From Sycon ciliatum (taxonomy: Eukaryota > Porifera > Calcarea > Leucosolenida > Sycettidae), in the NCBI RefSeq assembly GCF_964019385.1, contig NC_088645.1, forward strand, positions 17,872,680-17,936,679: a stretch of 64,000 nucleotides of DNA, given 5' to 3'. Made by a program: the position numbers and the translations under genes. Under the pieces are notes generated by a model. The model was not told where the DNA came from, searched no databases, and worked only from the letters and a program-made list of their open reading frames with translations. Below are positions 1 to 64,000 of this stretch, piece by piece (the stretch's first letter is position 1; every line of letters starts with the position of its first letter).

Positions 1-2
1 AT

Positions 3-2066
3 GACCAGTTCAAGGCAGATTTGGTCCAACAGGATTTTTGTGAAATTGACGGAAGCCCAACTGTCATGTGGACTGAGTGGGCCAGCCGCTTTCTACAAGT
101 GTTAGACAGACATGCTCCTCTTGCACCAAGCCCTCGACGCAAGAAAAAATCAGTACCATGGATGAACCGCCAGTTATTACACCTCTTGACCAAGCGCAAC
201 CGGCTCCATAGGAGGTGGCTTAGTGATGGAACAGAACATTCCCACTCAGCTTTCAAGGCTGCCAGGCGGGAAGCTACCAGCTATAATAGGCAACAGAAAG
301 AGACCTACTACCAATCCAAGTTTCGAGCTGCGTCTGGCAATACCAAACAGACATGGCACACGATCAAAGAATTGAGTGGTAAACATCGACAATCTCAGCC
401 ACCTCAATGTTCTGTTGATGCCGTCCGAAACACCTTTGCAGAGATAGTAGAGGACGCCAGCCGCCCAGTGCATCTCTCATTTCCCTACGGGCCCGCCTCA
501 AGCACTGATCTGACAGCCTTTGCGCCAGTGTCTATTGCCAGAGTGAGGAAGCTCCTCGAACGTTTAAATCCGGCCAAGTCCAGCGGTGATGATGATATTT
601 CTGCAGCCCTTCTCCGCGCACATGCAGACATACTGGCGCCATCCCTGACTTTGATCTTTAACAAGTCCCTGAGAGAGGGCATATTTCCTGCCCAGATGAA
701 AAGTGCTAGGATATCGCCACTCTTCAAAGGCGGAGATCCGAGCATGCCAAAGAATCATCGACCAGTGTCCTTGTTATCGATTGCATCCAAAGTGTTGGAA
801 AGGATAGTCCACGAGCAACTCACACGATATCTAGTTCAGAGCAATTTATTCCCGCCAACTCAATTCGGCTACAGATCCCACCACTCTACATCCGACGCAC
901 TAGTGCTAGCTGTGGAAGGTATCTGTGAGGCCCGTATGAACAGACTCAACACAGGTGTAGCCTTTGTTGATATGTCAAAGGCATTCGATAAAGTGAAACA
1001 TCAAACTCTTGTGCAAGATCTGTTCGAACTTGGCATCTGCGACACGGCACTCTGTTGGCTGGTGGATTACCTCTCTGATAGAGAACAGTACGTTCAGGTT
1101 GGCCAGACTAGAAGTCTCCCGTACACCAGTTACTCAGGTGTCCCCCAGGGGTCGGTACTGGGCCCACTGCTATTTATTGTCTATGCCCGCGGCATAGCAG
1201 AAGAACTATCACCGTTTAATGTGGGAGCAATCCAGTTTGCTGATGACATCTCTATACGATGTAGCAGGGAGTCTGCGGAAGCTGTTTCTGCACACCTTTC
1301 AGCTGCTGTTCAGCACCTGGCCACCTGGCTGAAGGGCCGTGGTTTAATTCTTAATGAAAGAAAGACACAGATATTGCCTATTCCCCCATCCCCATCTCAA
1401 GCACTTGAGCTGCATGTCATTTGTAATGGGCAGACGCTGCCTGTTGTGAAAACGGCCAAGTATCTTGGCCTACATTTCGACTCAGACATGAGCTGGAACA
1501 CCATGACAAGCCATGTTGCACGCCGCGTTGCCGCTAAGATTGGGCTACTAAATCGAAGTGCAGCATGTTTGCCTTTTTCTTGCCGTGTTCAGTTTTTCAG
1601 GTCCTTTATACTATCAGAATTTGACTATGCATCTGCTGCCTATGCCCCTTTCTTATCGTCTTATCAGGATAAGCGCCTAAATAGTTTGTTCAAACGTGCG
1701 GCTCGCTCGGTGTGCAGGGCAGCCCCTCGCACTCACACGGCTCCCTTACTTGAACGCATGAATGCCCATACCCTCAGCATATACACCCACATGCACATCC
1801 TTGTATTCATTTGGCGCTGCCTGAACAAATCTTCAAGTACTCTGTTTGCAAGCTTTTTCACCCGTAGTCCCTCTCTCCGAACACGAGGAGGGAACAGCAA
1901 GTTACTCATCATTCCTGTCTCCCCCACTGCATCCTCAGCTAAGCGCATTAGCCATGCTGGAGCTATCCTGTGGAACCAGCTCCCAGACACAGCACGCCTC
2001 GAAAGAAAGCGCTCCACTTTCAAATCGCTAAGCCTGGCCTTTCTGTTAGGCAGTACCGTCAACTAG
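3..2066 (+). CDS. Non-LTR retrotransposon reverse transcriptase, C-terminal part
   Basis: The frame is open from the left window edge to a TAG at 2064-2066, so the N-terminal part, including any endonuclease, lies outside the window. About 687 residues are visible. The reverse transcriptase domain spans roughly residues 185-450: the finger motif around RISPLFKGGDP, then NHRPVSLLS, the catalytic FVDMSKAFD, GVPQGSVLGPL, and the active-site FADD near position 1237. A thumb and connection region follows, ending in the WNQLP motif common near the C terminus of CR1/L2/Jockey-type enzymes. No stop or frameshift interrupts it, so this is a fairly young copy. It would prime reverse transcription at a nicked genomic target. 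The clade (CR1/L2-like versus another jockey-group lineage) is not decided. Confidence 0.93.
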   Translation, partial: DQFKADLVQQDFCEIDGSPTVMWTEWASRFLQVLDRHAPLAPSPRRKKKSVPWMNRQLLHLLTKRNRLHRRWLSDGTEHSHSAFKAARREATSYNRQQKETYYQSKFRAASGNTKQTWHTIKELSGKHRQSQPPQCSVDAVRNTFAEIVEDASRPVHLSFPYGPASSTDLTAFAPVSIARVRKLLERLNPAKSSGDDDISAALLRAHADILAPSLTLIFNKSLREGIFPAQMKSARISPLFKGGDPSMPKNHRPVSLLSIASKVLERIVHEQLTRYLVQSNLFPPTQFGYRSHHSTSDALVLAVEGICEARMNRLNTGVAFVDMSKAFDKVKHQTLVQDLFELGICDTALCWLVDYLSDREQYVQVGQTRSLPYTSYSGVPQGSVLGPLLFIVYARGIAEELSPFNVGAIQFADDISIRCSRESAEAVSAHLSAAVQHLATWLKGRGLILNERKTQILPIPPSPSQALELHVICNGQTLPVVKTAKYLGLHFDSDMSWNTMTSHVARRVAAKIGLLNRSAACLPFSCRVQFFRSFILSEFDYASAAYAPFLSSYQDKRLNSLFKRAARSVCRAAPRTHTAPLLERMNAHTLSIYTHMHILVFIWRCLNKSSSTLFASFFTRSPSLRTRGGNSKLLIIPVSPTASSAKRISHAGAILWNQLPDTARLERKRSTFKSLSLAFLLGSTVN

Positions 2067-2086
2067 GATGAACTCATCTGCTTCAC

Positions 2087-2089
<3 letters not shown>

Positions 2090-2134
<45 letters not shown>

Positions 2135-2146
2135 ACTCACTCACTC
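2090..2146. repeat. (CT)n then (CTCA)n microsatellite
   Basis: Uninterrupted CT dinucleotides to 2130, then CTCA units, inside the 3' UTR of the LINE. Confidence 0.95.
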
Positions 2147-2440
2147 CTTTCTTCCCGGTTGCCGTGCTTGTGACTTTTTTTCCCCTGCTGCCGTGCTCAT
2201 ATTAGTTATCTAACTACAGCTGTATCTTCTTCTTGGTTCTGTTTGTCCGCTTATGATTATATTTTCTTTTCTCTTATTATCAGTGGGACCATTGTCATTA
2301 GGTTTAGGCCTGTTTTGGAACTCCACTTTAAATAAAGCCAAACAACAACAACAACATGCCAGTTTTGTATGTAAAAAAAACCTAAAATAATAGCAGTTTT
2401 GTCTTATTCGAACCCTTCAATATCTACCTTCACTGATGAG

Positions 2441-5400
2441 CTATGTACATGTATTAGCGGTCTGGAGGAATAAAGTAATATCGTCTACGGAAGTGTCCTC
2501 GCAGTGGTGATGGTTGTGTGCAGGCGGGTCTGAGTTGGCTGAGAGCGCAGTGTAGTTGTGGAGGTGATAATCAATAAATTCTTCAATGGCCGAGAGCTCT
2601 GTCACACCCTGTAATACTAATTTACAAACAACAGAATAACAATCCAATCATTATAAAAATATAATTTCAAGTTTGTTTATTAGAACTTCAAAGTACGTAA
2701 TATGTTATCGCATGTGTTTAGGTACCTCCTCCCGTACCTTTTCTAGCTGGCCTGCATGCACTTACACACTCACCTTTTGTCTCCTTTTGTTCCGTCGGCC
2801 TGGGTAGCTACTTGCGCGCCCATATTTGCCATAGCTACCCAGACCCTTTATCTTGCCGTTCAGACTTGATCTCTTCCTCTCTTTTCTCACTCTTCAATGT
2901 AGTCGTTTCGTTCGTCTTGGTCTCTTGTCTCGTCGTCTATAATAAATGTCGTTCCCCCAACCTACCTGTTCCCGTTGTAATGTCTGGATAATGTGTCGTC
3001 AGTCGTCCTGTTTCGAATTCAACATTGGCGCCCGATTATTGAGCGACCCACGACCCTGAGATCATCCCATGCCCAGCCGTCCTCAACCGCCATTCGTCTC
3101 GTCTATGTCAAATTGTCAACCTCGTCTCGTCCATGTCAGTCTCGTCTCTCCTGCGCCAACCTCGTTTCGTCTCTATCAACCTCGTCTCTCCTACGCCAAC
3201 CTCGTCTCGTCGTGTCGTTCAAGCCATGCAGCTCAGGTCAGCTACCTTTCTCTCTTTATTTTATTTGTATGCGTTCCTTCTTCGTCAAATTTATTTTCGT
3301 GAATTTTTTTGTGGTGTGTGCGCGCGCGTGTGTTCGTTAAACATTACCAAGTTAGGGGTCCGATCATGGTGAGCCACGCTCTAATTTTTGGATGTTTAGC
3401 AAAAGTGTAACTAGGCTGTATTAGCCGTGCAAAATACTAGTAATTCACGTTCCTCGTCAAACTCCAATAGTTATTACACACTATAAGTAGTACAGGAATG
3501 ATCTGTAGTGCATTTTTAGTAAACACTTTCGTGAGATCCGTGCGTGCGTGCAATATGTGTGTGTGTTTTTTCTCCTCCAGTCATTTTTTAAAATCTTTTT
3601 CTCTCTTTTTTTTCTCTCCGCGAGGACGCGGGATTTTTTTCATGGAGGGGTGGTATGTTAGGTACCTCCTCCCGTACCTTTTCTAGCTGGCCTGCATGCA
3701 CTTACACACTCACCTTTTGTCTCCTTTTGTTCCGTTGGCCTGGGTAGCTACTTGCGCGCCCATATTTGCCATAGCCACCCAGACCCGTTATCTTGCCGTT
3801 CAGACTTGATCTCTTCCTCTCTTTTCTCACTCTTCAATGTAGTCGTTTCGTTCGTCTTGGTCTCTTGTCTCGTCGTCTATAATAAATGTCGTTCCCCCAA
3901 CCTACCTGTTCCCGTTGTAATGTCTGGATAATATGTCGTCAGTCGTCCTGTTTCGAATTCAACACATGGTTGCGAGGGCCTTATGGCATATTATTGCCCG
4001 AGAGGTTAGGCCGAGGGCCGAGGGTTAACCTCCAGGGGCAATAATATGCCATAAGGCCCGCAGCTACCATTCGATAACAAATTTATCACATGGCCCACAG
4101 AGCAGACCATTGGGCTGCTGTTGAAACTAGCCTAAATGCCAGCACATTATCACCACAATGTACATGTACATGTATATTGATGTGGTATCATGATCAAATT
4201 TGAAAAATGAAGATATTTCTCCTACACCCTAATAAAAAGTCTTCTACAGGCCATCAGAGAGTATACAGTACTGAAAGACGGAGACAGAAAAAAGTGCCGG
4301 CACGGCATCGTCATAGCAATAGACATGACAACCACTATAAAACACAGCAGAATCATAACGTCAGTCGAAAAATTAAGAGTGCTACCACAAAGAGTTTCTA
4401 CATGTTTACATGTGTATCAGTAAGTCGTCAAATACAGCAATGCAAGTATTTGACGACTACCTGGTGTGTAATTCGGAGCACAATTTTTCTTCTTTTTTCA
4501 GCTAAAAATAGCTGTATTTTTCATTGCAAAACACTCCTGAATTGTTGTGTTTGTTGTTCAAGCAAAGGTGAAGGCAGAGGCCGCTCGAGGACAGCTGATC
4601 CGGGTAAGAGTTTCGCGTGGTATAGGAAGACCACACGCAGTGACTTTGCAAGGATCTGAAAACGCACGATTCTGAGTTGAATTTGTGTTATTTCAAATAA
4701 TTGTTTGTGATCACAATATCACATCGAGCAGAACTGAATCCTATCCACAAGCTTACCGACGGCCAGGCTGCCAACATGACTGGACAAATGATCCCTGCAA
4801 GCACCACACGGCAGAAGTCGGAGGCCATGTCCATTGCCGGGACGTCCATCTCCAAAAAGAATTCCATCTTCGTCTCGATGCTACACACTGCGACTTGTGG
4901 TAGAGAGTCGTAGATCTACAGTCTACAGAGTTGTATTCGCGCAATCGCTGAAATGAACTAATTTTTTCGGGCAAGTAAACTATTTTTTGCGGGCAATATT
5001 ATTGCCGCGCGGGAAAGGTGCTGATTCGCTGGAGTACAGGCAACAATCATGTGCCATGTGATAAAATGTATATAAGACTGCACTACAGAACAACCAGGAG
5101 CTGCATCAGCGCCTTGATACTAGAGGGTGGTGGCGTTCCTATGGATGCGGAAAACTCGGCTTGTAGCCGAGTGTCACGGGAAAAGTGATTTTTTCTTCTT
5201 TTTTTACTGAACAAAAAGGGCAATCAAGGCTTGTTTGCTGCTACTTAAAGTTTCCTGCGTCAGCATTATGAGACTGCATTATGAATGTTTGTTCACTTAC
5301 CTTCTGATATCACAGTAATGTAGGGCTCATTACCATTAAGTGCCACTTTACAAGATACAGATCCAATGTGAAAGCGAAGATTTAACTGGTGCTTGAGGAT

Positions 5401-5831
5401 TTGGACAGAGATTATCAACTTAACTCGATCTACTACCAATCCACCAGACCTATATGATTCCTTGCTTGCGGTATGATGGGTAGGATTCCATTGCGTCCAA
5501 GGTGATTTTGAGTCAGTCCGTTCACTCGACTCTATCAGGAAAATACAGGTGCCTTGTGACTCGATTTTAATCTCCTTGATTACCATGTAACATTGTGGTG
5601 GATAATCGAAAGTCACATTGTATGCCACTGAAGGAACTAATGCAGTTCTTGGCATTAGTGAGGTACTAGTTACTGACGAATATCGTAATGTGCCATCATC
5701 ACTGGACAGTGGAAATGATCGACGACCTGTTGCAGTGCAAGGTGAGGTTTGCGTAAAACCTCTTGTGACATTCCAGCCGCTCACAAGCAGTAGTGTGGGA
5801 ATAACGTGTTTGATCAACAACATGTTCAGAC
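2441..5831 (-). CDS. Receptor-like gene B, paralogue of gene A (partial model)
   Basis: Three exons are proposed: 5831-5301, 4887-4757 and 2608-2441 (TAG stop). Exon 5831-5301 has a strong acceptor and a GTAAGT donor, phase 1 at both ends. It encodes a hydrophobic signal-peptide-like stretch and a roughly 150-residue cysteine-containing domain that aligns with the N-terminal domain of gene A (shared DGxLRYxS, FDxPxxC and PYIxVxSxG patterns). Exon 4887-4757 (phase 1 to 0) encodes a hydrophobic segment that could be a membrane helix. Exon 2608-2441 (phase 0) ends the frame with a His-rich tail. No EGF exon was found, unlike in A. The initiator exon was not located; an internal ATG follows the acceptor closely. 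The first exon is well supported; the joins to the other two rest on phase agreement only. Confidence 0.5.
2715..3024 (+). repeat. 5' LTR of the TRIM
   Basis: Contains an inverted repeat CTGGGTAGCTA (2800-2810) / TAGCTACCCAG (2832-2842) and a CTATAATAAA stretch near 2938 that could serve as TATA box or poly(A) signal. The 3' LTR copy has substitutions in one arm of the inverted repeat. Confidence 0.9.
3026..3043 (+). promoter_or_regulatory. tRNA primer-binding site of the TRIM
   Basis: TGGCGCCCGATTATTGAG lies two bases inside the 5' LTR; TGGCGCC is the usual start of a tRNA-complementary primer site. The tRNA species is not assigned. Confidence 0.75.
3656..3964 (+). repeat. 3' LTR of the TRIM
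   Basis: Near-identical to 2715-3024, preceded by the polypurine tract and followed by the CATG target duplication. Confidence 0.9.
3966..4070. repeat. Long palindrome (foldback arm pair)
   Basis: 3976-3999 is a perfect 24-nt reverse complement of 4036-4059. Pairing continues imperfectly outward to ACCAT and inward via GAGGTTA (4002-4008) / TAACCTC (4026-4032). When the TRIM is removed, pairing extends further: TGTTATCG left of the TRIM matches CGATAACA at 4071-4078. This looks like the remains of a foldback or hairpin transposon. Confidence 0.75.
4423..4458. repeat. Perfect 13-bp hairpin
   Basis: AGTCGTCAAATAC (4423-4435) and its exact reverse complement (4446-4458) around a 10-nt loop. 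No function assigned; possibly part of the same palindromic element family as 3966-4070. Confidence 0.7.
5098..5180 (+). mobile_element. SINE body fragment
   Basis: Matches the body of the tRNA-derived SINE at 38244-38553 (shared GAGGGTGGTGGCGTTCC and GATGCGGAAAACT). The tRNA-like head is missing. Confidence 0.7.
5301..5831 (-). CDS. Gene B, exon with signal peptide and N-terminal domain
   Basis: The acceptor is a pyrimidine-rich CTCACTTAG and the donor is GTAAGT; length 531 with phase 1 at both ends, exactly as in the matching exon of gene A (12312-11767). The hydrophobic stretch MLLIKHVIPTLLLVSG near the start suggests a signal peptide. The rest is a beta-rich looking domain with four to five cysteines, shared with gene A; I do not recognise the family. 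Confidence 0.7.
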
Positions 5832-5917
5832 CTAAGTGAGACAACATATCAAACGCAATGCCAAAGCCACTTGGTCACTGAAAGTGGCTCTGGGGATCAA
5901 GTAGGAAGAAACCTCCC

Positions 5918-6066
5918 GAAATTGATAGTATGGGTTTCCTTAGACTCAACGCCTTGGAACCAGTAAATTCCGCTGAACCTCGCTGAATTGATAGCATGGG
6001 TTTCCTTAGACTCGATACTTTGGAACCAGTCAATTCCGTTGAACCTCGCTGAATCGATAGTATGGT
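5918..6066. repeat. 66-bp tandem repeat, just over two units
   Basis: ATTGATAG marks units at 5921, 5987 and 6053 with GGGTTTCCTTAGACTC and GGAACCAGT cores. It lies just upstream (5' side) of gene B. Confidence 0.85.
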
Positions 6067-6226
6067 CTTACTTAGCTGCGCACCGTGGGCTATTTCGGCA
6101 TGCTATCTCTTTCGCTTTCACAGGAATGCGTTAGCCCAATACTCGTACATGTACTTGAAAGTCATCATGCATGTGAGTGTGAGTGACCTTCTAGATCGTA
6201 AACAGCACTCCAGGTGTATTCTTACC

Positions 6227-6469
6227 TCACCGTGTTTGCGTTCGTCCTCTTCTCAGCTTTTCTTGATCTCCACACAGTTGTGAAGCCTGAAAGATGTAAA
6301 ACTTAGCTTTACTAAAGTTGAAAAGATAGACTTCGTTCGTCATCAACAACATGCAAATGTGCAACAAAATGAAGCGTCCTACAGGACTCATATCATTCAT
6401 TATTTCGGTAAATAACGGTGCACAAGCCAAAGCAGGAAGTTTATTTTTACCACGTCGCGTGCAATTCAC
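6227..6469 (-). CDS. Small ORF with hydrophobic N terminus (doubtful)
   Basis: An 80-codon frame with an internal ATG followed by a signal-like stretch GRFILLHICMLLM. A good splice acceptor (TTTACATCTTTCAG) lies inside it at about 6285, so the 3' part may instead be an exon. No homology recognised. It could be an upstream exon of gene B, but the phases do not fit. 6067-6660 otherwise shows nothing firm. Confidence 0.2.
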   Translation of the reverse strand: MNCTRRGKNKLPALACAPLFTEIMNDMSPVGRFILLHICMLLMTNEVYLFNFSKAKFYIFQASQLCGDQEKLRRGRTQTR

Positions 6470-6659
6470 CTAGGTACTATGTGGTTGACCAATATTCAAT
6501 CGGCAAGCAACGCGACCATGATTCGCGGCATGCACGACATGTTCACACACTCACATTTTGGAAGTACGAGCTGGCACAAAGTCAGAGTGTACCTTCCTCT
6601 TTTCACACAGCTAAAGTGATTTCAGGACGGAATCCGACAGCTGCTTGACCTGTACTTCT

Positions 6660-7343
6660 GTCTTCGGTCGTCTTCCACAGATGGAGAAGTCAGGTGTTAC
6701 AAAGATTTTGTCCAAATATGGAATCATATCGCCTTGAATTCTACCGCAGCTAGTGCCATCGAAAGCAGCTTCGTCACATGCTTGGCATCCTTTATCCGAA
6801 AATCATCACAAACAACGATCTGTATAAGCTCACCAACACCGAGCCAATATCTGGAATTGCGAAGCGAGCTAGATGGCGGTTACTCGAGCACATTCCACGC
6901 CAACCAATCGGCACACCAGGGAACCAAGCAATGATGGCATACCTAACTGCAGAGGAAACAACTAAACACAGGAAGGGAGCACCTAGGTCCTGCCTGGTAA
7001 CCACCCTTCAGCGAGACTGCAAGCTAACTGCAGTTGAACTGGAGATGAATCGACACCTAGACGCGCTCCGGGACTTTGCGGCCGATCGAACGAGATGGGG
7101 CAACATCTGCTCGGCCATCATATGAACATAATTATGGACTGTCTTACGTGTGTGGACGGTGCTTGTGCTCACTACTATATCAGGGTCTACAGGCATCCGA
7201 AGCACTGATTGTATCTGTATTATTTTGTACTCAATGGATGCAACACTATAATCTCCACATCACCATGTTTTTATTTTTGTTTATGTTTTTCACTCCATTG
7301 TTGTGAGTTCCCCTTGGGAACGGATACGAGAATAATAATAATA
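6660..7343 (+). mobile_element. 5'-truncated LINE remnant, 3' end
   Basis: The frame ending at about 7125 carries the C-terminal pattern of RTE/L1-like reverse transcriptases: an RARWRLLEHIPR segment, a charged linker, then a DRTRWGNICSAII end. Upstream frames contain stops, so it is degenerate. The 3' UTR ends in CTTGGGAACGGATACGAG and an (AAT)n tail at 7331-7342. The same 3' terminus recurs inverted at 24425-24470. Confidence 0.75.
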
Positions 7344-8737
7344 GTGCGTGCTTCAAACATGATTTACTGAGTCTGTGAGGTACATGTACCCAGTCTTGGA
7401 TGTGCTACGAATTCAGAGCTGTCGTTGACGCCAAGCTGTTTTGTGTAGAGGACACGTTGTAGAGAGATAATATATAATTTGTACATGTAGTTGCTTCCAG
7501 ATAGCACAGTGCCACTGTCGAATTCAGGGCCATCTGCTCCACCACTGGACCGTGCCAACTCTCTCAAACATGCTATGACCCGTTGCACGTTATGGTGGTA
7601 GCTAACTGGCATCAAGAGAATAATGAATATGCATGTGCTTGTTATACAAGAGTGTGCAACAGATATCTTGGGGTGCAATTTTATTCTACCTACGGTCTGA
7701 GATGGCACGTCTTGTTGTAATACATTCGAACACGTGTAAATGTAACAAGTGGACCTGCACACATGTAGTTACATGTAGCTCTGTGTTCACTGTACACTGA
7801 TAGGCCAGTGGTATTAACCCGTGCAGTGGGATATCTGCATGATGTCCACCGAGACTTTCCTGCACCTTAGTCTGTGTGACCGATTTTAGCCTACACCCCG
7901 ATGCCACGGCCTGGTCATGCACCACATGTCTGAGTTCTAGTGTATAGGACAAGGCTACATCCCTACTGGTACGGCACAGCCAACTTAAACACTGTATAAC
8001 GTGTTAATAATAAGCAATCATTTCGTACCATTTCTCAGTGGTAGAGCATCGCTGGCCTACGGCGGAATCCCCGTACTCCAGTGCTGGTTTTGACCGTAAA
8101 TACTCTTTAAATATTTTATTTTTTCTTTGCCCCCAACTGATGACCAGTACTTCAGGAGTAGGAGTTGCCTATTTCGAAGTAACTACTTGTTTTCTGACAC
8201 ATATTGACGGAATGACTACCATGATTCGCCTCCATTGCGGCATTGGTGTTTGCAGTGTACATTGTCAGTCGAAGGTGAATGAATCGGATGAATAATTCAT
8301 GCAGTTCTTCGCTAACTACAGTGCGTTCATCTACTTTTAAGATGAACTGGAAGAAGAAAAAATGATGTATCATTCCATGGAAGGCCATGACGTCATCAAC
8401 ACCATTCGTTTCCCTTCCTTCCGTGAACGTTCTAATCTAGGAGGAGTTCGTAATGACGGATTGCAATGTTTATTGGAGGAGCAGGAAAATATCTACTTCG
8501 AAAGAATATTCTCCCGGAAATCTACACTGGGCAAGACTCCTGGCCTCAGAATCTCAATCTATTAATGAACAACGGCATGAAACAACTGTTCACAGCAAAG
8601 AGCCAACATACATGCACAAAGTGCAAACACTGTGCGGTGAACAGTAACCAGGGAACTGCGATGTCCACCTGCCATGTCCACACAGCATGAAAGCCTAGAT
8701 ATCACAAAGTGTCCTGAATGTGTCCTGTGATATTTTG
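7344..8737. other. Intergenic stretch between genes B and A, no firm gene
   Basis: Open minus frames at 7364-7762 and 7686-7952 contain a plausible acceptor (CTCTTGATGCCAG) but no consistent exon chain. A tRNA A-box-like TCAGTGGTAGAGCATC at about 8035 may be an old SINE head. No other signal was recognised. Confidence 0.4.
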
Positions 8738-9061
8738 ACCTGAATGTAACGAACGTTACGTAGTATCGAAAATAGTTGTATGGTATATGCACAATATTGG
8801 AACCTGAATGTAACGTAGTGACAGAGGCAATCTCGTGATATATACACAACATTAGCACCTGAATATAACGTAGTGTCAGAGATTGTCGTGTGATATCTAC
8901 ACAACATTAGGACCTGAATAAAACGTAGTGTCGGAGATTGTCGTGTGATATCTACACAACATTAGCACCTGAATGTAACGCAGTGTCGGAGATAGTCGCG
9001 CAATATCTACACATCATTGGGACCTGGACATAGCGAAGAGTCAGAGATAGTCTTGGGAACT
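8738..9061 (-). repeat. 55-bp tandem repeat derived from the last codons of gene A
   Basis: ACCTG marks units at 8738, 8802, 8857, 8912, 8967 and 9022, i.e. 55-bp spacing (one 64-bp unit). The rightmost unit contains the coding end and stop of gene A (peptide TISDSSLCPGPNDV). On the minus strand the next units read TISDTALHSGANVV and similar, so the array is an expansion of the terminal coding segment into the 3' UTR. Confidence 0.9.
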
Positions 9062-10157
9062 GAATAGGTGTTTCCCGGCAGTGTGCTTCCTGGAGATTCC
9101 AGCTGCTGGGAAGCTTTGGGAACATCGTAATGACTGACACGGCTGTATCTGGCCTGAACATCCACAATAGAATCGGAGCAATGCGCAACAGCACAGGCAG
9201 CCTTGGGCACGTCGTAGTGTGATGGCAACGATACAGCTAAGCACTCTTCATAGTACCGAGGCGATGGGCTTCGGTTCAAATGCGACAGCTCCATTTCGGT
9301 CTCAGTGTAGACATTACTCTGGCGTGCTGTTGAGGCGCTCATACTTATGAAGGACAGGTGGGCTGCTGTGTTTGCTCCGTGTGCTGATGGCACTGTAATG
9401 CCGCGGCCATCTGTTCTCACTGCTGATCTGTTTCGAAGAGGCGAGGAGTTGGAATATGGCTTTCGCATTCGCATGATCTGGAGGATAAGAAGGCCAATCA
9501 ACGCCAAGGCTATCACAGTGCCAATCGCAATTCCAGCCACAGCGGTATCTCCCAAAGTGGATGATGGTATGTATGGCTCCTGAGACCCTACACTGGTGCT
9601 GGAGGCAGCTTTCAAGACGGCGGTTGTCACGACCGAAGTCTGGCCTTCATCCTCCAGGCTTGTATTGGGATGTGGTGGTCTTGGTGTTGCGTCGGTGCGA
9701 ATTTTAGCATGGCCATCTCCGATTCTATTAGAGGAAGCTGTGATCATAGTATTACTTGGCTTGCGAATCTCAGTCGTTTGACGTAATGTGCGCGTGATGC
9801 TGGGATTACCCTGGGACCCTACACCGGAGGTAGATTTGGAGATGGCAGTTGTCAAGACTGAACTCTGGCCTTCATCCTCCAGGCTTGTACCGCCATGTGA
9901 TGGTATTGGCGTTGCTTCAGTGCGCATGTGATCATGGCCATCTCCAGTTCTGTGGGAGGAAGTACTTGGCGTGCTATCCTCAGGTGTTTGGTGCAGTGTA
10001 CGCGTATTGCTGAGCTCTGGTGTCCGGCTGCTGCTGCTCTCTGCGTGGCTCTCATGTTGTGGGGTAGAGGATGTTACTGCAGTTACCCTGGAAGATGTAC
10101 CTACTCTGCCTACTCGGGTCTCAGATGTTGGCATTGGGTTTCTGCTGATAGCTGGCT
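9007..10157 (-). CDS. Gene A, exon 5: stalk, transmembrane helix and signalling tail
   Basis: Acceptor TTTGCTGTAG, phase 1, 383 codons including the TAG at 9007-9009. Holds two diverged mucin-like repeats (each with RTLxQT and NTSLEDEGQ or GTSLEDEGQ), the membrane helix GIAIGTVIALALIGLLIL, and the YxVP motifs. The final 15 codons are the seed of the 55-bp array downstream. Confidence 0.9.
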
Positions 10158-12607
10158 CTACAGCAAACACAATGTTGCAACAGTTAAATACAAAGTTATT
10201 GTGCAAAGATCGCCTATTATTATGATCGTTTTCCAATACAATTTATATCATTAGGACCATTCAGCTCACGGGAAGCACATGCACCTACATCGTATAATTA
10301 TACAGCCAGGCATTAGCTTCAGAGTTCTGTCACTTCCCACTACATTTCGAAGAAACGGGCCCACCAGTATTTTAAAAGAAATGTACAGAGAAGTTTCATT
10401 GGTTTGAAGGAAAGATGCAAACGGGAAACGTTTGAAGAAACAATAATTGACTGCCACCACCAAGGCACAGAGACTTACCTCAACTCTTACAGCGCTCTTG
10501 TAGTATTATGAGGGCTTGGTGTGAAGCTTTTGGAGACTTAGTCCCTATTAAAACAAGGAAAGTGAGTAAGCCGCTTACCTGTGACAGTTTGGCCCTTGCT
10601 ATGACGCATTATGTGGGTTACAAATGGCGTTACAATTGTATCACTTGTGCGACTGCCTTCAGCCGGTTCTAGAGTGCAGGACAGTACAGATTCACAACAC
10701 ATAATCATATTGCGCCTGACGGGAAGTAAAGGATTGCGATGAAATGGGAAAGAAGTGCACCATCGACAAGTAGTCAAATACCACGGCATTTTCAATTAAA
10801 TTAAAATCTTGAACGTTTCAGAGCCTTCTTGTGGGACTGATCCCTGAGAAGGTATTGAAGATAACGAATAAAAATAAATGCGAGTGAAATGGGAGCAACG
10901 GAAGTATGGAACAGATGTTTTTGCCACTGTGATTCTGTCTAAACATGAGCAGTGATGAATGGTACACCCAATGCAGGTAGAATACCAGGTCAAGGGATAA
11001 CCATTACATACCCCATGTCACGGTATGGGACAGACCAAGTCTGCAGTTCCTGGACCTGGTGGCTCAGGATTAAGTTGGTACAATAATACAGAACGGTATT
11101 GAGTGGTTTTCACATCTATCACATAACGCTACGGGCCAGCCATATTGGTTGTACCTATTGGTCACGTGATGTCGGCTACATTGGTTCCTCTATCCACAAT
11201 GCCATGATCATTTTCCACACGAATTTAGTGGCCAGACAAATATGTGAAACAAGTCTATACCGACGCCATGGCAAGCAAAGGTTCATCTTGGATCTAGACA
11301 TTGCATAACGTAGCTGAGCAGTACTCACCTCCTATGCAGGTCTTTCCACCGCTTGCGTATCCATTGGAACAGTTGCACGTGAACGACCCGTAAGTATTTC
11401 TACACTGCTCAATATGGTCTACAGACGCTGTGCTTGGTGATGAACAAGGATTGCGGGCCATACTGCATTCGTCGATGTCTGCAGAACGAGAGCAGGAGAA
11501 ATTGTAGATTCATTGTAGTGTGTTTCCTGAAATGATGTTCGCGTTAGTTTCGGTTGCGATCGCAGGGATCACAGAAGCAATGCGCTTTAACCTGCTAGAG
11601 TGCTCAATGCCTATGAATCCGCTATGATGAGCAGTACGGCAGTACATACATGTAAGAGGCACACCAAGGAACGCTGGGCTTTTACTCTGGTGTGGTAAGT
11701 ACATAGACAGGTGCACGTACATGCAGTTGTATTGTTAGATTGGCGCTAATCCGGCCTCCAGCTCACCTTGTGAAAGCACGGAGATGTACGGCTCTCCCCT
11801 GTAAGTGACGGGGATATCGCAGGAGTAGTTGGAAGTGCTGCTCACAGCTACGTTTAGCTGAAACGCCAGCAACGATGACAGTGAAAAGCGGAGTAGATCA
11901 AATGTGTGCACGTCTGCAACACCGCTGACATCATTCGCACTGACCGTAACTCTTTCTCGCGTGTGAACAACAGGATACACGCGATCAAACCCATTCTCGT
12001 TATCCTCCAGTGCGTAGAGACTATAGTTGCAGGATCCAGGGGACGAAACGGTTATTTCCGTCACGGTGATATTGCACTCGGCCGGGAAGTCAAACCGTGC
12101 GTACAGGCTCCTTCCAGCTTCCAGTCGGATTCGAGAAGTCGCGTTGAACCCCGTCCATGAGGCGTAACGCAGCACTCCGTCGCCCCGATCAGCGACAAAA
12201 GTCGCCTTGATGCGACCAATGGCTGCACAGCGAGGTCTATCTTGGACCAAATTCAGTGTGGAATGAAATGAGGTGAACAATGTCAGCATCATCAACATGC
12301 ATTCCGCCGCAGCTACATAAATGAGATTGGAAGAGTACAATAGCACACAAGAATATTGTTAGTAATTTGTTACCGAAAGTTCAAACGAAAGACCAGCTGA
12401 CAGGTTTATACCTTCCACAACGACTTTCGTCCATAGTCAACCAAGCTAAGCTTTATGGTGCTGTATTCACATGGCCTAAATGTATCACCACCCTGGAACA
12501 TCACAGGTATTGAGGAAACTCTAGTCCGACCGAAGTATGCTTATAGAAAGCTATGCTTCGATTTTCGGCCCACTTCAGAGAAACGTACCTAGTTTCTTGG
12601 GCGACAT
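9007..12607 (-). CDS. Receptor gene A: type I membrane protein with EGF domain and YxVP tail
   Basis: Five exons: 12607-12589 (ATG, 19 nt), 12312-11767, 11478-11329, 10668-10579 and 10157-9007 (TAG). All four introns are phase 1, have GT-AG ends, and the coding length is 1956 nt (651 aa). Order: short basic N terminus and signal peptide; an approximately 150-residue domain shared with gene B; a calcium-binding EGF domain (IDEC start); a Ser/Thr-rich stalk with two approximately 70-residue repeats (about residues 321 and 391); one transmembrane helix (about 473-496, ending MRMRK); and a cytoplasmic tail with two HYDVPKA motifs (Tyr 583, 612) and TYSVPK (Tyr 633), plus VYTETEM and RYYEE. YDVP fits the consensus bound by Crk-type SH2 domains in p130Cas, so phosphotyrosine signalling is inferred. 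Ligand unknown. Confidence 0.85.
10579..10668 (-). CDS. Gene A, exon 4: stalk segment
   Basis: 90 nt, phase 1 to 1, acceptor CCTGCACTCTAG, donor GTAAGC. Begins EPAEGSRTSD, echoing the EPAIS start of the next exon, which suggests exon duplication. Confidence 0.7.
11329..11478 (-). CDS. Gene A, exon 3: calcium-binding EGF domain
   Basis: Exactly 150 nt, phase 1 to 1, CTGCAG acceptor and GTGAGT donor. It starts (D)IDEC, has six or more cysteines in EGF spacing, and contains the NTYGSFTCNC signature of cbEGF modules. A single symmetric-phase exon per EGF domain is the usual animal arrangement. Confidence 0.93.
11767..12312 (-). CDS. Gene A, exon 2: N-terminal ectodomain
   Basis: 546 nt, phase 1 to 1, acceptor TTTATGTAG, donor GTGAGC. 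Encodes the rest of the signal peptide and the domain shared with gene B (VLRYASW, FDFPAEC, EPYISVLSQG), with several N-glycosylation sequons. Family not recognised; a CUB-like or lectin-like beta-sandwich is one possibility. Confidence 0.8.
12589..12607 (-). CDS. Gene A, initiator micro-exon
   Basis: ATG in a CCACCATG context, 19 coding bases (MSPKKL plus one base), donor GTACGT. Joined to 12312 it gives a signal peptide with a basic n-region and a hydrophobic core MLMMLTLFTSF. Confidence 0.7.
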
Positions 12608-13419
12608 GGTGGTCCAGTGCTGCTGTGCTAACGCTTTCCCGCAGTTCGTCTCTGCCTGAATCCAGACCTCTCAGAGATATCAGTATTCTAGTAATGCCAG
12701 TCGCTCTCCATTGGCTCAAGCCTGATCATGGGAGTAAGTATAATGAGCAAGACTGTGGTTAACTCTCCTCACCATGCTCTCTGGCGCCGTTGGTTGGAAT
12801 AGCGTAGCAGCAACCCTTTACAGCGCTGGAGACTTCGTCCACATGTATCAAAGGAGGCGAAATCGCCTGTTTGTGGTGCGACGTTAAATAAACTTCTACA
12901 ACAACTTTGTTCCAGTCTGGGGTACTAGCATGAAGAAATAATTCGCAGAGCACCGAAGATATCATCGAATGTGCAGCATACTATGTTTTTAAGCGGGTAT
13001 GCCATTGAATGGTATCTCGAGATGTGCCTGATTGACTGGCGACCTTCACCATGCACTTCGTGCTGTTGTGTTGGATGCCATTTCAAATGTGCAGCCGGCT
13101 CATGTGCTACCAGTGTGACTTACGGTGGTTGAAAAAGCAGACTGAGCCATTCAGAAACCTGCTTCTTAGAATGCTTCGAGCAGATGTTCCACCGTCTGTC
13201 CCGCAGTAATGGGTGTCCATGGACCAGCAACAGTGAATGGACAGCGCCAGGCCGATAGACCACAGTCATTATGGACCGTCCTTGCCACAACAGGAATGCG
13301 TACTGGTAGGCTGCTTATCTCTACAATGCAATAAAGGTGCAGTGGCCATAGAGTGCGGTATACGTCCCACCATTCTGTGTGGATCCGCAGGAAGCCACTT
13401 TCAAACGTGAGTTTGGCAG

Positions 13420-13500
13420 TCTGACGCAAATGTAGCATCGCTGGCCATAAGCGAGTATTCCTGGTTCGAATCTTGCCGACTTCTGTAACATATTTTGCAG
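13420..13500 (+). mobile_element. Possible tRNA-derived SINE head
   Basis: GTAGCATCGCTGGCCATAAG followed by a B-box GGTTCGAATCTT resembles a degraded tRNA. The arms do not fold into an intact cloverleaf, so it is not called a tRNA gene. The rest of 12617-13560 shows no gene. Confidence 0.35.
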
Positions 13501-13567
13501 CCAGACAGCGATGCGAACACCAGCTGCACACCTTGCAGTTGCTACAGATAACATTACATCCACCAGC

Positions 13568-13620
13568 TTTATTATTATTATTCTTTATTTCCAGGATGGC
13601 CCATGGCCAATAAGGAAGAT
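13568..13620 (-). mobile_element. Retroelement 3' end with (AAT)n tail, inverted
   Basis: TTATTATTATTATTCTTTATTTCC read in reverse is an AAATAAAG-(AAT)n tail of the kind seen at the LINE 3' end at 7331-7342. Extent upstream unclear. Confidence 0.4.
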
Positions 13621-14030
13621 AATATGATTCAAATCAGTCCAGAATCATATAAAATCAGTCTAGCAAGTAAGGAAACCTACACATTGCAGGGGGATGGGGT
13701 CACGATGAGCTTTGATGCAGCAGTCAAACGCTGGAAATACAATGTACATGTATTTGCATTGGGTAGGGCAAATAGCCAGACACGGAACCATTTTTTTCAT
13801 AAAGGAATGAGAGCATGTGGTGACGAGGCCCTGGAGTAGGCTCCGACGGATTATGTTCGCGAAATCATGGAATTATGCTTTCATGGATTCTCGCATTATG
13901 CCCGCAAAATCCTATTATGCTTTGGCACGCGGGGATACATATTCACTTTGTTGTACTTATGGAGCCTCAAAGTTTGGAAAATTGTGCCTTTTTCGTACTT
14001 GCAAGTAGCCATAAGTACAACAAAATACAT

Positions 14031-14695
14031 GAGTATCCCCATACCAAGGTGTGAATGCATGCTAGAGATCAACATGGAAAAGAGAAAACATTACTTCTTC
14101 TATTCACTAGTTGACTTCTTTTCTAAAAATATTTCATCGCCAAATTAGTTTGAGCTACCTTTGAAAATTATCATGTTCAACTGCCTTCGTAATTACAGTA
14201 AATATCGGATATAACGTGCCCCTTTGATTTTCGAAAATGTATCACTATATCCGGTGCATCACTATAGCCGATTTGCATGTTTGACCGACACATATGTACA
14301 TGGCACATGACTTGACATGAAATGATGCGTACACGCTGGAAAAAGCATGCTGAAAGTGCATGCATGGTGGTGAGATAGGTGAGGTGAGAAGGTGAAGGTG
14401 GGAAATACATGTATGTATCTAAGTTAATGGTGAAGGTTAGGTGCGGGTCGATACAGGTGGGAAGGGGTACACCCTTCGGGTAGAAGTGTAGGTTGGTAGA
14501 AGGTGTTGGTATGCGTAGAAGGTGTTGGTGTGAGTATCCCCATACCAAGGTGTCAATGCATGCTAGAGATCAACATGGAAAAGAGAAAACATTACTTCTT
14601 CTATTCACTAGTTGACTTCTTTTCTAAAAAAATTTCATTGCCAAATTAGTTTGAGCTACCTTTGAAAATTATCATGTTCAACTGCCTTCGTAATT
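14031..14695. repeat. 165-bp direct repeat pair, 501 bp apart
   Basis: 14031-14194 and 14532-14695 are about 98% identical (start GAGTATCCCCATACCAAGGT, end CTGCCTTCGTAATT). The 336-bp spacer carries a GGTGAAGG-rich stretch. It fits a tandem duplication of about 501 bp; no primer site or target duplication suggests LTRs. Confidence 0.85.
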
Positions 14696-14879
14696 GTCAT
14701 ACTCGTCCAACCGATGTCACTCTCAACCTGTGAGTAATCAGCTCATCTCTCCTGTAGCTCCACCTCTGCTTCCATCATGACCGAACATCAACTGGACTTC
14801 AATTTTTTCAATATCCATAGCATGACAGTACATTGTAGTAGTAATTGTTTTCTCGCACCGCGGGGTAGACTACACGTCA

Positions 14880-15235
14880 CTGCTCTTCCGTCCTCGCTGT
14901 GACGAGCCATCAACCAATCAGCGCTTGGTGCGGGGTGTCTGTGCCCTCAGTGCGCATGCTTCAAACAGTCCGCACTGCGCTAGCTGCGGCGTCGCCTTTC
15001 TTCGTCTTTTCCTGGTGGAAGAAGAAGGAAGAAGTGTTGTTTTGTATCTCCTCTTCACGTTTAGGCTAGCGTCCCCCCCCCCCCCCCAGTAGTTGCTCGA
15101 AGCCATTCCTTTGCGTCAATTCCAAAACGCTAAAATTCTTTGGAGATAGCAAAGCCGGGGGTGGTCTTCTCCCCGCTTTCTATCATCGGCCGTTCAGGGC
15201 CGTTCACTTTGGATTTTGATTATCGCGAGGAAAAG
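14880..15235 (+). promoter_or_regulatory. GC-rich promoter and first non-coding exon of gene C
   Basis: A CpG-rich segment with a CCAAT box (14914-14918, in AACCAATCAGCGC) and an NRF1-like TGCGCATGC (14951-14959). A strong splice donor AAAAG|GTAAGA lies at 15235/15236, so a 5' UTR exon probably ends there and splices to the coding exon near 15611-15636. A poly(C) run is at 15074-15088. Confidence 0.5.
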
Positions 15236-15635
15236 GTAAGAGACTTACCTTGTGGTGCGGTATTTATTGGCAAACTACAAACTGCGGTACTCTGATTTTT
15301 GAAGGGAAGTGTACTGACTGTGAGCTAAGACCTCTGAAAACTGTTTTCTCCCATTACCGGCTAGCGTTCGCAAAGCCGACATCTATACAATAATTATACA
15401 TTGGGAACGTGTGGTTTTCCGTCGTGTAGCACTGTAGCCAGTGTCTTATTGGAAATGCGTTAGCTATGGTCGTCACCTTTTCAATCACTCTGCCCTTTCT
15501 CTCCGTGCTGGTTTGCTTCAGGAAGAAGGCGCGTGGTCCAGAACGCACACGTGTTGGTGTTCTCATGTACATCACGGTGAATAATATGCACGCATGCACG
15601 CGGCTGCCTAGCCACGTGTTGAACCAGCTGCATAC

Positions 15636-18600
15636 ATGTACCAAGATCAAGTAACGAAGTTCTTCCGCACCAACACATCGTCGTCGGTGGAGCTGAAAAA
15701 ATCCGTGCAGGTGCCATTGAACCCCACGGATTTTACTCGACCAAGATACCGACCACGAAGTGAGTTTTCCTGGCCTCTGTTTTCTATCAAATCTGACAGC
15801 AAAAAGGATGCTGACTTTGCGAGGCCCGCCAACTATGATTTGCTGGTCGCAACATTCCAGTCTACTGATAATCACAGTGTCCCTGATGCTGTCGTGGACA
15901 TGGAAATCCGGTCGATTGACCGTGGCCGCCGCCCTCAGCGCGTACTGAACGCTACGTGCGTGCAGTGCACAATCACGTGATAATGTTAATCAGATGCGAC
16001 CAGCGCGCTGCAGCGCATACATGCTTGTGTGTACCGCTTATCCACGGCTGTATGGCCAGCGCCCTGGGGCCGCTAGACGTGCGACCGGATTTCCATGACC
16101 ATAACAGTACATTATGTCTTGTGGCCCTACTGTCTAATATGCCAGGGCAACTATTCCTTCATTTTGTATTGGCAATGTGTTGCTGACCTACTTAAGGGTT
16201 TGGGGCCGTGCAATATCCATAATAATTATAATGTGAGACAGGTCAACTTCTGGGCATTTCTTATGGAAGCAGCTGAAGGCAGTGAGCTGTTGTTTACATT
16301 GAAATTCGGTTAGAAGTCCAGCGATCACAGGGCGTTTGCCTTGCAGGTGTGAGTGCGCAAACGGTGAACATACACTATGCTTTCAGGACACTGCTGGTCC
16401 AATTTTGAAGTGCGTACGTGAACTACAGATTGTCGGTGTGTGTATGCACTAAGGGTGCGAGCACCGGTCAATCCACCGGATTTCAATGTCCAGAACGGTA
16501 CATGTACTGTGATGGACACAAAAAATCTACCAGAATACTACGAGTGAAGATGCTCGACAAACAGAGAGCAAAGACAGTGCAAGGCGAGACTATATAAAGT
16601 TGACTACGTTCTCTGTGCAGAGGAGTGATATCCGGATTCAAGGAGTTGCCAGTATGGCCACATGTAGTTTATGAGAAAGGTCCACGAAACCGGGCTCTTC
16701 ATCACAGCACAGCCCCTGCTTTAAAGAGGTTATGCCGTGCATCCTATATCTGTACTGTATAAGGGGCTATATGGAGTTTTTTTTACTGGGAAATAGTCGG
16801 CTGACTTGCGACCTTTCACACAACAGAAATGATCCGCGCCACAATAAAAGGGTGCTTATGGCACACGACATCAAACTGAGAAAAACTCGTTCGAAAGTTG
16901 AGTATGCAATATTGAGAGTACATATTTTCTTTTTGAATTCGATTAGTTTTCGTTGCGATTTATCAAGCTTTTTGTATGCGTTTTTTTGTGTGCAGCAGAA
17001 GCAGTGAGAATTCAGCCATTGCGCTGTATCCATAGCTCAGTTTGTGAAATGTTTGCCATAAGCACCCTTTTGTCATTGTGCGGCTCAAAAGTGAAGGGGA
17101 GGGGAGGGGAGTGGTGGGGGCAACCGATTGTGACTACAACAGCCAAACAATGTTCCCTATCCTACTGTGAAACTGAAATGTTGAGTTACGCCTTAAAACT
17201 TACCCTAGTCGTTCTTGGTTGTAGTGATGCCAATGTTCACTTTCACTCACAACCCCTGTTAAAAAACAAACATATTGTTGATTTGGTGTGGAATATTTGT
17301 CATAGGCTTGTCTTCAAGAGAGTGTTTTCTAACTTATTTTACAGTATAATTTTATGAGTTTGTACCTTTTCATGATTTACTCATCATTTTTGTGCGTGTG
17401 TGAAGATATTCCTATGACTCTATTCCTCATCTTACTACCCTTCATGACCCAGTGCAGTGACTGAGAACAAGCTCAGTGCTCTCTGATCCTTTTTTGTACA
17501 CGCTTGGTGCCACCACTGCCAATAGATAGCCAAGGAACACAGTACTAGGTGCTTCTTGTTGCTGTTACAGCACCAAGCAGGCGCGGGCAGGCAAGGCGGA
17601 TTGTATCCGACCACACAGGACCAGTGCTCGTACACTGCATGATTACAGGGCAAGGATATGTTCAAATAGCTATGGGTTCCGTAATACCCATGCGTTGTCT
17701 GTGGGCCAGGAAACATGTCAACCCTCCCCCCCCCCCTCCCCCAGCCTTACTGTTTACCTTACCCCATAGATTCACTTCTTTTTGTACTACAATGCGGATA
17801 CAACCAAGAGCCTATAACTGAGATCACCTTTCCTTGGGCAAGCTGCACGGTGCGCTGTGCATTGACTTCAGTTAAATTAATCATGCAGCCTCGTGTACTC
17901 GGCAAAACCAGGCATGCTACTTCTCCTGTGGTCTGGGACCAACTTTCGTGCTGAGACGTTCACACCAAAACAAGCAAAAGAGTACGTCTGTGCACGTACT
18001 CACGCATACACAAAATGTGCGATGTTAGGGAATATTGTGGGTTTCAGAGAGAGTGAAACAGCTCGAGTAAGGAAAGAAAACTATCACAGACCACACCCCA
18101 CCCCACCACCACAATCAAAGTGGGACCTAATTTTAGAGGTGAGAAGAACTGGAGAAAAGTGCACCTTGTGCTCCCCCCCCCCCCCCCCCCCCCCCCCGCA
18201 CACACACAAGCACATAATTATGCAATGCTACTTTTGGATTGCTGACATGTGCCCACGAATGTTTGCACACAGAGTGCTGGCAATTCCATGCACCAACGAT
18301 CACATGCCGCTCCTTGTGCTACATGAACGGTCCGGATTCTCATAGGCAGGGCTTGATAGAGTGTACCTGGTCCACAATATGTATTATTATCTGGAAACTG
18401 ATGTGCACCCCACACACACTTTCCAGCATAGAGCCTACTATAAAAGCAGAAATTGTCGGTGGTCTAATATTTTCGGTATTTGCCAAAATCGGCGGTTTGG
18501 TGGAGGAAAAATATAGGTAAACCCGTTTTCCAGGTACATGTAAGTGTACTAGTACCAGCACCGCAATTTTCGGTGCGATTTATTTTCGGTAAAATTGTCG

Positions 18601-21600
18601 GCACCGAAGTTACCGAAAATTTCTGCTTTTACAGTAGTCCATGCTGAGGATGTTGAGTCTACAAAACATGGATCCAAAGTGTGCACTGTCCTCAGGTGAA
18701 TTGTTCAGTACAGCTCACTGGAATCCGATGCATCGAGGCAAGTCAGCGCTAAGTGCTGTGCAGCCTTAGACCTGTGAGCACTGGGAGTTTCACTGGAACA
18801 GGGTTGCCATGGTGATTTACAAGATCGGATTTCGTTGAGCAGCACTGTAGTTGGGGTATGACTAACATGGGTGCATGGTATTACATGTACCCCCCCCCCC
18901 CCCGCCCATCCACAGACGGACACACAAACACACGCGCACACAAACACAAACGAACACAATCAGGGAATAATTGACAGCCCCGTTTGCATAGCATATCCTG
19001 GTTAGCATGAGCGGATGATCAGTATATCGAGTTAACTCTTGCAGAATGCCATGTGCGAACACGGTAGATCAGAGAACATGGTTGTGTGATATACCGGCCT
19101 GCCTGTGGTTGCGGGAGCATGTGCGTGTCGTACCTTTGCCATAGCGCGTTCTTGGCCCTGAGCATGATGAAATGCTCCAGGAAACTGACCACCGTAAACT
19201 GGACATCTGCTAGACCTTGCCATGCCCGATTTCAGTGAATTGGACAGCTCTAGGCGTTAACACCAGAAGGTGTTTGTTATTCGTCTTGTCGGTCGGCAGA
19301 GCGGTAACAGCATGAATTTGTTGGCACAAGTTGTGTCAATTTTGTCACTTCTCCTTGGCCAGTATTGGTTTGGGGAAAGGGTATTCTTCTACTGTATAAA
19401 CGAAACTTTGTACTTCTACAGTATGTTGGGAATAGGCTGTTGGATAGTTCATCCTACACATCTCAACAACTACAGTGCATTTAGCAAGTGCATGCATCAC
19501 ATCAGTGACCTGAATGAAACTCACATGGACATTTTTTTTACTATTGACACAGCCCTACTGGAAAACGACTTGGAAATAGCGATGGCTTACTGCATAAACC
19601 CTTTACAGGGTGCTTACATCATACAGGGAACGAAATGCCTGCAAGTCCAACCTATACAGGTACAATACACGTCCGTCCCACCAACTTTGGCGGTAAGGTG
19701 GCCATGGAAGGGGGTGCGCCGGTCCTCCCCTTGGAAAAATATCAAAAATTGAAGGCGGCTGCAAGCATTTTGGAGCTATTTCAGTGTAACTACAATGAAA
19801 TACCTTTTGATTCTGTGACACACCAAGAAGACACTACGATCGGGGACAAGGATTCTTCATTATTCACCAAGTTTGCGCTGACCTGTGTTTATCGTGCTTT
19901 GTTGCAGTATGCTCCAAAAAAAGCGACGGCAAACGTGGGGCGGCCTTAGCTGCCCCAGCCGCCCCGCGGCCCGGCTGTGACAGCCTTGCAGTAAAATCCC
20001 CCAATCCGGGCACGTCTGTCCACCGGACACCTTTCTGACCCATCTAGAGTCACAAGATTGGCTTTCCAGTTTCCAATGAAAACCGGCCCCAAAACAATTG
20101 ATCGGCGTAAAACGGTTTACTTGCATGCAAAAAGTATGTATGTTCTAAGTTACGGGCAATCCCTATTTATGCGTAGTGGCAGGTTCCAACCTGCCCGTAT
20201 TGGGGGAGTTTTTACTGTATGTCCTGATCGATATTTTTCACTGCTGCATGGCATTGTGTAAGTAGTTCGGTACTCGGGTGCTCGAGCCATATTATTACTC
20301 TTGTTGTGCAAGCCATTCACTTTCAGATAACGAGTACAGATGTTTTGGCCAGTAGCGGCAAGTTACAGTACAATGGATGTGTGTGTTTGTGTGTATTTTG
20401 TTCGGTTCAGTGACTGAGTACCAAGCTCTGTGCTTTCATGTGCATGCGATGGCCATGTGGTTGTCCTCGTACTATGTATGTGTGCACATGCACATGTCTG
20501 CCTTTGGTCATGCATGTACATGCGTGGTACGTGTTTCTCTTCTTCTTTCTGTCTCCCAATGCAGGTTCTCGGGTCCTCTTCATTATGATTTGCCACAATT
20601 TAGCCCACTCCAAACAGGGTTGGCATTGGACATTTGCGATGAGTCGTCCAAGTCATACCTCCTCTCCTCCTGGGTTTGGGGAAATCCTTCAAAACCGGGT
20701 TGCCATAAAAAAAAGACAGGTGTTCTGTTCAGCCCACGGGGATTTGGTATGGGTATGGTGGGGGGGGGGGGGTATGGAGTGCTGGTGATGACATGCTTGG
20801 TTGTTTCCTTGACTTGGCAAAAACGTATCATACCATAGAATGGTGTGATACTCTGAGAAACATGTTTGTGTTCTTTACATTGTGCATTTCATTGTCACCT
20901 GACTCCTGTCAATTTTCAGCGGATTATGCAAAATATCACCAAGTAAGTAGTGTGTCTTGTCGTGTTACTTTATCTGTGGACGTCAGGCACCCCTGAGATC
21001 CGGCAGGGGAGGCTGTTGAGGGAAAAATCTGCGCAAAAGTCTCCAAGTTCATCCTTCACTGTGAGTACCGCTGCCTGGCCGTAGGGTACAGTACACAGTT
21101 TGTTTGGCTCTGGGCGTGATTTGCTGCTTAGATTGATTTTAGCACTACACTGACCAGATGTCTTGCATAGCATTGCTAGCGGTGTGTTACGCGACACTGT
21201 CAGTTTCCTCTTTCTATTGTCTTCCCCTGTTTGCTCCAGATCCAGGCTGGTGATGTCCTGGACTGGATGATTGCTGTGGAATTGTTGTGAGGCTGCCAGG
21301 ACCAGGTAGGGACATGCAGTTAGTGTTGTCAGTGGTGATGTCTAGTGATAGTTAGTGTTGTCAGTGGTGATATCTAGTGAGTGGAATGTTGTCAACGATA
21401 AGCGTTTCCCTGATGACTTTAGTGAATTGTGTTACATTGTTGCGCCCCCCCCCCCCCCCCGACACTCGTCGTTTCCTGTTTGCCTTCTTACAAGTTGTGA
21501 CCGGTGGATGTTTTTTCCTCTTGTATGTTTCTGCAGCGACGTGATGGCGGCTGCAGCGCAGGGCAGTGGAGATGAAGGCTGCTACAAACCCGAAGTATCC

Positions 21601-22220
21601 CTGTGCTGTGTTTTTTTCTATAGGGCAACTTCCTCTCCCCATTCAGTAGTCAATTCGTTCCTCTGAAGTTCCTTTTCAAATGCAACACTACTTACTTGCA
21701 TATTTTTGCCCTCCACTATCCATTTTATTCAGTCGATCGAGCCACTTGCTGCCAATATTTTTACCCTTTGTATTCGGATACAGGGCAACTGTGTTTCTTC
21801 GCTTCGCCAATTGTAGATATAGTTCATTGACGAATCCGCCACTCGCAATCGTAACTTACCGAGTTCTAGGGATGACACGTTCTTTGACCGCCCTTTCTTT
21901 TCTGGTTGGGAGTGGGGAGGGGAAGTTGCTGTCATGTATGCTTCTACATAGTTCACACACCCACATCGGCTGTGTTGTTTGTTCTTGTGCTTGATCATTG
22001 TTTTGTGCTGTGTGTTTCCATTTATTACAGGACGCCGTCCCCGGAGCCAACACCAAGTCGAGATGGATTGGTGACCTTTGGCACTGCTACACTAACTCAC
22101 CTAAGTATCCCTTTGCCGTGCATGATTTTTGGACGTTCCAACACTGTCACTGTGTTTCTTTCCCGCAGGCCCTACACATTCTCTCCGGGTCCATTTACTG
22201 GAAATCTCCACCCTAAGTAG
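15636..22220 (+). CDS. Gene C: nine-exon gene for an unrecognised 236-aa protein
   Basis: Exons 15636-15759, 19660-19783, 20565-20719, 20920-20942 (23-nt micro-exon), 21007-21060, 21240-21286, 21537-21594, 22031-22104 and 22169-22220 (TAG). Each has GT-AG borders and the phases agree throughout (1,2,1,0,0,2,0,2); the sum is 711 nt. The N terminus is basic and Ser-rich (TDFTRPRYRPR), the middle has an EKYQKLKAAASILELFQ helix, then GDVLDWMIAVELFD, and the C terminus is aromatic and Pro-rich (SRWIGDLWHCY, PYTFSPGPFTGNLHPK). No signal peptide or membrane helix. Pro/aromatic short segments recall small ciliary microtubule proteins, but I cannot assign a family. Weakest joins: the donor at 19783 (GTGTAA) and the acceptor at 21007, where an upstream AG is skipped. 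Confidence 0.65.
15880..16520. repeat. Repeated module in direct and inverted copies
   Basis: The segment at 15891-15922 (ATGGAAATCCGGTCGATTGACC) recurs inverted at 16464-16493 and in part inverted at 16073-16100 (ACCGGATTTCCATGACC). Looks like a small palindromic element in the first coding intron of gene C. Confidence 0.5.
16520..18434. other. Intron of gene C, no further gene seen
   Basis: Mostly unique AT-moderate sequence with poly(C) tracts (about 17725-17738 and 18172-18197). No exon with matching phase was found. Confidence 0.4.
18436..18636. mobile_element. Mariner-type MITE
   Basis: Terminal inverted repeats CTACTATAAAAGCAGAAATT (18435-18454) and AATTTCTGCTTTTACAGTAG (18618-18637), one mismatch, flanked by TA. 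About 200 bp, no ORF. TA duplication and TACTGTAAAA-type ends suggest the Tc1/mariner superfamily. Confidence 0.8.
18709..18849. mobile_element. MITE, diverged second copy of the 27752-27896 family
   Basis: Ends TACAGCTCACTGGAATCC and GGATTTCGTTGAGCAGCACTGTA pair imperfectly, and the interior shares GCAGCCTTAGACCTG with 27752-27896. Confidence 0.7.
19987..20219. mobile_element. MITE with TGCAGTAAAA.CCCCCAAT ends, copy 1
   Basis: Left end TGCAGTAAAATCCCCCAATC, right end GGGGGAGTTTTTACTGTA, about 27-bp imperfect inverted repeats. Internally a perfect 18-nt palindrome GGCAGGTTCCAACCTGCC (20178-20195). Related copies at 34115-34260 and 37640-37840. Confidence 0.75.
20715..20820 (+). repeat. Dispersed repeat, copy 1 of an inverted pair
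   Basis: GACAGGTGTTCTGTTCA, a G-tract, then GTGCTGGTGATGACATGCTT recur in reverse at 23745-23872. It begins at the end of gene C exon 3, so the repeat supplies the intron start there. Confidence 0.7.
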
Positions 22221-22903
22221 TTCGTGTCTCCCATGTATATGTTGGTTGTAGATATCTTCAGAACTACAGTACTCCCTGCAGTGTGTTACTCGTGAAATTA
22301 TACCACTCAGGCCAGAAAATTCCAAGAAGACTGAATTAGACTTTCAGCCAAGATTTATGGAATTAGGATCGGTATGCCATGGCAAAAAGTATGGAGAAAC
22401 AGGTCCGAAAACCCAGATTTCTCAAGTATGAAGTGAGACTATGAGTCAATTCGGCCAACTTCAGGCTTTCCAAAGCTAGCGGAGCTATTTTGGGTGAATG
22501 GACTGCAGTGTACTCCATTCTGCCGTTACTGATACTTCCACAATCAGTGCACTGGTCTGTTGTGAATGCTGGTGTGCATGTCTGCACGCATTATGGGATA
22601 ATGTCCTGACCCTGACCCTGTGCGAGGTCCCCTGTGGCTGTAGTCTGGTAGTGCAATACAGTGTTAGATTTGGAATACATGCTTCACTTAGTCCACCCTG
22701 GGTGTAGCAAAGCATCATGTGCAGCCATGATGCTGTTGACCCTGCGTGAAGCTGTGCATTGCTTGGCACCTGTTTTATGGTGGCATGCTTGTGCCATTCC
22801 CCGTGTGCATTCACTGGGTGTGTAGGTAGGTAGCTAAGAGACAGTGTTGTTCTGGACCAGGTTCATCTCTGTCTTCTCCTTTGCTGTGTGTTTCTCCTCC
22901 CAG

Positions 22904-22964
22904 CTCAGGACAAGCGACGGGGCGGGACAGGAGGACACGCTCGCGACACCCAGGGATGCACAAG
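22904..22964 (+). CDS. Isolated candidate exon
   Basis: Very strong acceptor (TTTCTCCTCCCAG) and donor (CAAG|GTAATT) bound a 61-nt segment open in two frames. It follows the gene C stop, so it may be a 3' UTR exon of C or part of another plus-strand gene. Confidence 0.3.
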
Positions 22965-23342
22965 GTAATTGATTTGTGTTGTAACCAGACCTGCTTTGTG
23001 TGGCGATTGTTGATGAAGCTGGGCATACCAATGACTGTCCGATAGTTGTAGGAGAGTTGATAATTTGCCAGGCAAGCCCACGGGAGGGCTGCTGAATAAG
23101 TACAAATTTTTGTTTGGAATTAACTTTCGCTATATTCGTTAGGGGGCGCGAAATAACGAAATTTTTTTCTGAATGTTCGAGGTGACAGACCTCGACCAAA
23201 AACGAAATTTACTCTGGTGTGCTGTACTTATGGACAGGGCCCCTCCCGTGTTGCATTCACGTCCACTTTGTGATGGGCATAATTATAAAACAGACTTGGT
23301 GAATTGCCCCAGTGCATTTTCCGGCCCTCCATAGAAAAAAAA

Positions 23343-23472
23343 ATTTCACGGTTCGCGTGAGACTCGGCCAAAGGCCCAGTTTTCCGCATCCGCAGGAACG
23401 CCACCACCCTCTTGGATCAAGGCGCAGATGCAGCTCCTAAACGGTGGGAGGTGAGTAGATCAGACCCACCAC
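23343..23472 (-). mobile_element. SINE body fragment, minus orientation
   Basis: Reverse complement of the 38430-38553 part of the full SINE, including GTGAGACTCGGC and CCGCATCCGC, ending at TTTCACGGTTCGCG. Confidence 0.75.
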
Positions 23473-23744
23473 AACCCCCCCCCCCCCCCATAGAACTCTG
23501 TGCTTATTGTGATGTGAAAAATGCACGTTATCATCCTGAACTTTGGCTTTTATGGCGTAGAGGATAGATTACTTGGGCCATTATTTAGCTTTCATTCTTT
23601 GCTTGCTATTCTTTGCTGGGTTTCACTTGCTCCGTTTTAATGTAGTTTGTTCCGTCTCAGATGACAGCATCAGATTCTGTCCATCAAAATGCCGATGACA
23701 CTCATCGCACTGCTCAGTGTGATGGTGTGCATCGTCACCGCCAA

Positions 23745-23872
23745 GTCAAGGAGCAACCAAGCATGTCATCACCAGCACCTCCCCCCCCCCCCCCCCCCCA
23801 CCCACCCTCTGCTCTACCGGCTGAGCTTTTGGGATTTTTTGGGTGGTGGGCTTGAACAGAACACCTGTCACC
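23745..23872 (-). repeat. Dispersed repeat, copy 2 of an inverted pair
   Basis: Reverse complement of 20715-20820. On the minus strand it contains CTCAGCCGGTAGAGCAG, which matches a tRNA A-box/D-arm, so the family may be tRNA-derived. Confidence 0.65.
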
Positions 23873-24245
23873 CCGGGAGGGGAAGGGCTTTTTCTTTCTT
23901 TAGTTGGGTATTGTTGCTCTGAATAATGGAATTCGTCATGCCTCCTTTTGTGGTCGCTTTGCTGATGGTGTGCTGGTGGCTCTGTTTCAGGAATGGGATC
24001 CTTTGGGATAGCCACACTTGTGGGCCCACTGCCTCCAGCTTCCAGAGATACTGCTTTACTGGGACTGAACAGCCACAACATGACGCTGCCCCCCCCCCCC
24101 CCACACACCACACACATACATACATGATGACTGCCTGTAGCAGCAGTCAGTACAAAGTACAACAATCAACAGTGGAATTATTCCATGCTCTGTGCCATCA
24201 TCAGCATGGCCAGAGAAAGTACCTGATAACGGTCAAAATATTCTA

Positions 24246-24380
24246 AAATATTTTCCCAAGCTGGATTTAAACCAGGCCCGTGTTTTCGTATTTAGCCAGA
24301 GTGCTCAAACTGACAAGTCGGCGAGCGCTGCATAACGCAGATAGCAAAGGCGCTAACCCAAAGAGCGGAAAAAAGAGCGT
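24246..24380 (-). mobile_element. Probable tRNA-derived SINE
   Basis: On the minus strand a B-box-like GGTTTAAATCC lies downstream of a GGTTAGCGCC A-box-like start. The spacing suggests a tRNA with a long variable arm. Degenerate, so not called a tRNA gene. Confidence 0.35.
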
Positions 24381-24424
24381 TGTATGTATATAAAAAAAGA
24401 AAAAGGAAAAAAAGAGTAAATTAT

Positions 24425-24470
24425 CGTGTCCGTTCCCGAAGGGAACTCACGACGGCCGCTAACACCCGGT
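24425..24470 (-). mobile_element. LINE 3' terminus fragment
   Basis: On the minus strand GTGAGTTCCCTTCGGGAACG matches the 3' UTR end of the LINE at 7303-7330. The fold GTTCCCTTCGGGAAC is probably a recognition hairpin. Confidence 0.6.
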
Positions 24471-24990
24471 AAACCCTAGCTAGACTGTTGTATGTACATC
24501 TATGTAAATGTACAGTGGGGTAAGCTGCAGCATTCGGCCTTGTCCAGATTTCTATCAACCACCACACCACACCGTTGCGCTCTCCGTATGTATAATTATA
24601 TTGATAAAATAATTCAAGGCGATACCCTCCATCACTCCTGGAAAGAGACGTATTACGTAAAATAAAAAGGAACAGTTCTGCCAGCGATCAAGACGCACTA
24701 AAAAAGTGTCAAGAAAATGAAACACGATACATGATTGTACCGTAAACGTCAATTGTAGATAGACAACATGCCGTCACACAATGAATGCTAAACTAGGGAA
24801 ATAAAGAATAGACAACATGCTGGGAAAGTAACTTATAATTTGGTGGAATGAGTAGTATAAAACCTATGAAAAAACTGACGAGCTCAAGACATGATATACA
24901 GTCTCAAGCAAAACAACGTCAACTACTGGAACTCAAGTGGAGGAGGTACTACTGCACGGCCAGCATGCACTGACACTTGCTGAACCAGCA

Positions 24991-25090
24991 GCTACGCCAG
25001 CCACCTTGCTAGAACTCACAGCGGCTATGTCAACCCACCCTGCTAGGACACATAGCAGCTACGTCAACCCACCCTGCTAGAACTCACAGC
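24991..25090. repeat. 33-34-bp tandem repeat, three units
   Basis: Units start GCTACG or GCTATG at 24991, 25024 and 25058 and contain CCACCCTGCTAG. It lies directly downstream of the gene D stop. Confidence 0.8.
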
Positions 25091-25147
25091 AGGTGAGAGA
25101 CCACCTGCAGGCAGTCCGGCAGGAGATGCTTCAAACGCTCAGCCTCA

Positions 25148-25464
25148 TCACATGCACGTTTGCGGTTCGCTCACCAGCAGGCAGTCCGGCAGCAGATGCT
25201 TCAAACGCTCAGCCTGGCTATGATAGCCCATGCCGTGGATGGTCCGGATGAAGGGGAGGAATTTGTGCACGCCGCCTGGTGAGACATGCTGCATGAAGCA
25301 AGTGTTGTGCGCTTCCCAGTTGCTGTTGAGACCTTCTAACTCTCTCACCATCAGGCTGCTTAGCATGCATGCCTTGGCGGCCGAACGCCTCAGGGTATTG
25401 GCGGGCAAGGAGAGCACCCATGAGTAGAACTCGTCAATGAAGCGCTGGCTCTGCCAAGGATTGT
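25148..25464 (-). CDS. Gene D, terminal exon
   Basis: Acceptor ATCACTGTCTTAG, phase 1, 105 codons to TGA at 25148-25150. Encodes a helical, Trp- and Leu-rich segment ([19 protein letters not shown]). A donor-like GTGAGC at 25174 lies 27 bases before the stop, so an alternative continuation is possible. The last part of the exon is duplicated at 25093-25140. Confidence 0.7.
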
Positions 25465-27655
25465 CTAAGACAGTGATTGAAAAGCACAAGCAGGTATCAT
25501 GAACAGGTACGCGTGCTTACTAACAGATATGCAGTAGAGTCCAAGAGGTCTAGAACAAATCGGAAGCGCCTCCAATTCTTCAATGTTTATACATGCATGA
25601 GCGCAATCCACACCAGTCCCAATGAACACTAGAAAATTGTAGAACCGAAGAGAAGGGAACAAAAACGTTCGGTTCTGAAACCTCCTAGCGTTCCTTCGGA
25701 CTGGTGTGGATTGCGCAGATGCATGTACTGCATTGAAGAGTCCAAGAGGTGGACATTCTTTATATCATCTCAGGTACATGCCTAGAGAAAGTGGGAATAC
25801 TTGTCATGAAAAACACCTTTCCCCAGACCCTGCACTTGTCAGGAAACATGACAGGTGGCAAATTGATGGTTTAGAGGCAGACACACAATGCACCTCTTGA
25901 AGTGAACTACGAGTTACTGTCGGAGCCTGTATCATCGCATGAGTGCTGGTAACCCAGTGTCAAGCAACATACCAACTCAAGGTGAGAAACCACTCATAAA
26001 AGCACATACAAGCACACATACACACACACACACGTACACCATGTACTAGAACCATGCATACGTCCGTCGCAAGAGGAGCACGCAAATCTGCAAATGCACA
26101 GGATGTGCACCCACAGATTTTCTATTATAGCAACGATAGCGGATCTGATTCTGAATGAAACAGACCAAGACTAGAGCTAGATAACTGCTAATCCACGTAA
26201 CTGGCAAAGCCATGTGAATCGACCCCCAATGCACACCTGGTCTACACCACACAGAGCACATCGGAAAAGGACGACCAAGTCCTATGCACACCCTGCACTT
26301 GCTGGGGTGTCCAGTATAGACAGCAGGCTGCTTTGATGGAAGCAGACACTAGATGCACTGGTATATTATTGAAGTGAAACTGGAGTTACTTTACCAACCA
26401 GCCTCGGCTACTGAGTACTGGGAACCCAGGTTCAACAGGCATGCCAACAACCTCAGCCATGAAAGCTATTCTAGTAACGACACACTATCATGTAACGACA
26501 CACTAGATTGTGGAGCTGAAACTAATCCAACTTCCAAATGCTTTGGCAAGAAGGTAGCCTTCCGACAGATTGGCACACACACGCGCGCACGCGCACACAC
26601 GCACGTGCGCGTGTGCCTATTGCCTCAACTACTCTTTAAGCAGTTGAACCACTGTGTGAAAACGCAATATACATACCGGGCATAGGGGTGCCAAGCCGCT
26701 CATGGTGTTGGAGGCGTCCTTCAAGCACAGCTCTGCAAAGGAAAGGGAGAAGGAAGTTACATACAGAACAGACCACTGGATTACATCACTACCTGCATCG
26801 ACACCATTAACACGAATAGACAATAATTATCCTATAGCTGTCTCCAGAATCAGGCACACGTAATGTTCCTCATCCGCAGGTCCAACAGCATAATAACTTT
26901 GTGCAAGATATGGTATGTACCGCAGCGCTCTTCAGAGACAGCCAGACTGGCACCTAAGCATCCATAGGTGTGGTACCACCCCGAACCGCTCCAAGGGCGA
27001 CATGAAAAGCGCCTGAAGTTATCTTTGCAAGCAGCGTGTACATTTCTAGCACAGGATACACAGAGGGTTGTGGAAACTGCCGGATTAATGCTGCTCAGTG
27101 CCTGGAGCATGGACCGTACAATGTTACACCCAATATTGGGAAGAGCCAATTGGAACTTTCTGGACAACTATTCAAGTAGCAATAAAGTTAAAAATCGGGT
27201 TGCTTCTCTGCTATGTGCAGAAGGTAATGCAATCATCATGAGCGCAGGCGGAGCAATACGATGCACGCATGCCGTATTCCGAGTCAGTTCTGCCTCATGA
27301 AAGTCAGGGCTCTCCCAAAGATCATATCAAAACAGAAGCTAATTCTCTCGGTTGCTACTCAAGAAAAAGGAAGACCGCATGTTGGCATTCGGCCGCAGAT
27401 GACCTGATATTCCCTGTGCTGCGTGTGCAGTACTGTCAGGCGCCGAAGACCGGAGCGCAGCAGGACAAACAGGCTAGAAATTTACCAAGCACAGAATACC
27501 AATGTATGCACGGTGACTCAACTGTGTACAGACTGCAGTACAAGAAAAAGAGGAGTGGTCTAGGCGAGGAGGCTGAGGGAGGCATCATGAGTCATGCTCT
27601 CTTGATATGCCAACGGGCTTTCTGCTCCTACCACCCCCTCCCCCCGCAATACACC

Positions 27656-27696
<41 letters not shown>

Positions 27697-29664
27697 CACT
27701 AGCACGTAGGTGTGTGTGCTCGTGCGAGCCAAAACACAGCTACCAAACACATACAGTGCTGTTCAATGAAATCCAGTCGCATCTCTCAAGAGCGCGCCGG
27801 GCGTTGCGCAGCCCTAGACCTGCGAACACTTGGCTGCGAAACGGTGCAACGTGCAAACTTGATTGACTCGACTGGATTTCATTGAACAGCACTGTACATA
27901 GACACGTCCAGTTAGTGTTTCTATGTAAAGAAAAAGAAAGTTCCCTACTCACATGCTTGGAAGTGGTGTAATGTTGTTGCCAGAACCACCAGCCACAGAT
28001 CCTGAAATCAATGGGTAAAAATCAAAGAGAGAGAGAGAGCGAGACAGTGTGAGTGAGAGAGAGAGACACACAGACAGACAGAGACAGAGCGACAGAGACA
28101 GAGACAGAGAAAGACAGAGAGAGACCGAGACAGGGAAAACAAAGAGAGAATTTTCATGTACATTATACACAATCTAGCTCCAAACAGCTACCTGTTTCAA
28201 ACACCCATAGTGTATCGTAGAATGGCCAGGCCGGGGGGGGGGGGGGGTATTCCTGTAGACGCTGGTGTTAGGATGAACATATTCGTTTGGCTTTTATTGA
28301 AACTGGTACACCAACGTAAAATCATGTGATAAAATACCACGTCTTGCGTGACAAGGGTCAATGTTAAATACCAGGCTTGTTTTAAAAATAAGCCGTGTAA
28401 GGAACACAGTAAGAAACCAACATTACCACAGGGAGTGCCCTGAAGTTCACAATACCGTACCAAGCATGCCGCAGTACAGCACTGTGCAGCAGGGTACAGC
28501 AAAGCATGGCATGGCATAGTACAGCATGGCACAGCATGGCATAGCACAGCACAGCATGGCATAGTACAGCACAGCGCAGCATGGCATAGCACAGCATGGC
28601 ATAGTACAGCACAGGAAAGCATGGCATAGTACAGCAAAGCATGGCATAGCATAGCACAGGACAGCATGGCATAGTACAGCACAGCACAGGAAAGCATGGC
28701 ACAGCACAGCACTGGGCCGCATTGGACAGCACTACACAGCACCGTACCCCACCGGGCAGTACTGCACTGCACTGCGCAGTAGGACACCGCATCACAATGG
28801 AAAGCACAGCACCGCTCTGACCAGTACGGCACCGCATTGCACAGCACCGCACTGACCAGTACGGCACCGCATTGCACAGCACCGCACTGACCAGTACGGC
28901 ACCGCATTGCACAGCACCGCACTGACCAGTACGGCACCGCATTGCACAGCACCGCTCTGACCAGTACGGCACCGCATTGCACAGCACCGCTCTGACCAGT
29001 ACGGCACCGCATTGCACAGCACCGCACTGTAAAGCACAGCACCGCTCTGACCAGCACGGCACCGCATTGCACAGCACCGCACTGTAAAGCACAGCACTGG
29101 ATAGCACAGCACAGCACTGGACAGCACAGCACTGCTCTGGACTCTACGGCACCGTGTTGCACTGGACAGCACTGGGCAGCACAGCACAGCACAGCACAGC
29201 ACAGCACTGGACAGCACAGCACAGCACTGCTCTGCACTAGACAGAAGAACATCGCATCGCACTGGAAAGCACAGCACTGGATAGCACAGCACAGCACAGC
29301 ACTGGATAGCACAGCACAGCACAGCACTGGATAGAACAGTACTGCTCTGGACTCTACGGCACCGTGTTGCACTCGACAGCACAGCACAGCACAGCACAGC
29401 ACTGGACAGCACAGCACTGCTCTGCACTAGACAGTAGGACATCGCATCGCACTGGAAAGCACAGCACCGCACTGTATTGCATAGCATAGCACAGCACAGC
29501 ACCTTCGCCAAACATGGAACTCTTCTTTCTGGCTGACTGGGAACAAAAACACATGGAGCCCAGTGTATTGTGCGGCCAAGTCGCTTACCTGAGAACTTCT
29601 CCGCCAAGACGAACTTGGAATCGCGTGTGCCCTGAGATATTGAAACACAACACAACACGCACGC

Positions 29665-29738
<74 letters not shown>

Positions 29739-32083
29739 GCACACACAAACACACACAAGCACACCAAAGAATTAAACCTCAGGAAAACAGTACGTATTCA
29801 TTGCAACTGAATTCCTGTTTTGAGGGCAGTATGATGGCATTTGCGAGTGTAAGAAAACCACAGTGGTGAATCAAAACTCGTATCAGGTGCAAAAACAGCA
29901 CGTGAGGAAACAGGAGTAGTGGATCCAGCTGAAAGCAACAAGGTGATGTTGCAAGACAGGACATTTACCTACATAAGCATTTCCTCTGCCGGTGACGCGT
30001 CGTCAAGTTCGGAGCATGTATCTGTTTTCATTGCGCTCTGGACTGAGTACTTAGGGTTCCCTGTAAGAAGACGGCGACCGCTGCAGGGACTTCCCCATTA
30101 AAATAAAATAAATCGACTACTACCAGCGGAGAGATCGATAAGGCCAGAAAGGCACGCATCGTGTGTACAAACAATAACACATGAAAGACGTCGAAACTAC
30201 ATTGCTAGAAATAAGCACTGATATTTTCAAGGGCTTCCGTGATCTTCAAATACGCCATGGACGAAATCACACGCCATGGGAACCATCAAAAACACATTGA
30301 TAACAAGCATCCCTTTAAAAAAAGGAGAAAAAAGGTTCGGGGATAGGAACATACCCAGTGACTCCCTGTGGCAATGGCAAATAGTTCTAAGTGGGAACAA
30401 TACAATACCCATGTGGTACTAGTCACTGGGGTCTCAACCATCAAGGTCACTTTGTTAGGGACACGGTCAGCAGCATCTGTACAATGACCTGTACGAGATA
30501 GTAGCATCTCACCTGCTTCAAGTTAAGCCAGAAGCCAATCGCTTCCAGGGCTTCCCCGTCCAGTTCCTTCTTTTTGCGTGGAAACGTGGCTGGGCAACGC
30601 GGTGATTCCCCAGCCTGGACTTGATCAACGAGATGAAAGCAGCCAGCTCTCTGACGACAGCTGACGTCACCATGGGCTGCACAAACTGTTGAGCTGCCAG
30701 GGATGCTACTGTCGCAGCAGCACTTGACGGATGTGTGCAGCTCCATTGTGGCGTGGACCAGCTTGGAGTTGTCAAACCACTCCATGATTTGACTCAGCAC
30801 CGCCGTTCCCAGGTCCGGATCAAGCTGAGCGACGGAGCGACACTCCACCTCCATGGAGAGACTGATGCCGCAGCGTGAATAGTACAAATGCAGCCACTGC
30901 TCTTTGCTGGAATTCCACGGCAATTTCATATGCTGCGACGAGAGCACGGTCTCCGACCAGACGGTGGATTGCGGTCGTAGCTGATTGTGCCGCTGGATAA
31001 CCTTGGTCCCAATAAACAACCATAGCGGCCGTGGGAAATGATGACCAGCTGCAGATGTGATGTAGACTTTGCTGAACAGCTTCGTATCTTCATCTTTGTC
31101 GTCATCGTCGCTCCAACAGGCATAATCATTGGTCGCAGAACAGGCAACGGATGGCATCAGGAAGATTCTTTTTTCCTTGCCTGACTTCAGTCGAATTGCA
31201 CCTGCATCAGCTAGCAAGCACATCTCATCCATTAACTTGACAAAGTATTCACGCTCCACAGGATTTCCTACGAGCTTCCTGAACCGGCAAGCTTGCTTGG
31301 GTGAACTCCGTTTTTCCCAGAGGGTTTTAGCCATGCTGTCGGTGACAAAGCCACAGTAATACAGGTGGTAGTCATCGCGATCACTTAGCGGGTAGTCATT
31401 GAGCTCCAGCTTCGGCACGATAAGAGCACCTGCCGCTTGCAGCAGGCCGGGAACATTGATGACTACCTTGTGACGCAGCTCCTCGCAATGCTCAAAGCCA
31501 AGAATATTGCCCATTCCTTGATGAAACTGCAGCATAGCCTTGAAGTCGTCTTCATTACTCTCGGTGACATTACCCAAGCTTATGGCCAACTCGCGCAAGT
31601 CGTCCAACCTGACCCAGGGCAGAGCGATATCTCCAGTGTCTGCTGTCTCCAGCAATACCAGAGTCTCGAGGAGGCGCGCTAGAGGAATTCCCGTGTGACA
31701 CATGCTTTCTTCCATCAGTTGCTCTCGCAGGTAGACTACGCCAACATCGTGCATTCCGTTGTGCTTGTTATCGACAAATACAATGTCTTTTTCCTTCTTC
31801 AGCAACGAGGCGAATCCCTTGCCCTTCAGACTTTTAAGGATGCGAGATGTCTGCCCTTCCCAATACCCGGGTGTGTTGTCGTCTGAGTTGCAGTCCTTCC
31901 GACAACCGACAATGAACACACGACATGCCTGGCTCTCAGGCAAGTGACTGACAGACTGCATTGCTTCATGAATGTAGTAGAGGCTGTCCTGACGTGAGCC
32001 CGGTGTGGGTACTTCCCTTGCTGTGCCAACTTCTTTCACCTGTAGACAAGTAAAGATTGGTGTTGAATGGTAACCCAGCACGT

Positions 32084-32165
<82 letters not shown>

Positions 32166-35100
32166 GCGCACATGCTCACGCACACATGATGAGACAAACA
32201 CAATAATCAATACAATGAGTTCTGACTCTGAGCTTTTGCTTATCGCTCGTTTTTCGGCCGACCGATTTGGGGATTTTACTAGTAATGATCTTCCTAATGG
32301 CAAATGTTTGTTTGAGAAGAGGCCAAGGACACGAGTCACACGACCTCAATGCACTAGTACTACAAGTACTGAAGTAGATAGTTCGAGCGGTCATGCTTGC
32401 AGCAACATCATTCGTAAACACACTTTGCAACAACATTTGGTAGACCTTCGGCTATTCTCAAAGGAACCCTCCAAAATCTGCGAAAAGATAAGCGATTTTT
32501 CGAAAAGTCTCGTTTTCGGCGAATTTTTCGGCCGGCCGATTAGGAGAAAGCCTAACCTGCATGCATGCACACATGCTTGTGCATAAGGATAAACACTAAA
32601 TGCAAACAGCACCATTTCAGAAGCACTGCACCCTTTGCAGTCAACATTGAGTATATCCAAGATTCCAGTATTCATTAGCCATATCAACAACAAAAAAACA
32701 AACAAAAAAACATCCACACAAGTGAGATTTCGCTCTAAATTTCTGATATGTAATAATTGCTACATTATTCCCGTAGCTATGCAGAAGACGTTACTTCAGT
32801 AACGTCTGGCGCTAGCCAGGGTCCACACAGCTTTAATTTGGTGTTTGTTTGTTTGTTTGTGTCACGCCTGGCGCTATCCCGTATCTGTCCCGTACCGTAT
32901 CGCACAGCTGGTATCTGTCCCGTACCGTACCGTACCATCAAACACAGCTGGCTACAAACAGCTGGCCACAATATTATGTACATGTATACGACTCCCTGTG
33001 TGTTGCATATGTGCTTGAAGGGGACGGTTGCACTTTTTGTAGCTCCGTTTTATCTGAATTTTCAGTCGTTCCTCTTACTAGTCTTGCCAAGGGGGTGGCT
33101 CTGGGTCCACCAGAGTTACCCCTGGAGTATTTCTGAATTTGCTGGGGCGAGGGTTCCGCGACACGGTCGCCAAGGCAGTGGCTTTTCAGTCAAGACCGTT
33201 GTCGTCCTCGTCTCTCCATTCGCGGTGGTGTAGCTGACCCCCGAATGGTTTCAAACTGCGAAGCTCGGAGGAGTACAGTGGTGGCAGAGGCATGAGCTGT
33301 GAGTGGAGACGGTTGCTGGAGATGGATGGTGATGCAGGGAGAAGAGTTACGCTGCCTGACGCCGTGTGGGAAATTGTTTGAACCTGCAATTTCAGTTCGA
33401 GCGCGGTGGACTTCTAGACGATGTGTCCTCATGGCTGTTTTTCAACGCTTGGCCTATCGCTGATATCCCTGCGTGGGATGTTCTTCCAGTGGAGTCCAGG
33501 TGGGACTTCGGGTGCCCACACTCCATCACCTGGTTGATTGTTTCGGAACTGCAAAAATAATTATTGTTTCCTATTTTGTGCGCATCTCTTGTCATCTCTC
33601 TTTTCTATACGTCGCACACCAGATGTACTACTATCGCCGTCTTTCTCTTGCTTTCTCTCCCTGCTTGCTGTTTTTCTGTTTCTGTTGCCACTGTCCCTCA
33701 TCATACCCATGCTTGGGTGGTGGGCGGCGGACCCGTTAGGGTTGCTGCCAATACAGTACGACTCCCTGATGTATAGAGAGACTTTCTGGAAAGAAATAGG
33801 GAGACGAGGAGGAAATGAAATTAGAATGGATGTTAGTTGCCGAATAGGTGATAGGATGCGTCAGCAAAAACATACTTTGGAAGAGAGATCCCGTCGTGTC
33901 CAAAATAGGCGTGAACGGGCGAGTCAGCGCCGGTCACAGGAAACGTCGGCAGAGTGATCCCGTCGACTCCAGAACGCGCGTGCTCGGCAGAGTCAGCGCC
34001 TTCCCAGGAAACATATCCATCAGTTCCCACAACATGCACGATGAGCTAAGTAACAAAGCATAGCGTAGGGCCCTGAGCTTCCAAGCTCTCTCGTTTAAAA
34101 AAATATTAAAAATTATGCAGTACCGTAGCACAGAAAGAATCCCCTAATCCGGGCAGGTGGGAACTGAGCACCGGTTGGCTGTAATCAGGAATCGCCCGCT
34201 ACTCAGAACAATGAGAACGTACATACTTACTGCATGCAAGTACACTCTCCCAACTGACAGGTGTCAAATAGATATGACCTTTGCGAAATAGTTCAAGTCA
34301 CACACAAACATGCTAGCTGTCCTATTGTTTCCGGCCTTCAGGACAAACACATAATATTGGGCACAGATAATTATAACAAAATCCTGTACCTTCTCCACTG
34401 GAGCTATGGCATCCACAGCATGCCCAGCATTGTACACGATCAGGTAGGATGTACGGTACGAGCTGTAGAAAGAACGCTGCATCAGCTGGTAAGCGTGCTG
34501 ACCAGCGGTGTCCCACAGTCGAAACACGTGTATGGACGTGTCAATGGATAGATGACCGTCTTGCAGCTTGCAGTAACCCTTCTCTGTCACTCGCCTCAGA
34601 GCGGAGCGGAACACATGACTCGAGCGACCCTCCGCCTCCAGCTCAGAATCTTGTGCGCCGAGGGCAATGGAAGCTTGCCTGTGGAGCAGAGATCTAGAGG
34701 CTGATTCGCTTCCACGTCCTGCAATAATCTTGACAAGTTCAGTGCTAAGAGACTGTGTTTGCCATGCAGCCTTGGAATCACCTCTTCGGCTGATGGCAGT
34801 TGTCGCTTCTATTCCAATAGTGCTATTGTCCGCATCGGTTGGTATCGCCTCTCCACATAGCGAGGAGGTGAGACTTGATTTCCCGGACTGTGATTCACCA
34901 ATGACCACAGCGCGGGCAAATGGGATCGTGATGTCCACGTTGGGACGGCCCACGCCATTTTCATATGCAGCCCTGCTGTCAGCTACACCTGAGATTTAGG
35001 CCAAAAAAGAAAGATGAGGGGCAAACCAGATATTTCAAAGTACATAGTTTTAGGACACATTGTGATATGTATGGCACACGTCAAGTTGGTTTGTAAGCAT

Positions 35101-38100
35101 GTATTCATGATGGAAGTTGGCTAGTTCCCTCAACTTTTTTTCATATTAATGATAGCTTGCATGCCGTCCTACCGGTAGGACCCAAGAAATCGCGCTGCAA
35201 AAGTGCTTTTGGTTGAGAAATTTCTTGAAACAATTGTTGAGATGAGGTCTTTGTCAGGCAAAGTAATGGCGCAAAATGCAAGGCTATGTCCAGTGCATTG
35301 CATACGCGCAATTTTATCAATAATTGTCAAAATGGCCGCACATACTCCTGTCGGAGCGATAGCAACTCTGTCCAAAGTGAATTTTGACCATGGCACATCA
35401 ATCGTGGTGAGGTACTAATGTTTTTATTCGTCTGCCAAGGCAGTGGAATGCAAAATTCCATGCACGTTTCCATGGTTACCATGGGCTGTTACCATGGAAT
35501 TTCGTAGTATGCCTTGTGTGATCACGTCTAAAATTTGTGGACTCCTTCATTAGCCCCTGAGCAACAGTTTAGAATCAAGTTTTTGGTCAATGTTAGAACA
35601 GAGGCCATGCAGCATGTCTGTGTATGATGGTCCTACCGGTAGATCCTACCGGTAGGACCGAGGTCTATGCAAGCTATCATTAAGAAAGGTTCTTACGGAT
35701 TCATTACAGAGGTTTTGCAGAGCGAACATTCGTGTGAATTTTCGTTTGACGCCACGAAAAGCGAAACTGCGTGCGAACGTTCGCAGTTTTATTGCGAAAG
35801 TTAAAGGAAATGTGAAACAAACTTTCGCAGTAATTTTCGCTGATCGCGGACAAGGGGTGAACCACCCTCATGCAATGTGTTGTGCTTCATCTGTCACAAT
35901 CCGGTATATCTTCTCTTGGCTTGGTCCGCTGGTGCTAGTTTTCCCATGTGGCAGCCAGGCGTGTTGCTTCATCTCCGGAACCATCTGTGATCGCCTGCCT
36001 GCTCACCTCATAGTCAGCTACAGCAGTGATGCAGTTTTTTTCATTTGCAGGTGATGATGCGCCGAATTACGGCATAGGCCAACCCGTTTGTCTGTGGGTC
36101 TCTGACCATGGACAACGTAGTCAAAGAGCTCTCGTCTCAGGGTGCCGCCACTTGCAACAAAAAGATTCTTAGCTCGAAATCCCATGCGAAGTTTCGCTTT
36201 GCAAAACGCCTCTAGTATCAGTTGTTTCTCTCTTTCCACTCTCTATCTGTCTTTTCTTTGTCTGTCTGCCTGCCGCTTTCTTTCTCTCTTCCCAATGGTC
36301 TCTTTACTGTAAACACATTGAAATGTTTGTTTTCGCTCTGATAATGGACCATGCTTGAAATGTCAAGCGAAAAGTCAAAGAATCACAGTAAAGAGACCCA
36401 AACATTTCAGAGAGAGAAAGAAAGAGCTGTGAGAAACTAAGTAAGCGGGAGGGGGTGGGGATGGAGCTTTTGAGAGATGGATGATGTATACGTATGCGGC
36501 TTTCTTGAAGTGTCCTAAATAGTAATATTTCAAAATGAATCCATCCTTCCAACACATAACATAGGGAGGGGTTAAGACATTTGTTCAAAGGATGAGGAGA
36601 GTGGAGGACTGCAGGTGTCATTCCACCCCTGATCACTGGTGACTTCCCAGGTTCAACCATGAGTCATGGGTATTTGACCCTTGTATATAGTGCTTCCCTT
36701 CTACTCAAAAACATGCTTTTAGCATCACCATAATAGATTCAACATATTCATAGCCAATTCGGACTCGTCGTGTAACTACAAAGTAATTGAGCACTTCATT
36801 GTCATTTGTCTATAGTACGGAAATGCCCAAGCTAAAACTAGTAGCTCTAGAGTCTGTACCTGGTGATGATTCATCTTGGTTGTCAGTGGGGCGTACTGCA
36901 GGTCTAGACGGAGAAGCATTGCGAACGTGTTCATGCAACAATGCAACTAGTTCATCATCGTGTCCACTGTCTGTCAGCAGTTGGACGAATACACGAAACG
37001 ACTCTTCAGAGCCCTTCAAGAGAATATCAAGAAGACGTGCATTACTTTCATGTGTATTTCGCGACCTCCGTATTTCGTTAACATGGGAACGTGAGAGAAG
37101 TCCATAGGAATAGGCATGGACCACAAACTCGTTAGTTTGAATCTCTTCCCTGAAACGAGTATAATTCCTCCGCACTGCAAACCACGGATCTGAAAGAAAG
37201 AAATATATTTTGCAGAACAGATAGATACACCACCATGACAATGCATAGACAGAATAGGAAAAGTAGACGGTGAGGCCAAGGAGTCTTACCCTGGCAATGG
37301 CACAAAAGCATCCCCCCCCCCCCCCCCCAAACACACACACAAAATTCACATGAGTGATGCCGTCTTTGAACGTGGAACAATAACAGTACTATAATCTGCT
37401 CTTCAATGTGGGGTCCCAGAGAAATGGGCACTTTTGGCCAAAAACAAGGACAAGAACAGCAACAGCAGCAGCAAAACTATTACAAGTTCTGCGCACCTGT
37501 CCACCAACTTCCATCAGATAATTTTTTTCATTGCCAAACCATGCAATCATCTGTCGTTAGCACATTTTTCCGGCACCTGACAAGTTTCACGAATAGTTAC
37601 TCCTTTGGATTCTCGGATTATGGCTGAATTGTACGTGCACTGGTCTGACGGACCAGGCACTGCCCGCAATTAGGAATTGCCCGGAACTCAGAACATACCG
37701 GTGCATTCATACTGGTTGCATGCAAGCAAACAGTTTTGTGCCAATCAATAGTTTTAGGGGCTTTTCACGATTTTTGTGACTCTACAGGGATCAGGAAGGT
37801 GCCTGGTAGATGAAAGTATCCAGATCCGGGGAATCCGGTTTAACTGAGTTTCACTGTCCGAAAAAGCTGCAATGCAGTGTTCGGCCCTCATTGATAGCTT
37901 GCATAGACCATCATACACAGACATGCTGCATGGCCTCTGTTCTAACATTGACCTACAACTTGGCTCTAAACTGTTGCTAAGGGGCTAGTGAAGGAGTTCA
38001 CAAGTTTTAGACGTGATCGCACAAGGCATACTACGAAATCCCGTGGTAACAGCCCATGGTAACCATGGAAATGGAGTATAGAATTATGTATTCCATTGCC

Positions 38101-39768
38101 TTGGTAGGGTAATAAAAACATTAGGACCTCACCATGATTGATGTGCCATGGTCAAAATTCACTTTGGACAGAGTTGCTAGCGCTCCGACAGGAATATGTG
38201 CGGCCATTTCGACAATTGATAAAATTACACATATGCAATGCACAGCAGGCATAGTGGGATGGTCTAAGACCATGATTGAGAAACAGAGGGCACCAGGTTC
38301 AAGTCCTGCTTGGAAGCGGAAGGATTTTTTCCAGCCGTGCTGCGACCCACAGTTATTTGGGAACTTGTGGCCTGGCACGAGGGTAACATGGATGCAGCTA
38401 ATGGGAGTTCGGTCTTTGACCACTTGGTGGTGGGTCTGATCTACTCACCTCCCACCGTTTAGGCGCTGCATCTGCGCCTTTGATCCTAGAGGGTGGTGGC
38501 GTTCCCACGACGGATGCGGAAAACTGGGCTTCCAGCCGAGTCTCACGCGAAGCCACATTACTTTGCCTGACAAAGATTTCTGAGCCAAAAGCACTTTCGG
38601 AGCGCGATTTCTTGCGTTCTACCGGTAGAACCCGTGGTCCTACCTGTAGGACGGCATGTAACCTATCATGACACCCAATCGAACACGGTTGAGTGAGTGG
38701 TCAAGTGATCATGCGCACACCAGTCTCCTGGTCACCTTGCACACAGGCTACACTATTTACAGCCTGTTTGGGCGCGTTCCTGTCACTCGTGTTGAACCTT
38801 TGAACCTGCGAGTTGAACTTTGGTGTGAAAGTTGGACCATGCAGGCATGGTGACCAGGCGACTGGTGTACGCATGAGCACGTGACCGCTTACTCAACTGT
38901 GTTAGATTGGGAATAAGGGCTGAACGCTGCATCGCGGCTTTTCGGACCAAAACCAGTCGACTCAGCGTCCAAAAGACAACAACATAAGCCTAGTTCACAT
39001 TCGACGGGGCGCGACGGGACGCGACGTAAGGATCGACGGGACGGTCTGACGGTGTCCAATGGGAACACCAGGAATGGGAACGCAACCGTACTACTGTACA
39101 GATCGGGAAGCGACGGGAAGAGTTGGATCGATTCAACTTTTCATACCGTAGACGGCGTACAAAACGGCTGCAATTCGAGTGTGAACAGGAGATAGCTTCG
39201 TGCGCCGACTAATCCCGATTCGTACTTGGAAATTTTAATTATTTTGAACACTGCGCTTCCCATGAGAACTCACAGAGTGGCTAGCACGACTTGAGTTGAA
39301 TTTGAGCAAGATAAGATCTCCTGCGCCTTTGATCCTAGAGGGTGGTGGCGTTCCCACGGCGGATGCGGAAAACTCGGCTTCCAGCCGAGTCTCACGCGAA
39401 CCGTGAAATTTATTTATTTAAGTAATAATAATATGAACAGGTCGCATATTGCCCGCACAAACAAATCATACGAGGGTCATGCATCTGTCAATGATCGTTA
39501 ACCAGAGTTGCTTGTTGGTGGCAAGGCTGAGGCATTCCTGAATCGGCACATTCAGAGGCTTGAGGTCTTCTTTGATTTTGTCGACCCATCTCTTATGGGG
39601 TTGTCCACGGGGGCGCTTGATGTCCGAAGTATTGAGGGCTAGTTGCATTGCCTCGTAAGAGGGCGCGTCTGGTCCTTCCCGGTATACTTCCCCTTTGAAT
39701 AAATATTTTAGATATTTTTCTTAGTACTAGTACGAGAGTAACAGTTACTTACCACTAGGGCGAGACAT
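25148..39768 (-). CDS. Gene D: CARD-Roc-COR (Roco family) signalling protein
   Basis: Eight exons: 39768-39753, 37189-36860, 34988-34390, 32039-30513, 29631-29589, 28001-27953, 26732-26677 and 25464-25148 (TGA). All junctions are GT-AG, phases agree (1,1,0,0,1,2,1), and the total is 2937 nt (978 aa). An N-terminal CARD (about residues 15-95) is followed by a Roc GTPase (P-loop GESQSGKS at about 146-153, DTAGQ at about 275-279, VGCRKD near 360) and a COR module (about 420-750). The C terminus is Trp/Leu-rich and unrecognised. There is no kinase, LRR or ankyrin repeat, unlike LRRK, MFHAS1 or DAPK1. A role in CARD-nucleated, GTP-regulated signalling in the cytoplasm is inferred. About 95 residues separate the switch-I-like STIGIE from DTAGQ, longer than usual. 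Confidence 0.85.
25700..25990 (+). repeat. Diverged copy of the 540-bp dispersed repeat
   Basis: Shares CAGACAC.ATGCAC, GAAGTGAA.T.GAGTTACT and ACCAACTCAAGG-type blocks with 26049-26580, in the same order. Confidence 0.55.
26049..26580 (+). mobile_element. Dispersed 540-bp repeat, copy 1
   Basis: Nearly colinear with 63215-63725 (GTGCACCCACAGATTTTCT, CACCTGGTCTACACCACAC, GGCAAGAAGGTAGCCTTCC), about 88% similar by eye, and both end in a (CA)n/(CG)n run. No long ORF, inverted ends or tRNA head recognised. Confidence 0.8.
27660..27693. repeat. (CA)n microsatellite
   Basis: Perfect CA dinucleotides in an intron of gene D. Confidence 0.95.
27752..27896. mobile_element. Mariner-type MITE, 145 bp
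   Basis: Perfect 28-bp terminal inverted repeats (start TACAGTGCTGTTCAATGAAA, end CAGCACTGTA) with TA ends. Related to 18709-18849. It lies in gene D, 57 bp from exon 28001-27953. Confidence 0.9.
28024..28138. repeat. (GA)n-rich simple repeat
   Basis: GAGAGA with GACAGA interruptions, immediately upstream of the acceptor of gene D exon 28001, where on the minus strand it forms a long pyrimidine tract. Confidence 0.9.
28470..29500. repeat. Pentamer minisatellite with 35-bp higher-order units
   Basis: About 1 kb of degenerate five-base units (ACAGC, ATGGC, ATAGC, ACTGG, ACCGC). At 28831-29000 a higher-order unit of 35 bp (seven pentamers, with CCAGTACGGCACCGCATTG) repeats five or more times. 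The long minus-strand open frames here (Cys/Ala/Val/Leu-rich) are by-products of a stop-free pentamer and are not annotated as genes. It lies in an intron of gene D. Confidence 0.93.
29648..29762. repeat. (CA)n microsatellite with CAGACG interruptions
   Basis: CA-rich tract just upstream of the acceptor of gene D exon 29631-29589. Confidence 0.9.
30513..32039 (-). CDS. Gene D, exon 4: end of Roc and COR domain
   Basis: 1527 nt, phase 0 to 0. Begins directly after a CTTGTCTACAG acceptor. [10 protein letters not shown] occupies the G4 position, without the usual NKxD or Txx[12 protein letters not shown] followed by [15 protein letters not shown] is the COR-A signature, and [12 protein letters not shown] then IFLMPSV is COR-B. 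A long (CA)n lies in the intron just upstream (32086-32170). Confidence 0.88.
32086..32172. repeat. (CA)n microsatellite
   Basis: About 75 bp of perfect CA repeats, 45 bp upstream of the COR exon acceptor of gene D. Confidence 0.95.
33780..34030 (+). mobile_element. Possible transposon ORF remnant with 68-bp tandem repeat
   Basis: Reads [18 protein letters not shown], a stop, then a second diverged copy (33884 and 33953). Arrays of this Arg/Glu/Gln type occur in Helitron-associated and similar transposon proteins; this link is tentative. The rest of 32172-34389 is intron of gene D with no other call. Confidence 0.3.
34115..34260. mobile_element. MITE fragment, copy 2 of the 19987 family
   Basis: Shares AATCCCCTAATCCGGGCA and a TACTTACTGCATGCAAGTA interior with 19987-20219; the right end is lost. 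Confidence 0.5.
34390..34988 (-). CDS. Gene D, exon 3: Roc GTPase N-terminal half
   Basis: 599 nt, phase 1 to 0, acceptor CCTAAATCTCAG, donor AAG|GTACAG. Encodes the Walker [10 protein letters not shown], a switch-I-like STIGIE, and FRLWDTAGQ followed by [13 protein letters not shown], the standard G3 region of Roc domains. Confidence 0.92.
35148..35681. mobile_element. TTAA-flanked MITE with CCTACCGGTAGG palindromes, copy 1
   Basis: TIR TGATAGCTTGCAT / ATGCAAGCTATCA with TTAA on both sides (35146-35149, 35680-35683), as in the piggyBac superfamily. Sub-terminal palindromes CCTACCGGTAGG occur once on the left and twice on the right. No ORF of note. Confidence 0.85.
35706..36222. mobile_element. 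Diverged TIR element
   Basis: Left ACAGAGGTTTTGCAGAGCGA and right GCTTTGCAAAACGCCTCT are imperfect inverted repeats rich in TTCG/CGAA. About 515 bp, no transposase. Confidence 0.4.
36297..36398. mobile_element. 102-bp mini-MITE
   Basis: Perfect 14-bp ends GGTCTCTTTACTGT / ACAGTAAAGAGACC and an inner TTTTCGCT / AGCGAAAA pair. Confidence 0.7.
36860..37189 (-). CDS. Gene D, exon 2: CARD domain
   Basis: 330 nt, phase 1 to 1, acceptor TTTCTTTCAG, donor CCAG|GTACAG. Six-helix CARD pattern: [41 protein letters not shown], then a terminal [14 protein letters not shown], as in NOD-type CARDs. A Ser/Pro-rich linker follows. Confidence 0.85.
37640..37840. mobile_element. MITE fragment, copy 3 of the 19987 family
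   Basis: Reverse complement of the 20100-20170 interior (TTGCATGCAA, GAACATAC, GGGCAATTCC blocks). Confidence 0.55.
37892..38668. mobile_element. TTAA-type MITE copy 2 (inverted), interrupted by a SINE
   Basis: Reverse complement of 35148-35681, with degraded ends and the SINE at 38244-38553 inside. Part of the MITE sequence at the insertion point is missing. Confidence 0.8.
38244..38553 (+). mobile_element. tRNA-derived SINE, most complete copy
   Basis: A tRNA-like head with GTGGGATGGTCTAAGACC and a B box GGTTCAAGTCC (38296-38306), then a unique body ending CAGCCGAGTCTCACGCGAA. Body fragments at 5098-5180, 23343-23472 and 39321-39410 define its dispersal. RNA polymerase III transcription is inferred from the internal boxes. 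Confidence 0.8.
39321..39410 (+). mobile_element. SINE body fragment
   Basis: Nearly identical to 38474-38553 (GCGCCTTTGATCCTAGAGGG, GATGCGGAAAACTCGGC), ending CCGTGAAATTTATTT against the LINE tail. Confidence 0.8.
39408..39715 (-). mobile_element. 5'-truncated LINE, 3' end
   Basis: The minus-strand frame to 39466 reads [18 protein letters not shown], then [19 protein letters not shown] and [11 protein letters not shown], the usual C terminus of RTE/L1-type reverse transcriptases (GRPxxRWxDxIxxDL). The (ATT)n tail is at 39411-39434. The truncation point lies 40 bp from the initiator exon of gene D. Confidence 0.8.
39753..39768 (-). CDS. Gene D, initiator micro-exon
   Basis: ATG TCT CGC CCT AGT G then donor GTAAGT: 16 coding bases (MSRPS), phase 1. 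Joins to the CARD exon (DPWFAV). The 5' flank up to 40077 is a plausible promoter with a nearby Harbinger-type MITE. Confidence 0.65.
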
Positions 39769-40077
39769 CAAGTCGGAGTCCAGACTTTCTTTGAAGACGA
39801 GCAGGGAGAGACGGCGACTACCGGTACTATTCTACAACAGTGCCCGTTGTAACTCATCCACCGTCGGCCACGGTGACTTCATGTGCACCAACTAACGACA
39901 TGGCGTCCTTTCATGCGGTTTACCGCACGGATTTATGAAGTCGGACATATTCCGATTTATTTGCATCAATCGCACAAAATTAGGTACATTTCTCTTGTAA
40001 ACCCTGTCAGTTTGAGAATTTAGACAAACACCGAACAAATTTTAGCCGCGACGAGGATCGGGAGAAATCCATCATAA

Positions 40078-40448
40078 GGCCAAACTAAAGAAGGTGTGTG
40101 GTTCGACTCACCCGACCGACCGTACAATTTCAGCCCGACCGTAACTTTTTTTCGGCGGGCTGTCGTGTGACTGACGTACGTGGACTGAACACGTCCACGT
40201 CTACGTGCTGTGCGGCGTGAGTCTGCGGACGCAGGCGGCTCCTTTTGGACTTGACTTGTAGTTGTACTGCAGTGCAGTGCAGTGAGTGGTACGACTGCTG
40301 CCTTGTGCTGGTAGTAGAGTCTACTCGATACGCGTACACAGTGTATTTACATGTACTAAAAAATATATATTAAAAAAAAAAATCCGCCCGCCCGCCCGTA
40401 AAAAAAATGTCCATGTTAGTCGAACCACACACCTTCTTTAGTTTGGCC
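40078..40448. mobile_element. PIF/Harbinger-type MITE
   Basis: Perfect 31-bp inverted repeats (start GGCCAAACTAAAGAAGGTGT; right arm 40418-40448) flanked by TAA on both sides (40075-40077, 40449-40451), the three-base target typical of PIF/Harbinger. 371 bp, interior GC-rich with (CCGC)n. Confidence 0.9.
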
Positions 40449-40702
40449 TAATTATTATTTTACATAGCTACTACCATCACGTCGACCGAGTGAAGATCGA
40501 AATGATAATGGAGTGGAGAGAAGAAGACCTGAACTAGAGTGCTTGAGAGACTATGTAGTGTCACATGAGAATTGCTTCGTTAGGAAGGCTCTCCTTTTGA
40601 ATGGAGAAGCCCAACGTCGCTGATCTGCATCGCCGTTTTCAAGCGCTGATCTGCAGTAGGAATGTTTTTGTAAATTATTCGTAGTTGTGGACGTGGATGG
40701 AT

Positions 40703-41205
40703 TCAGCGCTCTGTTCTCTCAGCAAGCCTACTCAGTCCAACACGAAGGACTTCCATGAGCGAAACAACGTGCTCCTCGAGCAAGTGCAGCTCGGGGTAAT
40801 ATGGCCAATGCCACGGGAGACCACCTCGTGCCTGCATAAGGCCAAGAATTGATGGCAAGAAATCTTTGATGAGCGCCTTCGACTTCAAGGACGCAATATT
40901 ATATCTCCTCAGCAGTAACTGCAGCGCTCTTGCTGAAAATATCACTGCCAGCAGGCACTAGGCATGATTTAGCGAAGAGCTACTTGTACTAGCGATTGGA
41001 GATTTGGTGTTGGCATATCTGCTCCATCCTGGTAACTGGTGCGTTTGTCAAGGCAGTGCAGTTTCTGCTGCTGTTTCACAAGCCATATGCGCATATGCGC
41101 AGTGAGTAGGAATTTGTTGTATGATAGCTGAGGATCACCAGCCTTCATGGACAAACCTATGTTGGGACTGGTTGCTGAACAGTGCACACCTAAATCTCTC
41201 AGCAA
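40703..41205 (-). pseudogene. Unresolved coding remnant
   Basis: Two minus frames, 41205-40969 (LLRDLGVHCSATSPNIG, MRIWLVKQQQKLHC) and 40945-40703 (LLRRYNIASLKSKALIKDF, WPYYPELHLLEEHVVSL), have protein-like composition but join only with a frameshift; no phase-consistent intron was found. Further open frames continue to 41610. Family unknown; may be a decayed transposon or host gene. Confidence 0.35.
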
Positions 41206-41975
41206 GCTCTCTTGCTCAGCTGGTGACGAACACTATATACCCGCTGCTTTGGGCTTGCAGCCCCGTCTCCCGACCGTAGACCGATCGAAAGGCTGTCACG
41301 GTCCTGTGACCATCGGCGTACAGTTGACACTGATGGGGCATCGGATAAAGTGCTGGCGTCAGTAATTCTCTTGTATACCTGGAATCTACATCTACAGCTG
41401 GTTTCGACTTCCAGCCATCCTCCGTTAGTTATGCTTGTGACTATCATGCCAGCAAGTCGATCAGCAGCATCACCTCGCATCTTTGATGGTGAGGCCTGCA
41501 AAACGTCACCGACCAGTGACGATGCTCAAATAGGGCACCCTACCAGAGCTGGCGCAGTGTATGGTGCAGTCTTTCATGAATCCATAAACTATGCTGTTCG
41601 GCTGCTGTAGCTCTGACGCTTGCGTGTGTGCCTTACATTAAGGGCAGCGGGCCGTCTGCTCTAGCCATTTGCCAATGCATGCACGGCTGAACGTCTACCA
41701 GCAAGCTGCAAACACTTCTCTCTCTACCTGTGACATAGTGGACATTGTGCGTGTGTTATTGCATTCCTATATGAACTGTCCTGGATGCAGAGATTTACCC
41801 ACTAAGCCCTAGAGAAATATGAATAAATACTATACTACTATTACTAAACTTGGTATGCGGGTGTGACGTGCTGCTGCTCATCAGATTCGGTCCATGCGAC
41901 GCTCGTGTTTTTAGTTTTGTTATTTTGTCTTCCTTTTTTGAATTCGTAAACCAAACAGACTAAACTATCCAGTGA

Positions 41976-42414
41976 TCAGGTACTGGTGTGGTGGGGCAAG
42001 GTTTTGTTGGTGATGCTGCTGTCAGTGGTGGCGGCGTGCATGTGCTCGTGCTTGCGGGCGATGGCCCGCGTTTTCTCCCATGCCGCAAGTTTGTCTTGCG
42101 TTTGTGTTTTGCATTTGGACTTCCTGCCAGGCTTGGAAGACTTGCATTTCAAACAGTTTGTCCCACTGTGTGGCTCCCAGTCTTTGAACGGTGTACATCC
42201 ACCTCTGGAGCTCCAGAGAATGTTGGGCCCCTGGCAGTAGCAGTGCATTCCATGGCCAATTTGCAAGTGTGGCAAAAAAGTTCAGGGTGTATTTGGTTTC
42301 ATCCACATCAAGCTGAGATGAAACACTGCCAAAATGGATTGAGTATGATCTGCCACACGATACTTCGTCCGTCCACTCCTTGACGCGAATTTCTCCCCTC
42401 CAATACGACAACAC
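41976..42414 (-). CDS. Unresolved coding region, Cys/Lys-rich
   Basis: Frame 42275-41976 ends in TGA and reads CTPFKDWEPHSGTNCLKCKS, then a Lys/Arg-rich tail. The overlapping frame 42414-42240 (SYSIHFGSVSSQLDVDETKY, NFFATLANWPW) also looks coding. A short intron or a frameshift probably links them. Not recognised. Confidence 0.35.
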
Positions 42415-42490
42415 GACGACAGGAAGCTAACATGAGCCTCCATTTCTGAACAAAATAACGTCTCTAACATGGCCACGAAAAGCTACAGTT

Positions 42491-42670
42491 ATGCACGTCA
42501 AGCTTAGGAATACACGAAATCGAAAGGCTAGGACATCGAGGTATACTAGAAAATTGTCTGCGAGGCGGAGAAAATTCGCTGACGAGGTTGGTGAGCCCTT
42601 GAAATCGAGCGACGATCCAAAAATAATTGCACCCACGTCGAGAAAGAAACCATGCGTAGCGCGTGGGTAA
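42491..42670 (+). CDS. Small basic ORF, 59 aa
   Basis: ATG at 42491, TAA at 42668-42670. Very basic first half (KLRNTRNRKARTSRYTRK), then an acidic and Lys-rich part (SSDDPKIIAPTSRKK). The opposite strand is also open (131 codons, hydrophobic), so strand choice is uncertain. Confidence 0.3.
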   Translation: MHVKLRNTRNRKARTSRYTRKLSARRRKFADEVGEPLKSSDDPKIIAPTSRKKPCVARG

Positions 42671-42829
42671 CCCAAAAAGATCGCTCGAGCGGCGGCACAT
42701 GTGCAGTCGAAGGCAAGGCCAGTCCAAGCTCTAAACTCTATCGAATGACCTGGCAAACACCCGTGGTTTCGGTTGACCTTGCCCGTTTGAGATGGAAGTC
42801 GAGCGAAATTGCAAACATACAACTAGGCC

Positions 42830-42960
42830 AGGTCGCGTAAAAAATGAAAAATATTAAAATTTGGCCGCCATATTTAATGAACGCCCGTCGCATGCATGGG
42901 ACAGCCGTGCGGCCGCGTTGCGCCCCTTCGTTCACTCACCATGATTCATGAACGCTAACG
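42830..42960. promoter_or_regulatory. CpG promoter-like segment
   Basis: CpG-rich with a YY1-like GGCCGCCATATT (core GCCGCCAT) and GCGGCCGCG near 42910. Direction uncertain; unresolved ORFs lie to its left. Confidence 0.35.
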
Positions 42961-43087
42961 TATAACTCTGAACGTTACTTTCCTTTTTTTTCTCCTCAGG
43001 CAAACTATAGCGGTGTTTACATGAGGCGTTTCAACCCGGGTTGAGTTCGACCTGGGTCAGATTTCAACCCGCCATGTGCATAAAATG

Positions 43088-43440
43088 AATAGGGCTTGAA
43101 AGTGCTACGTCACTCCATAGCAATGGCATAGCAACAATTTGAAAAATTCGAAAACTGGATCCACCTGGATCCAGTTTTTGTATGGATCCAAGCACATTTC
43201 AAGCGGTCTCACTCACAGCAAGGTGATGTTGCCAGTGAAACTGACTGATTTGGCTAGTGGGGGCGGGGTGACAACTGGTGGCGAAGTAAAAGTTGCACCT
43301 GCATACGACATGAGTGGGTTGCTATGCACCCACATACTGAGGCAATAGCAAAGTCACACCTTAGTGGATCCAAAATAGAAATCTGATGTCAATTTACTAC
43401 TCCCAGGCCGTTTTTGACGTCATCACTTTCAAGCCCTATT
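43088..43440. mobile_element. MITE nested in the larger element
   Basis: TIR AATAGGGCTTGAAAGTG (43088-43104) / CACTTTCAAGCCCTATT (43424-43440), 353 bp. Contains a perfect hairpin AAAACTGGATCCA / TGGATCCAGTTTT at 43151-43178. Confidence 0.85.
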
Positions 43441-43493
43441 GCGCGTTTACATGACGCATTGCGCTTGACCCGGGTTGAAATTTCGCCCCGGGT

Positions 43494-43531
43494 TGATTTC
43501 AACCCTCCCCCCAAGGGGAGGGTTGAAATCA
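43494..43531. repeat. Perfect 17-bp hairpin
   Basis: TGATTTCAACCCTCCCC, a CCAA loop, and the exact reverse complement. Confidence 0.9.
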
Positions 43532-43782
43532 GGGAGTCGTAAAAGCCCGGGAGAGGACACGGGATGCGCGCACGCGGACGATGTTTGCCTCGGCCAGAAA
43601 GTGAAGCACGCTAGGCCGGCGCGGCCGGATCTGCTCGATCCACGGCGCTGTGCTTGTCTTCAGGGCAGGGAGTCCTAAAATACCAATATTTTATAACTCG
43701 TTGTTGACACCATTATCCGAAACTGGTGGCGAAGGAAGGATAAACATGATTGTATGTCTGTCAGACTCAGTACAGGGGTGGG

Positions 43783-43787
43783 GAGTT

Positions 43788-43820
<33 letters not shown>

Positions 43821-43925
43821 GGAGGCGTGTGTATGTGCACATGTGCTTGTACTTTTGTGTGTGTTTGTACAGTGTTTGTGTGTGTGCTTGTGTGTGTGCG
43901 CGCGAACGTGTGTGTGCATTTTTGT
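43783..43925. repeat. (TG)n with an 18-base G tract
   Basis: TG-rich tract containing a G run at about 43804-43822. Confidence 0.9.
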
Positions 43926-44247
43926 GCACAATTCCGTTATGAAGTACAAATGATAGGTTTACCTATTTGTACACTCGCCAAGACTTCCGTTTCCTAAACG
44001 GCTCAAGTCACCGCGTACTCAGTATACGAGTAGAAAAGTGTTGAAATTATCAAGATTTATAAATAACGACCTGCAACCATGTACAATGTAGATAGATAGG
44101 GAACACACATTGATTGTTTTTAAAAGAATCCAGGCATTATCATGAATCATGGAACGAGTGCGTAATAATGCTCTATGTTGCGTTTTGACGATGCTGAAGG
44201 AAGGGAGCCGTCGCGATTTACTCACAACACACGCACAGAAGTCCACT

Positions 44248-45140
44248 CGACTGCAATTTCTGACACAAATTCATAAATCCACGAGTACGCCGAGGAAGCT
44301 CAGCGGATCTCCACAAGAACTTTCGCCCATCACCTGCAATGGAATATGGGCTGTATGATACGACCAGTGGTTAACACGGGAAGTGGCGTCATTTTCCACA
44401 AATCTCGTTTCATTCACAACCATTTGACTGCAATTCAGTGCAATTTCTGCCGCAAATTCAACTCCACGAGTACGAGGAAGCTCAGCGAATCTCAACACGA
44501 ACGTTCGCCCATCACCTGCAATGGAATATGGGCTGTATGCTACGACCAGCGGCTAACACGGGAAGTGGCGTCATTTTCCACAAATCTCGTTTCATTCACA
44601 ACCATTTGACTGCAATTCAGTGCAATTTCTGCCACAAATTCAACTCCACGAGTACGAGGAAACTCAGCGGATCTCAACACGAACGTTGGCCCATCACCTG
44701 CAATGGAATATGGGCTGTATGCTACGACCAGCGGCTAACACGGGAAGTGGCGTCATTTTCCACAAATCTCGTTTCATTCACAACCATTTGACTGCAATTC
44801 AGTGCAATTTCTGCCACAAATTCAACTCCACGAGTACGAGGAAACTCAGCGGATCTCAACACGAACGTTGGCCCATCACCTGCAATGGAATATGGGCTGT
44901 ATGCTACGACCAGCGGCTAACACGGGAAGTGGCGTCATTTTCCACAAATCTCGTTTCATTCACAACCATTTGACTGCAATTCAGTGCAATTTCTGCCACA
45001 AATTCAACTCCACGAGTACGAGGAAACTCAGCGGATCTCAACACGAACGTTGGCCCATCACCTGCAATGGAATATGGGCTGTATGATACGACCAGCGGCT
45101 AACACGGGAAGTGGCGTCATTTTCCACAAATCTCATTTCG
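44248..45140 (+). repeat. 182-bp tandem array, five units
   Basis: GCAATTTCTG marks units at 44440, 44622, 44804 and 44986, with a first, slightly different unit from 44252. Units contain CACGAGTACGAGGAA and CACCTGCAATGGAATATGGG and differ by a few bases. Because 182 is not a multiple of three, each unit opens a shifted frame; the repeated 117-codon frames are not genes. Confidence 0.95.
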
Positions 45141-45739
45141 TTCACCCCAACTCAAATAAAAGTGAAGTACAATTAGGGATTTGTCTTGCATTTCCATCGC
45201 CTCAGAATAAATTAACTTCGATAAACTGAGAGAGAATGAGTGAGGCAGCTGGAAGATGAGGATGAAAATAGAGATCAGAAGACTCGACGGAGCAATCGTC
45301 TCCGTGCTCTAAGAGAAATCGGAGAATGTCCCAATTAGTATTTCAAGAAGACATCACAATTTTCGAAAATAATAATTTCCTTGCCTCGCAACACCGTTCC
45401 CTGGCAGCGTTCCCCGGCAGCGCGAGGCAAAGGATGTTTTCTGGGAATGTGTGCCGTGTCCTCTCCCGGGCTTTTACGACTCCCTGGTTGAAATCAACCC
45501 GGGTCAAGAAAATCGTACAAACGTACTTCTGTGCGTATCTCGCGCCAGGTTTGAACAGCACTCTGCAGATGCAAATTTCGCGCGAACGGATTCACGTGAT
45601 CATACAGGACTGTAGAAGTGGACTTTTGGCGGCATATCAGTATTTGACCCGGGTCAACTGTCTTCATGTAAACGCTCACCTCTTTTGTCTATCGTACAGA
45701 CTTTCAACCCGGGCTGAACTCGACCCGGGTTTTTAATTT

Positions 45740-47220
45740 TTTTTTACTAGTAGTAGTAGTAGTACATATTGTACCCTTTAATATTATCTTCCTATCATAC
45801 GTTTCTCATCATTGTGTTGCTTTTGCCTCGTACTATACATATTGTACTACTGACTGTACATGTACGATGATGTAATACCGCGTACCGGTACAGTCATTAT
45901 CAGTGCAGACAAGAGTACATAACCCAGTTATGTACTCTTGTCAGTCTTGTTGCAGATCTACGACTCGCACCTACATGTACTACCTACATGCATCATAACC
46001 TGTGCATGTGACCTGTTGCTGTCAAGCCTGACAGCTAAAAGAATAGTATAGTCCGTGAGCCAAATCTCAGAATCGGCTGTTTTAGCATCGACCGTTGCAC
46101 CCAGAGAGGGACAAATCGTCCTTCGGCACACCGCTTCACGATGGTATCCTGAAGCGATTTCCACTTGTTGGACAGTTCGAAACTGATCCAGGGAGGTCAC
46201 AGAAGACGCCAAACATCCAACTTTGCTCACTGACAGCAGCGGCCATTTTCGCCTTCTTCGCTTGATATTTTTGCGCTTGTTCACGGATTCTCATTTTTTG
46301 AAGCCATGAGCAGATACCACGAGTGCACATAACCAACTGTAACGAGGAAACCAGTGCACAAAACTAGATTCGAATTTTTTTGCCGCTGAGAATTATGAAT
46401 CGGGATGCAAACTGCATGCATGCAGCAAAGTCACTACTGAGTACTGTTTGTAGTTACAATGCAATCGTTCAGAACTGACTTCCAAGAATGTCCTAAATAT
46501 CTCTCGACATATTTGTTCACGACTTCCTAGGCCAATAGGCGTAGACTGTAGTGAGTAACCTTCTGGAGCAAATGACGACTGCCCCGAGCATGAACTTCTT
46601 TTCATCCTGTTCAAGGTCAAATATTACTCAGTTTGCGTTGAAGAATAACAATTACATTCGTGAATGGCCGAACTGAGAAAACCCTCATGATTTCTCTTGC
46701 ATTTCGTATCCCAAGTTCCTCTACTTGGCTGGATAAATCGCCTCTTTACTTCATCATACTGGACTGGAACTTGTAGATAATAGCGAGCAATGAATTGGTG
46801 AGTGAAGTATATTTCAAAAGTAATAACCACTCGATTACTGAATAGTAGTGAATACGTAGAATACTCCAGTATTATTATTATATGAACACTGAAGCTAATG
46901 TGACATTACAGTAGTACAATAGGAAGTACGTCACCACACTGTTGTAAATGCACGCGCTGATCCTATCCAACCTGACGGCCAATGCAAGAGGTTGGAATTG
47001 GCTATTGATTTCCTAACACACTCATACAGCACCAAAAGCTATCTGTCATTGCTCATTTTCAACTCAACATAACACAGTTGCAAATCACCAGGTGCACATC
47101 TTGGCACATAATGTGTGCTGTCGCAGTCCACCGCAGAACATAGTAATCCACAGATAACTACCGATATAACATGATGTCACATACATACATGCATGCATGC
47201 CGCGGCGCACCCACACGCGT
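45740..47220. other. No firm gene
   Basis: Minus-strand frames at 46136-46336 (with AAAATGGCCGCTGCTGTCAG, a possible YY1 site/start with donor) and 46624-46830 (QYDEVKRRFIQPSRG) look like isolated exons but could not be chained. The rest is AT-rich unique sequence. Confidence 0.3.
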
Positions 47221-47252
<32 letters not shown>

Positions 47253-47255
<3 letters not shown>

Positions 47256-47610
47256 AAGCAGCTGAATAATCCGACTATGCAGTCTCCCAGGCACGCGCAC
47301 ACACACGAACCAGCTGCCGAATCCAACTATACAGTCTCCCAGGCATGCACGCTCGCACACACACACATGAACCAGCTGCCGAATCCACACAAACACGCGC
47401 GCGCGTGCGCACACACACACACACACATGAACCAGCTGCCGAATCCGACTATGCAGTCTCCCAGGCACGTGCGCACAAACACGCTTATGCGCACGCGTGT
47501 GTGCCCGCACACACACATGAACCAGCTGCCGAATGCGACTATGCAGTCTCCCAGGCACGCGCGTGCGTGCGCACACACACACATGAACCAGCTGCCGAAT
47601 CCGACTATGT
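47253..47610 (-). repeat. Variable tandem array of a LINE tail plus (CA)n
   Basis: Six units of GAACCAGCTGCCGAATCCGA (starts about 47253, 47309, 47368, 47429, 47519, 47585), most followed by ACTATGCAGTCTCCCAGGCA, separated by variable (CA)n/(CG)n. The last unit abuts the coding end of the LINE at 47605. Confidence 0.85.
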
Positions 47611-47905
47611 CAGTCTGCCATGACTGCGAAACCAGCGAAGACATACAGTGCATTGGCTGCTGCCAGACTGGTCTGCTACAGGTTTGCGACGCTCTTGAGT
47701 ACACTTGTGGCATGGCAGGCCGCTCTTCGAAAAGGAAATGTTACAAATACTACAATGAATCCGATCACGGGAGGCCGGCTGTGGTGGTGAAGCAATTCTG
47801 AATGCTGTGCGCCACTCTCCTCGCTGCTGTGCAGTGTCGAACCAATATCCTTCAAGATGTAAGTGATGGATGTCCCTTCGGACAACATCACACCAATGCT
47901 GTCGG

Positions 47906-47910
<5 letters not shown>
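47605..47910 (-). mobile_element. 5'-truncated LINE with C-terminal zinc fingers
   Basis: Minus-strand frame: WCDVVRRDIHHLHLEGYWF then AQQRGEWRTAF, the end of a reverse transcriptase, followed by IHCSICNISFSKSGLPCHKC and QCTVCLRWFRSHGRL, two C2H2-like fingers as found at the C terminus of some LINEs. A (CA)n is at 47910-47966. Compare 63801-64000. Confidence 0.7.

Positions 47911-47966
<56 letters not shown>
47910..47966. repeat. (CA)n microsatellite
   Basis: Perfect CA dinucleotides; further CA/CG-rich tracts lie at 47224-47250 and 48110-48300. Confidence 0.95.
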
Positions 47967-47968
<2 letters not shown>

Positions 47969-48302
47969 CGCACACCTTGTCGACAATTGCGGAATCTAAA
48001 ACCCACCAACGACCTGAAACACGGATCGCACTGGCCGCAGTGGCTGTGGCAACACCGTGCCCCAACACCAGTAGTAGCCTGGGGTGGTGTCACCAACAAA
48101 GGAAAACGCCTAGCACGCACATGCACGTGCGCGCGCACACATGCACGCTCGCACACACATGCACACTCGCACACACATATGCACGCGCGCGCACACACAC
48201 ACATGCACGCGCATGCACACGCACGCGCACACACACACATGCACACGCCCACACACACAAACACGCGCACACATGCACGCGCGCGCACACACACATACAC
48301 AG

Positions 48303-48973
48303 CTAATGGTATACAGTAGTATGTTGCCCGCAAAGCAGCCAGGTGCTCTGGCTTGGACCTCCAGCGGCGCTGGTTTCGCCCTCGCTACTTGTCGTCTTGC
48401 CCTCTCCAGTGCTGCCTGCAACAAAACATTCCCTTCCGGAAACTCTGGGTGGACCAGTTCTCCGTGTTGTGTTTACACCGTGCTCTGCTTTCACCGGTAT
48501 GGCATTCGTTGTTCGTATCAACCACTAAGCTCCTGGTAGGTGGCCCCTTACTGGCCTTAGGATGTGGCTCTGGGTTCACTACTACATGCACATCACTGTC
48601 AGCAAGTATAGACAAAGCAAAATCAGAGGCACTGGTCTTCTCCAGGTTTGCAATTGCTATCACATGGGTGCAATTGGTGTAGCACTTTTCATGATACCAG
48701 CCACACCATTTACTCCTCCCTGAGCTCTTGTGCTGGCAGAGAAAAGCCCAGATATGGTCGTCCTTCTCTCGAGCAGCACTGACGATGCGACACCAACTTG
48801 TAGTCTCGATATTACTCACTGCAGGCTTCTCGTTTTTACTAAATTGGGCGCTGTGACACAGACACAAAATTCCAGCAATATTACTCCGCTGGGCTGTCAT
48901 TTGCCACTTCGTTGCCGTCAGCTGCCTCATCCAGCACCTCGCTGCCACTAGAAACGTCTTCCTCTTCTTCCAT
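48303..48973 (-). CDS. Gene E: small Cys-containing protein, 166 aa
   Basis: Exons 48973-48885, 48850-48552 and 48415-48303 (TAG), phases 2 and 1, total 501 nt. Acidic start MEEEEDVSSGSEV, then a Trp/Cys-rich core (SWCRIVSAAREKDDHIWAF, KWCGWYHEKCYTNC), then a Ser/Thr/Gly tail (STGEGKTTSSEGETSAAGG). The first intron would be only 34 nt (GTAATA...CACAG); without it there is a frameshift. The second intron has a GTAAGG donor and TTTTGTTGCAG acceptor. Cys/His spacing suggests metal binding, but no family is recognised. Confidence 0.5.
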
Positions 48974-48999
48974 TGTTGTCAAAACAACATCAATGTACA

Positions 49000-49422
49000 C
49001 GAAAGGAATAAACTTCAATAAAGTGATCACAATATCCCAAGTCGATATTGTCGTCAACGTCGTCATCTTCTAAAAATAAATTATTTTTCCTCACTCTACG
49101 CGAACTCGTGTTTTGCGCTTGCTCATACGACGCACACCTCACCACTCGCGTAAAAATATTCGTTCTCACGGTGGAATTTGGTCGAGAAAAGAAGCCCTCG
49201 CGAAGGTCTCTGGATCGGTTCTGGAACGTCCAACAAGCGAAAACGTATCCTTTGTGATGTCCTTGACCAACACTGTAAGCGGCGATTTGTCCATCCGAGA
49301 GTGCAACGGCACTTGTGATTTTGAGTTTTGGCTCACGGACTAGTAAGATGGCACGTCGTTTGGTTAGTTTTCGTCACTGTGTCAGCATGCAGTGTGCATG
49401 TGTGCAGGTCCAATAATGGAAC
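49000..49422. other. Intergenic, 5' of gene E
   Basis: CpG-moderate sequence upstream of the gene E ATG; open plus frames at 49048-49343 have no recognisable product. Confidence 0.3.
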
Positions 49423-50020
49423 TAGGACATGTTTAACTTTAAGAAATGGTTTGCTCCCCACACCGGAGCTCGCGCTATTCCGCCGACTTTACTTGACACT
49501 TGACTACTCACAGTACGAAGTAGTGGTTGCGACTTCGGCGATGATTTGTAAGAAACTAGCAGCACCACCGGCCAGCGTTGCCTGGCCGAATGTGGCATGC
49601 GGGTGAAGCAAGTATAGTACGTGAACAGCACACGTGCTCAGCACGTGGTGGTGGCCAGACCGCTGAAGTCCTGGTGAGGGAGGTTCTTCATGGTTGGAAG
49701 GAGAAGGAGGGACGTCTCGTCTGTTACGCCTTCGGGAGGCTGGTCAGGGTTGTCCATCACCTGGTGGCGGATGAAGCGGCTCAAAAAATTCATAAACTTA
49801 CGAACAAAAGTGCGATGCGCTCTTCACTGCAGATCAGATGCAGAGTGCAGTCAGTGCAGATCTCTTGTATCCTTTTGTTGCAGATGTTTATATTTGCAGA
49901 GAACGGTTCACGTGGTCCGCAGCGCTTGTGCGGCTGCTAGTGCTACCTATGGCCTAGGCTAGGTGGCTACATGATTCGCACGCTTCGCGTGCTCAGTGCT
50001 TCTGCGCCCGGCTGCTACTG

Positions 50021-50716
50021 CTACTCGTACTGATCGTGTCTGCTACCACCTACACTGTTCGCACGCTTCGCGTGCTCAGCACGTGGTGGTGGCTACACGA
50101 TATGTACGATTCGCACGCTTCGCGTGCTCAGTGCTTCTGTGGCTGCTTCCGCTCTACACGATTCGCACGCTTCGCGTGCTCAGTGCTTCTGCAGCCGCTA
50201 GCTACACTGTGCTACACTGTTCGCACGCTTCGCGTGCTCAGGGCAGCGTGACACAAACACACACGTCACAGGTGCCTCTTCTTTATAAGGAGCGTGACAC
50301 ACACACACACACACACACAGACACACGTCACAGGTGCCTCTTCTTTATAAGTAAAGACTACTCGTACTGATCGTGTCTGCTACCACCTACACTGTTCGCA
50401 CGCTTCGCGTGCTCAGCACGTGGTGGTGGCTACACGATATGTACGATTCGCACGCTTCGCGTGCTCAGTGCTTCTGTGGCTGCTTCCGCTCTACACGATT
50501 CGCACGCTTCGCGTGCTCAGTGCTTCTGCAGCCGCTAGCTACACTGTGCTACACTGTTCGCACGCTTCGCGTGCTCAGGGCAGCGCTGCTCCGCAGCGCT
50601 TCAGCGTGACACAAACACACACGTCACAGGTGCCTCTTCTTTATAAGGAGCGTGACACACACACACACACACACACACAGACACACGTCACAGGTGCCTC
50701 TTCTTTATAAGTAAAG
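50021..50716 (+). repeat. Two tandem approximately 340-bp units with hairpin motifs
   Basis: 50021-50357 and 50358-50716 are near-identical (start CTACTCGTACTGATCGTGTC, end TTCTTTATAAGTAAAGA); the second has a small insertion. Each unit includes four hairpins GCACGC-TTC-GCGTGC: at 50061, 50113, 50165 and 50223, then 50398, 50450, 50502 and 50560; a ninth is at 49978. Confidence 0.92.
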
Positions 50717-50912
50717 ATGGTTTGTGCACTGCCCAGCGCGGGCTTGCGACTAGTTGGTTTGGAGGTGACAGCGTTGCGAATGACCGAGGGTCCTCGACGT
50801 CTGTCTCACCGTCCAGGAGCGACACTGACTCACGCTGCTATCTGGTGTTCACGAGGTGTTTGTCGCGCTTGAAACGGAGCGTCTCTGTAAGTTTGTATCC
50901 CTGGTGATGTTT

Positions 50913-50952
50913 GTGCCTGGAGAGCACTATATAAGTGGTGCTCTTCAGGCAC
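50913..50952. promoter_or_regulatory. Palindrome enclosing a TATA box
   Basis: GTGCCTGGAGAGCAC (50913-50927) pairs with GTGCTCTTCAGGCAC (50938-50952), one mismatch, around the loop TATATAAGTG. It lies 17 bp upstream of the ribozyme; a promoter role is inferred from the TATATAA. Confidence 0.45.
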
Positions 50953-50968
50953 AATCTTCCTCAGCCTA

Positions 50969-51025
50969 CTCAAGCTCAACTGATGAGGGGTGAATTCCCC
51001 GAAACACTGTGTATTGAGCAGGGAG
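50969..51025 (+). ncRNA. Hammerhead ribozyme 1 (type I)
   Basis: Stem I GCTCAA (50974-50979) / TTGAGC (51014-51019); core CTGATGA (50980-50986); stem II GGGG-TGAATT-CCCC (50987-51000); core GAAA (51001-51004); short stem III CA-CTG-TG; cleavage triplet GTA (51011-51013), with cleavage predicted after 51013. An outer CTC/GAG pair (50969-50971, 51023-51025) extends stem I beyond an internal loop. All invariant core bases are present. A two-base-pair stem III is typical of Penelope/retrozyme hammerheads, which are thought to act as dimers. Confidence 0.88.
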
Positions 51026-51227
51026 TGGTGCTTTCTTGCAGGTTTGCCGAGTCGAAGGTTCGATGGACTTCTCGTGTGCTCTGGATGGCAGTCGTGAGTC
51101 AGTCAAGTGTCAAGTAAAGTCGGCGGAATAGCGCGAGCTCCGGTGTGGGGAGCAAACCATTTCTTACAAATCATCGCCGAAGTCGCAACCACTACTTAGG
51201 ACATGTATTAGTAATACTATTACTTGG

Positions 51228-51845
51228 GAGAATGAAGTTGAAGACACCACTGCAGCTGTACTTATGGTTGATAAATATGGTGGTAAAGACACACCTGGCA
51301 ATATGGCGGTAAACACACGCGTGCCCACACACGCTCTCTAAGCTGCAAAGTTCTAGCACAGAGCTCTCCTTCTCACCACCACCACCATCAGTTCGCGCCT
51401 GGCGCCTAGTCGATGCATGGTTGGCGGTATCCGACATAGCAGGCTGGTACATCAAGTAGCGCATGGCACATAGAAGATGACACAGCAACGACATAGCTCG
51501 ATTGCGACGTACGTTTCGTCCCCGCTGGACTCATCAGGCAATCTTCTTCTTGGATGTCTTCATACGGAGCTTGGCTCGGGAGAATGAAGTTGAAGACACC
51601 ACTGCAGCTGTACTTATGGTTGATAAATATGGTGGTAAAGACACACCTGGCAATATGGCGGTAAACACACGCCTGCCCACACACGCTCTCCTTCTCACCA
51701 CCACCACCATCAGTTCGCGCCTAGCGCCTGGCGCCTAGTCGATGCATGGTTGGCGGTATCCGAGAGTATTAGAGAGCGTGTGTGGGCAGGCGTGTGTTTA
51801 CCGCCATATTGCCAGGTGTGTCTTTACCACCATATTTATCAATAT
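51228..51845 (-). mobile_element. Hammerhead-ribozyme retroelement 2 (retrozyme/Penelope-like, non-autonomous)
   Basis: 618 bp bounded by a perfect 10-bp target duplication TATTACTTGG (51218-51227 and 51846-51855). Unit 51228-51577 is exactly 350 bp and carries a minus-strand hammerhead; a partial second unit (51578-about 51770) lacks it; the end (about 51774-51845) is an inverted copy of the unit start. In ribozyme orientation the order is inverted fragment, partial unit, full unit with ribozyme, the same plan as element 1. No reverse transcriptase. Confidence 0.87.
51500..51543 (-). ncRNA. Hammerhead ribozyme 2 (type I)
   Basis: On the minus strand: stem I GATTGC (51543-51538) / GCAATC (51505-51500); CTGATGA (51537-51531); stem II GTCC-AGCGG-GGAC; GAAA (51517-51514); stem III CG-TA-CG; cleavage triplet GTC ending at 51506. 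Stem II and core match the classical hammerhead (GAUGAGUCC...GGACGAAAC). Every invariant base is present. Confidence 0.93.
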
Positions 51846-51855
51846 TATTACTTGG

Positions 51856-52190
51856 TACACTAAAAGACTAAGTCGGTCGCTGGTCGCACAAGGCAGGTGG
51901 TCACTGTATCCAGTGCAGTTTTTTTGTACATCTACTAGTACCGGTACTAGTAATCATGAATGTAATTCTGTTGCCATGACTTGTTGTAACTGTGGCTAGA
52001 CAATGTACACGTATCACTCTGTCTTCACATAATTATGTCCACTGAGATTCTATTGAAGCCCCGGCCCCCAACACAAACACACCTTACCACTGAGACATAC
52101 ATGTACTCCACCTACACCTATCTCCTTGCTATTCTTCACCTACATATTCACACCAGCATGTTTACGTTCTCAGTGTCATTAGTTGTTCAA
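51856..52190. other. No gene or repeat recognised
   Basis: Unique sequence between element 2 and the next MITE; no splice-consistent ORF. Confidence 0.4.
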
Positions 52191-52606
52191 TAAGGGGCCG
52201 TCCACAAAATATCGATATATTTTTAGAGAAGATATTCGTTCGTTTTGGGGGGGGGGGAGGGGGGTTGGGCCCTGTTCGTCTCGTCTTCCGAGAAAAAATA
52301 TCGAACTCTATGGACGGGCACTGTTCGAACATGTAGTTTATGACCTACGCAAAGTGAAAGTCAACCTCGTGAACATAGCCATGGCAAGGTTGTGCGACCG
52401 TGGCAACGTAAACCTAGGTGTATGGTGAAATTAGAGTTGCAGCTGGTCACGTTTTATGAGGAAATTGCACTTCATTAAAAAATATCGATCCTTTGCATAA
52501 ACATGCGTATGTTCGTTTTGAGGGGGGAGGGAGGGGGTCTGGGGAGAAATGAACAAAAATTAATATCGTCTTGAAAAAAAGATCGATATTTAAGGACGAC
52601 CCCTAA
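52191..52606. mobile_element. MITE with GGGGCCGTCC ends
   Basis: AAGGGGCCGTCCACAAAATA at the left and GGACGACCCCTAA at the right, with ATCGATAT sub-terminal on both sides. About 415 bp with G-rich interior tracts; no ORF. Superfamily not assigned. Confidence 0.75.
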
Positions 52607-52610
52607 TTAA

Positions 52611-53460
52611 AGGGGAAGTTAAGGCAAAAATTAAAATTTCACCAATTGTAGTCTTCGGGGTGCTGAGTCGAATGGTCGTGGTCCGAGGAAGCTGAGACGC
52701 TCCCTTCCTACTTGAATCCCAATCGAACTCGCGCACTTCCACCGAAACTGGGTGACTGCGCCCTACTAGATGGGGATTTGTATGCAAAATGTCACTAAAA
52801 GCGCCATTTCGTTCTTATAAAAGCATGGATGACGGCGATTGGCCCATATGTTGTAGTCTTTTGGACGCTGAGTCGATTGGTTTTGGTCCGAAAAGGCTGC
52901 GATGCAGCGTTCCTCCTTTATTCCCAATCGAACATGGTTGAACAAGCGGTCACGTGCTCCTGCGTACGCCAGTCACCTGGTCACCGTGCCTGCAGGGTAC
53001 AACTTACTAGCTTGTTTGACCTTTTTTGGGTGCAGTCCTGTCACTCCAGTTGAACCTTGGTGTGAAAGTTGTCGCCTGCTGGCGTGGTGACCAGGTGATT
53101 TGGGCACCCAGGAGCACGTGACCACTTGTTCAACCATGTTCGATTGGGAATAAAGGAGGAACGCTGCATCGCAGCCTTTTCGGACCAAAACCAGTCGACT
53201 CGGCGTCCAAAAGACTACAACATATGGGCCAATCGCGGTCATCCGTGCTTTTATAAGAACGAAATGGCGCTTTTAGTGACATTTTGCATACAAATCCCCA
53301 TCTACTAGGGCGCAGTCACCCAGTTTCAGTGGAAGTGCGCGAGTTCGATTGGGATTCAAGTAGGAAGGGAGCGTCTCAGCTTCCTCGGACCAAGACCATT
53401 CGACTCAGCACCCCGAAGACTACAACTGGTGAAATTTTAATTTTTGCCTTAACTTCCCCT
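52611..53460. mobile_element. TTAA-flanked foldback element 1
   Basis: 850 bp with inverted arms of about 380 bp (52611-52990 and 53073-53460) around a spacer of about 80 bp; ends AGGGGAAGTTAAGGC / GCCTTAACTTCCCCT; target TTAA on both sides (52607-52610, 53461-53464). TTAA targets are characteristic of piggyBac-type elements. No transposase. The arms open short mirrored frames that are not genes. Confidence 0.92.
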
Positions 53461-53695
53461 TTAAGTACCTACGCAATGGATAATATATCATTCATTACCC
53501 TGATGATGGGCCAGGCCTGAAAATTTGGTGTATTGTTAATCTTTAAAAAAAAAAATTTAAAATTTGAATCGCAGTGAAGAGACCGTATTTTGGAATTGAG
53601 AAGTGACGTCTCCTAGATTGTGTAACTATTACTTACACTGTGAGTGGCTGTGTTGGAGTTTGCGGACCATGAGAAAATAAGACGGGCACCTAAAT

Positions 53696-53898
53696 TAGGG
53701 TCCAGCGGATTCTGCCGGCAGAAACATTGGCAAAATTCGGTACTTTTCTGGTAAGTTTCATGCTTGTTTGGTATGTGGATAAAGAAATGGAGCAGAATCC
53801 GAGGAATTGCCCGCCATAAGGTTTGTATGGTTCTGCCAATTTTACTGCTTTTCGAGCAGAATCTGCCACCTTTTCGAGCAGAATCCGCCGGTCCCTAA
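53696..53898. mobile_element. TA-flanked MITE
   Basis: TAGGGTCCAGCGGATTCTGC and GCAGAATCCGCCGGTCCCTA are imperfect inverted ends. About 203 bp, with internal TTTTCGAGCAGAATC repeats. Confidence 0.75.
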
Positions 53899-54152
53899 CC
53901 TAAATAATAGACTTGGATGGAGAGCCAAGGATAAATTTATAAGAAAGAAAAAGGACCAAAGAGTTACGCTACAATGTCCACTAACACCACCAGTCACTAA
54001 ACAATCAGCTCATGCGATAACATTGCACGACACTGACCAACGATAATGACGTTCTACAACTAACTGGCTATCAGCTCTAGCACATCTTGGATGCGCACTC
54101 CAACAGCCTTCCAACTAACTTTTGATTACTTGGAAGGTTCTACGTTATAGAA

Positions 54153-54559
54153 ATGTTCAGCAAAATTTCAAAACACACGACATTATTTCGTTCGCTAATC
54201 TCCGCTACTCGTCGTCTCACCTGGCTTCAGAAGATGGTACGAGAGATAGCGGGAGAGTCTCCAGCAGGCAGCGCATCCATCTTCAGGAAGTGGAAAGAGC
54301 AAACGGCATGGTCCTTGGTTGAGGTAAATGCTGAACGTTTGATTTGTCCCAACCAAGATTTCAGCACTTGGTTCGTCACGATTTTCGCTTGCCAGCTAAC
54401 GTCTCCGCACTCCAGCTTTCCCCTGTCGGTGTCACGTCCCAGTACACAACGGAGAGGACTACTAATAAACAGTTCACGGCACTAACAGCCTTGAACACAG
54501 TACTTCTTTCACTTCGTGAATACAAAAAGACAACTGAAAATGACACAATTCTTCAGTGA
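54153..54559 (+). CDS. Gene F: compact two-exon gene, 121 aa
   Basis: Exons 54153-54323 and 54365-54559 (TGA), separated by a 41-nt intron (GTAAATG...GATTTCAG), phase 0. The N terminus is basic, amphipathic and lacks acids for about 27 residues (MFSKISKHTTLFRSLISATR), suggesting a mitochondrial presequence. Then KWKEQTAWSLVEHLVRHDFR, and a C-terminal helix NTVLLSLREYKKTTEN. No family recognised. It sits between two foldback elements yet is intact, which argues for a functional host gene. Confidence 0.65.
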
Positions 54560-54642
54560 TCGACCTTCTCTCTCACGGAGCTAAGCAGAATGTACGTCAT
54601 CACCTGTAGTCGCCATGGAAACGGGATCAGGAAATCGGCGAT

Positions 54643-54828
54643 ATGGCAAGTAGTAATAGGTTTTTCATTTTGACCCGACGAGACCATACGACGCTTGCAG
54701 ATCACAGCACGAACAGTCCCCCCAGCCACACTCCACGAAAGCAAGTAGAAGTACTCCTGACAAGTCTTGTTTCGTTCCATAGAGATAATAACGGGGAACT
54801 CATCAGAGGAGAAGCAGATGTTGAATGA
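54643..54828 (+). CDS. Small ORF downstream of gene F, 61 aa
   Basis: ATG in a GCGATATGGC context, TGA at 54826-54828, 83 bp after gene F. Protein-like composition (FFILTRRDHTTLADH, PRKQVEVLLTSLVSFHRDN). The opposite strand is also open. Could be a separate small gene or a downstream exon. Unrecognised. Confidence 0.35.
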   Translation: MASSNRFFILTRRDHTTLADHSTNSPPSHTPRKQVEVLLTSLVSFHRDNNGELIRGEADVE

Positions 54829-55055
54829 AGGGGTTTAGCTGAATAATGCTATTTTATAGAAAAGATATTGGCGCACTGAGGTGTAAACACTCAACTAACT
54901 CACATATGTGACAAATCAACACAAAAGGAATAGTGCAGAATGGATATGGCAAGTAATAAGTTAGTTTCCCTTGCCGTACGCAAGCGAGAGATATACCATC
55001 GGAACCGATATCCTCTGAGCCATACTTGAAAAAAATCGATGCACTTCCCCTTTAA

Positions 55056-55902
55056 AGGGGAAGTTAAGGCAAAAATTAAAATTTCACCAGTTGTAGTATT
55101 CGGGGTGCTGAGTCGAATGGTCGTGGTCCGAGGAAGCTGAGACGCTCCCTTCCTACTTGAATCCCAATCGAACTCGCGCACTTCCACCGAAACTGGGTGG
55201 CTGCGCCCTACTAGATGGGGATTTGTATGCAAAATGTCACTAAAAGCGCCATTTCGTTCTTATAAAAGCACGGATGACCGCGATTGGCCCATATGATGTA
55301 GTCTTTTGGACGCTGAGTCGACTGGTTTTGGTCCGAAAAGGCTGCGATGCAGCGTTCCTCCTTTATTCCCAATCGAACATGGTTGAACAAGCGGTCACGT
55401 GCTCCTGCGTACGCCAGTCACCTGGTCACCGTGCCTGGGTACAACTTACTAGCCTGTTTGACCTTTTTTGGGTGCAGTCCTGTCACTCGAGTTGAACCTT
55501 GGTGTGAAAGTTGTCGCCTGCTGGCGTGGTGACCAGGTGATTTGGGCACCCAGGAGCACGTGACCGCTTGTCCAACCATGTTCGATTGGGAATAAAGGAG
55601 GAACGCTGCATCGCAGCCTTTTCGGACCAAAACCAGTCGACTTAGCGTCCAAAAGACTACAACATATGGGCCAATCGCGGTCATCCGTGCTTTTATAAGA
55701 ACGAAATGGTGCTTTTAGTGACATTTTGCATACAAATCCCCATCTAGTAGGGCGCAGTCACCCAGTTTCGGTGGAAGTGCGCGAGTTCGATTGGGATTCA
55801 AGTAGGAAGGGAGCGTCTCAGCTTTCTCGGACCAAGACCATTCGACTCAGCACCCCGAAGACTACAACTAGTGAAATTTTAATTTTTGCCTTAACTTCCC
55901 CT
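55056..55902. mobile_element. TTAA-flanked foldback element 2
   Basis: 847 bp, same family and ends as 52611-53460; TTAA at 55052-55055 and 55903-55906. Confidence 0.92.
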
Positions 55903-56746
55903 TTAAGGCTAAAATCAAAATTTCACTAGTTGTAGTCTTCGGGGTGCTGAGTCGAATGGTCGTGGTCCGAGGAAGCTGAGACGCTCCCTTCCTACTTTAA
56001 TCCCAATCGAACTCGCGCACTTCCACCGAAACTGGGTGACTGCGCCCTACTAGATGGGGACTTGTATGCAAAATGTCACTAAAATCGCCATTTCGTTCTT
56101 ATAAAAGCACGGATGACTGTGATTAGCCCATATGTTGAAGTCTTTTGGACACTGAGTCGACTGGTTTTGGTCCGAAAAGGCTCCTCCTTTATTCCCAATC
56201 GAACATGGCTGAACAAGCGGTCACGTGCGCCTGCGTACACCAGTCACCTGGTCACCATGCCTGCAGGGTACACTACTAGCCTGTTTGACCTTGTTTGGAT
56301 GCAGTCCTAGATCCTGTCACTCGAGTTGAACTCGAGTTGAACCTTCGTGTGAAAGTTGTTGCCTGCTGGCGTGGTGACCAGGTGATTTGGGCACCCAGGA
56401 GCCCGTGACCGCTTGTTCAACCATGTTTGATTGGGAATAAAGGAGGAACGCTGCATTGCAGCTTTTTCGGACCAAAACCAATCGACTCAGTGTCCAAAAG
56501 ACTACAACACATGGGCCAATCGCGGTCATCCGTGCTTTTATAAGAACGAAATGGCGCTTTTAGTGACATTTTGCATACAAATCCCCATCTAGTAGGGCGC
56601 AGTCACCCAGTTTCGGTGGAAGTGCGCGAGCTCGATTGGGATTCAAGTAGGAAGGGAGCGTCTCAGCTTTCTCGGAGCAAGACCATTCGACTCAGCACCC
56701 CGAAGACTACAACTGGTGAAATTTTGATTTTAGCCTTAACTTCCCC
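55903..56746. mobile_element. Foldback element 3, abutting element 2
   Basis: Same family. Its left end starts at the internal TTAAGGC, so it lacks the first eight bases AGGGGAAG and shares one TTAA with element 2. The right end is TTAACTTCCCC at 56737-56746. Confidence 0.88.
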
Positions 56747-57112
56747 AAGGAGGGGAAGGTGAGCGCAACCAAGATAAGCACGAGCTGAAAGTCTCAGCTG
56801 TGAAGGACGTTGGCGGATGTTCATGCATGTCGATGATAATAGAACGCCATGTAGACTATAGTCATACGCATACATCATGTCTTGGCTTACATGGTCTATT
56901 AGTAGAGCATGCAGTCCGGCTGCAAATCGTCGAAGCACACAGTCTGAAAGTCCACCCTCTGTTACACAACCAATTTGAAGAGAAGACCCTTTTTCTGATT
57001 TCGAAAGAAAGCCCAAAGGTTGTATTCTGTACGTGTGCACGTGTAACATTATTGCTGTTTGAGTGAAGGACATAATTATAAATAAAGAGCAGTTACATGT
57101 GCGAACATGCAT
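56747..57112. other. No firm gene
   Basis: A minus frame (57112-56663) runs into the foldback element and is probably spurious. Confidence 0.35.
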
Positions 57113-57340
57113 TACTGTAAAACCGGAAAGTCTAACGAGCCACGAAGTCTAACGCTTTAACGACCAATTTTTTTCGTTATTTGAAGAAACGTTATCGCGA
57201 ACCCGGTTTGAGATGTATGTGTAAAGATGTGCATACAGATGGGTGGCCAGGTAGCCATCCTTAAACTTTCTGCACGTTATCATGCCAAAATTACAAAAAC
57301 GGTTAACCTTTTGGTCGTGACACTTTCCGGTTTTACAGTA
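57113..57340. mobile_element. Mariner-type MITE, 228 bp
   Basis: Perfect 19-bp ends TACTGTAAAACCGGAAAGT (57113-57131) and its reverse complement (57322-57340), TA included. Confidence 0.92.
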
Positions 57341-58197
57341 TCAGTTGGCCCTAAATGCAAGGTGAAAGCTGAAACGGCCAGCCGGTAGTGAGGCCCACAG
57401 TCATTATCTCACATTCGGCTTGTCAGGTCGTTTCCGTACTTGTAACGACAACTTGGCATGCACACTGTACACAGATCAGCTTGTGAAGCTCCTCTTTGCT
57501 CCTCTTGTCTGTATTAACACACTGTGTTGCTCCGCACACAGTAGCGGAATGACACAATGACACGCCACACCGACCGAAAGGATCAGCAGAGTTGACCTCT
57601 GAGATGAGGCCTGATCGTAAAGCACTATGTGTTTCGTAACGCAATGCCGGGGTACGAGTGACGCGCCAGGACTCGGTTTGTCCAGTCTGTTCGAAAAGAT
57701 CAAACTAATCTTCGGCCAACAAGCAACAGTCACGAGTGTCTGATAAAAAATTACCCCAACGATGTTTCAACATAAATAATGGAACGCAGGCAGGCCTGGC
57801 ATTGCAACAGGTACAGTGCTGTCACTGCACGATCACATGTATCACTAGAACATAATACAGGACTACAAAAATACTCTAAAAAAGGTGACAGCATTGGAAT
57901 GACAGAATGACCGAGAAAAACAACTGATTCAGAGCAGGTGGTGAGTGGCTCGAGTAGCATGTCCAGTGTTTCCCTGAGCGTGTCCCTAACACACATAGTA
58001 TGCGGTGCAGGTGTGAGTGGTATAGTCTATTGGCAACACGTTGTGCACTTTTCTGAGTGGGGCAGCACTGCCACGGTCTCTTACAAGCGGGTGCTGTGTC
58101 TCCAGGTTGCGCCCCGGTGACACGCCACATAAGTTCTTGTCCAGGACTGAGTGTGTGCTAAGTCGAGAGTAGACAGTGAAGCAGAAGGCCACCAGGA
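57341..58197 (-). other. 3' flank and probable 3' UTR of SLC39A11
   Basis: Follows the TAA of SLC39A11 on the minus strand. Open frames here (for example 57996-57751) show no splice context. No canonical poly(A) signal was found near. Confidence 0.35.
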
Positions 58198-62210
<4,013 letters not shown>

Positions 62211-62346
62211 CTAAAGCTAGAGAGCTGAACACACAGTGAAACCAACGGTGGAGTCAGTGAATAGAAGAGTAGCAATGGTGACAGCAGTACAACAAGACAT
62301 ACTTCATAGTAAGAGCAAAGCTATGCAAATATGTAGGACTATGACA

Positions 62347-63074
<728 letters not shown>

Positions 63075-63090
63075 CCACACATACCATGCA

Positions 63091-63190
63091 TGCACGTCGC
63101 AAGAGAGGCATGCAAGTCTGATCAGAGCACATCAAGACTTCAGCCAGGTAAAGTCCTCGAAATTAACCCCAAGTAACACATTCCATGTAC
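63091..63190 (+). repeat. Partial copy of the 540-bp dispersed repeat start
   Basis: CCATGCATGCACGTCGCAAG and ATCAAGACTT.AGCCAG blocks match the first part of 63215-63725. Confidence 0.55.
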
Positions 63191-63214
63191 ACACACCATG
63201 TACCATGTACCATA

Positions 63215-63717
63215 TATACGCCCGTCGCAAGAGAAGCACGCAAATCTGCAAAAGCACTGGATGTGCACCCACAGATTTTCTCTTATAGCAACGATAGCGA
63301 ACAAGATCTGAATGAGACAGATCAAGACTTGCGCCAGATAACTGTCTAATCCACACAACTGGCGAAGCCATGTGAATCGACCACCAATGCACACCTGGTC
63401 TACACCACACGGAGTACATCGGCATAAAACGGCCAAGACAGTTACCTATGCACACCCTACACTTGCTGGGGTAACAAGTATGGACAGCACGCTGCTTTGA
63501 TAGAAGCAGACACTAGATGCACTGGTACCTTGAAGTGAAATTGGAGTTACTTTACCAACCAGCCTCGGTTACTGAGTACTGGGAACCCAGAGCCAACAGA
63601 CATACCAACAACCTCAGCCATGAAAGCTATTATAGTAACGACACACTGGATTGTGGAGCCGAAAGTAGTCCGACTTCCAAATACTTTGGCAAGAAGGTAG
63701 CCTTCCAACAGGCACAC

Positions 63718-63725
<8 letters not shown>
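63215..63725 (+). mobile_element. Dispersed 540-bp repeat, copy 2
   Basis: Colinear with 26049-26580; ends in (CA)n at 63714-63770. Confidence 0.8.
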
Positions 63726-63764
<39 letters not shown>

Positions 63765-63800
63765 TACACCTTGGACCTTGGACGCGCTGCCATATTCTGG

Positions 63801-64000
63801 CTATGTGGACCCCATGGGGGGTTGAGCAGGTTCGGAACAGTAGGGGCGATGACGGGATAGGTCCTGTGGTCTACTGAAACGCCGACCGCAATTGCAAACG
63901 ATACAGAAGGAGCTACGGTCTGTGTTGGTTGCTCTGGCCGAGCCACGGCTGCACTTGTGACGTTTCATGCCTTGGCGCGATAGCACACAGCGGTTGCAGC
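63801..64000 (-). mobile_element. LINE 3' end with C-terminal zinc fingers (continues past the right edge)
   Basis: The minus-strand frame reads RQGMKRHKCSRG and then FCIVCNCGRRFSRPQDLSRH, two C2H2-like fingers in the same arrangement as 47605-47700, ending in a stop and followed on the minus strand by a (TG)n tail (63714-63770). The upstream reverse transcriptase would lie beyond the window. Confidence 0.6.

What the first reader, a model, noticed from the sequence alone, without database searches (positions are those of the whole stretch)
49423..51855. Two adjacent hammerhead-ribozyme retroelements in opposite orientation
Two elements (49433-51196 and 51228-51845) lie 31 bp apart, each with its own perfect 10-bp target duplication (TAGGACATGT; TATTACTTGG) and a complete type-I hammerhead, one per strand. 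Both share one architecture in ribozyme orientation: inverted terminal fragment, body, ribozyme-bearing unit. Neither encodes a protein. The sequences differ, so they are two families rather than a duplication. This fits Penelope-like elements or animal retrozymes, whose hammerheads are known to have short stem III and to yield circular RNAs.
Basis: partly seen in the sequence, partly recalled or inferred. Interest (0 to 1): 0.95.

Follow-up and report, generated by a model that had tools for sequence, protein, structure and literature searches.

The report
Ribozyme retroelements inserted by Penelope machinery
Two neighbouring pieces of mobile DNA in an animal genome carry self-cutting RNA ribozymes, and the scars left by dozens of their copies suggest that circular RNAs were copied round and round into DNA by the enzyme of Penelope-type jumping genes.

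Summary
The two elements are real: each has a 10-bp target duplication and a type I hammerhead (one per strand; only element 2's passes Rfam). They belong to two dispersed non-coding families with units of 478 nt (element 1) and 352 nt (element 2). Element 1's 1.16-kb "body" is an unrelated repeat. Of 44 insertion records, 37 have two head-to-head tandem arms. In 30 of 30 simple two-armed, duplication-flanked records (31 with L044), one outer end lies at site A and the other at site B, 23-43 nt apart (median about 35). One record without a duplication breaks the rule. Autonomous Penelope-like elements (PLEs) in the same genome obey it in 5 of 5 insertions examined, and an Anolis PLE starts reverse transcription at two such sites in vitro (PMC11167929). 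Most arms exceed one unit, run through the ribozyme cut site and end inside at scattered positions; units of an insertion share private variants. This points to PLE-type two-primer, rolling-circle reverse transcription of one monomeric circular RNA. PLE mobilisation of animal retrozymes is a published hypothesis; I did not find this footprint in my searches. Circular RNA and self-cleavage are untested here.

The parts
49423..49432 (.). left target-site duplication TAGGACATGT of element 1
   Evidence: exact copy at 51197-51206; no other copy in the window
49433..49555 (-). inverted arm of element 1; outer end at site A; two pieces, unit 437->365 and 476->431
49556..50715 (+). independent dispersed repeat at the head-to-head junction of element 1 (not part of the 478-nt unit)
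   Evidence: 39 other places at 95-97% over its first 465 nt; same ends in 5 of 5 copies fetched
50716..51196 (+). ribozyme-bearing unit of element 1 (478-nt unit; aligned from 50730), outer end at site B
50974..51019 (+). type I hammerhead of element 1: stem I 6 bp, stem II 4 bp, stem III 3 bp; predicted cut 51013/51014
   Evidence: pattern scan; core intact in 67 of 70 family units covering it; not reported by Rfam
51197..51206 (.). right target-site duplication of element 1
51218..51227 (.). left target-site duplication TATTACTTGG of element 2 (15 bp with one mismatch if extended)
51228..51768 (-). main arm of element 2, 1.6 tandem 352-nt units, outer end at site B (51228)
51500..51543 (-). 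type I hammerhead of element 2; predicted cut between 51506 and 51505
   Evidence: Rfam RF00163 35.4 bits
51769..51845 (+). inverted arm of element 2 (74 nt aligned, 0.21 unit), outer end at site A
51846..51855 (.). right target-site duplication of element 2

Best explanation
Both elements are non-autonomous, non-coding retroelements of the animal retrozyme type, inserted by the machinery of Penelope-like elements. Inferred cycle: a genomic copy is transcribed, the hammerheads cut the RNA to unit length, and the monomer is closed into a circle. A PLE reverse transcriptase/GIY-YIG endonuclease makes staggered cuts about 12 bp apart in AT-rich DNA. Each of the two DNA 3' ends primes synthesis, one at site A and the other at site B, about 35 nt apart in the 'tail' of the RNA. 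Each enzyme copies round the circle for a fraction of a turn to several turns, and the two cDNAs are joined at arbitrary points. The product is two head-to-head tandem arms of one monomer between short target duplications. Shown by sequence: the families, arms, paired ends, duplications, one-monomer-per-insertion pattern, and the same footprint in autonomous PLEs of this genome. Inferred: self-cleavage, circularity, and that the PLE protein is the enzyme.
For: (1) Paired ends: 44 insertion records after dropping 2 segmental duplicates. The simple two-armed records with a duplication have one A and one B end in 14 of 14 (element-2 family) and 16 of 16 (element-1 family); L044 adds one after a trailing fragment is separated. 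Compound loci L056 and L070 resolve into four adjacent A+B insertions. A and B occur on either side. (2) PLE control: autonomous PLEs are present; 5 of 5 PLE insertions with both ends read have one A and one B end, head-to-head arms and shared end strings of 11-12 bp, up to 4 bp of which may belong to the element. (3) Precedent: a PLE protein cuts and extends both strands in vitro and starts at two adjacent internal RNA sites that delimit the 30-40 bp 'tail' (PMC11167929, parts 1-2 of 4 read). (4) Template: 51 of 67 arms exceed one unit; inner ends show no departure from uniform (KS p 0.20, 0.13) and do not sit at the ribozyme cut (3 of 67 within 10 nt, 3.4 expected, complex loci left out). 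(5) Single monomer: at columns covered by 3 or more units, 69 variants are fixed through an insertion, 13 partial, 208 confined to one unit. (6) AT content of the duplications 78.6%, against 56.6% in the first 200 nt of the stretches.
Against: No RNA, cleavage or enzymology data. L066 has two B-type ends, but no duplication and arms differing at 20 of 473 positions. L042, L065 and L072 have an end that could not be assigned. The windows for A and B were set after seeing the ends, and ends were shifted by up to 10 nt to fit the duplication. 6 of the 31 cases lie in (ATT)n, where a duplication is not diagnostic, and L036's 8-bp duplication is marginal. In the duplication null (300 random pairs) 7 pairs scored high because they fell inside tandem arrays; the rest were at most 7.6. 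Retrozyme units share only short tail similarity with the PLEs, so the partner PLE is not identified. The arms of L033 differ at 10 of 352 positions, so two template molecules may have been used there. Gene conversion could also homogenise units. The Anolis study found ribozyme mutants still inserted in vitro and suggested unprocessed RNA as substrate.
Confidence: 0.76

Rival explanations
1. PLE machinery inserts these elements, but the template is an uncut linear multimer transcribed from an existing tandem array, not a circle.
For: Arms longer than one unit need only a multimeric template. The Anolis PLE used unprocessed RNA in vitro, and its ribozyme mutants still inserted (PMC11167929).
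Against: 15 of the 69 fixed variants are private to their locus among the loci read, at columns with 3 or more units, while partial variants are fewer (13). A mutation in one unit of a parental array should not become fixed in a whole new array copied from a multimer. Autonomous PLE arrays show the same: spacers differ at 0 positions (four in one array), 0 (two from opposite arms) and 1 (two in a third) within an insertion, and at 4-7 between insertions, including a 3-nt indel present in both arms.
Confidence: 0.17
2. The elements were moved by a LINE-type (target-primed) retrotransposon with twin priming, not by a PLE.
For: A frame with an RT domain, LINE-like by my reading, lies in the window (21-2066). 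Twin priming by LINE-1 also gives inverted 5' parts (recalled).
Against: Twin priming does not predict two fixed start sites about 35 nt apart, one per arm, internal to the unit. The printed ends show no poly(A) tail of the element. The PLEs of this genome show the observed footprint. LINE insertions of this genome were not examined.
Confidence: 0.04
3. Satellite DNA: the arrays spread and were homogenised by recombination, and the ribozyme is incidental.
For: Units are tandem and mostly homogeneous within loci.
Against: Dispersed loci with target duplications, fixed outer ends, inverted second arms and sub-unit arms are insertion products, not satellite expansion.
Confidence: 0.03

Closest known systems
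Metazoan non-LTR retrozymes (Cervera and de la Pena 2020, PMC7229834)
   Same: Small non-coding units with type I hammerheads, tandem, target duplications longer than 4 bp, species-specific sequence, co-existing with PLEs; PLE mobilisation is proposed there as a hypothesis.
   Different: The parts of that paper I read (1-4 of 6) do not mention inverted arms or paired ends. Here GC is 52-53% (paper: below 45% in a legend, below 50% in the text), and the element-1 unit (478 nt) is above the 170-400 nt range given.
Penelope-like elements (Penelope/Poseidon type; PMC11167929, PMC3846280)
   Same: Head-to-head arms, optional 30-40 bp tail on one arm, short target duplications, AT-rich targets, hammerhead near the ends.
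   Different: The window elements and their units encode no RT or GIY-YIG endonuclease; only short similarity in the tail to the PLEs of this genome.
Plant LTR retrozymes (PMC4918200; seen only as search listing with the start of its abstract, and as described in PMC7229834 and PMC7761336)
   Same: Non-autonomous, hammerhead, circular RNA intermediates.
   Different: Type III ribozymes, LTRs, primer binding site and 4-bp duplications; here type I ribozymes and duplications of 8 bp or more.

Membership tests
Metazoan non-LTR retrozyme | type I hammerhead in each unit | tested here: met
   core intact in 78 of 78 and 67 of 70 units covering it; Rfam reports only the element-2 type
Metazoan non-LTR retrozyme | short tandem unit, circles of about 170-400 nt | tested here: inconclusive
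   unit 352 nt fits; unit 478 nt is longer
Metazoan non-LTR retrozyme | low GC content (below 50%) | tested here: not met
   U1 53.3%, U2 51.7%; a descriptive feature, and one reason to call these a variant
Metazoan non-LTR retrozyme | no coding capacity | tested here: met
   no ORF of 150 aa or more in the window elements
Metazoan non-LTR retrozyme | self-cleavage and abundant circular RNA in tissue | not testable with these tools
   no RNA data
Penelope-like element (autonomous) | ORF with RT and GIY-YIG endonuclease | tested here: not met
   absent from the window elements; present in separate PLEs of the genome
Insertion by PLE machinery | one of the two arms longer at its outer end by a tail of about 30-40 nt | tested here: met
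   30 of 30 simple two-armed duplication-flanked records, and L044; one exception without duplication (L066)
Insertion by PLE machinery | head-to-head arms with target duplications of roughly 9-15 bp in AT-rich DNA | tested here: met
   two arms in 37 of 44 records (with L044); duplications 8-21 bp, commonest 12; the longest include (ATT)n sites
Insertion by PLE machinery | dependence on PLE protein | not testable with these tools
   needs an in vitro or cell assay

The most novel reading that the evidence does not exclude
PLEs in general, and the retrozymes that ride on them, integrate by two-primer rolling-circle reverse transcription of a ribozyme-made circular RNA. The hammerhead of PLEs exists to make that circle, and an asymmetric pair of reverse transcriptases always starts once at A and once at B. 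This would explain tandem pseudo-LTRs, inverted arms and the optional tail by one mechanism.
Probability: 0.55. Interest if true: 0.87.

Novelty: new variant of a known kind. Interest (0 to 1): 0.74.

Why it matters
Which enzyme mobilises animal retrozymes and what the hammerhead does in Penelope-like elements are left open in the papers read (PMC7229834, PMC7761336 passages). A footprint that can be read from a genome assembly (one A end, one B end, two tandem arms of a single monomer) makes both questions testable by computation, and suggests a direct in vitro test with a PLE enzyme and a circular template.

Tried and rejected
Rejected: element 1's 'body' as a functional part. A linear ribozyme-cut monomer as template (inner ends not at the cut, arms longer than one unit). 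Shared ancestry of the two units (only words of 8 nt shared, tail alignment no better than shuffles). A target motif oriented by the A side (none beyond AT-richness in 30 duplications). Circular folding as a general feature: U1 is more stable than an approximate shuffle (-201.6 against -162.0, SD 4.8), U2 is not (-100.4 against -107.3, SD 6.4). Tail similarity of retrozymes to PLEs is only suggestive: best location among 704 windows in U2 and second-best location among 956 in U1; 9 and 21 of 1000 base shuffles scored as high; the scoring was chosen after seeing the sequences. miRNA-like Rfam matches at 51653-51809 are below gathering scores and come from the inverted arm. Rfam reported nothing in two PLE loci; the PLE ribozyme core is my reading of the sequence.

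Not achieved: counting hammerheads in the whole genome by pattern, and searching copies of the third motif (54806); the genome search machine answered none of those requests.

Full report
What was checked first. The two 10-bp duplications and both hammerheads are in the sequence. The - strand ribozyme (51543-51500) passes Rfam's type I model at 35.4 bits. The + strand ribozyme (50974-51019) has the full core, stem I of 6 bp, stem II of 4 bp and stem III of only 3 bp with a 3-nt loop; Rfam does not report it even at E<=5. The same scan found 0.02 motifs per simulated 64-kb window (2 of 100 windows had one), against 3 here. The third, at 54806 on the - strand, could not be followed up.

The families. 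The window lies in a 538-Mb eukaryotic assembly (C3:17872680-17936679). Element 2 returned 343 matches, with 40 of 1634 first-look candidates scored; element 1's unit returned 162 matches, with 40 of 225 scored. Counts are lower bounds. The units are 352 nt and 478 nt and repeat head to tail. I read 20 element-2 loci and 23 element-1 loci, plus the window. These are the best-scoring or conveniently small loci, not a random sample.

Element 1's body. The first 465 nt of the stretch 49556 to about 50715 match 39 other places at 95-97% (40 of 522 candidates scored); none coincides with an array listed. Five of five fetched copies begin and end at the same points. It is an unrelated repeat at the head-to-head junction of element 1. 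I saw no clear duplication around it, so nested insertion and capture at the cDNA junction are both open.

Arms and ends. Each locus was aligned to a concatemer of its unit. 37 of 44 records (L034 and L035 dropped as segmental duplicates of L033) have two arms whose ribozyme strands point outwards (with L044). Every simple two-armed record with a duplication has one end at site A (element-2 unit 309-318, element-1 unit 434-445) and one at site B (344-355 and 467-474, counting past the unit end): 14 of 14 and 16 of 16. The distance between the two ends is 23-43 nt, median about 35 (my arithmetic). L044 adds one after a trailing fragment is separated, with a 13-bp duplication. L056 and L070 are compounds; each splits into two adjacent A+B insertions inside (ATT)n, where duplications are not diagnostic. 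If each arm chose A or B independently, 30 of 30 mixed pairs would have a chance of about 1e-9 (my arithmetic; the windows for A and B were set after seeing the ends). The records that do not count are L066 (two B-type ends, no duplication, arms differing at 20 of 473 positions), L042, L065 and L072 (one end unassigned; L065 was cut by my fetch), and seven one-armed records (L031, L038, L041, L045, L067, L068, L073), whose single outer end is also A or B.

Duplications. 36 of 44 records have one by the scoring (8-21 bp, commonest 12). In the earlier null of 300 random pairs, 7 scored 18.6 or more because they fell inside tandem arrays, the others 7.6 or less, with the 95th percentile at 5.1. 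L036, at 8 bp, is marginal.

The PLE control. A GIY-YIG search of the genome (13 matches) and a protein search (57 matches, 56 of 3573 candidates scored) found autonomous Penelope-like elements, many with frames of about 800-960 aa and no stop, some in tandem arrays (five frames at C1:78.52-78.54 Mb) and some two-armed (C7:1.365-1.377 Mb). Pfam reports only the GIY-YIG part of the 807-aa frame; the RT is recognised by its YIDD motif and PLE-like layout (my reading). Three groups (about 96%, 68% and 61% identical to the query) gave five insertions whose two ends were read; the frame of one of them (L075) has a stop. Each has one end without and one with a tail of 34-38 nt, and shared end strings of 11-12 bp, of which up to 4 bp may be element sequence. 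The Anolis PLE study reports in vitro that the enzyme cuts and extends both strands and starts at two adjacent internal sites that delimit this tail, without a difference between strands. The Adineta study describes head-to-head inverted pseudo-LTRs, 9-10 bp duplications, an optional 31-bp tail on one of them and one arm 37 bp shorter (passages).

The template. 51 of 67 arms are longer than one unit (up to 7.5 among those counted), so the template was not a linear, ribozyme-cut monomer. L034, L035, L042, L044, L056, L065, L070 and element 1 of the window were left out of this count. Inner ends show no departure from uniform (KS p 0.20 and 0.13), 3 of 67 lie within 10 nt of the cut against 3.4 expected, and arms join with gaps of up to 8 nt or overlaps of up to 9 nt. 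Within an insertion, at columns seen in 3 or more units, 56 variants were fixed, 5 partial and 73 in a single unit for element 2's family, and 13, 8 and 135 for element 1's. Fifteen of the 69 fixed ones occur in no other locus read. One monomer was therefore copied into all units in most insertions, which a circle explains directly. The same holds for the PLE: four spacers of one array are identical, two from opposite arms of another are identical including a 3-nt insertion, two of a third differ at one position, while different insertions differ at 4-7 positions. L033 goes against one molecule per insertion: its arms differ at 10 of 352 positions.

What is known and what is new. Retrozymes as circular-RNA-producing elements, and PLEs as their likely partners, are in print, the latter as a hypothesis (PMC7229834, parts 1-4 of 6 read; PMC7761336 passages; PMC11722881 passages). 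Six searches of the held library, judged from their listings and the passages read, showed no paper that reports the PLE end signature on retrozymes or rolling-circle reverse transcription by PLEs. Two relevant older papers (PMC4209133, PMC5785218) are not held, and preprints are not covered. The elements are new families of a known kind that depart in GC content, unit size and documented two-armed structure; their value lies in the mechanism they expose.

What remains inferred. Self-cleavage, circularity, the ligase, and the identity of the PLE that moves each family are not shown. The tail similarity between retrozymes and PLEs is weak. LINE insertions were not scored as a negative control.

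Noticed in passing
window 54806 (-), region 54640-54959: A third hammerhead-like motif (stem I 5 bp, II 5 bp, III 4 bp) between two near-identical 17-nt direct repeats 303 nt apart; genome copies could not be searched.
   Followed up: partly
window 49556-50715: Dispersed repeat starting CTAGCAGCACC with variable internal TTCGCACGCTTCGCGTGCTCAG repeats; 39 other places at 95-97% over its first 465 nt.
   Followed up: partly
L033, L034, L035 (C5 31.87-32.08 Mb): One insertion in three apparent segmental-duplicate copies whose two arms differ at 9-10 of 352 positions: perhaps two different RNA templates in one integration event.
   Followed up: partly
L056, L070: Element-1-family copies inserted side by side in (ATT)n, each with its own A and B end.
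   Followed up: partly
G000 C1:78524354-78538508 and C7:1365523-1377181: Tandem and two-armed arrays of autonomous Penelope-like elements without stops; spacers identical or nearly so within an array.
   Followed up: partly
window 52604-53467 and 55042-56761: Long palindromes (arms of 280-402 nt, 92-96% complementary) in three related copies.
   Followed up: no
window 44252-45145: Tandem array of about 4.9 copies of a 182-bp unit, 96% matches.
   Followed up: no
window 21-2066: 681-aa frame with a reverse transcriptase domain (PF00078), LINE-like by my reading.
   Followed up: no
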